Of a DNA stretch of 64,000 nt, positions 1 through 64,000 are shown one piece after another. This DNA comes from Pseudomonas anguilliseptica. GTDB lineage: Bacteria; Pseudomonadota; Gammaproteobacteria; Pseudomonadales; Pseudomonadaceae. Below the pieces are notes generated by a model. It saw only the letters and a list, made by a program, of their open reading frames with translations, did not search any database and was not told the DNA's origin. How positions within the stretch are numbered: position 1 is the stretch's first letter; each line of letters begins with the position of its first letter. A program made the position numbers and the translations under genes. The stretch lies in the NCBI RefSeq assembly GCF_021375795.1, contig NZ_JAEIOI010000001.1:930001-994000 (forward strand), read 5' to 3'.

Positions 1-717
1 GCTGACCACGCTGATCAGGCCGTCGCCATGGTAGAGCTGTAACAGATGGGTGGCGGCGTCGCTGTTGGCCCAGGCGTGGGCGCGGTTTTCGGAGTCGTAG
101 AGGTGGAAGTCGGTGTCGAAGTTGAAGTAGGCCGGCGCCTCTTCATTTTCCAGGTACAGCTGGGTCAGCTCCGGGTAGGCGTTGTCTGAGCCTGTGGTTG
201 CCTCTGCCGTAGCCTCTGGTTCGGTTTGTGGCTCCGCGTCGGTCGTGTCTTCTGCAGAGGCGTCTTCTTCCGCTGCTTCGCTGGCGTCTTCGTCGAGTTC
301 TTCGCTCTCGTATTGCTGGATGCCCAGGCTGTCGAGCAGCAGATCGCCGCTTTTGCCTTCTTCTTCATCCCACAGGCGCTCGGCAACAAACAGCAGGTGG
401 CCGCCTTTGGCGGTCCAGGCCAGCAGGCGTTCGGCCTGTTTGGGCGTCATGCGGTTGCGGTCACCGAGTAGCAGCAGGGTTTGTCCGGCGCTCGGTAGGT
501 CCTTCATGACCTCCAGGCCATCGGCGCGTTGCACCTGCAGGCCCTGTTTGCGCAGGAAATGTTCGGCAGCCAGATAAGGGTTGGCCCGGGCCTCGGGTGC
601 GGGGCCATGCTCGAGTGTTTCCTCATAGGGCGTGAGTTTACCCAGCAGGTAGATGCCGAGCAGGCCGAGTAGCAACAGCAGGCCGGCACCGAGAAGGAAC
701 TGGAAACGCCGGTTCAT
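1..717 (-). CDS. DUF4350 domain-containing membrane protein (partial, C-terminus outside window)
   Basis: The start codon is at 717 and the frame runs off the left edge, so only the first 239 codons are present. An N-terminal membrane segment at about residues 5-23 is followed by a soluble domain of DUF4350 type, with a LLLLGDRNRMT-like strand and an LLFVAERLWDEEEG stretch. Residues about 137-178 form a very acidic Ala/Glu/Asp/Thr-rich insert, which looks like a flexible linker. The ATG overlaps the stop of the upstream DUF4129 gene (ATGA), so the two are translationally coupled. Such proteins accompany MoxR ATPase and DUF58 genes, which would be expected further left. The biochemical role is unknown. 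Confidence 0.85.
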   Translation of the reverse strand, partial: MNRRFQFLLGAGLLLLLGLLGIYLLGKLTPYEETLEHGPAPEARANPYLAAEHFLRKQGLQVQRADGLEVMKDLPSAGQTLLLLGDRNRMTPKQAERLLAWTAKGGHLLFVAERLWDEEEGKSGDLLLDSLGIQQYESEELDEDASEAAEEDASAEDTTDAEPQTEPEATAEATTGSDNAYPELTQLYLENEEAPAYFNFDTDFHLYDSENRAHAWANSDAATHLLQLYHGDGLISVVS

Positions 718-2291
718 GCCTGCGCTCCCTGTTCGAACAGGCGTCGCCAGGCATTGCACAGGCCCTGTTTAAGTGCCGCTGGTGGCAGTCGATGGCCGTA
801 GGCGAGGTTCTGCCAGTGGCGGGTCAGGGCCTGGCTGAAGTGACTGAGGTCTTTCTGCTGCAACGCCTGCACCAGTTGCAGCACTTCGGCTTCGGTGTGC
901 GAGCTTTTCAGCGGCAGGCGCTGTTCGTGCAGCATGCGACTGAGCAGGGCGCGGTAAAGCAAGCCGAGGGCTGCGCGTGGCTGCTCATCCCAAAGCCGCT
1001 CAACCTCGCCGGGAATATCCGCTGGCAGGCTTTGTGGCGCCACTTCCAGGCCGAACAGTTGTTCAGGTGGCTGATAGGTGCGCCCCTGCGGCAAACGTAA
1101 GCGTCCAGCAAAGGCATTCAGCCAGTCGCGGTAACGCCACAGTAACCAGGCGATCAGGCTGAACAGTAGTGCCCACAGCAGCACCTCGAAGAACAGTGCC
1201 ACAGCATCGACGCTCTTCCAGAACTCGGTGAGTTTGAAGAACTTTTCCAGCAGTTCGAGCAGGGCCTTGGCGTCTTCCTCGCTCGGCTCCTTGGGTTCTT
1301 CGCCGAAGCGCCAGCGAGTGACGGTTTCGCGGTGCTCGAAGGGCGGTTGATCGAGCAGTTGGCCAATGCTCTTTTGCGCTTCGGCACTGTTCAGCGGTTG
1401 TTTGAGCAGGCGTTCTGCTTGCGGTCCTATGGGGTCTTCAACCGGCAGCGGGCAGCTGTTTACGGATGTGGCTGCCATGGCGCTGCTTGGCATCTGCATT
1501 AGCAGAACGCCGCAGCCCAGTAGCAGGGCATAGGCTACGCCCGTCAGGCGCTGGCGTAGCTGACGGAAGACCAGTTCGATGTCCCAGGCTTCCAGAGCGG
1601 TGCGGCGATTCAGGTAAAGGGTAAAGCCGCAGGCGACGTAGATCGGTTCCCAGAGAATCAGCAGCAGAACGTAGGTCAGGTTGGACAGGTGCTCCAGCCA
1701 CAGCCATTCGCCCGACGCTGCATTCACCAAGCTGTCCCAGCTCCAGTCCAGTTCCATCTGTGCCGGCAGGAGCATGTAGAAGAAGCTGATGATGCCGAAC
1801 CACAGCGCCATTTCCAGGTGTACGCCGACGATGGTGAGCCAGCTGGCTCCGCCGGCATCGCGTTGGCCGAGGACGATCAGGCGTTGGCTGCGCGCCTTGC
1901 CGGACAGTCCTTCCAGCTGCATCACCGGTAGGTCGAAGCTGCGTGTGGGGCTCAATCGGCGCCAGGTCAGGCTGGCCAGCAGTTGCGGTTTGAGCAGGCC
2001 GGGCAGGGCTTTTAGCGCCTGCTTGAGGCTCGGTGTGGCGCCGAACAGGGCATGCGAGAGGATATACAGCGGCAGGCGCTCAAAGGCCGGTTTCAGCCAC
2101 CAGAAAATCAGCACGGCGATGCTTGGGTAATCCCACAGCAGCAGGCATAGCAGGGCAAAGACCGGCACCGTTACCAGCGCCCAGCTGAGCATCAACAGGC
2201 CGGCATGCTGCTTGGCGAGCAAGACGCCGAGATCCATCGCTTCCCAGGCACTACGCGGGCGTATGGCCACGCTGGCATCAGTCAGGCGCAT
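714..2291 (-). CDS. DUF4129 domain-containing membrane protein
   Basis: The protein has 525 aa. I start it at the ATG at 2291 because the frame upstream lies inside the spoIIM-like gene. The first half holds several hydrophobic segments separated by loops. A second soluble stretch of about residues 285-365 is rich in Glu and Lys. One more membrane helix (about 370-395) precedes a C-terminal DUF4129-type domain with the hallmark RALLGLLYRALLSRM-like helix and a TEAEVL turn. The start overlaps the upstream stop by 14 bases and the stop overlaps the DUF4350 start, giving a tightly coupled operon. In MoxR clusters such proteins are thought to assist envelope or surface-protein assembly; that role is inferred from context. 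Confidence 0.85.
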   Translation of the reverse strand: MRLTDASVAIRPRSAWEAMDLGVLLAKQHAGLLMLSWALVTVPVFALLCLLLWDYPSIAVLIFWWLKPAFERLPLYILSHALFGATPSLKQALKALPGLLKPQLLASLTWRRLSPTRSFDLPVMQLEGLSGKARSQRLIVLGQRDAGGASWLTIVGVHLEMALWFGIISFFYMLLPAQMELDWSWDSLVNAASGEWLWLEHLSNLTYVLLLILWEPIYVACGFTLYLNRRTALEAWDIELVFRQLRQRLTGVAYALLLGCGVLLMQMPSSAMAATSVNSCPLPVEDPIGPQAERLLKQPLNSAEAQKSIGQLLDQPPFEHRETVTRWRFGEEPKEPSEEDAKALLELLEKFFKLTEFWKSVDAVALFFEVLLWALLFSLIAWLLWRYRDWLNAFAGRLRLPQGRTYQPPEQLFGLEVAPQSLPADIPGEVERLWDEQPRAALGLLYRALLSRMLHEQRLPLKSSHTEAEVLQLVQALQQKDLSHFSQALTRHWQNLAYGHRLPPAALKQGLCNAWRRLFEQGAQA

Positions 2292-3258
2292 GTGCACCTC
2301 GCCCGGCCAACAGCAGATAGGCCAGTACCAGCAGCCAGAGTGCCGCGCCGACCGCATACTTGATGGTCGGGCTGGCCAGGCTCATGGAAGACCAGTAAGC
2401 CTCGATAAAAGCGGCCAGCAGGAGAAACACAATCACCCCGCCGATCAGCCGTACGCTGCTGCCCGCCGCTACCCGCAGGGCTTCACCGCGTGGTAGGCGT
2501 CCCGGTACCAGCAGTGCCCAGCCGAGCTTGAGACCGGCGGCACCGGCCAGGGCAATGGCGGTGAGTTCAAATGCGCCATGACCGACGACGAACGACCAGA
2601 AGGTTTCGCCATAACCGATCTGCGTTAGGTGGCCGGCCACCGCGCCAATCATCAGGCCGTTGAACAGCAGGTAGAACAGGCTGCCCAGGCCAAACAGCAA
2701 GCCGCTGGCAAAGGTCTGAAAAGCAATGCCGATGTTGTTCATGATGTAGTAGCCGAACATCATCCAGTCATCACCGGAGTCGCGCTCGCTGAAGCGGCCG
2801 ATGCGCCTGGCGTCGGGGTCATACATCTTTTCCATCTCGGCCACCTGATCGGGCGCCATTACGCCGTAGACCAGGTCGGGGAAGTGATACACCAGCGTGC
2901 CCATCAGCAGCAGGCTGCCGAAAAACAACAGGCTGGCGGTGAAGACAAAGCGCCATTCGGCGCGAACCAGGCGTGGGAAACCGGCCAGGATAAACCCGAG
3001 CAGCTGTGCCCCCAGCGGGCTGCGGTGGCGATAGAACTGCTGATGGCCACGCATGGCCAGTTGTTGCAACTGCTCGATCAGATGGCTGCTGTAACCGCGG
3101 CTCTGCGCCAGTGCCAGGTGTTGGCACAAGCGCCGGTAAGAGGCAGCAAAACCTTTGCACTGCTGGCTGTCGGCCTTGCCGCGCTCAAGGCTTTCGAGCT
3201 GGCTGGCAAAGGCTTGCCATTCGGCTTGGTGCTGGTGCTCAAACAGGCTCTGTTTCAT
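2278..3258 (-). CDS. SpoIIM-like (stage II sporulation protein M family) membrane protein
   Basis: The protein has 326 aa. A soluble N-terminal region of about 100 residues (starting MKQSLFEHQHQAEW) is followed by about five membrane helices that fit the SpoIIM/DUF95 family, including a conserved FGLGSLFYLLFNGLMIG-type segment and a GHGAFELTAIALAGAAGLKLGW motif. In Bacillus, SpoIIM takes part in peptidoglycan remodelling during engulfment. This organism does not sporulate, and the gram-negative paralogues are linked to MoxR/DUF58 clusters without a proven function. The start overlaps the RDD gene stop (ATGA), so it belongs to the same transcript. Confidence 0.88.
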   Translation of the reverse strand: MKQSLFEHQHQAEWQAFASQLESLERGKADSQQCKGFAASYRRLCQHLALAQSRGYSSHLIEQLQQLAMRGHQQFYRHRSPLGAQLLGFILAGFPRLVRAEWRFVFTASLLFFGSLLLMGTLVYHFPDLVYGVMAPDQVAEMEKMYDPDARRIGRFSERDSGDDWMMFGYYIMNNIGIAFQTFASGLLFGLGSLFYLLFNGLMIGAVAGHLTQIGYGETFWSFVVGHGAFELTAIALAGAAGLKLGWALLVPGRLPRGEALRVAAGSSVRLIGGVIVFLLLAAFIEAYWSSMSLASPTIKYAVGAALWLLVLAYLLLAGRGAHAPD

Positions 3259-3977
3259 GTCGGCCCCAACAAGCCACGGGCGATGCCGTTGATCTGTTGT
3301 TCGGCCTGTGCGGCAGGCACCTGCAGAGGTTCTGCAAGGATGCTCGCCAGTTCCTGGCGACGTGCAGTGGACAGGCTTTGTGCGCGCTCGGCAAAACCAA
3401 GCAGGGCGCGTTGTTCATTAAGACTCAGGCTGAACGGTGCCCGCAGGGCGTCTGCCGGCGGCAGTTCGGGAGCGGCTGGCGTGCTGTCGCGGTAGACCAC
3501 CAAGGTGCCGGCGGCGATATCGCCCAGGCGTTTGAATGCTGGGTGATTCAGACAGCTGAGAATTCCCAGGGTGTAACCAAAAGGCAGGATGTCGACGAAG
3601 CGCAGCAGGTTGCGGGTCAATGAAGCAGCCCAACCCACTGGTGTGCCATCGTCATGCACTACCCGCAGTCCCATCATCTGCTTGCCGGGCGAACGGCCCT
3701 GGTTGAGCACCTCAAACAACACCATGTACCACCAGGTCACCAGGAACAGCAGGATGGTACCCAGACCCATGCCGAATTGGCCGAGTAGCGCCAGTACTGT
3801 GAACAGCGCACCTAGCAGCGCACCGCGAATCAGCAGGTCGATGGCGAAAGCCAGGGCGCGTGGCACTACGCCTGCCGGACGCAGGATCAGGTCGATGCCT
3901 TCCGGTGTTTCCACCTGATAACGGGTATCCAGCAGCGGGCGGGCAGCGGCTGAATCGGGGGTTGGCGTGAGCGGCAT
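3255..3977 (-). CDS. RDD family membrane protein
   Basis: The protein has 240 aa. The RDD-family signature is clear: after a beta-rich N-terminus (ETPEGIDLILRPAG) come R-A-(L)-A-F-A-I-D-L in the first helix, a VLNQGRSPGKQMMGLRVV motif between helices, and a VDILPFGYTLG segment. About four membrane helices lie within residues 40-170, followed by a cytoplasmic C-terminal tail. It is the first gene of the ATGA-coupled set running toward position 1. RDD proteins are small multi-helix membrane proteins; some act in ion transport, but no substrate can be read from this sequence. Confidence 0.9.
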   Translation of the reverse strand: MPLTPTPDSAAARPLLDTRYQVETPEGIDLILRPAGVVPRALAFAIDLLIRGALLGALFTVLALLGQFGMGLGTILLFLVTWWYMVLFEVLNQGRSPGKQMMGLRVVHDDGTPVGWAASLTRNLLRFVDILPFGYTLGILSCLNHPAFKRLGDIAAGTLVVYRDSTPAAPELPPADALRAPFSLSLNEQRALLGFAERAQSLSTARRQELASILAEPLQVPAAQAEQQINGIARGLLGPT

Positions 3978-4070
3978 CGGCAGACTGCGTCGAGGAAAGC
4001 CCGATGCTAGCCAGCAGCAGGCAGGGAAGCAACCGGCTCAATCGCTTGAGCCGGTAAGCACGGCGTTAAT

Positions 4071-4832
4071 TTATTGCGGTACCGGTAGTACGCCGAAGAT
4101 GGTGCGATAGAGCACACCGATAGCAATGGTGAACAACGGGATGGTCCAGACCAGGCCGATGCCCAGCGGGATGGCGCTGATACCAGTGATCAGGCCAAGC
4201 AGCAGAAACAGGCCGAAGACCTTGAACCAGTGTTGGCTAATCGCCTTGCGCGAGGCTTCCAGGGCTTGCCAGGGGCTAAGACCGCGCTCGACCACCAGAG
4301 GAATGGCCAGCATGTAGGCGATGGCCAGATACAGGCCGGGGATGATCAGCAGGATCATGCCGAGGTAGATCAACACCATGCTGATAATGGCGGTGATCAC
4401 CAGCGGTACAGTGCGGCCGAAGTGGCTGAAGATGTCGTTGAAACTGATCGGCTGGTCGGCGGCGCGACGGATGCCGACCATGTTGATCCCGGCCATAAAG
4501 GGGTAGGCCAGCGCCGAGGCGAAAATGCCGACGACCATCTCGACCACGACACTCAGCATTGGGCTGTCACTGACCATGCCCAGGATGCCGAAGAAGCCAC
4601 CAATCAGAAAGGATGCTACGAGGAGTACAGCGTAGAACACCAGAAAGCCACCGATGATGATGCCCTTGGTGCCTTTTACCCGTTGCCAGGCTTCGCTGAG
4701 CAGGTCACTGATGGTGAAGTCGTAACCGCGACTCAGGGCTTCCTCAATGCTTGGTACCTGACTATCGCGGGGCGTTTCCTGCAAGGCACTGGCGGGGGCG
4801 GCATAGGGGTTGCTGGAGCTGATATCACTCAT
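4071..4832 (-). CDS. Four-helix membrane protein with SNPYAAP N-terminal motif (hypothetical)
   Basis: The protein has 253 aa from the ATG at 4832; the upstream in-frame extension lacks support. The N-terminus carries an SNPYAAPAS motif, common to small families of bacterial membrane proteins with a cytosolic tail. Hydrophobic stretches follow: IIIGGFLVFYAVLL, a MVVGIFASALAYPF segment, a long LVITAIISMVLIYLGMILLIIPGLYLAIAYML stretch described here only by its position at about residues 140-178, and a C-terminal FGLFLLLGLITGI region. It resembles the BPSS1780/DUF975-like membrane proteins. It is separated from the RDD gene by about 95 bases and may be transcribed with it. Function unknown. Confidence 0.8.
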   Translation of the reverse strand: MSDISSSNPYAAPASALQETPRDSQVPSIEEALSRGYDFTISDLLSEAWQRVKGTKGIIIGGFLVFYAVLLVASFLIGGFFGILGMVSDSPMLSVVVEMVVGIFASALAYPFMAGINMVGIRRAADQPISFNDIFSHFGRTVPLVITAIISMVLIYLGMILLIIPGLYLAIAYMLAIPLVVERGLSPWQALEASRKAISQHWFKVFGLFLLLGLITGISAIPLGIGLVWTIPLFTIAIGVLYRTIFGVLPVPQ

Positions 4833-5005
4833 GGGGCGTCCTTGATCATGGAGTGGTGGCTGACGTTGCACACTTTAGTCGGCGGCCAGACGCCCGACAA
4901 GGCGCGCCGGGTGCTGCGGGCGTGAGCTGGTGCAAGGTTCTGCGTTTGAATGTGCGGCAGCAGCAGGGTGTTAGACTGCCAGCGCCCCAGCATCAGGATG
5001 CCACT

Positions 5006-6436
5006 GTGACTTCCAGCCTTTTTTGGTACGACTACGAAACCACAGGTATTGACCCGCGCCGCGACCGCCCGCTGCAGGTTGCCGGAATCCGTACCGATGA
5101 ACAGCTCAATGAAATAGGCGAGCCGTTGAATATCTATTGTCAGCCCAGTGACGACATCCTGCCGCATCCGGCTGCGTGTCTGGTGACTGGCATTACCCCG
5201 AGCATCCTGGCGCAGCGTGGGCTGGATGAGGCCGAATTTATGAGCCGCGTGCATGCCGAGCTGTCGCAGCCAGGCACATGTGGAGTGGGCTACAACAGCC
5301 TGCGTTTCGACGATGAAGTGACGCGCTACAGCCTGTACCGTAACTTCTATGACCCCTATGCCCGTGAGTGGCAAGGGGGCAACAGCCGTTGGGATCTGAT
5401 TGATCTGGTGCGTACGGCTTATGCATTACGTCCGGAAGGCATCGTTTGGCCTGAAGAGGACGGGCGGGTGACGCTCAAGCTGGAACGCCTGACCGCTGCC
5501 AATGGTATTGAGCATGGCCAGGCCCACGATGCGTTATCCGATGTGCGGGCGACCATTGCTCTGGCGCGCTTGCTGCGTAGTAAACAACCCAAGCTGTACG
5601 ACTACTTGTATCAACTGCGCAGCAAGCAGCGCGTGCAGGATCAAATACGCTTGTTGCAGCCACTGGTACATATCTCCGGGCGTTACGCCGGCGCGCGTCA
5701 CTACCTGGCGGTGGTTTTGCCCCTGGCCTGGCACCCGCGCAATCGTAATGCACTGATTGTCTGTGATCTGCAGGCCGACTGCGCACCGTTACTCAATGAG
5801 TCCGCCGAAACGTTGCGTACGCGCCTTTACACACGCCGCGAACAGTTGGCTGAGGGTGAATTACCAGTGCCGCTGAAGTTGCTGCATATCAACCGCTGTC
5901 CGGTTGTGGCGCCCATGAATGTATTGCGTGTGCAGGATATTCAGCGGCTGCAACTGGATCTTCCTGCGTATCAGGCGCAGGCCGAGCAGTTACAGGTTAA
6001 TGCGGCGGTTTGGCAGAACAAACTGGTGCAGGTATATGGCGAAGAACAATTCGCGCCGAACGAAGATCCTGAGCAGCAGTTGTACGATGGTTTTATTGGT
6101 GACCGTGACCGGCGTTTGTGCGAACAGGTGCGGCGTGCCGAGCCACAGCGTCTGGCTGATGCAGCCTGGGCATTTGATGATGGGCGTTTGCCTGAGTTGC
6201 TGTTTCGTTACCGTGCGCGCAACTTTCCCGCGACCTTGAATGCTGATGAGCAGCAGCGTTGGAGAACATTTTGCCAACAGCGCCTGAGTCATCCGCACTA
6301 TGGTGCACCCAATACCCTTGAACAATTTGAGCAAGCGCTGGTTGATGCGCTGGCCGGAGTGGATGCCGCGCAGCATGCAGTATTACTGGAGTGGCGTGAA
6401 TATGCCGAGCGCCTGCGCCAGCAATATGCCCTCTGA
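5006..6436 (+). CDS. sbcB: Exodeoxyribonuclease I
   Basis: The enzyme degrades single-stranded DNA 3' to 5' in recombination and mismatch repair. I chose the GTG at 5006, giving 476 aa (E. coli SbcB has 475); the open frame extends upstream only as non-conserved sequence, and an AGGA lies ahead of the GTG. The DEDDh exonuclease begins at once: FWYDYETTGIDPRRDRPLQ carries the first Asp/Glu pair. GYNSLRFDDE and the EHGQAHDALSDVRATIALARLL segment carry the remaining metal and catalytic residues. The SH3-like and C-terminal helical regions follow, with no interruption. It diverges from the membrane gene at 4832 and converges on mvaT with a shared terminator. Confidence 0.96.
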   Translation: MTSSLFWYDYETTGIDPRRDRPLQVAGIRTDEQLNEIGEPLNIYCQPSDDILPHPAACLVTGITPSILAQRGLDEAEFMSRVHAELSQPGTCGVGYNSLRFDDEVTRYSLYRNFYDPYAREWQGGNSRWDLIDLVRTAYALRPEGIVWPEEDGRVTLKLERLTAANGIEHGQAHDALSDVRATIALARLLRSKQPKLYDYLYQLRSKQRVQDQIRLLQPLVHISGRYAGARHYLAVVLPLAWHPRNRNALIVCDLQADCAPLLNESAETLRTRLYTRREQLAEGELPVPLKLLHINRCPVVAPMNVLRVQDIQRLQLDLPAYQAQAEQLQVNAAVWQNKLVQVYGEEQFAPNEDPEQQLYDGFIGDRDRRLCEQVRRAEPQRLADAAWAFDDGRLPELLFRYRARNFPATLNADEQQRWRTFCQQRLSHPHYGAPNTLEQFEQALVDALAGVDAAQHAVLLEWREYAERLRQQYAL

Positions 6437-6539
6437 TATGTAAGGGTAATAGTGCGCTATTGCTATGCGATGTGCCTGGGCCGATAACAGTGCATGTATA
6501 GCGTGGCGCGAAGAGCGGCTGCCATGAATGGCCGATCAT

Positions 6540-6568
6540 AAAAAACGCCAGCAAAGCTGGCGTTTTTA
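6540..6568. terminator. Bidirectional intrinsic terminator between sbcB and mvaT
   Basis: A perfect 12-bp stem (6541-6552 with 6556-6567) closes an AAA loop. The stem ends are A5 on the left and T5 on the right, so transcripts from either strand end in a U-tract. This fits the convergent sbcB and mvaT genes. Confidence 0.9.
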
Positions 6569-6594
6569 GGTGTGGCAAATGTGGCGTGTGCGGC

Positions 6595-6969
6595 TTAGCC
6601 CAGCAGGGTAGCCCAGCCTTCAACAACGTCACCGCCCCACTTGGCTTTCCACTCTTTCAGCGTTTTGTGGTTGCCGCCTTTGGTTTCGATAACTTCGCCA
6701 GTGTTCGGATTTTTATACTGCTTAACTTTGCGGGCACGCTTGCTGCCAGCAGGTTTGGCGGCACGAGTGGCTTTGCTGCTTTTGGCTTCTGGGTCAAACA
6801 TGGCAATGATGTCGCGCAGGGACTTCTGATATTCGCCCATCAGTGCGCGCAGTTTGCCTTCGAACTCCAGTTCTTTTTTCAGCTTGTCGTCTTGCGACAG
6901 ATTTTTCAGGCGCTCTTGCAGCTCTTTGATGGCTTCTTCGGTGGCGCGGTATTCGTTGATCAACGACAT
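6595..6969 (-). CDS. mvaT: MvaT, H-NS-family xenogeneic silencer
   Basis: The protein has 124 aa from the ATG at 6969, the usual length for Pseudomonas MvaT. Residues 1-60 are a coiled coil for dimerisation and oligomerisation (SLINEYRATEEAIKELQERL). A short basic linker follows (about 62-82, with SKRARKVK), then the C-terminal DNA-binding domain with YKNPNTGEVIETKGGN and TLKEWKAKWG. MvaT coats AT-rich DNA and represses horizontally acquired and virulence genes. The 303-base gap to purU is the natural place for its promoter, and MvaT proteins often autoregulate, but no specific site can be assigned here. Confidence 0.97.
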   Translation of the reverse strand: MSLINEYRATEEAIKELQERLKNLSQDDKLKKELEFEGKLRALMGEYQKSLRDIIAMFDPEAKSSKATRAAKPAGSKRARKVKQYKNPNTGEVIETKGGNHKTLKEWKAKWGGDVVEGWATLLG

Positions 6970-7272
6970 GTGAGTTACCTGTATTCGGGGTTGACGATAA
7001 AGTGATAGCAATAGTAGTCAGGCACTTTTCACAAGTAAACCGCTTTATCAATATTTTTCATGAATTGTATTGTTAAGTTACGCATACATACGCTGGCTTA
7101 ATTCTGGATTGCTGATTGTTACCGTCATTCGGATTAGTTTTGCGCAGACGCTTAGTTGCAGGTCTTTACATATTTTGAGCGCTGAATGGCGCTGCCACGG
7201 CCCTGGCGGGTACTGCAGTTTTTCTGCGCAGTGACTAGAATGGCCGACTTTATTTGTGTGCTGGAGCCGCTG
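6970..7272. other. Divergent intergenic region mvaT / purU
   Basis: These 303 bases hold no convincing gene. The mvaT half is AT-rich, with several T/A tracts around 7030-7080, as expected of a regulatory region bound by MvaT itself. An AGGTAA-like ribosome binding site precedes the mvaT ATG. I could not assign -35/-10 boxes with confidence. Confidence 0.6.
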
Positions 7273-8124
7273 ATGCGTACTTTTCGATTGGTCATTGCCT
7301 GTCCGGACCGGGTCGGGATCGTGGCCAAGGTCAGTAATTTTCTGGCCACTTACAACGGCTGGATTACGGAAGCGAGCCACCATTCGGATAATCAGAGTGG
7401 CTGGTTCTTTATGCGCCACGAGATTCGCGCCGATTCCTTGCCCTTTGATCTGGATGGCTTTCGCCAGGCCTTCGCGCCGATTGCTCGCGAGTTCTCCATG
7501 GAGTGGCGAGTAACCGACTCCGCGCAGAAAAAACGCGTGGTGTTGATGGCCAGTCGCGAATCACATTGCCTGGCCGATCTGTTGCACCGCTGGCACAGCG
7601 ATGAACTCGATTGCGATATCCCCTGCGTGATCTCCAACCATGATGACCTGCGCAGCATGGTCGAGTGGCATGACATCCCGTATTTCCATGTGCCGGTTGA
7701 TTCGCAGAACAAGCAGCCGGCGTTTGATGAGGTCGAGCGGCTGGTCAAGGCACACGATGCCGATGTGATTGTTCTGGCGCGTTACATGCAAATTCTCCCC
7801 GCGCAGTTGTGCGCCGAGTTTTCCCAGCGGGTGATCAACATTCACCACAGCTTCCTGCCGTCCTTCGTTGGTGCCAAGCCCTACCATCAGGCCTCGCTGC
7901 GTGGGGTCAAACTCATCGGTGCAACCTCGCACTATGTCACCGAGGAACTGGACGCCGGGCCTATCATTGAGCAGGACGTGGTACGCGTCAGTCACCGCGA
8001 CAGTATCGAGGAGATGGTGCGCCTGGGTAAGGATGTCGAGAAGATGGTGTTGTCCCGTGGTCTACGCTATCACTTGGAAGACCGAGTGCTGGTGCACGAC
8101 AACAAGACCGTAGTATTCGACTGA
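7273..8124 (+). CDS. purU: Formyltetrahydrofolate deformylase
   Basis: The enzyme hydrolyses 10-formyl-THF to formate and THF, balancing one-carbon pools. The protein has 283 aa from the ATG at 7273, matching the family length. An ACT domain occupies residues about 1-80 (RLVIACPDRVGIVAKVSNFL). A formyltransferase-like domain follows, with INIHHSFLPSF at 188-198 and the catalytic-type Asp in ELDAGP (D227). ORF extension upstream to 7186 is not conserved. Other pseudomonads keep purU beside mvaT and sbcB, supporting the call. One-carbon supply also links it functionally to the glycine cleavage operon further along. Confidence 0.96.
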   Translation: MRTFRLVIACPDRVGIVAKVSNFLATYNGWITEASHHSDNQSGWFFMRHEIRADSLPFDLDGFRQAFAPIAREFSMEWRVTDSAQKKRVVLMASRESHCLADLLHRWHSDELDCDIPCVISNHDDLRSMVEWHDIPYFHVPVDSQNKQPAFDEVERLVKAHDADVIVLARYMQILPAQLCAEFSQRVINIHHSFLPSFVGAKPYHQASLRGVKLIGATSHYVTEELDAGPIIEQDVVRVSHRDSIEEMVRLGKDVEKMVLSRGLRYHLEDRVLVHDNKTVVFD

Positions 8125-8170
8125 GGTGCAGGCTGCGGTTCGGCTCAGGACACGCCAAGAGGATTTGCCG

Positions 8171-8596
8171 ATGCTCAAGTCAATCAAGGTACGTGATTAC
8201 ATGACCCGTAACCTGGTGACCTTTCGTCCCGATATGAACCTGTTCACTGCCATCAATCGCATGCTGGAACACCGTATTTCCGGTGCGCCGGTGGTCGATG
8301 GGCAGGGCCACCTGGTGGGGTTGCTGTCGGAGGGTGATTGTTTGCGCGGCATTCTTTCCGGTGCTTATTACGAGTCGGCTGGCGGTGATGTCAGCGCTTA
8401 CATGACCAGGGATGTCGAAGTGATCTCGCCCGAAGCCGACATCATCGAGATATCCGAGCGTTTTCTGCGCGGTCGCCGCCGGCGCTTGCCGGTGGTTGAG
8501 GGCGGTCGTCTGATTGGCCAGGTCAGCCGTAGTGATGTGCTGCGAGCGGTCAAGGAGTTTGCCCAGCATGATCAGGGGCGCATGGGGCTCAATTGA
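8171..8596 (+). CDS. Tandem CBS-domain protein
   Basis: The protein has 141 aa from the ATG at 8171, preceded by an AGGA site. It consists almost entirely of two CBS motifs (about residues 8-60 and 75-128), each with the typical APVVDGQGHLVGLLSEGD or LPVVEGGRLIGQVSRSD pattern. A pair of CBS motifs forms one Bateman module that binds adenosyl ligands such as AMP, ATP or SAM. No catalytic or membrane domain is attached, so it probably senses energy state for a partner in trans. It starts 46 bases after purU and ends 18 bases before the next small gene, which suggests cotranscription. Confidence 0.88.
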   Translation: MLKSIKVRDYMTRNLVTFRPDMNLFTAINRMLEHRISGAPVVDGQGHLVGLLSEGDCLRGILSGAYYESAGGDVSAYMTRDVEVISPEADIIEISERFLRGRRRRLPVVEGGRLIGQVSRSDVLRAVKEFAQHDQGRMGLN

Positions 8597-8614
8597 TGGT
8601 TGGAGGGGTGAAGC

Positions 8615-8791
8615 ATGAGTGATCCGCACGAGCGTGGTACCGCTACGGCACCGCCGATAGTCGGCGAGGGCTGTACGCAACGTTATGATCCCCAGGCCCT
8701 GGACCCGGAAGATGGCACCGAGTTTGCCGATGCTGCCGAGTTATGGCGTCAGTTGCAGCAAACACCGGCGGCAACCGATCCACAGAAATGA
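8615..8791 (+). CDS. Small 58-aa hypothetical protein
   Basis: The ATG at 8615 is preceded by a strong GGAGGGG site and opens a 58-codon frame (MSDPHERGTATAPPIVGEG...). It is acidic at the centre (DPQALDPEDGTEFADAAELW) and has no membrane segment. A good intrinsic terminator follows directly after its stop. Position (18 bases after the CBS gene), ribosome binding site and terminator all support a real gene. I do not recognise the family; it may work with the CBS protein. Confidence 0.68.
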   Translation: MSDPHERGTATAPPIVGEGCTQRYDPQALDPEDGTEFADAAELWRQLQQTPAATDPQK

Positions 8792-8825
8792 AAACGGGGC
8801 GCTCACTGAGCGCCCCGTTGCTTTT
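8791..8825. terminator. Intrinsic terminator after the CBS/58-aa genes
   Basis: The inverted repeat 8794-8803 / 8809-8818 (ACGGGGCGCT with its complement) closes a 5-base loop and is followed by TTGCTTTT. A-rich sequence on the left may let it also serve the opposite strand, where the chemoreceptor gene ends at 8887. Confidence 0.8.
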
Positions 8826-8886
8826 ATGTTCAGCACGTCCATGTGCTTTACCCCTCAGGGCCGCCGCTATAAGACGTTAAAGTCGA

Positions 8887-10764
8887 TCAGATGCGGAAGC
8901 TGTCAACTAGGTGCTTGAGGCGCAGCGCCTGTTGCTCCAGATCACCGCAGGCCCGCAGAGTGGCATTGAGGTTTTCCACGCCTTCCTGGTTGAGGGTGTT
9001 GATTTCGGTGATGTCCATGTTCAGCGCCTCGATCACCGAGGTCTGTTCTTCGGTGGCGGTGGCTACCGATTGGTTCATGCCATCGATCTCGCCAATGCGC
9101 TCCGTGACGCTGCTCAGGCGGGAGCCGGCCTGGTTGGCGATTTCCACGCTTTCTTCGCTGTAGCGCTGGCTCTCCGTCATGGTGGTCACCGACTCGCGCG
9201 AGCCAACTTGCAGCTCCTCGATCATCTTCTCGATTTCCTGGGCCGACTCTTGAGTGCGGTGCGCCAGGTTGCGCACTTCATCGGCCACCACGGCAAAGCC
9301 ACGACCTGCTTCACCGGCGCGCGCCGCTTCGATGGCGGCGTTGAGTGCCAGCAGGTTGGTCTGTTGGGAGATGCTCTTGATCACTTCAAGAATCTGCCCA
9401 ATGTTCACCGTCTTGCTGTTGAGGGTTTCGATATTGCCGCAGGACGCGCTGATTTTGCCGGACAACTCATTCATCGCCTGGATGGTTTTTTCCACCACCT
9501 GGCGGCCGTCTTCGGCCAGTTGGCGCGCATCGGAAGCCTGGTTGGACGCGTCGGCGGCGTTGCGGGCAATTTCCTGGGCGGCGGCGCCCAGCTCATTGAT
9601 GGCAGCCGCCACGCTGTTGGTGCGACTGGCCTGTTCATCCGAGTTGATCATCGACGAGTTGGAGGCGCCGACTACCAGCTTGGCGACTTCGTTGACCTGG
9701 CTGGTGGCTGACGATACTTCGCGAATCGAGCTGTGAATCCGTTCGACAAAGCGGTTGAAGGCATTGGCCAAACGGCCGAATTCGTCATTGGACTGGATGC
9801 TCAGGCGCTTGGTCAGATCGCCTTCGCCCTGAGCGATGTCCTCCATGGCCTTACCCATGACATTCAGCGGTTGCATCAGCACGCTGATCAGCATGCTCAG
9901 CAGCAACATGATCAACACCACCGCAATGATGGTGGCGATGATCGCCGAGGCACGGAACTCGCTGAGCATTGAGTAAGCTTTGCTCTTGTCGACCGACAGG
10001 CCCACGTGCCAGCTCACCGAAGGCAGGCCTTTGACCGGGGCGAAGGTGAGAATACGGGTTTCGCCATTGAGCTCGGCTTCGCTGAACTCGCCGCTGATCC
10101 GTGGCGTGTTTTGTGGATAGACCTCGCGGAGGTTCTTCATCACCAGAGACTTGTCCGGGTGCACCAGAATCTTGCCGTCAGCACTGACCAGAAAGGCATA
10201 ACCCATACCGGCAAAGTCCAGCGAGTTGATGATGTCGACCAGTGTGGTGAGGCTTAGGTCGCCACCGACGACCCCAGCCGCTTTGGCGGGTGTCGCAATG
10301 GTAATGATCAGCTCGCCAGTGGCGGCATCGACGTAGGGTTCGGTGAGGGTGCTACCCCCTGCGGCCATGGCGTCCTTGTACCAGGGGCGTTGGCGCGGAT
10401 CGTAGCCATCCGGCATCTTTTCGTCCGGACGCATGGTGAAGCCGCCGTCGGCGCTGCCCAGATAGGTGAAAGCGAAGGTGGAGGCCAGCACCTTCTGCTC
10501 CAGCAGGCCGGTCAGGGCTTCACCGGAAGCGTCGCGGGCGACCGATTGAGCAACGTTTTCCACCAGCAGGATTCGTCCGGATAGCCAGTTAGAGATGTTG
10601 CTGGCGGTAACATTGCCCATTTCCTGCAGATAGCTTTCCAAGTCTTCCCGGATCGCATTGCGTTGCAGGTAGTCGTTATAGAGGGTGAACAGGGAAAAGG
10701 CTGCGATGACCACCAGCGCGGCGGCGAGCAGAATCTTGTGGCTGAACTTGAGGTTGTTGGTCAT
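8887..10764 (-). CDS. PctA-like methyl-accepting chemotaxis receptor for amino acids
   Basis: The protein has 625 aa from the ATG at 10764. TM1 is at about residues 11-30. A double-Cache periplasmic domain follows to about 272, then TM2 at 273-297, a HAMP domain and a full MCP signalling domain with the hairpin-tip sequence [17 protein letters not shown]. The residues of the dCache amino-acid motif are all present: Y121, R126, W128, Y129, Y144, D146 and D169. The N-terminus ([16 protein letters not shown]) is almost that of P. aeruginosa PctA. This supports chemotaxis to L-amino acids. The neighbours purU and mvaT match the pctABC neighbourhood of P. aeruginosa. Only one receptor is seen here. 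Confidence 0.93.
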
Positions 10765-10894
10765 GGCTTCTTGCGTCCGGTGAGTTCTGGCATCAGTCTT
10801 GTGCTGATGTACGGCAATCGCTGTCGCAGAGGCTGCGGCAATGCTGATTATGTCGGCCTGATTGCAGTAAAGCTTTAACCACGGAGATAACAAG

Positions 10895-12394
10895 ATGGCA
10901 GAACTCGACCCGTTTGTTGTGGGGGCCGATCCACAGGGCCTGCCGGTGGGGCAGCCGCTGCGCCTGGCGAACCGCCACGGGCTGATTGCCGGTGCAACGG
11001 GCACCGGTAAAACCGTGACCTTGCAGCGCCTGATCGAAACCTTCAGCGATGCCGGTGTGGCGGTGTTTGCCGCTGATGTCAAAGGCGATCTCTGTGGTCT
11101 GGGCGCCGCCGGTGCACCGCAAGGCAAGGTGGCTGAGCGGATCGCCAGCATGCCCTGGCTCAACCATCAGCCGTGCGCTTACCCGGTAACCCTGTGGGAT
11201 GTGCATGGCAAGAGTGGCCATCCGCTGCGTACCACGCTGAGCGAGATGGGCCCATTGTTGCTGGGCGCGCTGCTGGAGTTGACTGACAGCCAGCAGGCGG
11301 CGCTGTATGCAGCGTTTAAGGTGGCGGACCGTGAAGGTTTGCTGCTGCTTGATCTGAAAGACCTCAAGGCATTGCTTGCGCACCTGAAAAACCACCCTGA
11401 AGTGCTAGGTGAAGACAGTGCGCTGTTTACTTCGACGTCTTCACAGGCCCTGCTGCGCAAGCTGGCCGGGCTGGAACAGCAGGGTGCCGAGGCGCTGTTT
11501 GGCGAGCCGGCACTGCAACTGGAAGATATTCTGCATCCTGACCGAGATGGTCGCGGGCGCATTCACCTGCTGGATGCCAGCCGTTTGGTGCATGAGGCAC
11601 CGAAGGTTTATGCGACTTTCCTGCTCTGGCTGCTGGCGGAGCTGTTCGAGCAATTGCCGGAGCGTGGCGATGCGGACAAGCCACTGCTGGCGCTGTTCTT
11701 CGATGAAGCACATCTGCTGTTCGCCGATACGCCCAAGGCCTTGCAGGAGCGCCTTGAGCAGGTGGTGCGTTTGATCCGCTCGAAGGGTGTGGGGGTCTAC
11801 TTCGTCACCCAGTCGCCGGGCGATCTGCCGGATGCCGTGCTGGCCCAGTTGGGCCTGCGTATTCAGCATGGTCTGCGTGCCTTTACCGCGAAAGAGCAGA
11901 AATCGCTGCGTGCAGTGGCAGATGGTTTTCGCCCCAACCCGAGTATCGACACGCTGGCAGTGTTGACCGAACTGGGTATTGGCGAAGCGCTGGTCGGTAC
12001 GCTGGAAATCAAGGGCACCCCGGCCATGGTGCAGCGAGTTGCAGTGGCACCGCCGCAGTCGCGGATCGGGCCGCTGAGTGAAGCCGAGCGCGCGGCGCTG
12101 ATCCGCCAATCACCGCTGCTGGGGCGCTATGACAAACCGATTGACCGCGAGTCAGCCTATGAGTTGTTGATGGCACGCGCCGAGCAGGCTGCTGCGCAGC
12201 AGGCCGAACAGGCCAAGCCCAGTGCGACCGGCAAGAAGGCTGAGGGCAGTAGCCTGGGCAGTGCGGCGGGCGAACTGCTCGGTGGTTTGGCCAGCCAGGT
12301 GGTGAAAACCGCCATGCGCCAAGCCGCCAATCAGATCGGTCGGCAGTTGGTACGCGGCCTGCTGGGCTCGCTGATGGGCGGTAAAGGACGTTGA
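10895..12394 (+). CDS. HerA/YjgR-like DUF853 ATPase
   Basis: The protein has 499 aa from the ATG at 10895, with an AACCACGGAGATAAC leader carrying a GGAG site. A Walker A motif GATGTGKT lies at residues 33-40 and a Walker B FFDEAH at about 268-273. [18 protein letters not shown] segment is typical of the FtsK/HerA family sensor region. The C-terminal tail is Ala/Gln-rich, with a glycine-rich end. YjgR/DUF853 proteins are predicted DNA-pumping ATPases related to HerA; their cellular task is unproven. The gene stands alone, divergent from the chemoreceptor and convergent with the 74-aa gene. Confidence 0.9.
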
Positions 12395-12399
12395 ATGCC

Positions 12400-12425
12400 A
12401 GGCCATCCCCGTGCGGGGATGGCCT
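12400..12425. terminator. Hairpin between the DUF853 gene and the 74-aa gene
   Basis: A perfect 11-bp stem (12400-12410 with 12415-12425, AGGCCATCCCC) closes a GTGC loop. There is no T-run after it, so termination is likely but not certain. The flanking genes converge here. Confidence 0.6.
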
Positions 12426-12437
12426 GTAGACCTCGCG

Positions 12438-12662
12438 TCAGCTGGCGGCCTCGTCGGCTTTGCTGCGCAGTTCCTTTTCGATTTTTTCCAGTTCTTTTTC
12501 AAACGCTTGATCAAGAAGGTTGGCCTTCTTGCGCCACGGCTTGCGCTCGGGGTCCGGTTGAGCGGCGTAGGTGATGACTTCCCCGCCGTAAACATCCTTG
12601 TAACGCTGCGCCTGGCGCTCGAGTTCAGCGCGCAGTTCGTCTTTCGTCACGTAGTTACCCAT
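12438..12662 (-). CDS. 74-aa hypothetical protein
   Basis: I start this at the ATG at 12662 (MGNYVTKDELRAELERQAQRY); residues upstream in the same frame look random. The protein is highly charged, with two predicted helices (residues 6-20 and 45-70) flanking a YAAQPDPERKPWRKK loop, and no membrane segment. Small proteins of this style are conserved in pseudomonads without an assigned role. A very long non-coding stretch lies upstream and the gene may have its own promoter there. Confidence 0.7.
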   Translation of the reverse strand: MGNYVTKDELRAELERQAQRYKDVYGGEVITYAAQPDPERKPWRKKANLLDQAFEKELEKIEKELRSKADEAAS

Positions 12663-13399
12663 GGTCTTGAAGCAGAAGTGTTGGCTGAATGTCAGGTGGT
12701 TGCCTGAGCATTTGAGGCGGCCAATCAGGTTCAATTTGCACGCTTATTGAGGCGGGGTGAATAGTTTTAGGGGCTATTGCCGCCGTATGTAAACCCTTCA
12801 ATAGGTTATTGAAAGGGCTGCTTAGTACGCGCCGGGTAATTATGGCGATGCCAGGTTAAATGTCCAGCCCGCCAAGGGCTGGCATAACGCCGCAGCGCTT
12901 TTTGTTGTGAGGCGGCTTAGGCAGCATTATTCGATATGGCTTTTCTGTTTTGTTACATATCTGTTTGATTATTATGAACTTTAAATAGGATTAATTTGGC
13001 GCCAATTTTGCGGCGTGCTCGCCGCATTAATTCGACACCACCCGCTTCCGCAATGCTTATACACAAGGGCGTTAGATGTCGGCTGAGCAGTGAGGCATTA
13101 GCCAATAGATCGGGTAATGGATTATTTCGCTATGCGGGGTTGTGGCGGCCATAAACTCTGATGCATCTGCTTATCTGCGGTTCATATTGGCCTGCTTGGG
13201 GTATATGCCGCCATTTACTGCTGGCATGTTCGCAGAGTACGTGTGCTGTGGTCTTGAAATACCTTGCAACCTCTGCGCGATTGAGGAAATCCATGCGCCT
13301 CTCTACATTTGCGCCCGCAACGCCGGGCCCCTCTGACAGCTAACCGCTGCCATGTCGGAGTTGCAGTTTGTACAACTTCGACACTTAGAGGAGGGGCTC
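12663..13399. other. 737-base intergenic region with several hairpins (terC leader)
   Basis: No convincing gene is present. An AT-rich block (about 12940-13005) could hold promoters. Hairpins can be seen at 12864-12882 (CCAGCCC and its complement), 13010-13025 (GCGGCG/CGCCGC) and 13353-13383 next to the terC ribosome binding site. A 64-codon open frame at 13142-13336 lacks a ribosome binding site and looks spurious. The stretch is unusually long for this dense region and may include a long 5' leader for terC. Confidence 0.55.
13353..13383 (+). promoter_or_regulatory. Leader hairpin abutting the terC ribosome binding site
   Basis: An 11-bp stem, with one G-T wobble, pairs 13353-13363 (TGTCGGAGTTG) with 13373-13383 and closes a 9-base loop. 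It ends about five bases before the strong GAGGAGGGG site of terC (13388-13396). Such placement could let the RNA fold control translation. Confidence 0.5.
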
Positions 13400-14392
13400 A
13401 TGACTGCCCTAGAACCGTTCTTCCTGGCCGAATTTCTCGGCACTGCCACCTGGTTGTGGTTGGTCTTTATCACCATCGTCGTCAGCCTGCTGGTCTTTGA
13501 CCTCGGGGTGCTGCACCGTGAGCATCGAGAAATCGGCGTTCGCGAAAGCCTGTTGCTGTCCGCTGGCTACATCACCGCAGGCTTGCTGTTTGGCCTCTGG
13601 GTCTGGCAGGTCAAGGGCGGTGACGCCGGGATGGATTTCTACACCGGCTTTCTGATTGAGAAATCGTTGTCGATGGACAACGTATTCCTCATGGCGATGA
13701 TCTTCAGCTTTCTGGCCATCCCGCGTAAGTACCAGCACGAGGTGCTGTTCTGGGGCATTCTCGGGGTTATCGTGCTGCGCGCGATCATGATTGGCTTGGG
13801 GGCGGCGCTAATCGCCGAGTTCAGCTGGATTCTCTACGTGTTTGGCATCTTCCTGCTGCTGACCGGGGTGAAGATGTTGTTCAGCAAGGTCGATGCCCAC
13901 CCTGACCTCAGCGAAAACGCGCTGGTGAAGTTCCTGCGTAAACACATGCGGGTGACTGATCGTCTGCATGAAGGGCGCTTCTTCGTCCGTCAGGCGGATG
14001 CCAGCGGTAAATCCGTGCTATGGGCGACGCCGTTGTTCCTGGCCCTGGTGCTGATCGAGTGTGCCGACCTGGTATTCGCGGTGGACAGCGTGCCGGCGAT
14101 CTTCGCCATTACTCAGGACCCCTTCATCGTCTACACCTCGAACATCTTCGCCATCCTGGGCCTGCGGGCACTGTATTTCGCCCTGGCGGCGATGATTCAC
14201 CGCTTCGCCTACCTCAAGTACGCCCTGGCATTGGTGCTGGTATTTATCGGCGGCAAGATCTTCCTGGTGGGCATCATCGGCAAGATTCCGGCTGTGATTT
14301 CCCTGAGTGTGACCCTGGGCCTACTGCTTGGCGGTGTGCTGCTGTCGTTGTGGAAAACCCGTGGTCAGGCCCCGGCTGAGCCGCAGGCCTGA
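13400..14392 (+). CDS. TerC family (Alx-like) integral membrane protein
   Basis: The protein has 330 aa from the ATG at 13400, chosen because GAGGAGGGG precedes it at good spacing. Eight or nine hydrophobic helices are seen. TerC signatures are the intramembrane acidic patches FDLGVLHREH, GFLIEKSLSMDNVF and LVLIECADLVFAVDSVPAIFA, with their Asp/Glu/Asn residues likely to bind a metal. In E. coli the relative Alx responds to alkaline pH and manganese, and TerC proteins are linked to metal loading of exported enzymes. A manganese role here is inferred from the family. Confidence 0.92.
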   Translation: MTALEPFFLAEFLGTATWLWLVFITIVVSLLVFDLGVLHREHREIGVRESLLLSAGYITAGLLFGLWVWQVKGGDAGMDFYTGFLIEKSLSMDNVFLMAMIFSFLAIPRKYQHEVLFWGILGVIVLRAIMIGLGAALIAEFSWILYVFGIFLLLTGVKMLFSKVDAHPDLSENALVKFLRKHMRVTDRLHEGRFFVRQADASGKSVLWATPLFLALVLIECADLVFAVDSVPAIFAITQDPFIVYTSNIFAILGLRALYFALAAMIHRFAYLKYALALVLVFIGGKIFLVGIIGKIPAVISLSVTLGLLLGGVLLSLWKTRGQAPAEPQA

Positions 14393-14462
14393 ATGCAAAC
14401 CGGTGGCGGTCGCAGTCGGCAGCCACCGATCAAATCGGCAACATTGAGCAATGGAGACAGTG

Positions 14463-14768
14463 ATGAGCAAAACGCTGCAGATGACGGCCCTGGGGCTGGT
14501 GATGATTGGCCTGGTCGGCTGTGAGGCCGCCGAACAATCGGCGCAGAAACTCGCCGAGAAAGCAGAACAGGCGGTGCAGGATGTAGCCCGCGAAGCGGTC
14601 GACGAGACCTTGCAACAACTCAACAAACAGGTGGATGAGGTTCAGCAGTCGACCAATGAATGGCTGGGCAAGCCGTCCGAGGACGCGCAGCCGGATGATG
14701 CGGCGAAAGAGCAGCCTCCGGCCCGCGAGTCAGCGGAGCCGATCGACAACACGGCGGTTGAAACCTGA
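14463..14768 (+). CDS. Small lipoprotein
   Basis: The protein has 101 aa from the ATG at 14463. The signal peptide ends in a lipobox LVGC with the lipidated Cys at position 20. The mature part is Ala/Glu/Gln-rich and likely helical (EAAEQSAQKLAEKAEQAV, then a DVAREAVDETLQQLNKQVD heptad-like region), ending in an acidic, disordered tail. It starts about 70 bases after terC and could be cotranscribed. No family is recognised; the sequence fits a small envelope lipoprotein. Confidence 0.78.
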   Translation: MSKTLQMTALGLVMIGLVGCEAAEQSAQKLAEKAEQAVQDVAREAVDETLQQLNKQVDEVQQSTNEWLGKPSEDAQPDDAAKEQPPARESAEPIDNTAVET

Positions 14769-14774
14769 GGCCGC

Positions 14775-15299
14775 TCAGGGTGTCTTGCTGAGCGCCTCAC
14801 AGCTGGGCGTGTAGTTCTGCTGGCAGGCACTCTGGAATAAGGCCCTGGCCTGCAGTGGATCGCGCGGTACGCCTTGCTCACCCGTCAGGTAGAGGTTGCC
14901 GAGGATGTGCTGAGCCATCGGGTTGCCCCCCGCCGCCGACTGATTCAGGTATTTGAGCATCTGCTGCGGGTTGTGGAACTGCGGGTTGTCGCGGCCGGTG
15001 TACAGGTAGGCCAGGCTCACCGCGGCCATGGCGTGGCCCTTGTCGGCGGCCTGTTTCCACCAGTGTTCGGCTTGCTTGAGGTCTTTGGGCTGGCGGACGA
15101 AATACAGGCTGCCGAGCTGGAACTGGCTGTCGAGGTCGCCACGGTTAGCCTGACGCTGCAAGTCAGCCTGGGCCGCGGCGGCATCGTGCTGCCCGGTATC
15201 GGTCTGGGTTGCTGGCGGCTGAGAGGGTGGTGTGCTGGCACAACCGCCGAGCAACAGCCCGCTGCACAGCAGCGTTGCGAATAGATAACGAAGCACCAT
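14775..15299 (-). CDS. Sel1-repeat lipoprotein
   Basis: The protein has 174 aa. A signal peptide with lipobox LGGC (Cys20) is followed by a Pro/Thr/Gln-rich linker and then three Sel1-like repeats from about residue 57. The repeats show the A-x-x-x-L-G-x-x-Y pattern: SQFQLGSLYFV, AAVSLAYLYTG, AQHILGNLYLTG. Sel1 repeats are helical scaffolds for protein contacts. The gene converges on the small lipoprotein gene with only six bases between stops. Its partner cannot be named from the sequence. Confidence 0.87.
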   Translation of the reverse strand: MVLRYLFATLLCSGLLLGGCASTPPSQPPATQTDTGQHDAAAAQADLQRQANRGDLDSQFQLGSLYFVRQPKDLKQAEHWWKQAADKGHAMAAVSLAYLYTGRDNPQFHNPQQMLKYLNQSAAGGNPMAQHILGNLYLTGEQGVPRDPLQARALFQSACQQNYTPSCEALSKTP

Positions 15300-15466
15300 G
15301 CGTGGTGTTCTCCTGTGCTGAGTGGGGCGTTAGCAGCAGACTGCCTGTGCGCCAGCAAGTTGCGCCTAGATGCAATTCATATCAGTTTGTCGCTTGCAGC
15401 GTTTCCCTGTGTGCAGAGAGCTGCGATTCTTGCAGCCAGTCGCCACCATCGGCCTGCGAGGCACCC

Positions 15467-16600
15467 ATGCAGATCAGCTCCAACTTCGACAGCGGCAATA
15501 TCGAGGTCATCGACGCCAGTAACCCAAAACAGGTGTTGTTGGCCATTCGCCCTGACCTCAATAGCGCGCATTTTCAGTGGTTTCACTTCAAGGTCGAGGG
15601 CGTGCAGCCGGGCCAGCGCTATGGCTTCAGTCTGAGCAACGCTGGCCTGTCGTCCTATAAAAATGCCTGGAGCGGCTATCACGCCGTGGCGTCCTATGAT
15701 CAGGTCAACTGGTTCCGTGTGCCCAGTCGTTTCGAGGACGGTGCGCTGAATTTCGACATCGAGACGCAGCAGGCGCAGGTCTGGTTTGCCTATTTCGAGC
15801 CATATAGCCGTGCGCGACATGACCAACTGATCGAGGACGCACAGCGCTTGGCCGGCGCCGAGTTGTTTGCCACGGGGCGCAGTATTGAAGGGCGCGCCAT
15901 CGAGTTGCTGCGCATCAGTCGCAACCCTCAGGCGCAGCGCAAGATTTGGCTGATTGCCCAGCAGCATCCAGGCGAGCATATGGCCGAGTGGTTTATGCAG
16001 GGGCTGATCGAGCGCCTGCAACAGACTGATGACGCCGAGCTGAGCGCGCTGCTGGAACAGGCCGATCTGTACCTGGTGCCAAACATGAATCCAGATGGCG
16101 CGTTCCGTGGCCACCTGCGCACCAACTATGCCGGTCGCGACCTCAACCGCGCCTGGCAGTCGGCGAGTGAGGCGGACAGCCCCGAGGTGTATTTCGTCCT
16201 GCAGCAGATGCGCGCGGTGGGCGTGGATCTGTTTCTGGATATCCATGGCGACGAGGAAATTCCTCATGTCTTCGCCGCTGGTTGTGAGGGTAACCCCGGC
16301 TACAGCCCACGCCTGGAAAGACTGGAAGAACAGTTCAAGCAGTTGCTTGTGCAGCACGGGGCCGAGTTCCAGACGGTCTTTGGCTACCCGCGTGACGAAC
16401 CCGGCCAGGCCAATACCACCCTGGCCTGCAATGCGGTGGGGCTGGAGTTCGACTGTCTGGCATTCACCATCGAGATGCCGTTCAAGGACCACGGTGACCG
16501 ACCTGATCCGAGCACGGGCTGGAACGGTGCGCGCTCCAGGCAGCTGGGTAAGGATGTGCTCAGCGTGGCTGCTGCGATGGTCGGGCAGTTGCGCGAATAA
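15467..16600 (+). CDS. M14 family cytosolic-type zinc carboxypeptidase
   Basis: The protein has 377 aa from the ATG at 15467. There is no signal peptide, so it is cytoplasmic. An N-terminal beta-sandwich (about 1-115) precedes the peptidase domain, as in the CCP/Nna1-like bacterial enzymes. Zinc ligands are H167 and E170 in QQHPGE and H260 in LDIHGDEE. A substrate-binding NPDGAF...RTNYAGRDLNR segment lies at about 208-228, and the catalytic Glu is in FTIEMPFK (E336). A close P. aeruginosa protein (PA2831) is known as PaCCP. The natural substrate is not established. Confidence 0.92.
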   Translation: MQISSNFDSGNIEVIDASNPKQVLLAIRPDLNSAHFQWFHFKVEGVQPGQRYGFSLSNAGLSSYKNAWSGYHAVASYDQVNWFRVPSRFEDGALNFDIETQQAQVWFAYFEPYSRARHDQLIEDAQRLAGAELFATGRSIEGRAIELLRISRNPQAQRKIWLIAQQHPGEHMAEWFMQGLIERLQQTDDAELSALLEQADLYLVPNMNPDGAFRGHLRTNYAGRDLNRAWQSASEADSPEVYFVLQQMRAVGVDLFLDIHGDEEIPHVFAAGCEGNPGYSPRLERLEEQFKQLLVQHGAEFQTVFGYPRDEPGQANTTLACNAVGLEFDCLAFTIEMPFKDHGDRPDPSTGWNGARSRQLGKDVLSVAAAMVGQLRE

Positions 16601-16602
16601 CA

Positions 16603-16642
16603 AACCCTGGCGGGCAGGGCGCTTGTCCTGTCCGCCAGGGTT
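16603..16642. terminator. Convergent hairpin terminator, carboxypeptidase / gcvT
   Basis: A 16-bp stem with one G-T pair (16603-16618 with 16627-16642, starting AACCCTGGCGG) closes an 8-base loop. It sits between the two convergent stop codons. The T-tract is short, so strength is uncertain. Confidence 0.7.
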
Positions 16643-16657
16643 GTCGCTAAGGTCGCT

Positions 16658-17782
16658 TTAGCCGCGGTAATAACGCTGCGGTACAAACGGGGTCTTGGCC
16701 ACTTTCATCGCCACGCGTTTGCCGCGCACCATGGCCCATACTTCGGTATCCAGGGCGATATGGCTGTTCTGCAGATAGCCCATGGCCACCGGGGCAGCCA
16801 GGGTTGGGCCGAAGCCACCGCTGCACACGCTGCCGATCACATTGCCGTCGGCATCGACGATTTCCGCGCCTTCACGCACCGGCACACGTTCCTGCGGCAG
16901 CAGGCCGACGCGCTTGCTGGCAATGCCTTCTTGTTGCTGGGCGAAGATGCGCTCGGCACCGGGGAAGCCGCCCGCACGGGCGCCATCGGCGCGGCGTGGT
17001 TTGGACATGGCCCACAGCAAGCTGGCCTCGATCGGCGTGGTGCTGGTGCTCATGTCGTGGCCGTACAGGCACAGGCCTGCTTCCAGGCGCAGCGAGTCAC
17101 GCGCGCCAAGGCCGATAGCGGCTACTTCCGGTTCAGCCAGCAGGCTGCGCGCCAGGGTTTCACAGTGTTCGGCCGGCACCGAAATCTCGAAACCGTCCTC
17201 GCCGGTGTAGCCGGAGCGGCTGACGTAGCAATCGACGCCGAGCAGACGCACCGGGGCGAATTGCATAAAAGTCATCTTCGCCACTTCCGGGGCCAGGCGG
17301 GCCAGCACGTCGACTGCTTTAGGGCCTTGCAGCGCCAACAGTGCGCGTGCTTCGAACAGGCTTTCGATCTCACACTGGCTGCCGATGTGCTTGTGAAGGT
17401 GGGCCAGGTCCTGCTCCTTGCAGGCGGCGTTGACCACCAGGAACAGCGTGTCGTTACCCAGGTTAGCGACCATCAGGTCGTCGAGGATGCCGCCGTTCTC
17501 ATCGGTGAACATGGCGTAGCGCTGCATGCCCACGGGCAGGTCGATGATGTCCACCGGTACCAGGGTTTCCAGGGCCTTGGCGGCATTCGCGCCGCGCAGG
17601 ACGATCTGGCCCATGTGCGAGACATCGAACAGGCCTGCAGCGTCGCGGGTGTGCAGGTGTTCCTTCATCACGCCCAGCGGATATTGCACTGGCATGTCGT
17701 AGCCGGCGAACGGCACCATGCGTGCGCCCAGTTCAAGGTGCAGGGCGTGTAGTGGGGTTTTCGCCAGGGTTTCAGTGGTCAT
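16658..17782 (-). CDS. gcvT: Aminomethyltransferase, T-protein of glycine cleavage
   Basis: T-protein takes the aminomethyl group from lipoyl-H-protein and gives 5,10-methylene-THF and ammonia. The protein has 374 aa from the ATG at 17782, preceded by TGGAGAA. The N-terminus LHALHLELGARMVPFAGYDMPVQY and the LFDVSHMGQI motif identify it. A folate-binding core with GYTGEDGFEI and GLGARDSLRLEAGLCLYGHD follows, and then the C-terminal barrel. It is the last gene of the gcvH-gcvP-glyA-sdaA-gcvT operon; the order matches the second gcv set of P. aeruginosa. A palindromic element separates it from sdaA. Confidence 0.97.
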   Translation of the reverse strand: MTTETLAKTPLHALHLELGARMVPFAGYDMPVQYPLGVMKEHLHTRDAAGLFDVSHMGQIVLRGANAAKALETLVPVDIIDLPVGMQRYAMFTDENGGILDDLMVANLGNDTLFLVVNAACKEQDLAHLHKHIGSQCEIESLFEARALLALQGPKAVDVLARLAPEVAKMTFMQFAPVRLLGVDCYVSRSGYTGEDGFEISVPAEHCETLARSLLAEPEVAAIGLGARDSLRLEAGLCLYGHDMSTSTTPIEASLLWAMSKPRRADGARAGGFPGAERIFAQQQEGIASKRVGLLPQERVPVREGAEIVDADGNVIGSVCSGGFGPTLAAPVAMGYLQNSHIALDTEVWAMVRGKRVAMKVAKTPFVPQRYYRG

Positions 17783-17793
17783 GCGGTTCTCCA

Positions 17794-17848
17794 GTAGGGT
17801 GCGCCATGCGCACCGTTGCAAGGGTTTGGTGCGCACGGCGCACCCTAC
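17794..17848. repeat. Palindromic intergenic repeat between sdaA and gcvT
   Basis: Two 21-base arms (17794-17814 and 17828-17848) match as reverse complements at 20 of 21 positions around a 13-base loop. The outer core is GTAGGGTGCGC. It is REP-like and lies inside the operon, where it may act as an RNA processing or stabilising hairpin. Its outer part overlaps the gcvT ribosome binding site region. Confidence 0.8.
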
Positions 17849-17851
17849 AAA

Positions 17852-19228
17852 TCAGCATTCGACAATATTGACGGCCAGGCCGCCGCGGGCGGTTTCCTTG
17901 TACTTGTTGTTCATATCGGCACCGGTCTGGCGCATGGTGCGGATGACTTTATCCAGCGAGACGAAGTGCTGACCGTCGCCGCGCAGGGCCATGCGGGCGG
18001 CGTTGATCGCCTTGACCGAGCCCATGGCGTTGCGTTCGATGCAGGGCACCTGGACCAGGCCGCCGATGGGGTCACAGGTCAGGCCAAGGTTGTGTTCCAT
18101 TCCGATCTCGGCGGCGTTTTCCACCTGGTTGACGCTGCCGCCCAGCACCTCGCACAAGGCGCCGGCGGCCATCGAACAGGCCACGCCGACCTCGCCCTGG
18201 CAGCCGACTTCGGCACCGGAGATCGAGGCGTTCTCTTTATAGAGGATGCCGATGGCGGCAGCGGTGAGCAGAAAGCGCACTACGCCGTCGTCGTTGGATC
18301 CCGGGATAAAGCGGCTGTAGTAATGCAGCACGGCGGGCACGATACCGGCCGCGCCATTGGTGGGCGCGGTGACCACGCGCCCGCCTGTGGCGTTTTCCTC
18401 GTTCACCGCCAGGGCGTAGAGGTTGACCCAATCGAGCACGCTCAGGGCGTCGCGCAGGCTGGCCTCCGGGTGTTTGCACAGCTGGCGGTGTAGGGCGGCG
18501 GCACGGCGTTTGACCTTGAGCCCGCCGGGCATGATGCCTTCATTGCGGCAACCGGCTTCGACGCAATCCTGCATCACTTGCCAGATATGCAGCAGGCGCG
18601 CGCGGGTTTCCGCTTCCGAGCGCCAGGCGGCCTCGTTGGCCAGCATCACCTGGCTGATCGACAGATTGTGTTCGGCGCAGTGCGCCAGCAACTGTTTGCC
18701 GGTGGTAAAGGGATACGGCAGGGCAGTGGTGTCTTCGACGATACGGTCGGCCCCGGCGGCCTGTTCATCGACGACAAAACCGCCGCCCACCGAGTAGTAC
18801 TCGCGCGCGCGGATCTGCAAACCGGCGGCGTCGAAGGCGCGGAAGATCATGCCGTTGGGGTGAAAGGGCAGCGGCTTGCGAATCATCGCCAGGTGCTGCT
18901 TTTCGACAAAGCGAATGGTTTTCTCGCCGAGCAGTTTGAGCTCGCCACTGCTGCGAATCGCTGCCAGGCGGGCGTCAACGGTATTGGTGTCGACCGTGTC
19001 CGGCTGTTCGCCTTCCAGGCCGAGCAGCACGGCTTTGTCGCTGCCATGGCCCTTGCCAGTCGCGCCGAGGGAGCCGTACAGCTCGACCTTGAGGCTGTCG
19101 GTAGTGGCCAATAGATCATCGCGGCGCAGGCCTTCGGCAAAGCGCACGGCGGCGCGCATCGGGCCCACCGTGTGCGAGCTGGACGGGCCGATGCCGATCT
19201 TGAATAGGTCAAAAACGCTAAGTGACAT
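17852..19228 (-). CDS. sdaA: L-serine ammonia-lyase (iron-sulfur type)
   Basis: The enzyme deaminates L-serine to pyruvate and ammonia. The protein has 458 aa, a single-chain type with a beta domain first ([24 protein letters not shown]) and the alpha domain after about residue 170. Cysteines C343, C385 and C396 (in [14 protein letters not shown] and VPCIERN) fit the three ligands of the 4Fe-4S cluster. With SHMT upstream it converts glycine-derived serine into pyruvate. The gene follows glyA by about 90 bases on the same strand. Confidence 0.97.
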
Positions 19229-19317
19229 GCTGTCTCCGGCTTTAAGCCAACCTCGTAAGTCGGCGTTGATGCAGCGCGGTCTGTAACCGCGTCTGCGTTG
19301 CGCAAAAGAAGCTGCTG

Positions 19318-20571
19318 TTAGTCAGCGTAGACCGGGAAGCTGGCGCATAGGTCGGCGACCTGACCACGGACGCGTTCAATTACCGCCGGGTTTTCCAGGT
19401 CATCGAGGATGTCGCAGATCCAGCCGGCCAGGGTGCGGCACTCGCCCTGCTTGAAGCCGCGGGTGGTGACGGCCGGGGTGCCGATACGGATGCCCGAGGT
19501 GACAAACGGCGACTGCGGATCGTTCGGCACGGCGTTCTTGTTCACCGTGATATGCGCCGCGCCCAGGGCTGCATCGGCAGCTTTGCCGGTGAGGCCCTGT
19601 CTGATCAGGCTGACCAGCATCAGGTGGTTGTCGGTGCCGCCGGAGACCACGTTATAGCCGCGCGCAACGAACACTTCGGCCATGGCCTGGGCGTTGTTGA
19701 TCACCTGCTGCTGGTAAGTCTTGAAGCTTGGCTCCAGGGCTTCCTTGAAGCACACGGCCTTGGCTGCGATCACATGCATCAGCGGGCCGCCCTGGGCGCC
19801 GGGAAATACGGCGGAGTTGAGCTTTTTCTCGATCTCTTCATTGGCCTTGGCCAGGATCAAACCGCCACGCGGGCCGCGCAGAGTCTTGTGGGTGGTGGTG
19901 GTGACCACATCGGCGAAGGGCACCGGGTTGGGGTACAGGCCGGCGGCCACCAAGCCGGCGACGTGGGCCATGTCGACAAACAGCAGCGCACCGACTTTAT
20001 CGGCGATGGCGCGGAAGCGGGCGAAGTCCAGGGTGCGCGAATAGGCGCTGAAACCGGCGACGATCATTTTCGGCTTGTGCTCGATAGCCAGGCGCTCGAC
20101 CTCGGCGTAATCGATCAGGCCCTGCTCGTCGATGCCGTATTGCACCGCGTTGTACAGCTTGCCGGAGGACGAAACCTTGGCGCCGTGGGTCAGGTGGCCG
20201 CCGTGGGCCAGACTCATGCCGAGGATGGTATCGCCAGCATTGAGCAAGGCCAGGTACACCGCGCTGTTGGCTGAAGAGCCGGAGTGCGGCTGCACGTTGG
20301 CGTAGTCGGCACCGAACAACTGTTTGGCGCGTTCGATGGCCAGCGCCTCGACCTTGTCGACATGCTCGCAGCCGCCGTAATAGCGCTTGCCCGGATAGCC
20401 TTCGGCGTACTTGTTGGTCAGGCCGCTGCCCTGAGCCTGCATCACGCGCTGGCTGCAATAGTTTTCCGAGGCGATCAGCTCGATATGGTCTTCCTGGCGC
20501 TGCTCTTCGGCGTTGATCGCGGCGAGCAGGGCGTCATCGTAGCCTTGCAGTTGGTCGTGCTTGCTGAACAT
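19318..20571 (-). CDS. glyA: Serine hydroxymethyltransferase
   Basis: The enzyme interconverts glycine plus methylene-THF with serine, using PLP. The protein has 417 aa, the normal length. The PLP lysine is K229 in [17 protein letters not shown], and the [12 protein letters not shown]-like motif ([18 protein letters not shown], residues 55-72) and DMAHVAGL are intact. Placement between gcvP and sdaA makes it the catabolic copy; pseudomonads usually carry another glyA elsewhere for biosynthesis. A repeat-rich 190-base gap separates it from gcvP. Confidence 0.98.
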
Positions 20572-20644
20572 GGTGAGGCCCTCTGGTTTTTATATGAGGT
20601 GCAGCTAACCCGCCTCGGGTAGAGGTGAGTCGAAATTCTTGGGT

Positions 20645-20760
20645 GAAGCTGAACGTTGAACCATCCCCTCTCCCTACTGGGGAGAGGGCTAGGGAGAGGG
20701 GTTGCCTAACAACCGCATTACCCTCTCCCCCGGCCCCTCTCCCAGAGGGAGAGGGGAGGT
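20645..20760. repeat. Pair of CCCTCTCCC-type inverted repeats between gcvP and glyA
   Basis: Two imperfect palindromes lie head to tail. The first, about 20664-20701, contains CCCCTCTCCCTACTGGGGAG. The second, about 20721-20758, contains CCCTCTCCC and GGGAGAGGGG arms. They resemble a widespread proteobacterial intergenic repeat. They interrupt the operon without any gene between gcvP and glyA. Confidence 0.75.
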
Positions 20761-20763
20761 TCT

Positions 20764-23616
<2,853 letters not shown>

Positions 23617-23625
23617 TGCAATCTC

Positions 23626-24009
23626 TCAGGCGTCAGCATTGGCGTTGAGCAGGCGCTCGTAGGCGGCCTGGTCGAGCAGGTCGGCTACCGCGCTGGCATT
23701 GGCCGGACGGAAACGGAAGAACCAACCCTTGCCCAGGGGATCTTCGTTGACCAGCTCAGGGCTGGATTCTAGCTCGCCATTGACCTCTACCACCTCACCG
23801 TCCAGCGGCATGGCGATATTGCTTGCGGCTTTTACCGATTCCAGCACCGCCACTTCGTCACCCTCGGCATAGCTCTGCACTTCCGGCAGCTGAACGAATA
23901 CCACGTCACCCAGGGCTTCCTGGGCATAGGCGGTGATGCCCACGGTAACCAGACCATCGGCATCCTGACGCAGCCATTCGTGCTCGACGGTAAAACGCAA
24001 TTCGCTCAT
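23626..24009 (-). CDS. gcvH: Glycine cleavage H-protein
   Basis: H-protein carries the lipoyl arm shuttling between P-, T- and L-proteins. The protein has 127 aa. The lipoylated lysine is K60 in AVLESVKAASN, and the fold signature VTVGITAYAQEALGDVVFVQLP is complete. It is the first gene of the operon. Upstream lies a sigma-54 promoter at 24102-24117 and a perfect palindrome at 24179-24200, so expression probably needs an enhancer-binding protein, as GcsR does in P. aeruginosa. Confidence 0.98.
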   Translation of the reverse strand: MSELRFTVEHEWLRQDADGLVTVGITAYAQEALGDVVFVQLPEVQSYAEGDEVAVLESVKAASNIAMPLDGEVVEVNGELESSPELVNEDPLGKGWFFRFRPANASAVADLLDQAAYERLLNANADA

Positions 24010-24101
24010 GTGTACTCCTCAAGGGTGGTGACTCGCCCTTTCTGCTGGGGGCGATGTGCTGGACGCGCGTGCTGGGCACGCGCTGAAGGTGAAAAGACCA
24101 T

Positions 24102-24117
24102 AGCAAGGGTGGTGCCA
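24102..24117 (-). promoter_or_regulatory. Sigma-54 (-24/-12) promoter of the gcv operon
   Basis: On the minus strand the sequence is TGGCACCACCCTTGCT. It matches the consensus TGGCACG-N4-TTGC(A/T), with the invariant GG and GC exactly ten bases apart. It points toward gcvH, about 90 bases before the start codon. Confidence 0.85.
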
Positions 24118-24178
24118 TTGTTATTTTTATCAATAAAAACAATAGCTTAGTGTGTTTTTAGGGCTTTATTTGTTGTTG

Positions 24179-24200
24179 TCCGTATCGATTTCGATACGGA
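24179..24200. promoter_or_regulatory. Perfect 10-2-10 palindrome, candidate enhancer site
   Basis: The arms TCCGTATCGA and TCGATACGGA flank TT. The centre is roughly 100 bases upstream of the expected gcvH transcription start, the usual distance for a sigma-54 activator site. The identity of the binding protein is not shown by the sequence. Confidence 0.6.
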
Positions 24201-24279
24201 TTGGCGCGGTTTATCCAGAGTGCGCAGCGCAAAGGCTCAGGTGTCGCGGGCTGAATGATTTGTGTCGCTTTCATTACGC

Positions 24280-24297
24280 TGTATTCAAATCAATACA
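24280..24297. promoter_or_regulatory. TGTATT-N6-AATACA inverted repeat
   Basis: Six-base perfect arms flank a six-base spacer. The geometry equals that of TyrR/PhhR boxes (TGTAAA-N6-TTTACA), though the inner bases differ. It could serve either divergent gene. Confidence 0.4.
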
Positions 24298-24576
24298 TAT
24301 GCGGCGAGCTTGGTAATGGCATCGGTGCCGAGGCGGTTAGGCACCTGGATTACTCGGCTGATGGCGGTCAATCCCTCTGCTCAATCGCCCGTGCCATTCA
24401 TCCGCCCTATAAAGCGCTATTGAACGGGTCGATGGGCCGGCTGTAGAGCGGCTTTCCAGAGGTGTATTCACTCTTTCGGCTGACAGGGCAAATACCTCTT
24501 TCGGGCGCTTATCCCGCTCAAGGCGGCTGAGTAGCGTGGGGCCTCAACACGAAACCCCGCTTTCCAGGAGAGCCGC

Positions 24577-26334
24577 ATGAGAACAACAACAAGACATGCC
24601 ATCTTCCAGCCCAGCGTTTTGGCGATTGCCATTGCTGTCGGCTGTGTCGCGCCTGTCCAGGCTATTACATTCAATATCGGTGAGGTCGAAGCGCAGTTCG
24701 ACTCATCGCTTTCTGTGGGGGCCAGTTGGAGCGTGCGCGGTGCCGATCCTGACTTTATCGGCACGCGCAACGGCGGCAAGGCGTCCTCTCAGACCAACGA
24801 TGACGGGCGCTTGAACTTCAAGAAAGGTGAGACCTTTTCGAAGATCTTCAAAGGTATCCACGACCTTGAGTTGAAGTACGGCGATACCGGCGTGTTCATC
24901 CGCGGCAAGTACTGGTACGACTTCGAGACCAAGGACGAAAGCCGCCTGCTGTATGACATCGATGACCGCAACCGCAAGACCGCGGCTCAGGCCGCCGGTG
25001 CGGAAATTCTCGATGCCTTCATCTACCACAACTACAACCTCGGCAGCCTGCCGGGCAGTGTGCGGGTTGGTAAGCAAGTGGTCAGCTGGGGCGAGAGCAC
25101 CTTTATCGGCAACTCGATCAACTCGATCAACCCGGTGGACGCCGCCGCCTTTCGCCGCCCCGGTGCGGAGGTCAAGGAGGGGCTGATCCCGGTCAATATG
25201 TTCTATGTCTCCCAGAGCCTGACTGACAGCCTGTCCATGGAGGCCTTCTACCAGCTGGAATGGGATCAGACGGTCGTCGACAACTGCGGCACCTTCTTTG
25301 CCCCCAGCGATACCGCCGCCGATGGCTGTAATGACCGCCTGGTGGTAGCCGGTGCCGATGTGGCCCCAGGCCAGTCGAACAACAGCGGCGCGCCGGGCAA
25401 CCCTGTCTTTATTCCCCGGGCCGGTGACCGTGATGCTCGCGACAGCGGCCAGTACGGTGTGGCGCTGCGCTGGTTTGCCGAGCAGCTCAACAACAGCGAG
25501 TTTGGCCTGTACGCCTTGAACTATCACAGCCGCTCGCCCAGCGGCAGCTTTGTAATCACCGCCGACGGAACGCCGCAGACGGCCCGCTATTTCCTCGAGT
25601 ATCCCGAAGATATCCGACTGTATGGCCTGAGCATGCAGACCACGGTGGGGTCGACTTCGGTAGCCGGTGAAATCAGCTACCGGCCGAATATGCCCCTCAG
25701 CATCAACTCAACCGATATGACCCTGGGCGCGCTGGGTGTCGGGGTGTCTCCGGTCTTTACCAGCGGCCATGCACAGCTGGCGCTGGGCGGCGATATCAAG
25801 GGCTATGTGCGCAAACCCGTGACCCAGGCCCAGGTCAGCGCCACCCATTTCTTCGACCGGGTGCTCGGCGCCAGCCGTCTGACCCTGGTGGGGGAGGTGG
25901 GTTACAACCATATCAGCGGCATCAGCAATGACCTGGGCGCCCTGCGCTTTGGCCGCGATCCGGTCTATGGCCTGGGTGAAGTCGCCGCACCGGCAGGGAC
26001 GTGCGAGCAGGCGTTGAATCGTGACAACCCCGATCTATGCAACAACGATGGCTTCTTTACCAGCAGCTCCTGGGGCTATCGCGTGCGGGCCATCGCCGAT
26101 TACAGCAACGTGTTTGCCGGCATCAATCTGTCGCCGAGCATTGCCTGGTCCCATGACGTGGATGGCTATGGGCCGAACTTCAACGAAGGCAGCAAGGCCA
26201 TCAGCCTGGCGCTGAACGCCGACTACCAGAATACCTACACCGCCAGCCTCAGTTACACCGACTTCTTTGGTGGTGATTACAACACTAACGTCGACCGTGA
26301 CTTTGTTGCCCTGAGCTTCGGTGTGAACTTCTGA
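24577..26334 (+). CDS. DUF1302 family outer-membrane protein
   Basis: The protein has 585 aa from the ATG at 24577, preceded by CAGGAGAG. A signal peptide (to about residue 29, VAPVQA) is followed by a beta-rich chain of DUF1302 type. Typical features are ITFNIGEVEAQFDSSLSVGASW near the start, a VRVGKQVVSWGESTFIGNSIN motif, and a C-terminal strand ending in ...FVALSFGVNF with a terminal Phe, as in outer-membrane barrels. DUF1302 genes usually pair with DUF1329, as here (next gene 29 bases on). They are associated with transport or export of hydrophobic compounds, but the substrate is unknown. Confidence 0.9.
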   Translation: MRTTTRHAIFQPSVLAIAIAVGCVAPVQAITFNIGEVEAQFDSSLSVGASWSVRGADPDFIGTRNGGKASSQTNDDGRLNFKKGETFSKIFKGIHDLELKYGDTGVFIRGKYWYDFETKDESRLLYDIDDRNRKTAAQAAGAEILDAFIYHNYNLGSLPGSVRVGKQVVSWGESTFIGNSINSINPVDAAAFRRPGAEVKEGLIPVNMFYVSQSLTDSLSMEAFYQLEWDQTVVDNCGTFFAPSDTAADGCNDRLVVAGADVAPGQSNNSGAPGNPVFIPRAGDRDARDSGQYGVALRWFAEQLNNSEFGLYALNYHSRSPSGSFVITADGTPQTARYFLEYPEDIRLYGLSMQTTVGSTSVAGEISYRPNMPLSINSTDMTLGALGVGVSPVFTSGHAQLALGGDIKGYVRKPVTQAQVSATHFFDRVLGASRLTLVGEVGYNHISGISNDLGALRFGRDPVYGLGEVAAPAGTCEQALNRDNPDLCNNDGFFTSSSWGYRVRAIADYSNVFAGINLSPSIAWSHDVDGYGPNFNEGSKAISLALNADYQNTYTASLSYTDFFGGDYNTNVDRDFVALSFGVNF

Positions 26335-26363
26335 TCAACGCAGTGCAAAAGGATCCGTACACC

Positions 26364-27734
26364 ATGAAAAACACAAGAATCCTGCAAGCGGGTGCGCTGC
26401 TGCTGACGTTGTTAGCCAGCAGCGTGATGGCCGCGGTCTCCGAACAAGAAGCGGCTCAGCTGGGTGCCAGCCTGACGCCGCTGGGTGGGGAAATGGCCGG
26501 CAATGCCGATGGCAGTATCCCGGCCTGGGATGGCGGTCTGTCTACCAGTGCCGCGGCTGTCGATGGCAAGGGCTTTCTCGCTGACCCCTTTGCCGGTGAA
26601 CAAGCGCTTTTCACGATTACCGCAGCCAATGCCGAGCAGTACAAAGACAAGCTGTCAGCCGGTCAGCTGGCCATGTTCAAGCGCTACCCGGAGAGTTACA
26701 AGATTCCGGTTTACCCCTCGCATCGAACCACCGCTGTGCCGGCCGCGATTGCCGAAGCGGCCAAGCTCAGCGCAGTCAATACCACGCCCGTAGACGGTGG
26801 TAACGGCCTGCAGAACTTCAATGCCAGCCGTTACTACGCCTTCCCCATTCCCAAGACGGGCGTTGAGGTGATCTGGAACCACATCACCCGTTATCGTGGC
26901 GGTAACACCCGCCGGGTGGTGACTCAGGCAACGCCGCAGACCAATGGCTCCTACAGCCTGGTCAAGTTCGAGGATGAAGTGGCCTTCCCGGCGGATATGC
27001 CCGACCTTGATCCGGCCAAGGGCAGCAATGTCCTGCTGTATTTCAAGCAGCGGGTGACTGCACCGTCGCGCCTGGCCGGTAACGTGCTGCTGGTTCACGA
27101 GACCATCGATCAGGTCAAGGAACCGCGTCTGGCGTGGATCTACAACGCCGGTCAGCGTCGTGTGCGGCGTGCGCCGCAGGTGGCATACGATGGGCCGGGT
27201 ACGGCCGCTGATGGCATGCGTACGGCCGATAACTTCGACATGTTCTCCGGGGCGCCTGATCGCTACGACTGGCAACTGGTCGGCAAGAAGGAGATGTACA
27301 TCCCCTACAACAGCTACAAGCTGGATTCGCCGTCACTGAAGTACGACGACGTGCTCAAAGCCGGGCATATTAATCAGGACCTGACACGTTACGAGCTGCA
27401 CCGGGTCTGGGAAGTGGTGGCCACGCTGAAGAGCGGTGAGCGGCATATCTATGCCAAGCGCCACATGTACGTCGACGAGGACAGCTGGCAGATCGCGCTG
27501 GTTGATCATTACGACGGCCGTGGTCAGCTTTGGCGTGTTGCCGAAGGTCATGCGCAGCACTACTACAACCATCAGGTGCCGGGCTACACCCTGGAAGCGC
27601 TGTATGACCTGGTGGCGGGTCGCTATTTGGCTCTGGGGATGAAGAACGAAGAAAAATCGGCTTATAACTTCGGCTTCAAGGCGACCGCTGCCGACTACAC
27701 GCCAGCCGCGCTGCGCAGCTCCGGCGTTCGTTAG
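26364..27734 (+). CDS. DUF1329 family periplasmic protein
   Basis: The protein has 456 aa from the ATG at 26364; a GTG seven codons upstream is less likely. A signal peptide ends near SSVMA-AVS. DUF1329 hallmarks are LGGEMAGNADGSIPAWDGG near the N-terminus and a YAFPIPKTGVEVIWNHITRYRGG segment. The family has a LolA/LolB-like fold, suggesting carriage of a lipidic molecule across the periplasm. It is cotranscribed with the DUF1302 gene. Many clusters add an MMPL/RND exporter; none is seen nearby. Confidence 0.9.
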   Translation: MKNTRILQAGALLLTLLASSVMAAVSEQEAAQLGASLTPLGGEMAGNADGSIPAWDGGLSTSAAAVDGKGFLADPFAGEQALFTITAANAEQYKDKLSAGQLAMFKRYPESYKIPVYPSHRTTAVPAAIAEAAKLSAVNTTPVDGGNGLQNFNASRYYAFPIPKTGVEVIWNHITRYRGGNTRRVVTQATPQTNGSYSLVKFEDEVAFPADMPDLDPAKGSNVLLYFKQRVTAPSRLAGNVLLVHETIDQVKEPRLAWIYNAGQRRVRRAPQVAYDGPGTAADGMRTADNFDMFSGAPDRYDWQLVGKKEMYIPYNSYKLDSPSLKYDDVLKAGHINQDLTRYELHRVWEVVATLKSGERHIYAKRHMYVDEDSWQIALVDHYDGRGQLWRVAEGHAQHYYNHQVPGYTLEALYDLVAGRYLALGMKNEEKSAYNFGFKATAADYTPAALRSSGVR

Positions 27735-27766
27735 GCCAATAACCAGCACGTGTGACTCCGTAATTG

Positions 27767-27790
27767 GGCGGCCTGCGGGCCGCCTTTTTT
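27767..27790 (+). terminator. Intrinsic terminator after DUF1302-DUF1329
   Basis: A 7-bp GC stem (27767-27773 GGCGGCC with 27778-27784) closes a 4-base loop and is followed by T6. It separates the pair from the LuxR regulator gene. Confidence 0.9.
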
Positions 27791-27890
27791 ATCGCCCGCC
27801 ATCACCTCTCGTGATGGAACTGTGAGCTATAGGCATTGAGGGTTAGCCTGCAATGATCCGGTTCCTGTAAAAACAATAAATCGAGCCGTC

Positions 27891-30437
27891 ATGCACGCAT
27901 TAGCGCCTTTCCCGCAAAGCGCCGCAGCGTCGTCCTGCGGCAGCGTACAGCGTCCACCGCCTGGACATATCTTCCGGCTATCTGTGCAACAGCGGCTGCT
28001 GGCGCACGACTGTCGCCTGCGTTTACTGGTTGGCCCGGCCGGCTTTGGTAAGACAGTGTTGTTGGCCGACTGCGCCCGTGAGTGTCCGGCCAATTACCGC
28101 CTGCTCTGGCTGACTTGCGCCGGTCAGGGCCTGTGTGCCGAGCAGCTTGCTCAGCAGTTGGGCAAGCTGCTCGACTACCCCGCAGGCCTCAGCAGTAGCG
28201 AGCTGCTGGCGGCCCTGGCGCAGGAGTCGCGGCAGTTGTGGATCATGCTCAATGACTACCCGGCGCACCCGAATCACGCCCTCGATGACTTTCTCAATCA
28301 ACTGCTGATGGTCACCCCACCGGGCATCTGCTGGTGGCTGGGCAGCCGCCGGCGGCCAGCGTGCAACCTTTCGCGTCTGTTGCTGGAAGGCGAGCTGCTC
28401 GAACTGGGGGCCAGCGAACTGGCCTTCAGCGCAGCGGAGGTGTTGGCCTGGCTGCAGCAACTGGACCCAAGCCGCAGCGCCTGGGCGCACGACCTGCATG
28501 AGTTGACCCAGGGCTGGCCGGCGGCCTTGCGCCTGCACCTGTTGGCGGCTCAGGCCGAACCGACTGCGCTGGGCGCGTTGCAGGAAGGTGAGCATGATCA
28601 GTTGCTCGCCGAATATGTCGAACGCGAAGTACTGCAAGGGTTGCCGGATGAGCTGTTGCAGATGCTCCAGCAACTGGCCCAGCTGCCGCGCTTCAATCCA
28701 GCGCTGTGTGATCACCTGTTTGGTGTAGGCGAAGGCGCGCAGTGGTTACGTGCGCTGATTGAGCGCGGCGTGTTTATCCAGGAACTGGAAGCGGCCAAGG
28801 GTTGGTATGGGCTGTTCCCGCCGCTGGCTCGGTTGCTCCAGCGACAGGCGCACCACCTGCCCAGCAGCGCTCTGCATGTGCATGCCAGCCAGTGGTTTGC
28901 CGGCCATGGTGATATTCCTGCGGCGGTGGAGCACGCCTTGCTGGCCGGGCAACCGGAGGTGGCGGGGAGTTTTCTTGAGCGTTTTACCGAGGAGCAGGTG
29001 CTGCAAGGCCAGGACCTGGCGCTGATCCTGCGTTGGCGCAGCGAGCTGCCGGAGAGCCTGTTATGCAGCACACCGCGGCTGATTCTGCTCAACGCCTGGG
29101 TGTTGTTGCTGGTCGGCCGTTTGGACGAGGCGCAGAGCTGCATCAACGAATTGGCGCGGTTTCAACCGCGCAGCGATGGTGCGCGAACCCGGGAGCTGTT
29201 CGCTCACTGGCAAGCCATTCAGGGCATCATCGCCTATGGCCGTGTCTGTGCCGTGGATGCTCGCACTCACCTGCATGATGCCTTGCAGGGGTTGCCGCAA
29301 AGCGCGTGGTCGCAGGCGTTGCTGTGTCGTTCGGCGTTGACTCTGGTGGCAATTGGCGAAGGTCAACTGGAGGCGGCACAGAAGCTCAGTTTTGAAGCCT
29401 TGAAGCAGGCACGTCTGCATGGCAATCCGGTATTTGAAGCCCTGCTGGAACTGGACCATGCCCTGCTGCTGGAGGCGCGAGGTGAATTTGCTCGCGCTGA
29501 AGCCTTGCTGCAGCGGGTGTTGAGCGCAACTGCGCCGACGGCCTTGCACAACACGCCGGTACTGGCGCGGCTTGAGCTGCGCCTGGGGCGTCTGCAACTG
29601 CGCCAGGGCCGTGTGGATGAAGCCCAGGCAGCGTTGCAGTGCGGGCTTGAGCATGCGCTCGCTTGCGGCGATCCGGCGGCGTTTCATGGTTACCTCGGCC
29701 TGGCCGAATTGGCGATGGGGCAGGACGATATGGCCGCCGCCTTTGCGCAACTGGGGCAGGCCGAACGGCAGATGCAGCGTCAGCGCGTCAATGAAACCCT
29801 GTACCGCGGCACCCTGTTGTTGGCCAGCTGTCATCTGTGGATTGCCCAGGGTCACTATGCGCGGGCGCGTATCGCCGCGACGCGGGTATTGGGTTATGAG
29901 CAGCGGGTTAAAGCGGTGCTGCCAACGCCGAACTTTCCCGAGCTGATCCCACGGTTCAAGGCACTCCTGCTGCAACTCGATCGTCTGCAGGGCGAGGATG
30001 GGGATGTGCGCGAGCCTCTACGGCAGTTGCTGGAACAGGTGGCAGATCAGGGCCGGCAGGCGTTGGTCAGCGACTTGTGGCTGAACTATGCCGACGCCTG
30101 CGCCGCCTGTGACGACAAGGTGGGCGCCGAACAGGCTCGCCAGACCGGCCAGGCGCTGCAGCGGCGTTTGGGGTATCTGCGCCCGTGGTTTTGCGTCGCC
30201 AGCCAAGGTGACGGCGCGCCGAATGCTGCATCTGTCACCAGCGCCAATGCGCTGAGCAGTCGCGAACTGGCGGTGCTTGGCTTGATCGCACAGGGGCTGT
30301 CCAATCAGGAAGTGGCCGAGCAGCTGTTTATTTCCCTGCACACGGTGAAGACCCACGCACGACGGATCAACGGCAAACTGGGTGTGGCGCGGCGTACTCA
30401 GGCGGTGGCCAAGGCTAAGGCGTTGGGCTTTTTCTAA
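27891..30437 (+). CDS. MalT-like LuxR family transcriptional regulator with ATPase domain
   Basis: The protein has 848 aa. A P-loop LLVGPAGFGKT (GPAGFGKT at 48-55) starts a STAND/MalT-type ATPase module. Winged-helix and helical TPR-like repeats follow across the middle (about residues 330-740). A LuxR HTH ends the protein (LSSRELAVLGLIAQGLSNQEVAEQLFISLHTVKTHARRINGKL, described here by its position at about 787-829). Such regulators oligomerise on ligand and ATP binding. The position right after DUF1302-DUF1329 suggests it controls them. The ligand is unknown. Confidence 0.9.
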   Translation: MHALAPFPQSAAASSCGSVQRPPPGHIFRLSVQQRLLAHDCRLRLLVGPAGFGKTVLLADCARECPANYRLLWLTCAGQGLCAEQLAQQLGKLLDYPAGLSSSELLAALAQESRQLWIMLNDYPAHPNHALDDFLNQLLMVTPPGICWWLGSRRRPACNLSRLLLEGELLELGASELAFSAAEVLAWLQQLDPSRSAWAHDLHELTQGWPAALRLHLLAAQAEPTALGALQEGEHDQLLAEYVEREVLQGLPDELLQMLQQLAQLPRFNPALCDHLFGVGEGAQWLRALIERGVFIQELEAAKGWYGLFPPLARLLQRQAHHLPSSALHVHASQWFAGHGDIPAAVEHALLAGQPEVAGSFLERFTEEQVLQGQDLALILRWRSELPESLLCSTPRLILLNAWVLLLVGRLDEAQSCINELARFQPRSDGARTRELFAHWQAIQGIIAYGRVCAVDARTHLHDALQGLPQSAWSQALLCRSALTLVAIGEGQLEAAQKLSFEALKQARLHGNPVFEALLELDHALLLEARGEFARAEALLQRVLSATAPTALHNTPVLARLELRLGRLQLRQGRVDEAQAALQCGLEHALACGDPAAFHGYLGLAELAMGQDDMAAAFAQLGQAERQMQRQRVNETLYRGTLLLASCHLWIAQGHYARARIAATRVLGYEQRVKAVLPTPNFPELIPRFKALLLQLDRLQGEDGDVREPLRQLLEQVADQGRQALVSDLWLNYADACAACDDKVGAEQARQTGQALQRRLGYLRPWFCVASQGDGAPNAASVTSANALSSRELAVLGLIAQGLSNQEVAEQLFISLHTVKTHARRINGKLGVARRTQAVAKAKALGFF

Positions 30438-30540
30438 GCGATGTAGTTGTGGCGCTCGAATTGCCTGGCGCCCCATATCCCCTGCGCCGCTAACCCACCC
30501 TACCAAGCGGCCCGCACCCAGAATCAGTACTGAGCCTTTG

Positions 30541-31344
30541 TTAATGCAGTGCCGGGCTGGCGCTGAGTTGGCGCAGGCGCTGGCTGAGGTGCAGGCGCTG
30601 TGCCGGGTCATCACAGAGCAGCAGGGCACGTTCAAGGTCGAAGCGCTCGCCCTGTGGGCAGTCGAGCAACTGGTAGATGTCGGCACGGGCTAGGTGATCT
30701 AGCAGGCTTGGCGGGCCGAGCAGCAGTACGCGCTCGGCATCCAGCAGCGCTGCCATGGGATCGTCGGCCAGTTGATGCAGGTAGCGCAGGTTGCGTGACA
30801 GGCGCTGCAACATGCTCGGCGCATCGCAGGGCAACAGGTGGCTGGCCCTCAGCTCGGCGTCGGCACCCTGTTGGCGTTGCAGCAACTCGCGGCATTCGCG
30901 GGTATACAAGCGCCGGCCGCTGCACGGGTCCAGCAAGTGATCGGCGCCGGGAACCCGCAGCAGAAAATGCCCGGGGAAATTGACGCCTTGCAGGGGAATT
31001 GCCAGGCGCCGGGCCAGTTCCAGGGCGAGCAGGGCCAGCATCAACGGTTGACCGCGGCGCCGTCGCAGCACGCAGTTGAGCAGTGCGGCCTGCGGGCGCA
31101 GCGGGTGTTCATCGTCTTCATGAAAGTCCAACTCACTGAGCCGGCGCAGCAGTGGTTGTGCCAGCTCCTGGGCAGGCAGGTTGGGCAGCCCTTGGCTGAC
31201 CTGCTGTTGCAGGCTGTCGAGTTGGCGCAACACCTGCTCCGGCTGCAGTTGAGGCTGATGTTCCACAGCAATCCACACGGCCGCCTCGAACAGCGCGGGC
31301 GGTTGTTGCTCCAGGCAGGCAAGGCAGGCAGCGCGTGGGGTCAT
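30541..31344 (-). CDS. SirB1 / transglutaminase-like family protein
   Basis: The protein has 267 aa. The core has the SirB1-family pattern: LNCVLRRRRGQPLMLALLALELARRL, then GVNFPGHFLLRV and LDPCSGRRLYTRECRELLQ. The usual transglutaminase Cys is not in a standard position, so catalysis is doubtful. The C-terminus (about 190-267) is TPR-like, with LADDPMAALLDAERVLLL. In many gammaproteobacteria the gene sits beside prmC and prfA; here it is alone between the LuxR regulator and leucine dehydrogenase. Confidence 0.85.
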   Translation of the reverse strand: MTPRAACLACLEQQPPALFEAAVWIAVEHQPQLQPEQVLRQLDSLQQQVSQGLPNLPAQELAQPLLRRLSELDFHEDDEHPLRPQAALLNCVLRRRRGQPLMLALLALELARRLAIPLQGVNFPGHFLLRVPGADHLLDPCSGRRLYTRECRELLQRQQGADAELRASHLLPCDAPSMLQRLSRNLRYLHQLADDPMAALLDAERVLLLGPPSLLDHLARADIYQLLDCPQGERFDLERALLLCDDPAQRLHLSQRLRQLSASPALH

Positions 31345-31492
31345 GGGTCTGCTCCGGGTTGTTTAGGTTTTGTAGCCAAGCGCAGCGTCTGCGTCCAGTG
31401 CCTTGTGCGGGCAACTGTGCAACTGACCATCGGGCGCTTGCCATCGGGGCGACTGCCTATACTGATGGGCAAATCAGTACGGGAGCCACAGC

Positions 31493-32512
31493 ATGTTCGC
31501 CATGATGGAAACCGCCCGGCTGGAGTCGCTGCACTTCGCCGAGGATCCGCTGACCGGTCTCAAGGCGATTATCGCCATCCACAACACCCGCCTCGGCCCG
31601 GCGCTGGGCGGTTGCCGTTACCTGAGCTATGCCGACGAGGCGAGTGCCATCGAGGATGCTCTGCGTCTGGCCAAAGGCATGAGCTACAAGGCTGCATTGG
31701 CGGGCCTGCGCCAGGGCGGCGGCAAGGCGGTGATCATCCGTCCCGCGCATGTCGATAATCGCGCTGCCGTGTTCGAAGCCTTCGGCCGCTTTATCGAAAC
31801 CCTCAACGGCCACTACATCACCGCGATGGACAGCGGCACGTCCAGCGCCGACATGGACTGCATCGCCCAGCACACCCAGCATGTCACCAGTACCACGGCT
31901 GAGGGCGACCCATCACCGCACACCGCCATGGGGGTGTTTACCGGGATTCGTGCCACCGCTCTGGCGCGTCTTGGCAGTGACAACCTGGAAGGCTTGCGGG
32001 TGGCGATTCAGGGTTTGGGCAATGTCGGTTATGCGCTGGCCGAGCAGTTGCATGCAGTCGGTGCCGAATTGCTGGTCAGTGACCTGGACTCTGTTCGGGT
32101 GCAGCGGGCGGTCGAGCAACTGGGCGCACGGCCGGTGGCCAGTGACGCCTTACTCGCCACGCCCTGCGACATCCTCGCGCCTTGCGGCCTGGGCGGGGTG
32201 TTGAATGCCAGCAGCGTCGCGCAGTTGCGCTGCTCGGCGGTGGCGGGGGCGGCGAATAACCAGCTGGCCAGCGCCGATATTTCCGACAGCCTGCAGGCGC
32301 GGGGAATTCTTTACGCGCCGGATTATGTGATCAACGCCGGTGGTCTGATCTACGTGGCCTTGAAGCATCAGGGAGAAAGCCTGATGGCAATCACCGCGCA
32401 CCTGACGCAGATCAGCCGGCGCCTGACCGAGATTTTCGGCCATGCCCAGGCCGACAAGCGCTCACCGGCACGGGTTGCCGATGCCATTGCCGAGCGTTTG
32501 TTATATGGCTGA
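31493..32512 (+). CDS. ldh: Leucine dehydrogenase (Glu/Leu/Phe/Val dehydrogenase family)
   Basis: The enzyme oxidatively deaminates branched-chain L-amino acids with NAD+. The protein has 339 aa; I keep the first ATG (31493) because GGGAG precedes it. The catalytic lysines are K66 (GMSYKAALAGL) and K78 (GGGKAVI), and the dinucleotide loop is GLGNVG at 173-178. The substrate pocket motif GGCRYLSY at 39-46 is typical of the leucine rather than the glutamate subgroup. It has its own short upstream region, and a bidirectional terminator follows beyond a REP element. Confidence 0.92.
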   Translation: MFAMMETARLESLHFAEDPLTGLKAIIAIHNTRLGPALGGCRYLSYADEASAIEDALRLAKGMSYKAALAGLRQGGGKAVIIRPAHVDNRAAVFEAFGRFIETLNGHYITAMDSGTSSADMDCIAQHTQHVTSTTAEGDPSPHTAMGVFTGIRATALARLGSDNLEGLRVAIQGLGNVGYALAEQLHAVGAELLVSDLDSVRVQRAVEQLGARPVASDALLATPCDILAPCGLGGVLNASSVAQLRCSAVAGAANNQLASADISDSLQARGILYAPDYVINAGGLIYVALKHQGESLMAITAHLTQISRRLTEIFGHAQADKRSPARVADAIAERLLYG

Positions 32513-32528
32513 ACAAGCGCACCACCGT

Positions 32529-32599
32529 GTGGGAGGGGCTTTAGCCGCGAGCCTGCGATTAAAACCAGCGATTAAAACTCGCCGCTAAAGCGCCTCCAC
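32529..32599. repeat. Degenerate REP pair (GGGAGGGGCTTTAGCC family)
   Basis: The left arm (32529-32550) carries the intact core GTGGGAGGGGCTTTAGCCGC. The right arm (32580-32599) is a degraded complement with several changes. Other copies occur at 42593, 44901 and 54919. Confidence 0.8.
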
Positions 32600-32626
32600 G
32601 GCGCAGTTGATAGTGGCCAGAAACAC

Positions 32627-32653
32627 AAAACCCCAGTCACTGACTGGGGTTTT
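32627..32653. terminator. Bidirectional terminator between ldh and yebG
   Basis: The repeat AAAACCCCAGTCA (32627-32639) and its complement (32641-32653) form a stem with A and T runs at the two ends. Both flanking genes point toward it. Confidence 0.88.
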
Positions 32654-32670
32654 GTTTATCACCGCTCGGG

Positions 32671-32931
32671 CTACTCGGCGGCAGGCTCGCTCAGCTCGCT
32701 CAAGGCATCGGGCTGGTTCTTGAACGCCTTGGCGAAGATCTCACGGTTCTTCGCCATGTAGATGCCCAGTTCTTCACCCTGGGCCTCATTCAACGATGGC
32801 ACGGCTTTCTGCAGCACCTCGGTGAGCAGCTCGGCCAGTTCGAGCATTTTGTCATGACGATCGGCTTCGGCTTTATCCATGAACAAACGCTCCAAATCCC
32901 GGCTGCTGCGGTACACCACTTCGACGGCCAT
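32671..32931 (-). CDS. yebG: YebG family DNA-damage-inducible protein
   Basis: The protein has 86 aa and starts MAVEVVYRSSRDLERLFMDK, the YebG signature, with a mostly helical continuation (KMLELAELLTEVLQKAV). YebG is a small SOS protein of unknown biochemical function in E. coli. A consensus LexA box lies about 40 bases upstream at 32972-32987, so SOS control is conserved here. Confidence 0.93.
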   Translation of the reverse strand: MAVEVVYRSSRDLERLFMDKAEADRHDKMLELAELLTEVLQKAVPSLNEAQGEELGIYMAKNREIFAKAFKNQPDALSELSEPAAE

Positions 32932-32971
32932 TCATCACCTCTACGCCTTCACGCTGGTAGGTTGCAATTAA

Positions 32972-32987
32972 CTGTGTATTTGTACAG
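32972..32987 (-). promoter_or_regulatory. LexA box upstream of yebG
   Basis: CTGTGTATTTGTACAG has the CTGT-N8-ACAG pattern of the gammaproteobacterial LexA operator. It overlaps the expected promoter of yebG. Confidence 0.85.
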
Positions 32988-33078
32988 TGCGTGCGAGCAT
33001 AAAGAACTCGCCAGCATTTGGCCAGCAGCAATTGCCATGCCGGTTAACAACATAGCTGATTGTGGACGTCACAGCCGT

Positions 33079-34077
33079 TCAGCGGTCGTTGCGCAGTGGG
33101 CCGAATTCGGCCGGTACCCAGGCGTAACCGGCACCTTCTTTACGCACATGGCCCAACCCTGGGAAGGGCATGTGTGCGCCTGCTACCCAGAGCTTGTCGC
33201 GGCTGGCATCGGCGAAGATCTGCTGGCGCGTGGCTTTTGCCTGAGTGCTGTCGATGTCGAATTCGATCACCACTTCCGGTTTAGCGAATTGCACGGCGTG
33301 GCTGTGCACAATATCGCCCCAGACCAGCAGACTCTGGTTCTGTGAGGTGAACAGGTAGGAGCTGTGACCCGGTGTGTGGCCGTTGCTCGGCACCAGGCTG
33401 ACGCCCGGGATAAGTGCGCTGTCCGGGGCGTACAGTTTGAGACGCTGCTGAGCGTCGTAGGGTGCTACGGACTGCTTGGCCATCTGGAACATGCCGCGCA
33501 TGGGCTCCGGCGCGTTGGCGGCTGCTGCATCACTGAGCCAGAAATCCGCTTCTGCCTGAGGCACATAAACACTGGCATTTGGGTAGGCCACTGCACCGTC
33601 ACTGTTGAGCAGCCCGCAGGCATGATCGGGGTGCAGGTGGGTGAGCAGCACGGTATCCACTTGCTCTGGGGTGTAACCAGAGGCTTTAAGGTTGTTCTGC
33701 ACCACGCCCAGGGTTGGCCCGAAGCATTGTGCGGCCCCGGTGTCGACCAGCACCAGGTGGCTGCCTGTATTGATCAAGTAAGCGTTGACGGCGGTTTGCA
33801 CGCCCTTGCTGGCGTCAACGAACATGCGCGCCAGCAGGCTCTGGATATCCTCGGCGCTGGCGCCGGTGAGGATCTTGCTGTCGAGGTCGACATAACCGTC
33901 ATACAGCGCGGTCACCTCGAAATCGCCCAAGGCCATACGATAGAAACCCGCAACCTGCTCCTGTTGCTTGGCCACCGGTGTTGCGTTGGCCATCAGGGGC
34001 AAGGTGCAGCCCAGAACCAGGGTTTGTGCTGCAAATAGGGCGCTAAACAGCCGGGTGCGGGTAGATGAGCTTGGCAT
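33079..34077 (-). CDS. Secreted MBL-fold metallo-hydrolase
   Basis: The protein has 332 aa. A signal peptide (to about residue 32, LMANA-TP) suggests a periplasmic location; an LVLGC at 20-24 could also act as a lipobox. The metal-binding motif THLHPDH lies at 146-152 and SNGHTPGH supplies another His. A late GAHMPFPGLGHV segment closes the site. The layout fits the glyoxalase/lactonase-like branch of the metallo-beta-lactamase fold (quorum-quenching lactonases are one possibility), not a classical beta-lactamase. Substrate unknown. The 143-base divergent gap to the GGDEF gene contains direct repeats. Confidence 0.9.
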   Translation of the reverse strand: MPSSSTRTRLFSALFAAQTLVLGCTLPLMANATPVAKQQEQVAGFYRMALGDFEVTALYDGYVDLDSKILTGASAEDIQSLLARMFVDASKGVQTAVNAYLINTGSHLVLVDTGAAQCFGPTLGVVQNNLKASGYTPEQVDTVLLTHLHPDHACGLLNSDGAVAYPNASVYVPQAEADFWLSDAAAANAPEPMRGMFQMAKQSVAPYDAQQRLKLYAPDSALIPGVSLVPSNGHTPGHSSYLFTSQNQSLLVWGDIVHSHAVQFAKPEVVIEFDIDSTQAKATRQQIFADASRDKLWVAGAHMPFPGLGHVRKEGAGYAWVPAEFGPLRNDR

Positions 34078-34100
34078 GCTTGTGTCCTCATAGGTTATAA

Positions 34101-34141
34101 GCTTGTACTTAACTTATACAGCGATGGTGAAATGCTTGTAC
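34101..34141. repeat. Direct repeat of GCTTGTAC upstream of the MBL gene
   Basis: GCTTGTAC occurs at 34101-34108 and at 34134-34141, 33 bases apart (about three helical turns). TATAAG and CTTATA flank the first copy as an inverted pair. This may be an operator for the MBL or the GGDEF gene. Confidence 0.35.
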
Positions 34142-34220
34142 ATTGGCGCTAGGAGCTATCGCGGGTCGCCGTGACTGAACTCTAGTATCCGGCCGCCATC
34201 GGCTCTCTGCGAGGTGCACC

Positions 34221-35402
34221 ATGTTGCTGTCTGCCGGTCGAGTCGAGCGCAAACTGCTGGCCTTGCTGGCCATCGCCTACCTCAGTCTGTTTGTCATTGC
34301 TGGTGCCATCTGGGGCAGCCGTGCCTACCTGCTCGACGGTCAGCGTGTTGAGGTGCTGCACACTTCGCTGTACCAGCTCAGCGAAACCCTGTCCTTGCTC
34401 AAGGATGCCGAAACAGGCCAGCGCGGCTTTCTGCTGACGGGCGAGGATTCATTTCTACAACCCTACAATGTGGCGGTGCAGCATCTGCACAGCCAGTTCC
34501 AGGCGTTGCGCTCAATACCCTTGATGGCGATGTACGCCGACGACATCGCGCAGATCGAGCAGCTCACCGAGCTGAAAATGACCGAGTTGAGCGAAACCAT
34601 CGCACTGCGTCGTTTGGCTGGCGATGAGGCTGCCCGCCAGCGGGTGATGGACAACCAGGGCCGGCACTACATGGATGAGCTGCGTCAGCGCATTCACATC
34701 CTGGAACGCCGCGTCAGCGATGAGCTTGACGCGCTGAATGAGGGCACCGATGCGCGTGCGCAAGTCGCCATCTGGGGCGGCAGTGCGGTGGCGTTACTGA
34801 TGCTGGTGCTACTCGGTATGACCTACCGCGACCTGCGCCGCGACCTGCGTGAGCGTGAGGACCTGCTCAAGCGCCTGGCGTTCGAATCGCAGCATGATGC
34901 TCTGACGCAGCTGCCGAATCGCCGTGCCTTCAACGACAGCCTCGATCAGGCCCTTGCCTTGGCCCGACGTGCCGAACGGCCACTGGCACTGATCTACCTG
35001 GATCTCGATGGCTTTAAACCCGTCAACGATGAACACGGTCACGCCACTGGCGACCGAGTGCTCAAGGCCATTGCTCTGCGCTGGCGGGCGCTGCTGCGCG
35101 AGGGTGAGGTGCTGGCGCGGTTGGGCGGTGATGAATTTGCCGTGGTGGCCGAGGGTGACTCAGCGTCCATCGAGTGCCTGGCTGCCCGCATGATCACCGC
35201 ACTGGACGGCCCGCTGCTGGCTGAGTTACCGCATGTGCGGGTGGGCGTAAGCATCGGTATGGCGCAGTTTCCCCAGCATGGTGAAGACCGGCGTCGCCTG
35301 GTGGCGTCGGCTGACACCGCCATGTACCGGGCCAAGGACGCCGGTAAACACTGCTTCGCCTGGCCTGAGTCAACCACAGCGGTTCCTGCTGCGGCGCTCT
35401 GA
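34221..35402 (+). CDS. CHASE3-GGDEF diguanylate cyclase
   Basis: The protein has 393 aa. An N-terminal TM helix (about 12-31) precedes a CHASE3-type helical sensor with the LKDAETGQRGFLLTGEDSFLQPY motif (about 61-83). A second TM lies at about 181-200, followed by a GGDEF domain with the catalytic GGDEF at 302-306 intact, so c-di-GMP synthesis is expected. The product-inhibition I-site reads REGE instead of the RxxD consensus, so feedback inhibition may be weak. No partner gene is obvious. Confidence 0.92.
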   Translation: MLLSAGRVERKLLALLAIAYLSLFVIAGAIWGSRAYLLDGQRVEVLHTSLYQLSETLSLLKDAETGQRGFLLTGEDSFLQPYNVAVQHLHSQFQALRSIPLMAMYADDIAQIEQLTELKMTELSETIALRRLAGDEAARQRVMDNQGRHYMDELRQRIHILERRVSDELDALNEGTDARAQVAIWGGSAVALLMLVLLGMTYRDLRRDLREREDLLKRLAFESQHDALTQLPNRRAFNDSLDQALALARRAERPLALIYLDLDGFKPVNDEHGHATGDRVLKAIALRWRALLREGEVLARLGGDEFAVVAEGDSASIECLAARMITALDGPLLAELPHVRVGVSIGMAQFPQHGEDRRRLVASADTAMYRAKDAGKHCFAWPESTTAVPAAAL

Positions 35403-35524
35403 CGCGCCCCGGGGCGTGTCCTGCGGCGTACAGCGATCATCTCCTGATGGCTGGTCTTGTTCCTGCATGGTGCAGGCACTTTACGCTGATGGAGCGGACC
35501 GGCGATGTGGGGAGTGCAAGAATC

Positions 35525-36028
35525 GTGAAGGACAATCTGGCTGAACGCGCCCGTGAGCGCATGCATGGTCTGGCGGAGTCGCTGGGCAATCTGTTGATGG
35601 AGGCATTCCACTACCTGGCGCTGTTTGCCATCGGCGCGATCACGGCCTGGGCGGCGGTGATGGCCTTTCTCGGTATGCTGGAAAAGGGTCATATCACGGT
35701 CGATGACATCCTGCTGCTGTTCATTTATCTGGAATTGGCGGCAATGGTCGGGATCTATTTCAAGACCAACCATATGCCGATCCGCTTCATGATCTATGTA
35801 GCGATCACTGCGTTGACCCGGTTGATGATTTCCGACATCTCACACAACCACAAACCCGACATGGGCGTGGTTATGATCTCCGGCGCAATTCTGCTGCTGG
35901 CGCTGGCGATTTTTGTGGTGCGTTACGCCTCGTCGCGCTTTCCGGCGGTGCAGGCTGGCGGGACGCGGAAAAAGACTAATCCGGCGGATGAAGCGGCAGA
36001 ACGTGATGATGCGCAGAGTGATGACTAA
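35525..36028 (+). CDS. psiE: PsiE family membrane protein
   Basis: The protein has 167 aa if read from the GTG at 35525, which has GGGGAG upstream; an ATG at 35489 in the same frame is the alternative. Four membrane helices carry the PsiE signature, including LFIYLELAAMVGIYFKTNHMPIRF and ITALTRLMISDI. A charged C-terminal tail follows. E. coli psiE is induced by phosphate starvation, and the function is unknown. I see no Pho box here. The gene may share a transcript with the GGDEF gene upstream. Confidence 0.82.
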   Translation: MKDNLAERARERMHGLAESLGNLLMEAFHYLALFAIGAITAWAAVMAFLGMLEKGHITVDDILLLFIYLELAAMVGIYFKTNHMPIRFMIYVAITALTRLMISDISHNHKPDMGVVMISGAILLLALAIFVVRYASSRFPAVQAGGTRKKTNPADEAAERDDAQSDD

Positions 36029-36041
36029 GGCGTAGGGCCGG

Positions 36042-38678
36042 TCAGTCACTCAGCGGCGCAAACAGCGCCTGAAGGTCGTCTTCGCTAAGTTGTAGCTGGC
36101 TCTGGCTGCCGCCTTCCAGCACGCCACGGGCCAGGCTGGCCTTGGCCTGTTGCAGTTGCTGGATTTTCTCTTCCACGCTGCCACGGGCGATCAGTTTGTA
36201 GACGAACACCGGCTTGTCCTGGCCGATACGGTAGGCGCGGTCGCTGGCCTGGGCTTCGGCGGCCGGGTTCCACCAGGGGTCGAAGTGGATCACCGTATCG
36301 GCGGCAGTCAGGTTAAGCCCCGCGCCGCCGGCTTTCAGGCTGATCAGAAAGATCGGCAATTCGCCGGCCTGGAACTGCTGCACCGGGGTGCGGCGGTCCT
36401 GGGTGCTGCCGGTGAGCTTGGCGTAGGGAATATTGCGCGTCTTCAATTCGGCTTCGATCAGCGCCAGCATCGAGGTGAACTGTGAGAACAGCAGCACCCG
36501 CCGGCCTTCGGCGAACAACTCCTCGAGCATGTCCAACAATCCGCTGAGCTTGCCGGAGTCGGCGCTGGTCAGGCTGTTGTCGCCGTCATCACCGAGCAGG
36601 CGCAAGTCGCAGCAGGCCTGGCGCAGGCGCAGCAGCGCTTCGAGAATCACGATCTGGCTGCGTGCCAGACCCTGGCGGGCGATTTCCGCGCGGACTTTCT
36701 GGTCCATGGCCAGGCGCAGGGTTTCGTAGCGGTCGCGCTGCGCTGCGCTGAGCTCGACCCAGTGGGTGATTTCGGTTTTCGGCGGCAGCTCGCTGGCCAC
36801 TTGCTCCTTGGTGCGGCGCAGAACGAAAGGCTTGATCCGTCCGGTGAGGTGGGCCAGGCGCTGCTCGTTGGCGTTTTTTTCGATGGGCGTGCGGTAGTCG
36901 CGGGTAAAGCTTTTGCTGTCGCCCAGCCAGCCCGGCATGAGGAAATTGAACAGTGACCACAACTCGCCCAGGTGATTCTCCAGCGGCGTGCCGGTCAGGC
37001 ACAGGCGTTGCCCGGCCTGCAGTTGCCCGGCGGCGACGGCCGCCTTGCTGCGCGGGTTCTTGATGTTCTGTGCTTCATCCAGAATCAGCAGGCGATAGCG
37101 GTAGGCACTCAGGGCCTTGAGGTCGCGCGGCAGCAGGGCATAGGTGGTAAGGATGATCTGGTGCTGGTCGATCAACTTGAACAGCGCCCGACGTTTCGGC
37201 CCGTGCAGGGCCAGCACCTTGAGTTGCGGGGTGAAGCGCGCAGCTTCGTCCTGCCAGTTGGGGATCAGGCTGGTGGGCATGACGATCAGCGCCGGCTGAG
37301 TCAGGCGTCCGGCGTTGAGCTCGCAGAGGATATGGCCGAGGGTCTGCAAGGTTTTGCCCAGGCCCATGTCATCGGCCAGCAGGCCGCCAATGTCCAGCTC
37401 GGCCAGCCCCTGCATCCAGGCCAGACCCTGCAGTTGGTAGGGGCGCAGCTCTGCGTGCAGCCCCGCTGGCGCTTGCAGGGTAGCGTTGTCCAGCTGCTGC
37501 AGACGTTGGGCAAACTCACGCAGCTGACCGCCACCTTGCCAGCTGATGGCTGGACCTTCTTGCAGATGATTGAGGCGGGATGCATCCAGGCGCGACAGGC
37601 GCAGGCGCTGGCTGGATTCGCCCGGCTCGCGCACAAACAGCTCGCCCAGGGTGGCCAGCAACGGCTTCAGCCGCGCCAGCGGTAATGCTGCGCGTTTGTG
37701 GTTGTGCGGCAGGCTGACCAGGATCACCTCGTCATCGTCGCGTTTACTCAGGGCTTCGCCGTTGAGCAGCCAGGGCTTCTGGCGGATTGCTTGCAGCAGA
37801 ATTGGCAGCAGGCTGATGCGTTGCCCCTCGACCTCGATGCCCAGCTCCAGGTCGAACCAGGTTTGCTCGGGGTCTTCTTCGACCTCGGCATACCAGTCAT
37901 CGACCTGCGCCAGGTTGTACTGAAAGTCCGGCTGCATGCGAATCTGCCAGCCTTCCTCTCGCAGCTGCGGCAGCTGCTCGCGGATAAACACTAGCCAGGC
38001 GGCCTCGTTGGGCTGCTCGTACGCTTCGCCGGCGCTTTCCGGCAGCGCTTCGCTCTGCCGCAGGGCCACTTGCAGGCCGGTTTGCTCCAGGCGCTTGCGC
38101 AGCTGGGTTTCACTGCTGAGGTTACGCACGATGCGCAGGCTGAGGCCGGGGCCCTGCTTGATCAGCAGATCCTTGCCCTGTTTGCCGGAGGCCAGGTGGC
38201 CTTGGTAGTCGAAGGCCAGGGCGGCGCGGTGCTGGGTCTGTTCCTGCATGCGGCCCTTGCGCGCATCGAAGTGCACCCGCACCAGGCTGCCGAGGCTCAG
38301 CACCGGCGCCGGTTGCAGATTCTCCAGGCATTCTTCTCGCACCTGCGGGTTGCTGACGATCAGCGGCGACAGATCGACGCCCTGTTCCTGCTGCTGTTGC
38401 AGGGTGAGCAGGGCGCTGGCCACGTGTTTGCAGTTGAAGCCCACCGGGCAGCTGCAATGGCCGGTCACGCCCCAGCCCTGGCCGTAATGATGCAGGGTGA
38501 TGCGCTGCTGGTAGGTTTGGCTGCCCGAGCCACGGCAGCTGGCCAGCAGGGTGTTGTCCTTGAGGCTGAGCAGGCGGCTGCGGCCTTGGGCGGCATAGCC
38601 CTGACCGCGTTGCAGATCGCCCGCGCCGAATTCCGCACGCCAGTCTTCCTGGCGCAGATGCAGGATATCGAGGGCCAT
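36042..38678 (-). CDS. SWIM zinc-finger SNF2-family helicase-like ATPase
   Basis: The protein has 878 aa from the ATG at 38678. The SWIM motif CSCPVGFNCKH (C75, C77, C83, H85) lies near the N-terminus and probably binds DNA or protein. The SNF2 core has Walker A DDMGLGKT (K442), DEAQ at 534-537, and LCLTGTPLENHLGELWSLFNFL. The C-terminal lobe has SLKAGGAGLNLTAADTVIH and QASDRAYRIGQDKPV. This is a complete RapA/HepA-like translocase. Bacterial members remodel nucleoprotein complexes; the target is unknown. It ends just after the psiE stop, converging with it. Confidence 0.93.
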   Translation of the reverse strand: MALDILHLRQEDWRAEFGAGDLQRGQGYAAQGRSRLLSLKDNTLLASCRGSGSQTYQQRITLHHYGQGWGVTGHCSCPVGFNCKHVASALLTLQQQQEQGVDLSPLIVSNPQVREECLENLQPAPVLSLGSLVRVHFDARKGRMQEQTQHRAALAFDYQGHLASGKQGKDLLIKQGPGLSLRIVRNLSSETQLRKRLEQTGLQVALRQSEALPESAGEAYEQPNEAAWLVFIREQLPQLREEGWQIRMQPDFQYNLAQVDDWYAEVEEDPEQTWFDLELGIEVEGQRISLLPILLQAIRQKPWLLNGEALSKRDDDEVILVSLPHNHKRAALPLARLKPLLATLGELFVREPGESSQRLRLSRLDASRLNHLQEGPAISWQGGGQLREFAQRLQQLDNATLQAPAGLHAELRPYQLQGLAWMQGLAELDIGGLLADDMGLGKTLQTLGHILCELNAGRLTQPALIVMPTSLIPNWQDEAARFTPQLKVLALHGPKRRALFKLIDQHQIILTTYALLPRDLKALSAYRYRLLILDEAQNIKNPRSKAAVAAGQLQAGQRLCLTGTPLENHLGELWSLFNFLMPGWLGDSKSFTRDYRTPIEKNANEQRLAHLTGRIKPFVLRRTKEQVASELPPKTEITHWVELSAAQRDRYETLRLAMDQKVRAEIARQGLARSQIVILEALLRLRQACCDLRLLGDDGDNSLTSADSGKLSGLLDMLEELFAEGRRVLLFSQFTSMLALIEAELKTRNIPYAKLTGSTQDRRTPVQQFQAGELPIFLISLKAGGAGLNLTAADTVIHFDPWWNPAAEAQASDRAYRIGQDKPVFVYKLIARGSVEEKIQQLQQAKASLARGVLEGGSQSQLQLSEDDLQALFAPLSD

Positions 38679-38852
38679 TAGCGGCACCGGGCAGGCGTGT
38701 GAGTGAGTCGTGACATGAGCAGCTTTCTCGAAGGCAGCCGATGATTCTTGCACAGCCTGCGCGGGATTAGCAGGCTGTTTTCAGCTGCTGAGTGCGCAAG
38801 TGGCAGGGCCTGATAGGCAGGTATGCGGCAGATTGATGCGGCTGGCGTGGGA

Positions 38853-39731
38853 TCAGGGCTGTTGCAGGGCGGCGCGGAACTGTCCCGGCGTGGCGCTAAA
38901 GGCCTGGCGGAAGCGGTTATTGAAGTGGCTGGCACTGGCAAAGCCACAGGCCAGCGCCACCTCGGCCAGAGGTTGGGCCGTGTGTTGCAGCAGGTGCTGG
39001 GCTTGGCGCAGGCGCTGAGCCAGCACATAGCGGTGTGGTGGCAGGCCGAAGCTGAGCTGGAACATCCGCGCGAAATGGTATTCGGAGAGCGCACACAACC
39101 CGGCTAACTGGCCCAGGCTGAGCGCCTCACTGAGGTTGGCCTGGATAAACTCGCGCACCAGTCGTCGTTGGCTGGGCGCCAGGCCGCCGGTCAGGCGCAG
39201 CCCCTCGCGGCGGCCAACCTGGGACAGCAGGGCGTGGTTGATCAGGCCATGGGCCAGGCTGCTACTGAGCAGGCGTTCGGCGGGTTCCTGCCAGTCCAGC
39301 TGGCTGAGCTGACGAAAGCGCTGGGCCTGCTGCGGGTCATCGAGAAAGGTGCCTTCACGCAGTTCCAGTTCCCGTGGTTCACGGTCCAGCAGATTGACGG
39401 CCGCCAGGGCGAATTGCTCCTGGCTGATGTACAGGTGGGCCAGCTGGATTTCACCGTTGATCACCCACTCCGACTGATGCCCGGCCGGCAGGATGCACAG
39501 CTTGTCCGGCGCGCCTTTGCTGTGCGGGCTCTCGCGGCGGAAGGTGCCGGTGCCGCCGGCCAGGTAGCAGGACAGGGTGTGGTGGCTGGGAGCCTGGTAG
39601 TCGCGGGCATCATGGCGGTTGCTCCATACAGCAGCCGCCAGCCCGTCACCCAACTCGGCGCTGCGATGCAGGCGGGTATTGGGCGAGCTGTGCATGCTCT
39701 GGAAAACCTGTAGGTGCTCAAGTTGCGACAT
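38853..39731 (-). CDS. AraC family transcriptional regulator
   Basis: The protein has 292 aa from the ATG at 39731, chosen for its GGAGG site. The N-terminal part (about 1-185) is a cupin-like effector domain (DYQAPSHHTLSCYLAGGTGTF). The C-terminal AraC domain has two HTHs: LSLGQLAGLCALSEYHFARMF and QPLAEVALACGFASASHFNNRFRQAF. The neighbouring solute-binding protein gene lies upstream on the same strand with an 86-base gap, so it may be a target, but this is only context. Effector unknown. Confidence 0.9.
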   Translation of the reverse strand: MSQLEHLQVFQSMHSSPNTRLHRSAELGDGLAAAVWSNRHDARDYQAPSHHTLSCYLAGGTGTFRRESPHSKGAPDKLCILPAGHQSEWVINGEIQLAHLYISQEQFALAAVNLLDREPRELELREGTFLDDPQQAQRFRQLSQLDWQEPAERLLSSSLAHGLINHALLSQVGRREGLRLTGGLAPSQRRLVREFIQANLSEALSLGQLAGLCALSEYHFARMFQLSFGLPPHRYVLAQRLRQAQHLLQHTAQPLAEVALACGFASASHFNNRFRQAFSATPGQFRAALQQP

Positions 39732-39817
39732 AAATCCTCCGTCGCCCCATGCTACGCCCAGCATGCCGGCGTGCCAGCCCCCATCGGCAGAAAACCGCAA
39801 GATTATGCAAGGCGCGG

Positions 39818-40576
39818 TTATTTGTAGCTGTCGAGAATCTGCTGGTAGCGCGGCTGTTGTTTCAGCGCATTCAGGCCGTTCTGCAAGCGGGTCAGTTGCA
39901 CGGCGTCGGTGTCCAGGCTGAAGGCGTAATACATGGCGCTTTCCTTGAGCACATGCACAGGGGCAAAGTCGGCGCTGTGCATGTCCAGATTCCGGATAAA
40001 CCAGTAGGCGGTGGTTTCGTCGTAGGTCCACAGGTCAATGCGGCTGTTGTGCAGCAGATTGGCCAGCTGAATTGCGCTGGCGGAGATATGCAGGTTGTTG
40101 TCGCTGATGCCCAGGTTGTTGAGCAGATGATGACCGACGTCATCGCGAATCACGCCGATGCGGTAGGCGCTCAGATCAGCCGGGCGAGCCACGCTCAGTT
40201 GGCGATCTCGGCGCGCCAGCAGCACGATGCGGCTGGGCATGATCGGTCCGACCCACTTGAACTGCGGGCCACGTTCATCGGTACGGGCCATGGAAAACAG
40301 CAGCACCCCAGGCCCCCTGCGCGCCATCTGGTAGCCGCGTGCCCAGGGCAGCGAGCGAATATCCCGGCGCTCGATAGGCAGGCCGGCGATGGTGGCAGCT
40401 TCCAGCAGAATATCCACGGTGATACCGCGGGCGATGCCGCTTTCGGTGTAGTTGTAGGGTGGAAATTCCTCGGTGATGAAGTCCAGTGACTCCCACTTGG
40501 CGTCGGCATGCAGCACCGACGGCGTGAGCAAACAGAGGAAAACCAGCGCAAGCGCGTTGCTCAAGCGAGAAAACAT
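39818..40576 (-). CDS. Periplasmic solute-binding protein (SBP family 3-like)
   Basis: The protein has 252 aa with a signal peptide (to about residue 25, SVLHADA). The type II periplasmic-binding fold is seen in FITEEFPPYNYTESGIARGITVDIL and RIGVIRDDVGHHLL. It lacks membrane or signalling domains and no ABC permease or ATPase is adjacent. Such orphan proteins in pseudomonads are often annotated as amino-acid transporter substrate-binding domain proteins. The ligand cannot be predicted. Confidence 0.85.
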   Translation of the reverse strand: MFSRLSNALALVFLCLLTPSVLHADAKWESLDFITEEFPPYNYTESGIARGITVDILLEAATIAGLPIERRDIRSLPWARGYQMARRGPGVLLFSMARTDERGPQFKWVGPIMPSRIVLLARRDRQLSVARPADLSAYRIGVIRDDVGHHLLNNLGISDNNLHISASAIQLANLLHNSRIDLWTYDETTAYWFIRNLDMHSADFAPVHVLKESAMYYAFSLDTDAVQLTRLQNGLNALKQQPRYQQILDSYK

Positions 40577-40794
40577 GCGGCGTACCTCGGGTTACAGATG
40601 CCGGCCAGGCCGGTGGTGCACAAGGGCCGCGATGGCCCCTTCGTTATTGACGCTAGCTTGCCCGGCAGGGGCTGTCGAATGCCGCGATAGACCGCTCGGC
40701 GCATGGCTGTGCAGGTGACTTATTTACCCTTGTGGCCTCGGCTGTCGACGGGGGAGTGCTTGACGATGGGCGTGCGGGCTACTGTATATTCGGT

Positions 40795-40813
40795 AATTCG
40801 TATATATGGAATT
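40795..40813. promoter_or_regulatory. Inverted repeat upstream of arsR (candidate ArsR operator)
   Basis: AATTC and GAATT arms flank GTATATATG, ending seven bases before the GTG start. The AT-rich palindrome lies where an autoregulatory ArsR operator is expected. Confidence 0.6.
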
Positions 40814-40819
40814 TAAGAT

Positions 40820-41173
40820 GTGTTGCCGATAACCCCGACCGAGTTGTTCAAAGCCCTGGCCGATGAAACCCGCGTGCGCCTGATCCAGCTGCTGGTGCGT
40901 GAAGGTGAGCTGTGTGTCTGTGAACTGACTGCGGCGCTGGATGAAAACCAGCCGAAGATTTCCCGCCACCTGGCATTGTTGCGCAGCAGTGGGCTGTTGG
41001 CGGATCGGCGTGCTGGTCAGTGGGTGTATTACCGCGTGCACCCTCAGCTGCCTGATTGGGTTGCGCCGCTGTTGGCGCAGTTGCTGGTAGCGGATGCGCC
41101 ATCGCTGTCGCTCGACAGCCAGCGTTTGCAGGGCATGCGTAACCGCCCCGCACGGCTCTCGCCCTGTAGTTGA
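40820..41173 (+). CDS. arsR: ArsR/SmtB family arsenite-responsive repressor
   Basis: The protein has 117 aa. The start is the GTG at 40820; the ATG two bases earlier is in another frame and stops at once. A winged helix with the ELCVCEL motif (C32 and C34) is the classic As(III) site of the ArsR group; further Cys near the C-terminus (SPCS) could be a third ligand. LDENQPKISRHLALLRSSGLL is the recognition helix region. It probably represses the following ynfA-GAPDH-arsJ genes. Confidence 0.93.
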   Translation: MLPITPTELFKALADETRVRLIQLLVREGELCVCELTAALDENQPKISRHLALLRSSGLLADRRAGQWVYYRVHPQLPDWVAPLLAQLLVADAPSLSLDSQRLQGMRNRPARLSPCS

Positions 41174-41227
41174 GCGGATGTTATCGGTTCTTGGTGCCCC
41201 GTTGTCTTTCAATCCTGTGAGGTGAGT

Positions 41228-41554
41228 ATGTTGAATACCCTGGGGCTGTTCGCCCTGACTGCATTGGCCGAGATCATCGGCTGTTACCTGCCGTACCTGT
41301 GGCTCAAACAGGGCAAGAGCATCTGGTTGCTGGTGCCGGCTGCCGCCGCACTGGCGCTGTTCGCCTGGCTGCTGACTTTGCACCCGACCGCTGCCGGGCG
41401 TGTGTATGCCGCCTACGGCGGGGTGTATGTGGCCATGGCGATTATCTGGCTTTGGCTGGTAGACGGCATTCGCCCGACCCATTGGGACCTGCTGGGCGCC
41501 GCTGTGGCCATGTTTGGCATGGCGATCATTATGTTTGCGCCGCGTAGCGCCTAA
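41228..41554 (+). CDS. ynfA: YnfA family small membrane protein
   Basis: The protein has 108 aa from the ATG at 41228, with GAGGTGA upstream; a GTG two codons earlier is less likely. Four membrane helices match YnfA ([21 protein letters not shown] at the start; [20 protein letters not shown] later). YnfA is related to the small multidrug resistance family and E. coli YnfA can export some cationic drugs. Here it lies 54 bases after arsR and 24 before the GAPDH, inside the arsenic module. A direct arsenic role is not known. Confidence 0.92.
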
Positions 41555-41578
41555 TCACTTTGTAGAGGGAATTGGTTT

Positions 41579-42583
41579 ATGGCTATCAAGGTAGGTATCA
41601 ACGGTTTTGGTCGTATTGGTCGTCTGGCGCTGCGCGCTGCCTGGGGCTGGCCGGAGCTGGAATTCGTGCAGATCAATGATCCGGCCGGCGACGCGGCGAC
41701 CCACGCGCACCTGATCAACTTTGATTCGGTGCACGGCCGCTGGCAGCGCGAGGCCAGCACTGAGGGCGAGTGCATCCTGATCGATGGCAAGCGAATCCAG
41801 GTCACGGCCAACAAGACCATTGCCGATACCGACTGGAGCGGTTGCGATCTGGTGATCGAGGCCAGCGGCAAGATGAAAACTGTGGCTGTGTTGCAGGCTT
41901 ACCTCGACCAAGGCGTCAAACGCGTGGTGGTCTGCGCGCCGGTAAAAGAGCAGGGCGCGCTGAATATCGTGATGGGCGTCAACCAGCAGCTGTTCGACCC
42001 GGCGCAGCACCGCATCGTTACGGCGGCGTCCTGCACCACCAACTGCCTGGCCCCGGTGGTCAAGGTGATCCACGAAAACCTCGGCATCCGCCACGGCTCG
42101 ATCACCACCATCCACGACCTGACCAACACCCAGAGCATCCTCGATACGCCGCACAAGGATCTGCGTCGGGCGCGCGCCTCGGGCATGAGCCTGATCCCCA
42201 CCAGCACCGGTTCGGCCACGGCAATTGCCGAGATATTTCCCGAGCTGCGCGGCAAGCTGAATGGCCACGCCGTGCGTGTACCGCTGGCCAACGCCTCGCT
42301 CACCGATTGCGTATTTGAAGTGCAGCGCGCCACTACGGTAGAGGAGGTCAACGCACTGCTGAAAGCCGCCGCTGACGGCCCGCTCGCTGGGATTCTCGGT
42401 TATGAAGCGCGGCCGCTGGTGTCCATCGACTACCGCACCGACCCGCGATCTTCGATTATCGATGCGCTCTCGACCATGGTGGTGGGCGGCACCCAGGTGA
42501 AGCTCTACGCCTGGTACGACAACGAGTGGGGCTACGCCAACCGTGCGGTGGAATTGGCGCGGATGGTGGGTTTGGCAGATTAA
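41579..42583 (+). CDS. ArsJ-associated glyceraldehyde-3-phosphate dehydrogenase
   Basis: The protein has 334 aa. The Rossmann [11 protein letters not shown], the catalytic Cys C152 in AASCTTNC and H179 are intact. ArsJ-linked GAPDHs use arsenate in place of phosphate and make 1-arseno-3-phosphoglycerate, which ArsJ exports. The position immediately before arsJ, and the arsR start of the operon, mark it as this paralogue and not the glycolytic one. The rest of the protein is of normal GAPDH length. Confidence 0.93.
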
Positions 42584-42592
42584 CCAGGCTTT

Positions 42593-42652
42593 GTGGGAGG
42601 GGCTTTAGCCGCGACTGACCCCAACTGCTGTCGCGGCTAAAGCCCCTCCCAC
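42593..42652. repeat. Perfect REP hairpin between GAPDH and arsJ
   Basis: Two 23-base arms (42593-42615 and 42630-42652) are exact reverse complements around a 14-base loop. The core is GTGGGAGGGGCTTTAGCC. It lies inside the ars operon. Confidence 0.9.
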
Positions 42653-42671
42653 GGTCTACATAGGATTTGTT

Positions 42672-43901
42672 ATGCACGCCTTATCCCGCCTAGCCCCCGA
42701 AGTGCGCCAATACCTGCTGGTAACCGGCAACTACTGGGCCTTTACCCTCACTGACGGTGCGTTGCGCATGTTGGTGGTGCTGCATTTCCATAGCCTGGGT
42801 TACACGCCGCTGCAGATTGCCGCGCTGTTTCTGTTCTATGAGATTTTCGGCGTGGTCACCAACCTGGTCGGCGGCTACCTGGGCGCGCGGCTGGGCTTGA
42901 ATCGCACCATGAATATCGGCCTGGGCCTGCAGGTGGCGGCCCTGCTGATGCTCACCGTGCCGGCGGCCTGGCTGACCATCCCCTGGGTGATGGGTGCGCA
43001 GGCACTGTCGGGTATCGCCAAAGACCTGAACAAGATGAGCGCGAAAAGCTCGATCAAGTTGCTGGTGCCGGATAGCCAGCAGGGCACGTTGTACAAGTGG
43101 GTGGCGATCCTCACCGGCTCGAAGAATGCGCTCAAGGGCGTGGGCTTCTTTATGGGCGGCGCGTTGCTGGCGTTGCTCGGCTTCACTGGCGCGGTATTGG
43201 CCATGGCCGCTGTGCTGGCGCTGATCTGGTTGGCCAGCCTGTTGCTGCTGAAGAAGGATCTGGGCAAGGCGAAAGCCAAGCCGAAGTTTCGCGACATGCT
43301 GTCAAAAAGCCGGGCGATCAATATCCTCTCGGCCGCACGCTTTTTCTTATTTGGCGCGCGCGATGTGTGGTTTGTGGTGGCGCTGCCGGTGTATCTGGCA
43401 AGCAGTTTTGGTTGGGATTTCTGGCTGGTCGGCGGCTTTCTCGCTGCGTGGGTGATTGGCTACGGCATGGTGCAGTCCTTCGCCCCAGCCATCACTGGCA
43501 AAGCCAGCGGCCAGTTGCCGGATGGCCGCGCGGCATTCGCCTGGGCTGTCGTGCTGGCCGGGTTGCCCGCCGCCATTGCCCTGGGTCTGAACAGCGAGTT
43601 GCCGGCGCAGTGGGTCTTGCTCGGCGGGTTGATGGTGTTCGGTACGCTGTTTGCGGTGAACTCCTCGCTGCACAGCTACCTGATTGTCAGCTACGCCAAG
43701 GCAGACGGCGTGTCGCTGGATGTCGGCTTCTACTACATGTCCAACGCCCTCGGCCGGCTGATCGGTACGCTGCTGTCGGGCTGGGTCTATCAGGCGTATG
43801 GCCTGGAGGCGTGCCTGTGGGTGTCCTCGGCTTTTGTCCTGCTGGCGGCGTTGATTTCCATCGGGCTGCCTCGGCACCGCGCGAGCAGCCTGATGGAGTA
43901 A
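42672..43901 (+). CDS. arsJ: ArsJ organoarsenical efflux MFS transporter
   Basis: The protein has 409 aa with about 12 membrane helices. The start MHALSRLAPEVRQYLLVTGNYW and the segment TDGALRMLVVLHFHSLGYTPLQIA match the ArsJ family. ArsJ exports 1-arseno-3-phosphoglycerate made by the GAPDH upstream, and this pair confers arsenate resistance without arsenate reductase. No arsB, arsC or acr3 gene is seen in the window. Confidence 0.92.
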   Translation: MHALSRLAPEVRQYLLVTGNYWAFTLTDGALRMLVVLHFHSLGYTPLQIAALFLFYEIFGVVTNLVGGYLGARLGLNRTMNIGLGLQVAALLMLTVPAAWLTIPWVMGAQALSGIAKDLNKMSAKSSIKLLVPDSQQGTLYKWVAILTGSKNALKGVGFFMGGALLALLGFTGAVLAMAAVLALIWLASLLLLKKDLGKAKAKPKFRDMLSKSRAINILSAARFFLFGARDVWFVVALPVYLASSFGWDFWLVGGFLAAWVIGYGMVQSFAPAITGKASGQLPDGRAAFAWAVVLAGLPAAIALGLNSELPAQWVLLGGLMVFGTLFAVNSSLHSYLIVSYAKADGVSLDVGFYYMSNALGRLIGTLLSGWVYQAYGLEACLWVSSAFVLLAALISIGLPRHRASSLME

Positions 43902-43974
43902 AAAGCGCAAGTTTGTGCAAGAGCGCCAGGGCCGATCAGGTGCAGACTCTCACCCATCTACCGGGAGTCTGTTG

Positions 43975-44874
43975 ATGAACCTGTCGCTCTATCTGTTGAC
44001 TGTACTGATCTGGGGCACCACCTGGATCGCCCTCAAACTGCAGCTGGGTGAGGTGGCGATTGCGGCCTCTATCGCCTATCGCTTTGCCCTGGCCTCGCTG
44101 GTGCTGTTCGCCATCCTGCTGCTTAGCGGCCGTTTACAGAAACTCGACACGCGCGGTCAGCTGATCTGCCTGGTGCAGGGTTTGTGTCTGTTCTGCCTGA
44201 ACTTTATGTGCTTTTACACCGCCAGCCAGTGGATCCCCAGCGGTCTGGTGGCGGTGATTTTCTCCACTGCCACATTGTGGAACGCGATCAACGCGCGGCT
44301 GTTCTTCAAGCAGCGAATCGCCGCCAATGTGCTGGCCGGTGGTGCGCTGGGTCTTGGCGGTCTGGCGCTGCTGTTCTGGCCGGAGCTGGCCGGGCAGGAA
44401 GCCAGCCATGAAACCCTGCTGGGCATCGGTCTGGCACTGCTCGGTACGCTGTGCTTCTCCGCCGGCAATATGCTTTCCAGCCTGCAACAGAAGGCTGGGC
44501 TAAAGCCGCTGACCACCAACGCCTGGGGCATGCTGTATGGCGCGCTGATGCTGGTGGCGATCTGCCTGGTCAGCGGTACGCCGTTCGGCTTCGAGTGGAA
44601 CACGCGCTATATCGGCACCTTGCTGTACCTGGCGATTCCCGGCTCGGTGATCGGTTTTACCGCCTACCTGACCCTGGTCGGGCGCATGGGGCCGGAGCGC
44701 GCGGCCTACTGTACCGTGCTGTTCCCGGTGGTGGCGCTGAATATCTCGGTGTTTGCCGAGGGCTACCAGTGGACCGCGCCGGCGCTGCTGGGCCTGCTGC
44801 TGGTGATGTTGGGCAACGTGCTGGTGTTCCGTAAACCCAAGGCCGTACCGATGGCAGTGGTGCGCGAGGCATAG
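43975..44874 (+). CDS. EamA/DMT family transporter
   Basis: The protein has 299 aa from the ATG at 43975 (GGGAG upstream). Ten membrane helices arrange as two EamA repeats, with LIWGTTWIALKLQLG at the N-terminus and FTAYLTLVGRMGPERAAYCTVLFPVVAL in the second half. DMT transporters export amino acids or metabolites. It follows arsJ by 73 bases and may be read through from the ars operon, but it need not act in arsenic resistance. Confidence 0.9.
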   Translation: MNLSLYLLTVLIWGTTWIALKLQLGEVAIAASIAYRFALASLVLFAILLLSGRLQKLDTRGQLICLVQGLCLFCLNFMCFYTASQWIPSGLVAVIFSTATLWNAINARLFFKQRIAANVLAGGALGLGGLALLFWPELAGQEASHETLLGIGLALLGTLCFSAGNMLSSLQQKAGLKPLTTNAWGMLYGALMLVAICLVSGTPFGFEWNTRYIGTLLYLAIPGSVIGFTAYLTLVGRMGPERAAYCTVLFPVVALNISVFAEGYQWTAPALLGLLLVMLGNVLVFRKPKAVPMAVVREA

Positions 44875-44900
44875 GGGGGGTCGCGAGGCTGGAGATTGGT

Positions 44901-44949
44901 GTGGGAGGGGCTTTAGTCGCGATTCAAGTGCAACTAAAGCCCCTCCCGC
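44901..44949. repeat. REP hairpin between EamA gene and polB
   Basis: The left arm 44901-44917 (GTGGGAGGGGCTTTAGT) and its near-complement ending at 44949 differ at one position. It lies between the stops of the convergent genes and may act as a terminator. Confidence 0.85.
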
Positions 44950-44956
44950 AAGGCAT

Positions 44957-47326
44957 TTAAAACAAGCCCAACTGCCCACCAATCAGGGTGGCGAAGTCAT
45001 CCTCGACAAACGGCAGGATGGCGTCGGCCACCGGTTGCAGTTGGCGGGTCAGGTAGTGGTCGTAGTCGATGGTGGCGTTGCGTGCTTCCAGCGGTTGCGG
45101 GCCGGCGGTGGTGATCACGTAGCTGATCCAGCCGCCGCGCTGGTATTGCAGCGGGCGGCCGTGGGCGGCGTTGAACTCGTCAGCCAGGCGTGCGGCGCGC
45201 ACATGGGGCGGTACGTTGCGTTCGTAATCGGTGAGCAGGCGGCGCAGGCGTTTGCGGTAGACCAGTTGCTCATCCAGTTCGCCGCTTAGGGTGCGCTCGA
45301 CATAGTCACGCACATAGTCCTGATAGGGTTGGCCGAGAAAGATGCGCTCATACAGCTCGCGTTGAAACTGCTGTGCCAGCGGTGACCAGTCGCTGCGCAC
45401 GGTTTCCAGGCCTTTGTAGACCATCTCATGGCTACCGTCGGGGCGTGTCACAAGGCCGGCATAGCGCTTCTTGCTGCCTTCCTCGGTGCCTCTGATAGTC
45501 GGCATCAGAAAGCGCCGGTAATGGGTTTCAAACTGCAGTTCCAAGGCGCTTTCCAGGCCGTATTCATCATGCAAGTGATCGCGCCACCAGGCATTTACTT
45601 TAGCCACCAGCGCACGGCCGATCTGTGCGGCATCCTCTTCAGCATGCGGGCGTTTAAGCCAGACAAAGGTGGAGTCGGTATCGCCGTAGATCACCGTATA
45701 GCCTTCGGCCTCGATCAGCGCACGGGTGCGGGCCATGATCTCGTGGCCGCGCAGGGTGATGGAGGAGGCCAGGCGTGTATCGAAAAAGCGGCAACCGCTG
45801 GAGCCGAGCACGCCGTAGAAGGCGTTCATGATGATCTTCAGCGCCTGCGACAGTGGCGCGTTAGCCTCGCGTTTGGCCGCCTCACGGCCCCGCCATACGC
45901 GCTCGACAATCGCCGGTAGGCAGTGCTGGCTGCGGGAGAAGCGTGCGCCGCGAAAGCCCGGTACCGAGTGCGTGTCGTCCGGTTGGCGCAGGCCCTCGAT
46001 CAGCCCCACCGGGTCGATCAGAAAGCTGCGGATAATCGACGGGTACAGGCTCTTGTAATCCAGCACCAGTACTGATTCATACAACCCCGGCTGCGACTCC
46101 ATGACAAAACCGCCGGGGCTGGCTTGCGGTGGGTTGTCGCCGAGGTTCGGCGCAACAAAACCACGACGGTGCATCAGCGGCATATACAGGTGTTCGAAGG
46201 CCGCCACCGAGCCACCGCTGCGATCAGCCGGCAGGCCAGTGACCGTGGCGCGCTCCAGCAGGAAGTCGAGAATCGCGGTTTTGCCAAAGATGCGCGTGAC
46301 CAGCTCGCAGTCGCGCAGGTTGTAGCGCGCCAGAGCGGGTTTGTCTTCGCGGAACATGCGGTCGATTTCGTCCATGCGCTGGTAGGGCGTGGAGATATCC
46401 TTGCCTTCGCCGAGCAGAGTTTGCGCGACGTTTTCCAGGCTGAACGAGGGAAAACTCCAGGTCGCCGAACGCAGCGCCTCGATGCCGTCGATGATCAAGC
46501 GGCCGGCGGCGTCGGCAAAGAAGTGACCGTTGCCGCTGCCATGCTCGCGCCACTGCATCTCGCTGCCATCGCGGCCCAAGCGCAAAGAAATGGCCAGGTT
46601 GCGGGCGTGTTCGTGGAGGATGCGTAGGTCGAACTGCACCAGGTTCCAGCCAATAAGCGCGTCCGGGTCATGCGCGGCCATCCACTGGTTCAGGCATTCG
46701 AGCAGCTCGCCACGGCTGGCGCAGTAGTGCAGCTGGAAATCCACCTGCGGCGGTTGTTCCGGCGTACGGCCGAGCATATAGACGTTGCGCTGGCCGCAGC
46801 CTTCAATGGCGATGGAGTACAGCTCACCAAAGGCATTGGTTTCGATGTCCAGCGAGGCCAGCTTGAGCGTGGGGCGGTAACCCTCGCAGGGCTTGATCTG
46901 CGCCTCCAGCAGCAGAGCGGGATTGGTCGCATCGGGCGTGCCGGTGAACTGCACCGGAGCGGTGATAAAGCGCTCCATCAGGTAGCGTTCGGGCGGGCGC
47001 ACATCGGCCTCGTACACCTCGACGCCAGCGCGGCGCAGCAGCTTGCTGAGGTCGATCAGTTGGTGATGCTGCTGGCAATACAGCCCCAGCACCGGGCGCT
47101 GATGAAAGTCCTTGAGGCCCAGCGGGCGCAGCTCGACGCCACGTTCGTTGTTCAGCACTACTTCGGCCTGCTCGCGTTGCGCAGCCGGAATAAACGCCAC
47201 CGAGGTTTGCAGCGGCAGACGCAGCAGGCGTGGGCCGTTATCGGTGGCCAACCAGAACTCCACCTGCGTGCCGGCCGGCGTATCACGCCAGTGTCGGGTT
47301 AGCAGAAAGCCCTGTTGTAACTTCAC
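44957..47326 (-). CDS. polB: DNA polymerase II
   Basis: This family-B polymerase takes part in replication restart and damage tolerance. The protein has 789 aa. The 3'-5' exonuclease carries D160 and E162 in SLDIETN. The polymerase domain has [17 protein letters not shown] and the catalytic YGDTDS at 547-552, and a KKRYAGL motif lies downstream. No interruption is present. A perfect 16-base LexA palindrome at 47379-47394 lies 52 bases upstream, as expected for an SOS gene. Confidence 0.97.
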
Positions 47327-47378
47327 CCTGTTGCTCTCAAAGCCATTTTTGATTGGGCAATTCTACGCAGGCTTTTAT

Positions 47379-47394
47379 CTGTATGCCTATACAG
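47379..47394 (-). promoter_or_regulatory. LexA box upstream of polB
   Basis: CTGTATGCCTATACAG fits CTGT-N8-ACAG, and the arms CTGTAT and ATACAG are exact complements. It probably controls polB; rlhA starts 87 bases away on the other strand. Confidence 0.9.
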
Positions 47395-47480
47395 TTGTTG
47401 TGCGGCTGCCAAGCGGGCACAGACAAATCCGCTATTGCGAGTAAAATGCTCGCCCTGATTGACTGCCCGATACCCACGCC

Positions 47481-49490
47481 ATGTCCCTGCCCAAGCACCA
47501 CCTCGAACTGTTAAGCCCGGCGCGCGATACCGCGATTGCCAAGGAAGCCATCCTGCACGGCGCCGATGCCGTGTATATCGGCGGCCCCAGCTTCGGTGCG
47601 CGGCACAACGCCAGCAATAGCGTGGCGGACATTGCCGAGCTGGTGCAGTTTGCCCATCTGTTCCATGCGCGGGTGTTTGTCACCCTCAACACCATCCTGC
47701 ATGAGGATGAGCTGGAGCCGGCGCGGCAGATGATCTGCCAGCTGTATGAGGCTGGCGTGGATGCGCTGATAGTGCAGGACATGGGCGTGATGGAAATGGA
47801 CCTGCCGCCTATCGAGATCCACGCCAGCACCCAGTGCGATATCCGCACCCTGGAGAAAGCCCGCTTCCTCGACAACGCCGGCTTCTCCCAGCTGGTGCTG
47901 GCTCGCGAGCTGAACCTGCAAGAGATCAACACCATCTGCCGCAACGTCGATTCGGCGGTCGAGTTCTTTATCCACGGCGCGCTGTGCGTGGCCTTCTCCG
48001 GGCAGTGCAATATCTCCCATGCGCAGACCGGGCGCAGCGCCAACCGGGGCGACTGCTCGCAAGCCTGCCGCCTGCCCTACACCCTGAAAGATGATCAGGG
48101 CCGCGTGGTGGCCTATGACAAGCACCTGCTGTCGATGAAGGACAACAACCAGACCGATAACCTGATTCATCTGGTCGATGCTGGCGTGCGCTCGTTCAAG
48201 ATCGAAGGGCGCTACAAGGACATGAGCTACGTGAAGAACATCACCGCGCACTACCGCCGCGAGCTGGATGCGATTCTCGAACAGCGCCCGCACCTGGCCC
48301 GCGCCGCCAGCGGGCGTACCGAGCACTTCTTCACCCCGGACACCGACAAGACCTTCCACCGCGGCAGCACCGATTATTTCGTCACCGACCGCAAGGTGGA
48401 TATCGGCGCGTTCGACTCGCCGACCTTTACCGGGCTCTCGGTTGGCTATGTGGAGAAAGTCGGCAAACGCGACCTGATCGCCGTCACCGACACGCCGCTG
48501 TCCAACGGCGATGGCCTGAACGTGCTGATCAAGCGTGAAGTGGTAGGTTTTCGCGCCAATATCTGCGAGCTGAAAGGCAGCTTCACCGAAGACGGCGAAG
48601 AAGACGGCGAGAAGCGCTACCGCTACCGCGTCGAGCCCAACGAGATGCCCGAAGCCATGCACCGCGTGCGCCCGCAGCACCCGCTTAACCGCAACCTCGA
48701 CCACAACTGGCAGCAGGCTCTGCTCAAGACCTCGGCCGAGCGGCGTATCGCCGTCAGCTGGCAGCTGGCCGTGCAGGGCGATCAGTTGAACCTGAGCGTC
48801 ACCAGTGAAGAGGGCATCAGCGCCCGCATTAGCCTGGCCGGGCCGTTCGCCGCCGCCAAGGATGCCGAGCAAGCCCGTGAGCAACTGGCCGATGGCCTGA
48901 GCAAACTGGGCACCACCATCTACTTCAGCACCGGCGTGCAGATTGACTGTGAGGCCGTGCCGTTTGTGCCTGGCTCGCAACTCAAGGCCTTACGCCGCGA
49001 AGCCATCGAGGCGCTGACCCAGGCTCGCGTCGCCGCTCACCCGCGTGGCGGGCGCAAACCGGTCAGCGTGCCTGCGCCGGTGTACCCGGAGTCGCACCTG
49101 ACCTTCCTCGCCAACGTCTACAACGACAAGGCGCGCACCTTCTACAAGCGTTATGGCGTGCAGCTGATCGACGCTGCCTACGAGGCCCATGAAGAGGCGG
49201 GAGACGTGCCGGTGATGATCACCAAGCACTGCCTGCGCTTCTCCTTCAAACTGTGCCCGAAACAGGCCAAGGGCGTCACCGGCGTACGCACTAAGGTCTC
49301 GGATATGCAGCTGATCCATCAGGACGAAGTGCTGACCCTGAAGTTCGATTGCAAACCCTGCGAGATGCACATCATCGGCAAGATGAAGGGCCATATCCTG
49401 CATCAGCCGCAACCGGGCAGCGCGGCAAGCCAGGGCGGTACGGTGGGCTATATCACTCCGGATGATCTGCTCAAGACCATCAAGCGCTAG
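47481..49490 (+). CDS. rlhA: 23S rRNA 5-hydroxycytidine C2501 synthase (U32 peptidase-like)
   Basis: The protein has 669 aa and aligns along its length with E. coli RlhA (YdcP), which hydroxylates C2501 of 23S rRNA. The U32 core begins HLELLSPARDTAIAKEAI, and the cysteine cluster (C169, C176, C192, C196, in ALCVAFSGQC and GDCSQACRLPY) fits an iron-sulfur site. HPLNRNLDHNWQQAL and the C-terminal MITKHCLRFSFKLCPKQAKG complete the match. It is divergent from polB. Confidence 0.92.
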   Translation: MSLPKHHLELLSPARDTAIAKEAILHGADAVYIGGPSFGARHNASNSVADIAELVQFAHLFHARVFVTLNTILHEDELEPARQMICQLYEAGVDALIVQDMGVMEMDLPPIEIHASTQCDIRTLEKARFLDNAGFSQLVLARELNLQEINTICRNVDSAVEFFIHGALCVAFSGQCNISHAQTGRSANRGDCSQACRLPYTLKDDQGRVVAYDKHLLSMKDNNQTDNLIHLVDAGVRSFKIEGRYKDMSYVKNITAHYRRELDAILEQRPHLARAASGRTEHFFTPDTDKTFHRGSTDYFVTDRKVDIGAFDSPTFTGLSVGYVEKVGKRDLIAVTDTPLSNGDGLNVLIKREVVGFRANICELKGSFTEDGEEDGEKRYRYRVEPNEMPEAMHRVRPQHPLNRNLDHNWQQALLKTSAERRIAVSWQLAVQGDQLNLSVTSEEGISARISLAGPFAAAKDAEQAREQLADGLSKLGTTIYFSTGVQIDCEAVPFVPGSQLKALRREAIEALTQARVAAHPRGGRKPVSVPAPVYPESHLTFLANVYNDKARTFYKRYGVQLIDAAYEAHEEAGDVPVMITKHCLRFSFKLCPKQAKGVTGVRTKVSDMQLIHQDEVLTLKFDCKPCEMHIIGKMKGHILHQPQPGSAASQGGTVGYITPDDLLKTIKR

Positions 49491-49504
49491 GGCAGAACGG
49501 CACT

Positions 49505-49562
49505 CGTAGGATGGGGCGTGCCGCGCAGGTTAAGCGCAGCGATACCCATCCGATGGGCTGAT
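49505..49562. repeat. GTAGGATGGG / CCCATC intergenic repeat after rlhA
   Basis: The stretch carries GTAGGATGGG, then GCGCAGCGATACCCATCC, a common pseudomonad intergenic element with complementary ends. It lies between rlhA and the 127-aa gene. Confidence 0.6.
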
Positions 49563-49581
49563 AGCGAGATGCTCTGCAGCG

Positions 49582-49965
49582 TTACTGACGGCTGTGCAGT
49601 TTGCTGAGAAACAGCCAGGCCAATAACGGATAGCAGAAATAATGCAGGCCAAAGATCAGCAGCCCCATGGGGCTGGGGTCATCCTTCCACGCCATCATGG
49701 CCAGTAACCCCAGGTAGAGCAGCGCCAGGATGCCGCCATACAGCGCCACCAAGCGGCGACGTTCGCCTTGCAGGGGCGCGCGGCGGTTGCGCCAGGTAAA
49801 CCACAGGGTCATGCCGCTGGCGACCAGGGCGGCGATCAGTACGGTGGTCAACAGCCCGCCGAGTTTGACGAAGGTGCGCAGCAGCAGGTTGAGCACGATA
49901 ACCGCCAGCACGCCGCCAAGCGCCAGACGGGTGACCGCGACGCTGTTGGGGGTTGGCTCGTGCAT
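49582..49965 (-). CDS. 127-aa membrane protein (hypothetical)
   Basis: The protein has four hydrophobic segments: LALGGVLAVIVLNLLL, LLTTVLIAALVASGMTLWF, LVALYGGILALLYLGLLAMM and LLIFGLHYFCYPLLAWLFL. Short basic loops lie between them (RNRRAP, GERRR). The start at 49965 follows the SDR stop by 11 bases, so the two are cotranscribed. The family is not one I can name. It looks like a small inner-membrane protein conserved near the SDR gene. Confidence 0.78.
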   Translation of the reverse strand: MHEPTPNSVAVTRLALGGVLAVIVLNLLLRTFVKLGGLLTTVLIAALVASGMTLWFTWRNRRAPLQGERRRLVALYGGILALLYLGLLAMMAWKDDPSPMGLLIFGLHYFCYPLLAWLFLSKLHSRQ

Positions 49966-49976
49966 CAGGTGTGCTC

Positions 49977-50807
49977 CTACAGGCTGCGATTAAGGCCGAA
50001 GCGTTTTTTCAGCACGGCCTCGAGCAGGCGTTTAGGCAGCAGCGCTGCGAGCAGCGGCAGGCTGCGGCTGCCATTGCCCAGGCGCAGCAGGTTCGGTCGG
50101 GATTTGCTCTGTACGGCGGCGAGCAGGTTGCGGGCGAAGTGGTTGGCTGGGGTGGGGTTGTCCTGCGAGGCGTTGGCGCGGGCGCGGATACCGTCGCGAA
50201 TCGGCCACCAGGGCGAGGCTTCGTCGATCAGTTGCTCGGCCTGCTGGCTGGCGTTGGCGCCGAAGCTGGAAGCAATCGCGCCGGGCTGAACTTCCATCAC
50301 CTCGATGGCGAAGGGCGCCAGCTCCAGGCGCAGGGCGTCAGTCAGGGCATGCACGGCGGCCTTGGAGGCACAGTAGGCGCCGGCAAACGGGGTGACCAGC
50401 ACGCCGGAGACACTGCCGATATTCACCACCAGGCCTTTGTTCTGGCGCAGCAACGGGAACAGCGCGCGGGTCACGCCGATCAGCGAGAACACGTTGGTTT
50501 CAAACTGCTTGCGCATGGCCTCCACACCGCCATCGAGTAGCGGGCCCATGGCGCCGTAACCAGCGTTGTTGATCAACACGTCGAGGCCGCCGATTTCCGC
50601 TTTCAGGCGTTCGGCCAGTTGTCCCAGGCCCAGGCCATCGTTGACATCCAGTTGCACGGCGTTGAAGCCAGCTGCACTGAGGGCAGCCAGGTCATCGGCT
50701 TTGCGCGCGGTGGCCCAGACCTGATAACCGGCCTGCTGGAACACCTCGGCCAGGGCGCGGCCAATGCCGCTGGAACATCCGGTGATCAGTACGCTGGGCT
50801 GGGTCAT
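49977..50807 (-). CDS. Short-chain dehydrogenase/reductase
   Basis: The protein has 276 aa. The cofactor loop is TGCSSGIG at 9-16, NNAG at 80-83 is conserved, and the catalytic Ser (near 132), Y145 and K149 form the active site in SVSG...AYCASK. It is a classical SDR that reduces or oxidises a carbonyl or alcohol with NAD(P). The C-terminus is basic and hydrophobic (LLAALLPKRLLEAVLKKRF), as in SDRs that associate with membranes. The substrate is unknown. Confidence 0.92.
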   Translation of the reverse strand: MTQPSVLITGCSSGIGRALAEVFQQAGYQVWATARKADDLAALSAAGFNAVQLDVNDGLGLGQLAERLKAEIGGLDVLINNAGYGAMGPLLDGGVEAMRKQFETNVFSLIGVTRALFPLLRQNKGLVVNIGSVSGVLVTPFAGAYCASKAAVHALTDALRLELAPFAIEVMEVQPGAIASSFGANASQQAEQLIDEASPWWPIRDGIRARANASQDNPTPANHFARNLLAAVQSKSRPNLLRLGNGSRSLPLLAALLPKRLLEAVLKKRFGLNRSL

Positions 50808-50841
50808 GCAGCTTTCCTTGTTGTTCTAATGGGGGCAAATA

Positions 50842-51306
50842 TCAGCGGCTAAAGCTGCCTTGTAGGCGTTCAGCGCGAAATTCTAATGTGCTGGCGCGAT
50901 AACCGCTGCGCAGGGTTGGCAGTGGCAGGCAGGTTTGCCAGTCGGCGCCAGGCAGCAATTCGCCGGGGCCGCTGTAACGTGGGGCTTCATACAGACGTTC
51001 GGCCAGGTTAACGCTGTCGCCGGGGCGGTAGGCGGTGATCTGCCAGTGCAGCTCAAGCAGTGCAGCTTCACTGCCGTTCTTCAGGTTCAGGGCCAACGGA
51101 CGATCTGCCGGGCAGCGCTGCGGGGCGTAATCGAGGCGCAGTTCGAGGTGAGCCAGGTGGCGATTCTCGCGGCTTTCCTGCCAGAGCACCCAACTGGCGA
51201 CCAGGCCGAGGCCGATCAGCGCCGCGAGGGAGATCGGCAGCGCCTTGCTCGGGTAGCGGATCAGCAGGATCAACCAGCTCAGTACCAGAATTGCGCCTAT
51301 CAGCAT
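50842..51306 (-). CDS. 154-aa membrane-anchored hypothetical protein
   Basis: I use the ATG at 51306. Two N-terminal membrane helices (about 2-16 and 23-42) are followed by a beta-rich soluble domain (LELRLDYAPQRCPADRPLALNLKNGSE). The domain probably faces the periplasm. The gene begins four bases after the yaaA stop and is likely cotranscribed with it. Databases sometimes label relatives as a multidrug transporter, but nothing in the sequence supports that. Confidence 0.75.
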   Translation of the reverse strand: MLIGAILVLSWLILLIRYPSKALPISLAALIGLGLVASWVLWQESRENRHLAHLELRLDYAPQRCPADRPLALNLKNGSEAALLELHWQITAYRPGDSVNLAERLYEAPRYSGPGELLPGADWQTCLPLPTLRSGYRASTLEFRAERLQGSFSR

Positions 51307-51309
51307 CAC

Positions 51310-52089
51310 TCAGGCCTCGGGAGTGTCGCGTAGAAATACCAGACTATCAGCCTTGGAGTGCTCGGCCGAATAGCGATAGCCCTGGTAGTTGAAATCCTTG
51401 AGGCTGGCGGGGTCGGTCAGCCGCTCCTTGATCACATAGCGCGCCATCAGGCCACGGGCTTTTTTCGCGTAGAAACTGATGATCTTGTACTGGCCGTTTT
51501 TCAGGTCCTTGAACTCGGTGTCGATCACCCGCGCATTCAGCGCTTTGCGTTTTACCGCGCCGAAGTATTCGTTGGATGCCAGGTTGAGCAGCACGTCGTC
51601 GCCCTGCGCAGCCAGCGCCTCATTCAGCCAGCCGCTGATGCGTTCACCCCAGAAAGCATAGAGATCCTTGCCGCGCGGGTTGGCCAGTTTGCTGCCCATT
51701 TCCAGGCGATAGGCCTGCATCAGGTCGAGCGGGCGCAGTACGCCATACAGGCCGGAGAGCATGCGCAGGTGGGTTTGCGCGAAGTCAAAGTCGGCTTCGC
51801 TGAAATCCTCGGCGTTAAGCCCGGTGTACACGTCACCCTTGAACGCCAGCAGCGCCTGCTTGGCGTTGGACGGATTGAACGGCCGCTCCCAGCTGCCAAA
51901 GCGCGCGGCATTGAGGCCGGCGAGTTTGTCCGAGAGGTGCATCAGCTCTGCGATCTGCGCCGGGGTGAAGTCGCGCAGTTGCTGGATCAAGTCCTGGGCG
52001 TGGTCGAGGTGTTCCGGTTGGGTAAAGCGCGGGGTTACGGGCGGCGTCTCGTAATCGAGGGTCTTGGCCGGGGAAATCACCATCAACAT
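51310..52089 (-). CDS. yaaA: Peroxide stress protein YaaA
   Basis: The protein has 259 aa and the full YaaA/DUF328 pattern: [72 protein letters not shown], and [16 protein letters not shown]. In E. coli YaaA limits free iron during H2O2 stress and binds DNA. It is first in a minus-strand pair with the 154-aa membrane protein. No OxyR site could be assigned upstream. Confidence 0.95.
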
Positions 52090-52655
52090 AAAATTGTGCT
52101 CCTGAAAGTCTGCGGCGATTCTAGAAGCTGGCGGCGGCTGAGACTACCTATAAGGGTGATTAGCTCAGCCGATTCGAGCCCTGTTATTGCGCGTACTTGC
52201 ACCGCGTTGGCGCAGCCTGAGGCTCATCAGCGATATATGCGGTGAGCCGGCCTGACTGCGAGCGTAAGGCGAATCAGCTGGCACCGTTACTGGGGCGTGC
52301 AGGCTTGTACTGAAAGGCTGTGCAGGGCAGAGCAAGAGAGGCTAGGGCGTTGCGGAAGGAAAAAACCGAACAGGCCGAAAACCGGTAGGACTTCCGACTT
52401 TAACGGCGCTCGGGCAGACCGCCAAGCGCTATTTGTCGCACCGATAAATAAACCTGCAAATCCTGAAAAAAACGTTTTTCTGTCATCTGAATTGGAGTAA
52501 TTAAAAGGCAAGACCGCCGAACCCTGCAGACAGGTGGCGGCCATTGGCCCTCACCTTGCTTGCATCCTTCTCAGCCCCGGCACTGAGGAGTCGGCGGCCC
52601 CTCCGCGGCGCACTCGCCCCTGCGCCGCTTGGCTACTACAAGAAGGTGACCGAGT
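52090..52655. other. 566-base divergent region yaaA / phoH
   Basis: No gene is supported. The half nearest phoH has an AT-rich stretch (about 52430-52505) with CTGTCAT at 52480-52486, a match to one half of a Pho box; the expected second half is poor. Short open frames here lack ribosome binding sites. The AAGAAGGTGA before the phoH ATG is its ribosome binding site. Confidence 0.5.
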
Positions 52656-54047
52656 ATGGATGACCACGGACGCTCCAAGCCCACCGCCCCAACCCTGTAC
52701 GCCCTCGACACCAATGTGCTGATCCACGATCCCAACGCGCTGCTGAATTTTCAGGAGCATCACGTTGCCATTCCGATGACCGTACTGGAGGAACTGGACA
52801 AGCTTAAAACCGGCAAACAGGGCGTGGCCGCCGAGTGCCGCCAGGCCATCCGCCTGATCGACAAGATTCTCGGCAGCGCCAACCCGGAGGAAGTGGAGCA
52901 CGGCGTCGCCATCCAGCGTGAGAAGAGCGGCCCTTGCGGCTTTCTCTCCATCCTTATGAGCAAAAGCGCCGCCCCGGTAACGTGGCTGCCGGAAGACCTC
53001 AACGACAACAAGATCATCAACCAGTTGGTCGAGCTGAAGTCCCGTCGCCCCGGCCTCAACGTGGTGCTGGTGACCAAAGACATCAACATGCGCCTCAAGG
53101 CGCGGGCCTGTGGCATCGATTCGGAGGATTACCACACCGACCAGCTGGTCGACGACGTGTCGCTGCTGTCGCAGGGTTATCACAACATGGACGGCTCCTT
53201 CTGGGACCGCGTGAACAAGGTGGAAACCCGCCAGGATCACGGCCGTACCTGGCACCGCGTGCAGCTCACCGACAACCTGCCGGCGGTGCACGTCAACGAG
53301 TTCATCCTCGACGAGCAGGGCTTTGTTGGCTGGATCAAGGGCATCAAACATGGCGAGCTGATGATTCTCGACATGCATCAGGAACCCCTGATGCACCAGG
53401 AAGCCTGGGGCCTGCGCCCTCGGGATATCTACCAGTCATTGGCGCTGTTTGCCCTGCTGGATCCGGACATCCATCTGGTCAACCTGTCCGGCGCAGCCGG
53501 CTCGGGGAAAACCATCCTGGCCCTGGCGGCGGCCATCGAACAGACCATGGTCAGCAAGCGTTACCGCCGGATTATCGCCACTCGTAGCGTGCAGGGGCTG
53601 GATCAGGAGATCGGCTTTCTGCCTGGCACCGAAGCCGAGAAGATGGAGCCCTGGCTCGGCGCGATTACCGACAACCTCGAAGCCCTGCATATGGACGACG
53701 AGAACACCCATGGTAGCGTCGACTACATCCTGCAAAAGGTCCCGCTGCAGTTCAAATCCCTCAACTACATCCGCGGTCGCAGCTTCCAGCAGAGCCTGAT
53801 CCTTATCGACGAATGCCAGAACCTGACCCCGCACCAGATGAAAACCATCATCACCCGTGCCGGCAGCGGTTCCAAAGTGGTGTGCCTGGGTAACCTGGCG
53901 CAGATCGATACCCCTTACCTGTCAGCACCCAGTTCGGGCCTGACCTACCTGACGGAGCGCTTTAAAGACTTCGAGCATGGCGTGCATATCACCCTGCAGG
54001 GTGTGCCGCGCTCGATCCTCGCCGAGTACGCCGAAACCCATATGTAA
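52656..54047 (+). CDS. PIN-PhoH fusion ATPase (PhoH2-like)
   Basis: The protein has 463 aa. The N-terminal PIN domain (about 14-150) has ALDTNVLIHDPN and EELDKLK with metal-binding acids, as in VapC-type RNases. The C-terminal PhoH domain has Walker A GAAGSGKT (279-286, K285), the LIDECQN Walker B-like motif and GNLAQIDTP. Fused PhoH2 proteins combine RNase and RNA helicase-like activities. There is no adjacent antitoxin. It is a housekeeping gene in pseudomonads. Confidence 0.93.
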   Translation: MDDHGRSKPTAPTLYALDTNVLIHDPNALLNFQEHHVAIPMTVLEELDKLKTGKQGVAAECRQAIRLIDKILGSANPEEVEHGVAIQREKSGPCGFLSILMSKSAAPVTWLPEDLNDNKIINQLVELKSRRPGLNVVLVTKDINMRLKARACGIDSEDYHTDQLVDDVSLLSQGYHNMDGSFWDRVNKVETRQDHGRTWHRVQLTDNLPAVHVNEFILDEQGFVGWIKGIKHGELMILDMHQEPLMHQEAWGLRPRDIYQSLALFALLDPDIHLVNLSGAAGSGKTILALAAAIEQTMVSKRYRRIIATRSVQGLDQEIGFLPGTEAEKMEPWLGAITDNLEALHMDDENTHGSVDYILQKVPLQFKSLNYIRGRSFQQSLILIDECQNLTPHQMKTIITRAGSGSKVVCLGNLAQIDTPYLSAPSSGLTYLTERFKDFEHGVHITLQGVPRSILAEYAETHM

Positions 54048-54063
54048 ACCTCACTTACACTCG

Positions 54064-54089
54064 CCCAGCAGGCTGTTACGGCTGCTGGG
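54064..54089 (+). terminator. Possible hairpin terminator after phoH
   Basis: An 8-bp stem (54064-54071 CCCAGCAG with 54082-54089) closes a 10-base loop, with no T-run. It sits 16 bases after the phoH stop. Confidence 0.4.
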
Positions 54090-54192
54090 CCGGGTGTTCT
54101 CGTAACCTCCCGTCTGAATCCCCCGGCATTCACAGGTGCCGAAACCTGACCCGTGGGTTTACAATCGCCGGACACTTGCCCGGAGCCTGTCT

Positions 54193-54669
54193 GTGTTAAC
54201 CCATCTCGATTCCCAAGGCCGCGCCAACATGGTCGACGTTAGCGACAAAGCGCAGACCGTCCGTGAGGCCGTGGCTGAAGCCCTGGTGCGCATGCGCCCG
54301 GAAACCCTGCAGATGATTGCCCAGGGTGATCACCCCAAGGGCGATGTGTTCGCTGTGGCTCGTATCGCCGGTATTCAGGCGGCGAAGAAAACCAGCGACC
54401 TGATTCCGCTGTGCCACCCGCTGATGCTCACCAGCGTCAAGGTCGAGCTGACGCCTGAGGGCGCGGATGCCGTGCGCATCACCGCGCGCTGCAAGCTGAC
54501 CGGGCAGACCGGGGTGGAGATGGAAGCCCTGACCGCCGCCAGTGTTGCCGCGTTGACCATTTACGACATGTGCAAGGCGGTGGATCGCGGCATGGTGATC
54601 GAAAACGTGCGTCTGCTGGAGAAGGTCGGCGGCAAAAGTGGACACTTTGTAGCAGGGGAAGAAGCATGA
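54193..54669 (+). CDS. moaC: Cyclic pyranopterin monophosphate synthase
   Basis: The enzyme makes cPMP, the first intermediate in molybdenum cofactor synthesis, after MoaA. The protein has 158 aa from the GTG at 54193, which gives the conserved [18 protein letters not shown] start; upstream residues are not conserved. The core has [17 protein letters not shown] and the [29 protein letters not shown] block, with the catalytic Lys and Asp. It overlaps moaD by an ATGA. Confidence 0.96.
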
Positions 54670-54908
54670 TTCGCGTGCAGTATTTCGCCCGTTACCGTGA
54701 AGCCCTCGGCCTGGACGGTGAGCAGCTGAACGCGGAGTTCGCCAGCCTCGATCAGTTGCGCCAACACCTGCTGGCGCGCGGAGGTGTGTGGGAAGTGCTG
54801 GCCGAGCAGAACCTGATGTGTGCGCGCAATCAGGAGCTGTGCAGCCTGGATGAGCCGCTGACAGCCGGTGATGAAGTGGCGTTCTTTCCTACCGTAACCG
54901 GCGGTTGA
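54666..54908 (+). CDS. moaD: Molybdopterin synthase small subunit
   Basis: The protein has 80 aa. It is a ubiquitin-like sulfur carrier that ends in VTGG, the Gly-Gly needed for thiocarboxylate formation. [20 protein letters not shown] is the typical start. It is coupled to moaC by an ATGA overlap. A single REP half lies between moaD and moaE. Confidence 0.95.
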
Positions 54909-54918
54909 GCCGGTTGTC

Positions 54919-54941
54919 GTCGCGGCTAAAGCCCCTCCCAC
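54919..54941. repeat. Single REP unit between moaD and moaE
   Basis: These 23 bases are identical to the right arm of the REP hairpin at 42630-42652 (core CTAAAGCCCCTCCCAC), with no partner arm nearby. It lies inside the moa operon. Confidence 0.85.
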
Positions 54942-54954
54942 AGAGAGCCTCTGC

Positions 54955-55413
54955 ATGAGCATTCGCGTTCAGTCGCAACCCTTCGATCCGGGCGTTGAGC
55001 TTAACGCCTTGCATGCCGCCAACCTGGGTATCGGCGCGGTGGTCAGTTTTGTCGGCTATGTGCGCGACTTCAACGAGGGGCGCGAAGTCGGCGGCATGTT
55101 TCTCGAACACTTTCCCGGTATGACCGAGAAGGCCCTGGGCAAGATTGCCGAGGAAGCCATGCAGCGCTGGCCGCTGCTGGGCATTGAGGTGATTCACCGC
55201 ATTGGCCGTCTGGAACCGGGTGAGCCGATTGTCTTCGTTGGCACCACCAGCGCTCACCGTCAGGCGGCGTTCGATGCCTGCAACTTTGTCATGGACTACC
55301 TGAAAACCCGCGCGCCGTTCTGGAAGAAGGAAGACACCGCCGAAGGCCCGCGCTGGGTCGAAGGGCGCTGCTCCGATCAGGCTGCGGCTGAGCGCTGGAA
55401 ACAGCAGTCCTAA
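54955..55413 (+). CDS. moaE: Molybdopterin synthase catalytic subunit
   Basis: The protein has 152 aa. It joins MoaD to convert cPMP to molybdopterin. Conserved parts are GAVVSFVGYVRDFNEGREV, LEHFPGMTEKAL, HRIGRLEPGE and FWKKED, with the active-site Lys/Arg residues. It follows moaD by 46 bases. moaA, moaB and moeA are not in the window. Confidence 0.96.
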   Translation: MSIRVQSQPFDPGVELNALHAANLGIGAVVSFVGYVRDFNEGREVGGMFLEHFPGMTEKALGKIAEEAMQRWPLLGIEVIHRIGRLEPGEPIVFVGTTSAHRQAAFDACNFVMDYLKTRAPFWKKEDTAEGPRWVEGRCSDQAAAERWKQQS

Positions 55414-55477
55414 ACACCTTTTGCCCAGGTCGCCTGCACTGATTCTTCAGTCGCAGCGCTGACTGTTGCCCGGTTGA

Positions 55478-55522
55478 CGATTTATACATATAAGTCCAGT
55501 ATGGAATTTAAAGTATAAATCG
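55478..55522. promoter_or_regulatory. 10-bp inverted repeat upstream of the amino-acid binding protein gene
   Basis: The arms CGATTTATAC (55478-55487) and GTATAAATCG (55513-55522) are perfect complements, 25 bases apart. A TTGACG lies at its left edge. It may be an operator or a loop-forming element. Confidence 0.5.
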
Positions 55523-55690
55523 AGACTGGCAAATGACCCGTCCACGCGTGCTACCCAGCCATCGCTTTTCGCTCAGGAGCACACCTGATGCGCCTTTCTT
55601 CTGTCTTGCAGCAACCGTCGTTGCCCGCTCAATCTGCGCAGCAATGCCAGGTGACGTGGGCCTGTCACTCCCTCAGCAGGAATCCGCACA

Positions 55691-56467
55691 ATGAAGAAAA
55701 TCGTTCTGGCGGGCGGCATCGCCCTGAGCCTGATTGCATCCAGCCTGTTCGCCGCAGACAAACCCCTGCGCCTGGGTATCGAGGCTGCCTATCCACCTTT
55801 TGCCTATAAAGAAGCCAGCGGGCAGATCGCCGGCTTTGATGTGGACATCGGCAACGCTCTGTGCGCTGAGATGAAGACCGAGTGCCAATGGGTCGAGCAG
55901 GAGTTCGATGGCCTGATCCCCTCGCTCAAGGTGAAAAAGGTCGACGCCATCCTGTCGTCCATGACCATCACCGATGACCGGCGTAAATCGGTGGACTTCA
56001 CCGGCAAGTACTACTACAGCCCGGCACGCCTGGTGATGAAGGCCGGCAGTGAAGTCGCCGCTGATTTCAGCAACCTCAAAGGCAAGCGCATCGGTGTGCA
56101 ACGCTCGACCACCACCGACCGCTTCGCCAGCGAAGTGCTGGCTGCGCAAGGGGTTGAAGTGGTGCGCTACAGCTCGCAGAACGAGATCTACCTGGACCTG
56201 ATTTCCGCGCGCCTGGACGGCACCCTGGCCGACGCCATTCCGGTCGATGAGGGCTTTCTGAAAACCGCTAACGGCAAGGGATTTGCCTTCGTCGGCCCGG
56301 CGTTTACCGATCCGAAGTACTTCGGTGAAGGCGCCGGTATCGCCGTGCGCAAGGGCGACGCTGAACTGCTCGGCAAGCTGAATGCCGCCATCCAGGCTAT
56401 TCGCGCCAGCGGCGAGTACCAGAAGATTCAGGACAAGTACTTCACCTTCGATATCTACGGCGACTGA
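55691..56467 (+). CDS. Cationic amino-acid periplasmic binding protein (HisJ/AotJ-like)
   Basis: The protein has 258 aa with a signal peptide ending at SSLFA-AD. The SBP family 3 core has LGIEAAYPPFAYKEASGQIAGFDVDIG, DDRRKSVDFTGKYY and KGKRIGVQRSTTT. This is the lysine/arginine/ornithine/histidine subgroup. In P. aeruginosa a similar gene (PA3865) sits beside dauBAR, so arginine uptake is plausible here too. Permease and ATPase genes are absent; it may feed a transporter encoded elsewhere. A strong terminator follows. Confidence 0.92.
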   Translation: MKKIVLAGGIALSLIASSLFAADKPLRLGIEAAYPPFAYKEASGQIAGFDVDIGNALCAEMKTECQWVEQEFDGLIPSLKVKKVDAILSSMTITDDRRKSVDFTGKYYYSPARLVMKAGSEVAADFSNLKGKRIGVQRSTTTDRFASEVLAAQGVEVVRYSSQNEIYLDLISARLDGTLADAIPVDEGFLKTANGKGFAFVGPAFTDPKYFGEGAGIAVRKGDAELLGKLNAAIQAIRASGEYQKIQDKYFTFDIYGD

Positions 56468-56484
56468 GCCGCGACAGCGAAGGG

Positions 56485-56517
56485 AGCAAGGCCGCGCATT
56501 GCGCGGCCTTGCTGTTT
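56485..56517. terminator. Intrinsic terminator after the binding-protein gene
   Basis: A perfect 13-bp stem (56485-56497 with 56501-56513, AGCAAGGCCGCGC) closes an ATT loop, then GTTTT. The truncated haemoglobin gene converges from the right. Confidence 0.9.
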
Positions 56518-56526
56518 TGCGCTGCG

Positions 56527-56958
56527 CTATTGGCCGGCAGTGCCATGGCGGTTGCGACTGGCCTGCACGATCCGCTGGGCCGGCACGCGCAGCTGGGTCA
56601 GCAGGTAGTCGGCAAATGCCGGATCGTAGGGCTGCAGGGCGATGGCCTGGGCCATGCAGTTCAGCCAGCTCTGGCTCAGGGCTTCGTCTATCGGCCACTG
56701 GGCGTGAAAGCTGGGGATGGCAATGGCGCCATACTGCTCGCTGAACAGCTTGGGCCCGCCGAGCCAGCCACTGAGAAAACAGGCCAGCTTGTCACTTGCC
56801 AGCGCCAGATTTTCGCCGTGCAACTGACGCAGCGCCCGGGCTTCGGGCAGTTCATTCATCAAACGGTAGAAGTCTGCCACCAGGCGCCGTAAGCCTTCGA
56901 TGCCGCCCGCTGCCTGATAGGACGCATCGCCCACACCGTACACCGCTGTCTGTTGCAT
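56527..56958 (-). CDS. Group II truncated haemoglobin
   Basis: The protein has 143 aa. Group II features are a FY pair at helix B (F30, Y31), the KLACFLSGWLGGPKLF loop, the proximal His H85 in PSFHAQWP, and the Trp of helix G (W98 in SQSWLNCM). It should bind haem and O2 or NO. The gene is alone, converging on the binding-protein gene; no partner reductase is seen. Confidence 0.92.
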   Translation of the reverse strand: MQQTAVYGVGDASYQAAGGIEGLRRLVADFYRLMNELPEARALRQLHGENLALASDKLACFLSGWLGGPKLFSEQYGAIAIPSFHAQWPIDEALSQSWLNCMAQAIALQPYDPAFADYLLTQLRVPAQRIVQASRNRHGTAGQ

Positions 56959-57027
56959 CGTCTGCGCCTCTGAGCAAAGCGCGCAGTATAACGGCGCGCC
57001 GGATCAGGGCCGCTTCGGCCAGGGTGA

Positions 57028-58863
57028 TCAGTGGGCGAGAAAGCGGCGCAGGCTGCGAATTTCACTCTGGATCAGTGGCAGCTTGCTCTGCAACACCTGG
57101 CTGCTGTCTGGCAGCAGGCTGTCGTCAGCCTTGGTGGCTTGCAGGGCGGTAAAGCTGCCGCTGGTAAACGGCAGCACCACCTTGTACTGGTCGCCGAGGA
57201 AGGCCAGGCGATCCCAGTCGCCGGCCAGCAGCAGTCGGCCGGGTTTGGCATCGAACAGGCTGCGACCGATTGAGTAGTCCTGGTGTGGATTTTTCACCCC
57301 GAGCAGCGGCAGCAGGGTGGGTAGCAGGTCGCTGTGGCTGGTGCGCAGGCTTTCCTTGTGCGCCGCGCGGCCGGGCACCCAGAGTACCAGCGGCACCCGC
57401 ACCTGCTCGTCGACGAAGGTGGAGTTGTGGCCCCAGCGGCCTTGCTCCATGAACTCCTCGCCATGGTCGCCGGTGATCACCACCAGGGTGTTGTCCAGCA
57501 GGCTATTCTTTTCCAGGTGTTCGGTGACGCGCGCCAACTGGCTGTCCAGGTGGTGCACCGCGTTGAGGTAGCGGTTGTAGATGCCGCCGATGTCACGCTG
57601 CAGGTCCATGCTGGCGTAGCTGAAATCCGGCAGATAGTCCGGTTTGATCACCGACTCTTGCGGGAAGTTGTAGTTGGCGTGCGGTGACTCGAAGAACAGG
57701 AAGGTCATAAACGGCTTGTTGGGATCGCGCTGGTCGACGAACTTCAGCAGCCGGTCCACGTTGCGCCGGTCGCGCTCCCAGGTATGGCCCTGGTCATCCT
57801 CGACCATCTGCTCACGCGGCACATTGACGAACAGGGTCTTGTCGAATTCCGGATAGCTGAAGCGGGCGCTGGTCAGCAGCTGGATCTGGTAGTTCTGCTG
57901 TTGCAGCACATCGATCAGCGGGCTGCCAACACGGGCGTCGAGCACCGGGAACCAGAGGTTCGCCGGCAGGCTGTAGAACTGGCTGAACATGCCGATGCGC
58001 GTGCCGTTGCCGCCGGAGTAGTGGCTGGCGAAATGCTGAGCGCGCTGGGCGAAGGCGTGCGTCTGCGGCATTACCTCAGGGTTGAGACTGTCGGCGCGCC
58101 AGGATTCGGCCACCAGCCAGACGATATTCAGCGGCTTGGCTGGTGGTTCGATGCGCAGCGGGGCTTGCGGGTAGTGCAGTTGACCTTGCAGGTCGGCACT
58201 GGCGACCTCCATGCGTTGTGGCCGCTGCAGGCCAAACTGCCGCTCCAGTACACGACGCATGGTCAGCGGTTGGTAGAAGGGCACGCGTTGGGCGTTTTCC
58301 AACAATGGGCTGTAGCCGTAGAAATGGCTGACGCCGTAGCTGATCCGTTCACCCAGGGTGAGCAGGATAAACAGCGGCAACACCCAGACCAGTCGTGGCA
58401 ACGGCAGGCCCAGACGCGCCAGGCCATGGGCGGCGGCCAGCAGCAGCGCCTGCAGGGCAAAGATGCCTGCTGCCAGCAGGGCTACGTCGCGCTCAGTGGA
58501 GGCTGAGGAGCCCAGCGCCGCAATCCCGCCTGGCGTGGTGATGATGTTCCAGACAAAACCGTTGAGATGGAAGCCATAGAGCTGCCAGAGCAGATGGTCG
58601 CCATACAGCGCCAGTTGCACCATACCCGCCAGCACAATCGCCAGCACTGCGGCGGCTTTGCCTGAAACGCGCAGCAGCAGGCGCGTGATGGCCCAGGCGG
58701 GGGCGATAAACAGCAAGGCATAGCTGCCGATCAGCAGCAGTTGATAGAGCAGCAGCCATGACGGTGCGGCCAGATCAAAGAAGCGTCCCAGGTTCAGGGC
58801 GGCAGCCAGCCAGGTTAGAAGCCAATAGGCGGCATAAGGGCGACGCGATGCGGCGAGGGGCAT
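57028..58863 (-). CDS. YejM/PbgA-like DUF3413 inner-membrane sulfatase-fold protein
   Basis: The protein has 611 aa from the ATG at 58863 (AAGGA upstream). Five membrane helices occupy the first 190 residues, as in DUF3413. The periplasmic domain has the sulfatase/LtaS fold: NIVWLVAESWRAD, GGNGTRIGMFS with the pseudo-catalytic Thr (T288), and VVITGDHGEEFMEQGRWGHNS. In E. coli, YejM controls LPS synthesis through LapB-FtsH. The role here is inferred; several Pseudomonas relatives are annotated as hydrolases. Confidence 0.9.
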   Translation of the reverse strand: MPLAASRRPYAAYWLLTWLAAALNLGRFFDLAAPSWLLLYQLLLIGSYALLFIAPAWAITRLLLRVSGKAAAVLAIVLAGMVQLALYGDHLLWQLYGFHLNGFVWNIITTPGGIAALGSSASTERDVALLAAGIFALQALLLAAAHGLARLGLPLPRLVWVLPLFILLTLGERISYGVSHFYGYSPLLENAQRVPFYQPLTMRRVLERQFGLQRPQRMEVASADLQGQLHYPQAPLRIEPPAKPLNIVWLVAESWRADSLNPEVMPQTHAFAQRAQHFASHYSGGNGTRIGMFSQFYSLPANLWFPVLDARVGSPLIDVLQQQNYQIQLLTSARFSYPEFDKTLFVNVPREQMVEDDQGHTWERDRRNVDRLLKFVDQRDPNKPFMTFLFFESPHANYNFPQESVIKPDYLPDFSYASMDLQRDIGGIYNRYLNAVHHLDSQLARVTEHLEKNSLLDNTLVVITGDHGEEFMEQGRWGHNSTFVDEQVRVPLVLWVPGRAAHKESLRTSHSDLLPTLLPLLGVKNPHQDYSIGRSLFDAKPGRLLLAGDWDRLAFLGDQYKVVLPFTSGSFTALQATKADDSLLPDSSQVLQSKLPLIQSEIRSLRRFLAH

Positions 58864-59068
58864 GGACAGTCCTTGCAAGGGCAACAGGAAGAAAGGCGCA
58901 CAAAGGCGGGGGCTAAGGAAAACAGCCTTGGCTTAACTGCGGCTTAAATGTTGCGCTGAGGTGGCAAGGGCGCCGTCGAGCAGCAGACCGTAAAGGGGGG
59001 GATCGAGTGCTGGGAGGGATGAATAGCGGGAATAGTGCTGCCCGGCAGTTTTTCCCGGATGGGCGGGC

Positions 59069-59701
59069 TCAGGCCTCGCCCTTGATCTCTTTGAGGTGTT
59101 TGTACACCGTTGCGCGGCCCATATTCAGTACGTTGGCCACATAGTTGGCGGCGCTTTTGCCTTTGAACGCGCCTTCGGCGTGCAGGGCTTCGACCAGTTC
59201 TCGTTTGTGTTCGCGGGTCAGCAGGTTGAGGCCGAGCTGGCGCTGGCGTAGCCAGCTGTGCAGGAAGGTGTTGATGCGCTCCTGCCAGTCGTCGCGAAAC
59301 AGCGCGTCGGGCTGCGGCACCAGTTTGCTGGAGGAAAGAAACAGATCCAGCGCCTGCTTGGCGGTTTCGAACAGCGAAATATTCAGGTTGATGCACAGCA
59401 CCGCGATGGGGGTGCCGGCGGCGTCGCGTAGCACGCTGCTGACCGAGCGAATCTTCTGGCCGTCCCAGTTGAGCTTTTCGTAAGGGCCGATGGTGCGTTC
59501 GTCGACGTCGCCGCTGAGCATGTCTTCCAGTGCCGCGTCATCGCCGATCACCCGTTTGGAGATGTTGTTGGCGATGTAGTCGACTTTCTGCGTGCGCAGG
59601 TCGTGCAGCACCACTTCGGCATGGGGGAAGAACAGCGTGGCGATAGCGTCGGCGATGGTGCGGTAGTTGTCCAGCTCGGGGGCAGGGCGGGGCGGCGTCA
59701 T
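59069..59701 (-). CDS. dauR: YheO-family regulator DauR
   Basis: The protein has 210 aa from the ATG at 59701. A YheO-like PAS domain (residues 10-120; NYRTIADAIATLFFPHAEVVLHDL) precedes a C-terminal HTH (GAFKGKSAANYVANVLNMGRATVYKHLKEI). In P. aeruginosa DauR represses the dauBAR operon and responds to D-arginine products. The gene is the third of the operon, behind a hairpin. Confidence 0.92.
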   Translation of the reverse strand: MTPPRPAPELDNYRTIADAIATLFFPHAEVVLHDLRTQKVDYIANNISKRVIGDDAALEDMLSGDVDERTIGPYEKLNWDGQKIRSVSSVLRDAAGTPIAVLCINLNISLFETAKQALDLFLSSSKLVPQPDALFRDDWQERINTFLHSWLRQRQLGLNLLTREHKRELVEALHAEGAFKGKSAANYVANVLNMGRATVYKHLKEIKGEA

Positions 59702-59746
59702 GCGGCTAACTCTTCGGGCTTGGGAGGCGTTGGAAGTGTGCCGCAA

Positions 59747-59773
59747 AGCGCCCGAGGCGTCACCTCGGGCGCT
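59747..59773. terminator. Hairpin between dauA and dauR
   Basis: An 11-bp stem (59747-59757 with 59763-59773, AGCGCCCGAGG) closes a 5-base loop, and the flanking CCGC/GCGG extend it. There is no T-run, so it may reduce rather than stop read-through into dauR. Confidence 0.55.
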
Positions 59774-59781
59774 GCGGGCGG

Positions 59782-61862
<2,081 letters not shown>

Positions 61863-61961
61863 GGGCGGCTCCGCAACGAATTAAACAATTAAATCCATTT
61901 TGGACTTTATGGTATTTTTCGACAAGCGCTGACGCGGCATCTTGATACGCGGTGGCGACGT

Positions 61962-62906
61962 TCAGTGGGCCTGACGTAAGCGCTTGCGAAACGCCCCTGG
62001 GCTTTCCCCGCAGAGCTGTTTGAACAGCTTGGCAAAGGTGGCGCGGTCGGCATAACCGACCTGCTCGGCGATCTGCTCCAGCGACGCCGGGCTGCGCAGG
62101 GCGCGCTGCGCGGCGCTGATGCGCACGCGTTGCAGGTAGTCATTAGGTGTCAGCCCGGTGCTGGCCTTGAAGCGCCGCAGCAAAGTGCGCGATGAGCAGT
62201 TGGCTTCAGCGGCCAGGCGGTTGAGGTCGATGGCTTCGCTGTGATGACGGTGTAGCCACTGCAACACGGACGCGAGCTGGCAATCCTTGCTGGGCGCTGG
62301 CAGCAGCGGGGCAAAGCGTGACTGCTGGCCGCGCTGACTGTCGAACACCAACGTATTGGCTGCCTGTTGCGCCAGTGCGTCACCGGCATGCTGGCGGATC
62401 AGGTGCAGACACAGATCAAGCCCGGCGTGCGCCCCACCGGAGCTGAGCAGGCGGCCATCCTCGCAGACCAGTTGCTCGATCTGCAGATTGACCTGCGGGA
62501 AGCGCTGGCGGAACTGGCTGGCCAGTGCCCAGTGGGTAGTGGCGCTGCGACCGTCGAGCACGCCGGCAGCGGCCAGGAGAAAGGCGCTGCTGCACAGGCT
62601 GGCCAGTTGTTGGGTGGGCGCGCGTTGCGCCAGCCAGGGCAGCAGGGCGGCGTTATCGCTCAGGGTGGTGTCGATGGCGCTGCCGCTGGCGGCGAGCAGA
62701 ATCAGGTCGGCCTCTTCAGCCAGGCTCAGATCGCCATCGACCTGAATCTGCGCAAAGCCCAGATCAACCGCGTTGCCGTCCAGGCTGACGCGCTGTAATT
62801 CAAACAGCCGTTGTCCGGCCAGGCGGTTGGCCAGGACAAACGCATCCATGGCCATGCTCAGGCTGGAACACACGGTTTGCGGGCAGACATACAGGGCAAT
62901 CTTCAA
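61962..62906 (-). CDS. GlxA family transcriptional regulator
   Basis: The protein has 314 aa. The N-terminal DJ-1/PfpI-like (glutamine-amidotransferase-like) domain (about 1-190) has LASLCSSAFLLAAAGVLDGRSATTHW. The C-terminal AraC HTH has INLNRLAAEANCSSRTLLRRF-like sequence and SLEQIAEQVGYADRATFAKLFKQL. Relatives in Pseudomonas control arginine or quaternary-amine catabolism (ArgR, GbdR and others). It is on the same strand as dauBAR and may control it, but this is only context. Confidence 0.92.
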   Translation of the reverse strand: MKIALYVCPQTVCSSLSMAMDAFVLANRLAGQRLFELQRVSLDGNAVDLGFAQIQVDGDLSLAEEADLILLAASGSAIDTTLSDNAALLPWLAQRAPTQQLASLCSSAFLLAAAGVLDGRSATTHWALASQFRQRFPQVNLQIEQLVCEDGRLLSSGGAHAGLDLCLHLIRQHAGDALAQQAANTLVFDSQRGQQSRFAPLLPAPSKDCQLASVLQWLHRHHSEAIDLNRLAAEANCSSRTLLRRFKASTGLTPNDYLQRVRISAAQRALRSPASLEQIAEQVGYADRATFAKLFKQLCGESPGAFRKRLRQAH

Positions 62907-63028
62907 TATGACGTGCTCAGATGTGATGGGTTTTGGCGATTATTGACACAAAGTTGTCTTTTGCGCCAATCGCGCGATGGCGGTTTAGCGACAATACTGC
63001 TCGCACGTCCCCTACCGGAGTTCGCCCG

Positions 63029-63499
63029 ATGACTCACCCCAACGCCGCCCTGATCACTCGTTTCTACCAGGCCTTCCAGCAGCTGGATGCCGAGACCATG
63101 GCCAGCTGTTACAGCGAGGATGTGCAGTTCAGCGACCCGGTGTTTACCGATCTGCGTGGTGCGGCGGCTGGTGATATGTGGCGCATGCTCTGTGCCAAAG
63201 CCCAGGGTTTTTCCCTGACCTTTGATGGCGTGACCGCCGATGAGCACTCCGGCAAGGCGCGCTGGGTGGCGACTTACACCTTCAGCCAGACCGGTAATCA
63301 GGTGGTCAACCACATCGAAGCCAGCTTCCGCTTCCGTGATGGCAAGATCGCTGAGCACCGCGATCATTTCGACCTGTGGCGCTGGGCCGGTCAGGCGCTG
63401 GGTATCAAGGGCCTGCTGCTGGGCTGGACACCCTTTGTGCAGAACGCCATTCGCCAGCAGGCCGGTAAAGGCTTAGCAGCTTTCCAGAAGAGTCGTTAA
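63029..63499 (+). CDS. NTF2-like / SnoaL family protein
   Basis: The protein has 156 aa from the ATG at 63029 (CGGAG upstream). The NTF2-like pattern runs through [31 protein letters not shown], and [25 protein letters not shown]. The pocket fold could bind or transform a small hydrophobic ligand. The C-terminus is basic. Function unknown. It is divergent from the GlxA-type regulator with a 122-base gap, so that regulator could control it. Confidence 0.88.
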
Positions 63500-63537
63500 G
63501 CTCGGCGGCCTTCTCTGCCGGTTTACCTGCCTTCGTT

Positions 63538-63855
63538 ATGCCTGACGCGACTCCTGTTGCAAGTTCCGTAGCCGACAAGCCCTGGTTCGTCTATCTGGTG
63601 CGTGCGGCCAATGGCGCGTTGTACTGCGGCATCAGCGATGATCCACACAAACGCTTTGCCAAGCATCAGAGCGGTAAGGGCGCGCGCTTTTTCCACGTAA
63701 GCCCGGCCCAGGCTTTGGTGTATATCGAGCCCTGTGCCGGCAAAGGCGCGGCGCTGCGCCGGGAGCGCGCGGTCAAGGCCCTGAGCAAGGCGGCCAAGGA
63801 AGCCCTGGTCGCCGCTGCTGTTATCGCTGCGACTGATAACGCACCATCAGCCTAA
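63538..63855 (+). CDS. GIY-YIG family nuclease-like protein
   Basis: The protein has 105 aa. [37 protein letters not shown] is a short GIY-YIG domain of the UPF0213 type, with the Tyr pair, the conserved Arg and His, and a late Glu in RRERAVKAL. Such proteins are small stand-alone members without a proven substrate. It begins 38 bases after the NTF2-like gene. The Ala-rich C-terminus looks disordered. Confidence 0.88.
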
Positions 63856-63921
63856 GCGGGTAGGCCGCTGCTGCCTGCGCGGTTAAGCTGCTGGTTTACC
63901 TGACCCCTTGCGGAGCCTGCC

Positions 63922-64000
63922 ATGCACGAGTTGATCCTGCACCATTACCCGACCTCGCCCTTTGCCGAGAAGGCGCGGCTGATGCTCGGTTTCAAGCAGC
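63922..64000 (+). CDS. Glutathione S-transferase family protein (partial, N-terminus)
   Basis: The ATG at 63922 follows a CGGAG site. Twenty-six codons are seen, starting MHELILHHYPTSPFAEKARLM, the thioredoxin-like N-terminus of GST proteins with a Ser in place of Cys in the CxxC-like region. The frame continues past the right edge. Confidence 0.8.
   Translation, partial: MHELILHHYPTSPFAEKARLMLGFKQ

Follow-up and report, generated by a model that had tools for sequence, protein, structure and literature searches.

In Pseudomonas aeruginosa, the gcs2 operon is activated by GcsR and RpoN through three 18-bp sites with the consensus TGTAACG-N4-CGTTCCG, as described in PMC4894688. According to that paper, all GcsR orthologues found there adjoin a glycine cluster, and the TyrR box is quoted as TGTAAA-N6-TTTACA. 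The TyrR box and PhhR have the protein family, the dyad layout and a GTA/TAC core in common with the GcsR system, whereas spacer, inner bases and effector differ. In Escherichia coli, the gcv operon is under GcvA/GcvR control (PMC4894688), which, like GcsR, governs glycine cleavage genes. Unlike GcsR, however, GcvA is a LysR-type activator with a separate repressor, GcvR. We know of no sigma-54 activator in the control of E. coli gcv.

A gcs2-type operon and its probable sigma-54 promoter

We analysed a 64-kb stretch of the Pseudomonas anguilliseptica genome (the window). The operon order gcvH-gcvP-glyA-sdaA-gcvT was confirmed, extending down to 16658 (Table 1); it matches the five-gene gcs2 operon of PAO1 gene for gene (PMC4894688). 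As in PAO1 according to that paper, an RpoN element lies close upstream of gcvH, three 18-bp inverted-repeat sites precede it (here in diverged form), and the genome encodes GcsR, a TyrR-like enhancer-binding protein.

Because a sigma-54 element, diverged repeats, an IHF-like site, RpoN and a GcsR orthologue are all present, we read positions 24102-24297, with high confidence, as the predicted promoter, with its enhancer, of a glycine-catabolic operon of the gcs2 type, to which GcsR would bind and which would respond to glycine. The mechanism itself is known; the form of the sites and the unlinked gcsR are variants of it, and the helix/box covariation described below is the part that specialists would want to test. 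The glycine switch, known from experiments, is thereby extended to a lineage whose sites and gene order depart from the published rule, and a search by the published consensus would miss this promoter because its sites have diverged.

Table 1. Features of the glycine operon and its upstream region (window positions)
Feature	Position	Strand	Basis or remark
gcvT, start codon uncertain	16658..17836	-	NCBIfam GcvT above cut-off; Pfam GCV_T
sdaA, serine dehydratase	17852..19228	-	Pfam SDH_alpha and SDH_beta
glyA, serine hydroxymethyltransferase	19318..20571	-	Pfam SHMT
gcvP	20764..23616	-	Pfam GDC-P
gcvH (H protein, gcvH2 type), first operon gene	23626..24009	-	Pfam GCV_H; NCBIfam gcvH above cut-off
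Sigma-54 -24/-12 element TGGCACCACCCTTGCT	24102..24117	-	sole exact TGGCAC-N5-TTGCW match in 64 kb
IHF-like site TAAGCTATTGTTT	24137..24149	-	one mismatch to consensus YAANNNNYTGATW
Predicted GcsR site 1, proximal, CGTATCG-AAAT-CGATACG	24181..24198	.	core of the palindrome at 24179-24200
Predicted GcsR site 2, weak, CGTAATGAAAGCGACACA on minus strand	24261..24278	.	19-bp register with site 3
Predicted GcsR site 3, TGTATTGATTTGAATACA on minus strand	24280..24297	.	array score; 19-bp pair

The near-consensus -24/-12 element originally proposed to face gcvH was confirmed; it lies 108 bp before the ATG. When one mismatch to TGGCAC-N5-TTGCW was allowed, the window held 5 matches against 4.25 expected from shuffles, so that one-mismatch elements occur here at chance level; the element of this promoter is nevertheless convincing because it is conserved across promoters. 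Under a two-step pattern, a -24/-12 element was present in 152 of 154 promoters, the promoters of genomes G359 and G408 yielding none. A stricter pattern, TGGCACG-N4-TTGC, had zero matches genome-wide, the seventh base of the window element being C. A sigma-70 promoter was also sought, and none was recognised by consensus within 23990-24620.

In the spacer that runs from the sigma-54 element to the proximal box, the best match to YAANNNNYTGATW, which we take to be the IHF consensus, was exact in 72 of 132 promoters, off by one base in 45 and by at least two in 15. Its position was constant, 32 bp before the TGG, in 98 of the 132, and shuffled spacers gave an exact match in 23 of 2640 cases. 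In the mechanism that we propose, sigma-54 RNA polymerase would sit at 24102-24117 and GcsR dimers would occupy the three 18-bp sites, the palindrome being the proximal one. IHF would probably bend the DNA at 24137-24149, bringing GcsR to the polymerase, and with glycine present GcsR would open the promoter through ATP hydrolysis.

Two features of the surroundings were recorded. Within the operon, in the gcvP/glyA gap, a palindrome CCCCTCTCCC-AGA-GGGAGAGGGG at 20734-20756 resembles a repetitive extragenic element. On the other side, a plus-strand cluster (24577-30437) diverges from the glycine operon; it encodes DUF1302 and DUF1329 proteins together with a large LuxR regulator that has MalT-like repeats.

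The palindrome as the probable proximal GcsR site

The perfect 10-2-10 palindrome predicted upstream of gcvH was found as an exact repeat, TCCGTATCGA-TT-TCGATACGGA, at 24179-24200. Perfect 10-2-10 palindromes number 2 in the window, against 0.2 per simulated window (n = 40); the other one, at 12402-12423, is GC-rich. The original prediction had also put the palindrome about 100 bases upstream, which was loose: the gap between palindrome and sigma-54 element measures 61 bases, and the palindrome's centre lies ~73 bp from the TGG. A value of ~100 bases would be valid only when counted from a putative start site ~12 bp past the -12 GC.

Three 18-bp inverted repeats of the 7-4-7 type, starting at 24181, 24261 (weak) and 24280, were recognised upstream of gcvH. 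This array scored 30 of 36, and the best among 300 simulated intergenic regions scored 22, under a score set to the window's own arms and thus favouring the window. The published TGTAACG-N4-CGTTCCG was not matched: the proximal site, a homologous but diverged form, differs from this consensus at 4 of 14 arm positions, with GTATCG arms in place of the GTAACG and CGTTCC arms given for PAO1 in PMC4894688. The earlier statement that GcsR repeats are not visible was wrong, as they are present in diverged form.

Comparison across genomes revealed that, in the initial set of 77 gcvH2 promoters from the same genus, every one has a GcsR-type box upstream of the sigma-54 element; 75 have it in the first scored stretch, and in G031 and G136, which have less upstream sequence, it was found under a later rule at 82 bp from the TGG. 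On this ground, GcsR would very probably bind the palindrome as the site nearest to the promoter. The box starts 79-85 bp before the TGG in 117 of 129 promoters and mostly at 68-69 in genus g6. In 66 of the 77 promoters, a pair of strong sites is spaced by exactly 19 bp, and other spacings of 15-40 bp occur in none, although no spacing had been imposed; the distal pair of the window, 24261-24278 with 24280-24297, is a weaker form of this arrangement.

The boxes form a graded series, from CGTATCGAAATCGATACG in the window through CGTATCGATTTCGCTACA, TGTAGCGATTTCGCTACA and CGTAGCGATATCGTTCCA to CGTAACGATAACGTTCCG; the arms grade from CGTATCG-N4-CGATACG in the window to CGTAACG-N4-CGTTCCG, near the published P. 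aeruginosa form. This series of orthologous promoters, all with the box in the same place, supports the suggestion that the activator site may have diverged, and together with the GcsR gene it favours the originally predicted sigma-54/GcsR-type glycine promoter as the probable reading of these sequences.

It is conceivable, but very improbable, that the palindrome is the operator of a different regulator, either one of the DUF1302 gene or a gcvH repressor, and that GcsR acts elsewhere. Near-perfect dyads are generally common among dimeric repressors, the palindrome is more symmetric than the published GcsR consensus, and it sits in the intergenic region that gcvH shares with the divergent DUF1302 gene at 24577. 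Against this, the box is kept in 26 of 26 own-lineage promoters read, while only 15 of these 26 genomes have the DUF1302 gene at a distance of up to 1.5 kb from gcvH, the other 11 lacking it there; since this linkage is not conserved, the DUF1302 gene was rejected as the target. The palindrome also shares its position with the GcsR-type boxes of other clades, and intermediates exist.

A regulon of such a regulator would moreover need other close copies of the palindrome, and the genome lacks any, so that a regulon operator was rejected. With up to 3 mismatches, the 20-base core recurred at 2 other places in the 4.04-Mb genome, each with 3 mismatches, and a reversed control at 5. A degenerate box with one mismatch occurred at 7 places, 2 of them at the window promoter, against 11 for the reversed control, and thus gives no sign of a second genomic target.

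GcsR, its relatives and its linkage to gcvH2

The genome encodes RpoN and yields 16 sigma-54 activator matches, 13 of them strong. Two of the strong ones are TyrR-like: PhhR, encoded beside phhA, and the GcsR orthologue at G000:C27:80783-82318, which supplies the GcsR/TyrR-like activator gene that had been named as a check. This protein contains PAS, Sigma54_activat, AAA_lid_14 and HTH_50 domains; an N-terminal ACT domain scored 21.2 bits, short of the cut-off of 27. Aligned from end to end with the TyrR model (residues 1-510), the protein scored 458.7 bits, below the equivalog cut-off of 576, which fits GcsR because GcsR is a relative of TyrR. Among the matches listed, same-genus GcsR proteins are 80-95% identical to it.

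That another sigma-54 activator drives the operon, for instance PhhR as the second TyrR relative, has a minimal probability in our assessment. The 13 strong activators, the presence of the PhhR gene and the mutual similarity of TyrR-family boxes would allow it. However, the PhhR helix VSHTTIANKL, in which Asn takes the place of GcsR residue 501, and the single good site in the vicinity of phhA, CGTAACCATTTCTTTACG of the GTAA/TTAC type, differ from the GcsR helix and the palindrome, respectively. By sequence, the best solved relative of the GcsR HTH is the TyrR homologue 1G2H, presumably that of Haemophilus influenzae, which likewise has Asn at the residue-501 position.

The joint distribution of GcsR and gcvH2 also argues against another activator. 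Among the matches listed, a GcvH match was present in 199 of 199 same-genus genomes, 191 being of gcvH2 type by best E-values, and the identical 8 of the 199 lacked both an H protein of gcvH2 type and a match at GcsR level, so that the absence of the one tracks that of the other; in G123 and G198, gcvH2 was present and the GcsR match, among those listed, was partial. In many genomes of other clades, again among the matches listed, only a few kb separate gcsR and gcvH. GcsR control of the operon remains the preferred reading. The pairing is not strict: when 30 more genomes of the family were examined for gcvH, four (G211, G214, G239 and G250) had GcsR without gcvH2. The GcsR relatives of these four, at loci L203, L195, L194 and L199, are 77-82% identical.

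Whereas the orthologues found in PMC4894688 all lie beside the cluster, gcsR in the window genome is on another contig. It lies deep inside contig C27 and the operon deep inside C1, so the two are not adjacent, and no glycine-cleavage gene was seen among the neighbours of gcsR that were read. In other own-lineage genomes with both genes located, gcsR and gcvH are likewise not adjacent, the closest pair among the matches listed being 13 kb apart (G180), though some own-lineage pairs fall on separate draft contigs. In the named relative P. aestuarii SA3-5, whose gcvH is 94% identical, no gcvH occurs within 10.5 kb around gcsR. A further scan of genome contigs covered 27 of 80 loci.

Covariation of the recognition helix with the box

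The recognition helix of GcsR reads TSHSAIAM in the window genome, TSHTAIAH in most others read and TSHTAIAK in clades with CGTTCC-type arms. To relate helix and box, we assembled 154 promoter/regulator pairs and used 151; the three dropped were G359, G408 and, from G422, the promoter of the paralogue. An earlier table of 136 promoters had left out seven: G123 (broken GcsR read), G359 and G408 (no sigma-54 match), and G012, G008, G113 and G199, which lack a GTA anchor and are included in the 154-pair set. The criteria for choosing sites were symmetry and the arm bases 2-4, with either T or G accepted at base 3; distance decided ties. The genomes are not a random sample, one batch consisting mostly of genomes with gcsR and gcvH close together, and later rows were partly aimed at Ser-helix clades and paralogues after the pattern was known.

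T at base 5 of both proximal arms occurred in 33 of 51 Ser-type pairs against 0 of 99 Thr-type pairs (one gap). Of the 28 K/Q-type pairs, 26 have an arm whose base 3 is G, against 4 of 122 others. When the GcsR columns were scanned, arm base 3 was associated most strongly with residue 501 (phi 0.87, runner-up 0.69), and T/T at arm base 5 with residue 497 (0.74), followed by residue 501 (0.73) and then by the next column (0.68). For G at arm base 5 in any arm, residues 59 and 112 were best and residue 501 came third, which makes this part of the code weaker.

These associations suggest that residues 497 and 501 constitute a small natural specificity code for the inner arm bases. Regulator and enhancer would have been adjusted jointly on several occasions, and duplicate modules in one cell would be insulated by their different codes; on balance, we consider this probable. 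His at 501 corresponds mostly to GTAGCG, K/Q to a GGA arm, and Asn often to GTAA, as in TyrR boxes; Ser497 with I/T/V corresponds mostly to GTATCG or GTATTG, and with Met the boxes are more mixed. Exceptions occur: GGA arms are present in G317, G020 and G184 (His) and in G423 (Met), and absent in G205 and G358 (Gln). The activator-binding sites have apparently drifted from the published form in step with the reading helix of GcsR, and the own-lineage boxes would have moved to GTAT(C/T)G arms along with the changed helix. No description of a GcsR helix/box code or of paralogue insulation was found among open-licence papers.

The association could instead reflect shared ancestry and row selection only, with no coupled change, which we regard as rather unlikely while giving it appreciable weight. 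Ser occurs without T/T arms in the g6 clade, in G093 and in several own-lineage members, and joint parsimony coincides only in part (Ser 6 changes, T/T 8, joint 12; K/Q 7, arm-3 G 8, joint 11), indicating that the coupling is partial. Independent pairs numbered 2 to 5 per test, so that p 0.05 is out of reach. Yet nearly all of those with differing boxes changed in the same direction: for Ser with T/T, on average 1.7 of 3 went the same way and 0.0 the other; for K/Q with arm-3 G, 2.6 of 3 and 0.0, with one opposite pair in 3 of 200 pairings; and for I/T/V with T/T, 1.0 of 2 and 0.2.

Traits simulated with 8 random changes, on a tree from which the helix had been left out, speak against ancestry alone, reaching the observed values in 0 of 3000 runs (501, arm base 3), 6 of 3000 (497, T/T) and 95 of 3000 (501, T/T), figures that are uncorrected for column scanning or row choice. 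In addition, two residues of one helix lead the column scan for two of the three traits, and paralogues within single genomes combine different helices with correspondingly different boxes. The system offers a natural experiment on the joint change of an enhancer-binding protein and its enhancers, with paralogous modules in a single cell as built-in controls, although any causal role of the helix residues would be a step beyond the covariation itself.

An additional GcsR-gcvH module, distinct in both helix type and box type, is present in several Pseudomonas genomes (loci L336-L352). We inspected 12 genomes with a TSHSAIAI-type second GcsR; in 11 of them the piece read included the linked gcvH. 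The boxes of these second modules read TGTATTG-N4-CAATAC(A/G) in 9 of the 11, the remaining two having a left arm TGTCTTG and a right arm CACTACA, respectively, whereas the main modules of the same 11 genomes combine Thr/His helices with (C/T)GTAGCG-N4-CGCTACA in 8 and CGTATCG-N4-CGCTACA in 3. In five genomes of two other genera, the second module has (T/C)GGAGCG-N4-CG(C/T)TCCA and Thr/Gln at 497/501; in three of these (G322, G225 and G326), the main module has Thr/His and (C/T)GTAGCG-N4-CGCTACA. Differing codes within one cell are what insulation of the modules would require.

P. arsenicoxydans E3 has a TSHSAIAI GcsR beside gcvH, with the box CGTATTG-N4-CAATACA. Between gcsR and gcvH of P. 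arsenicoxydans, upstream of the enhancer sites, lies a large REP-like inverted repeat (L261:6003-6456).
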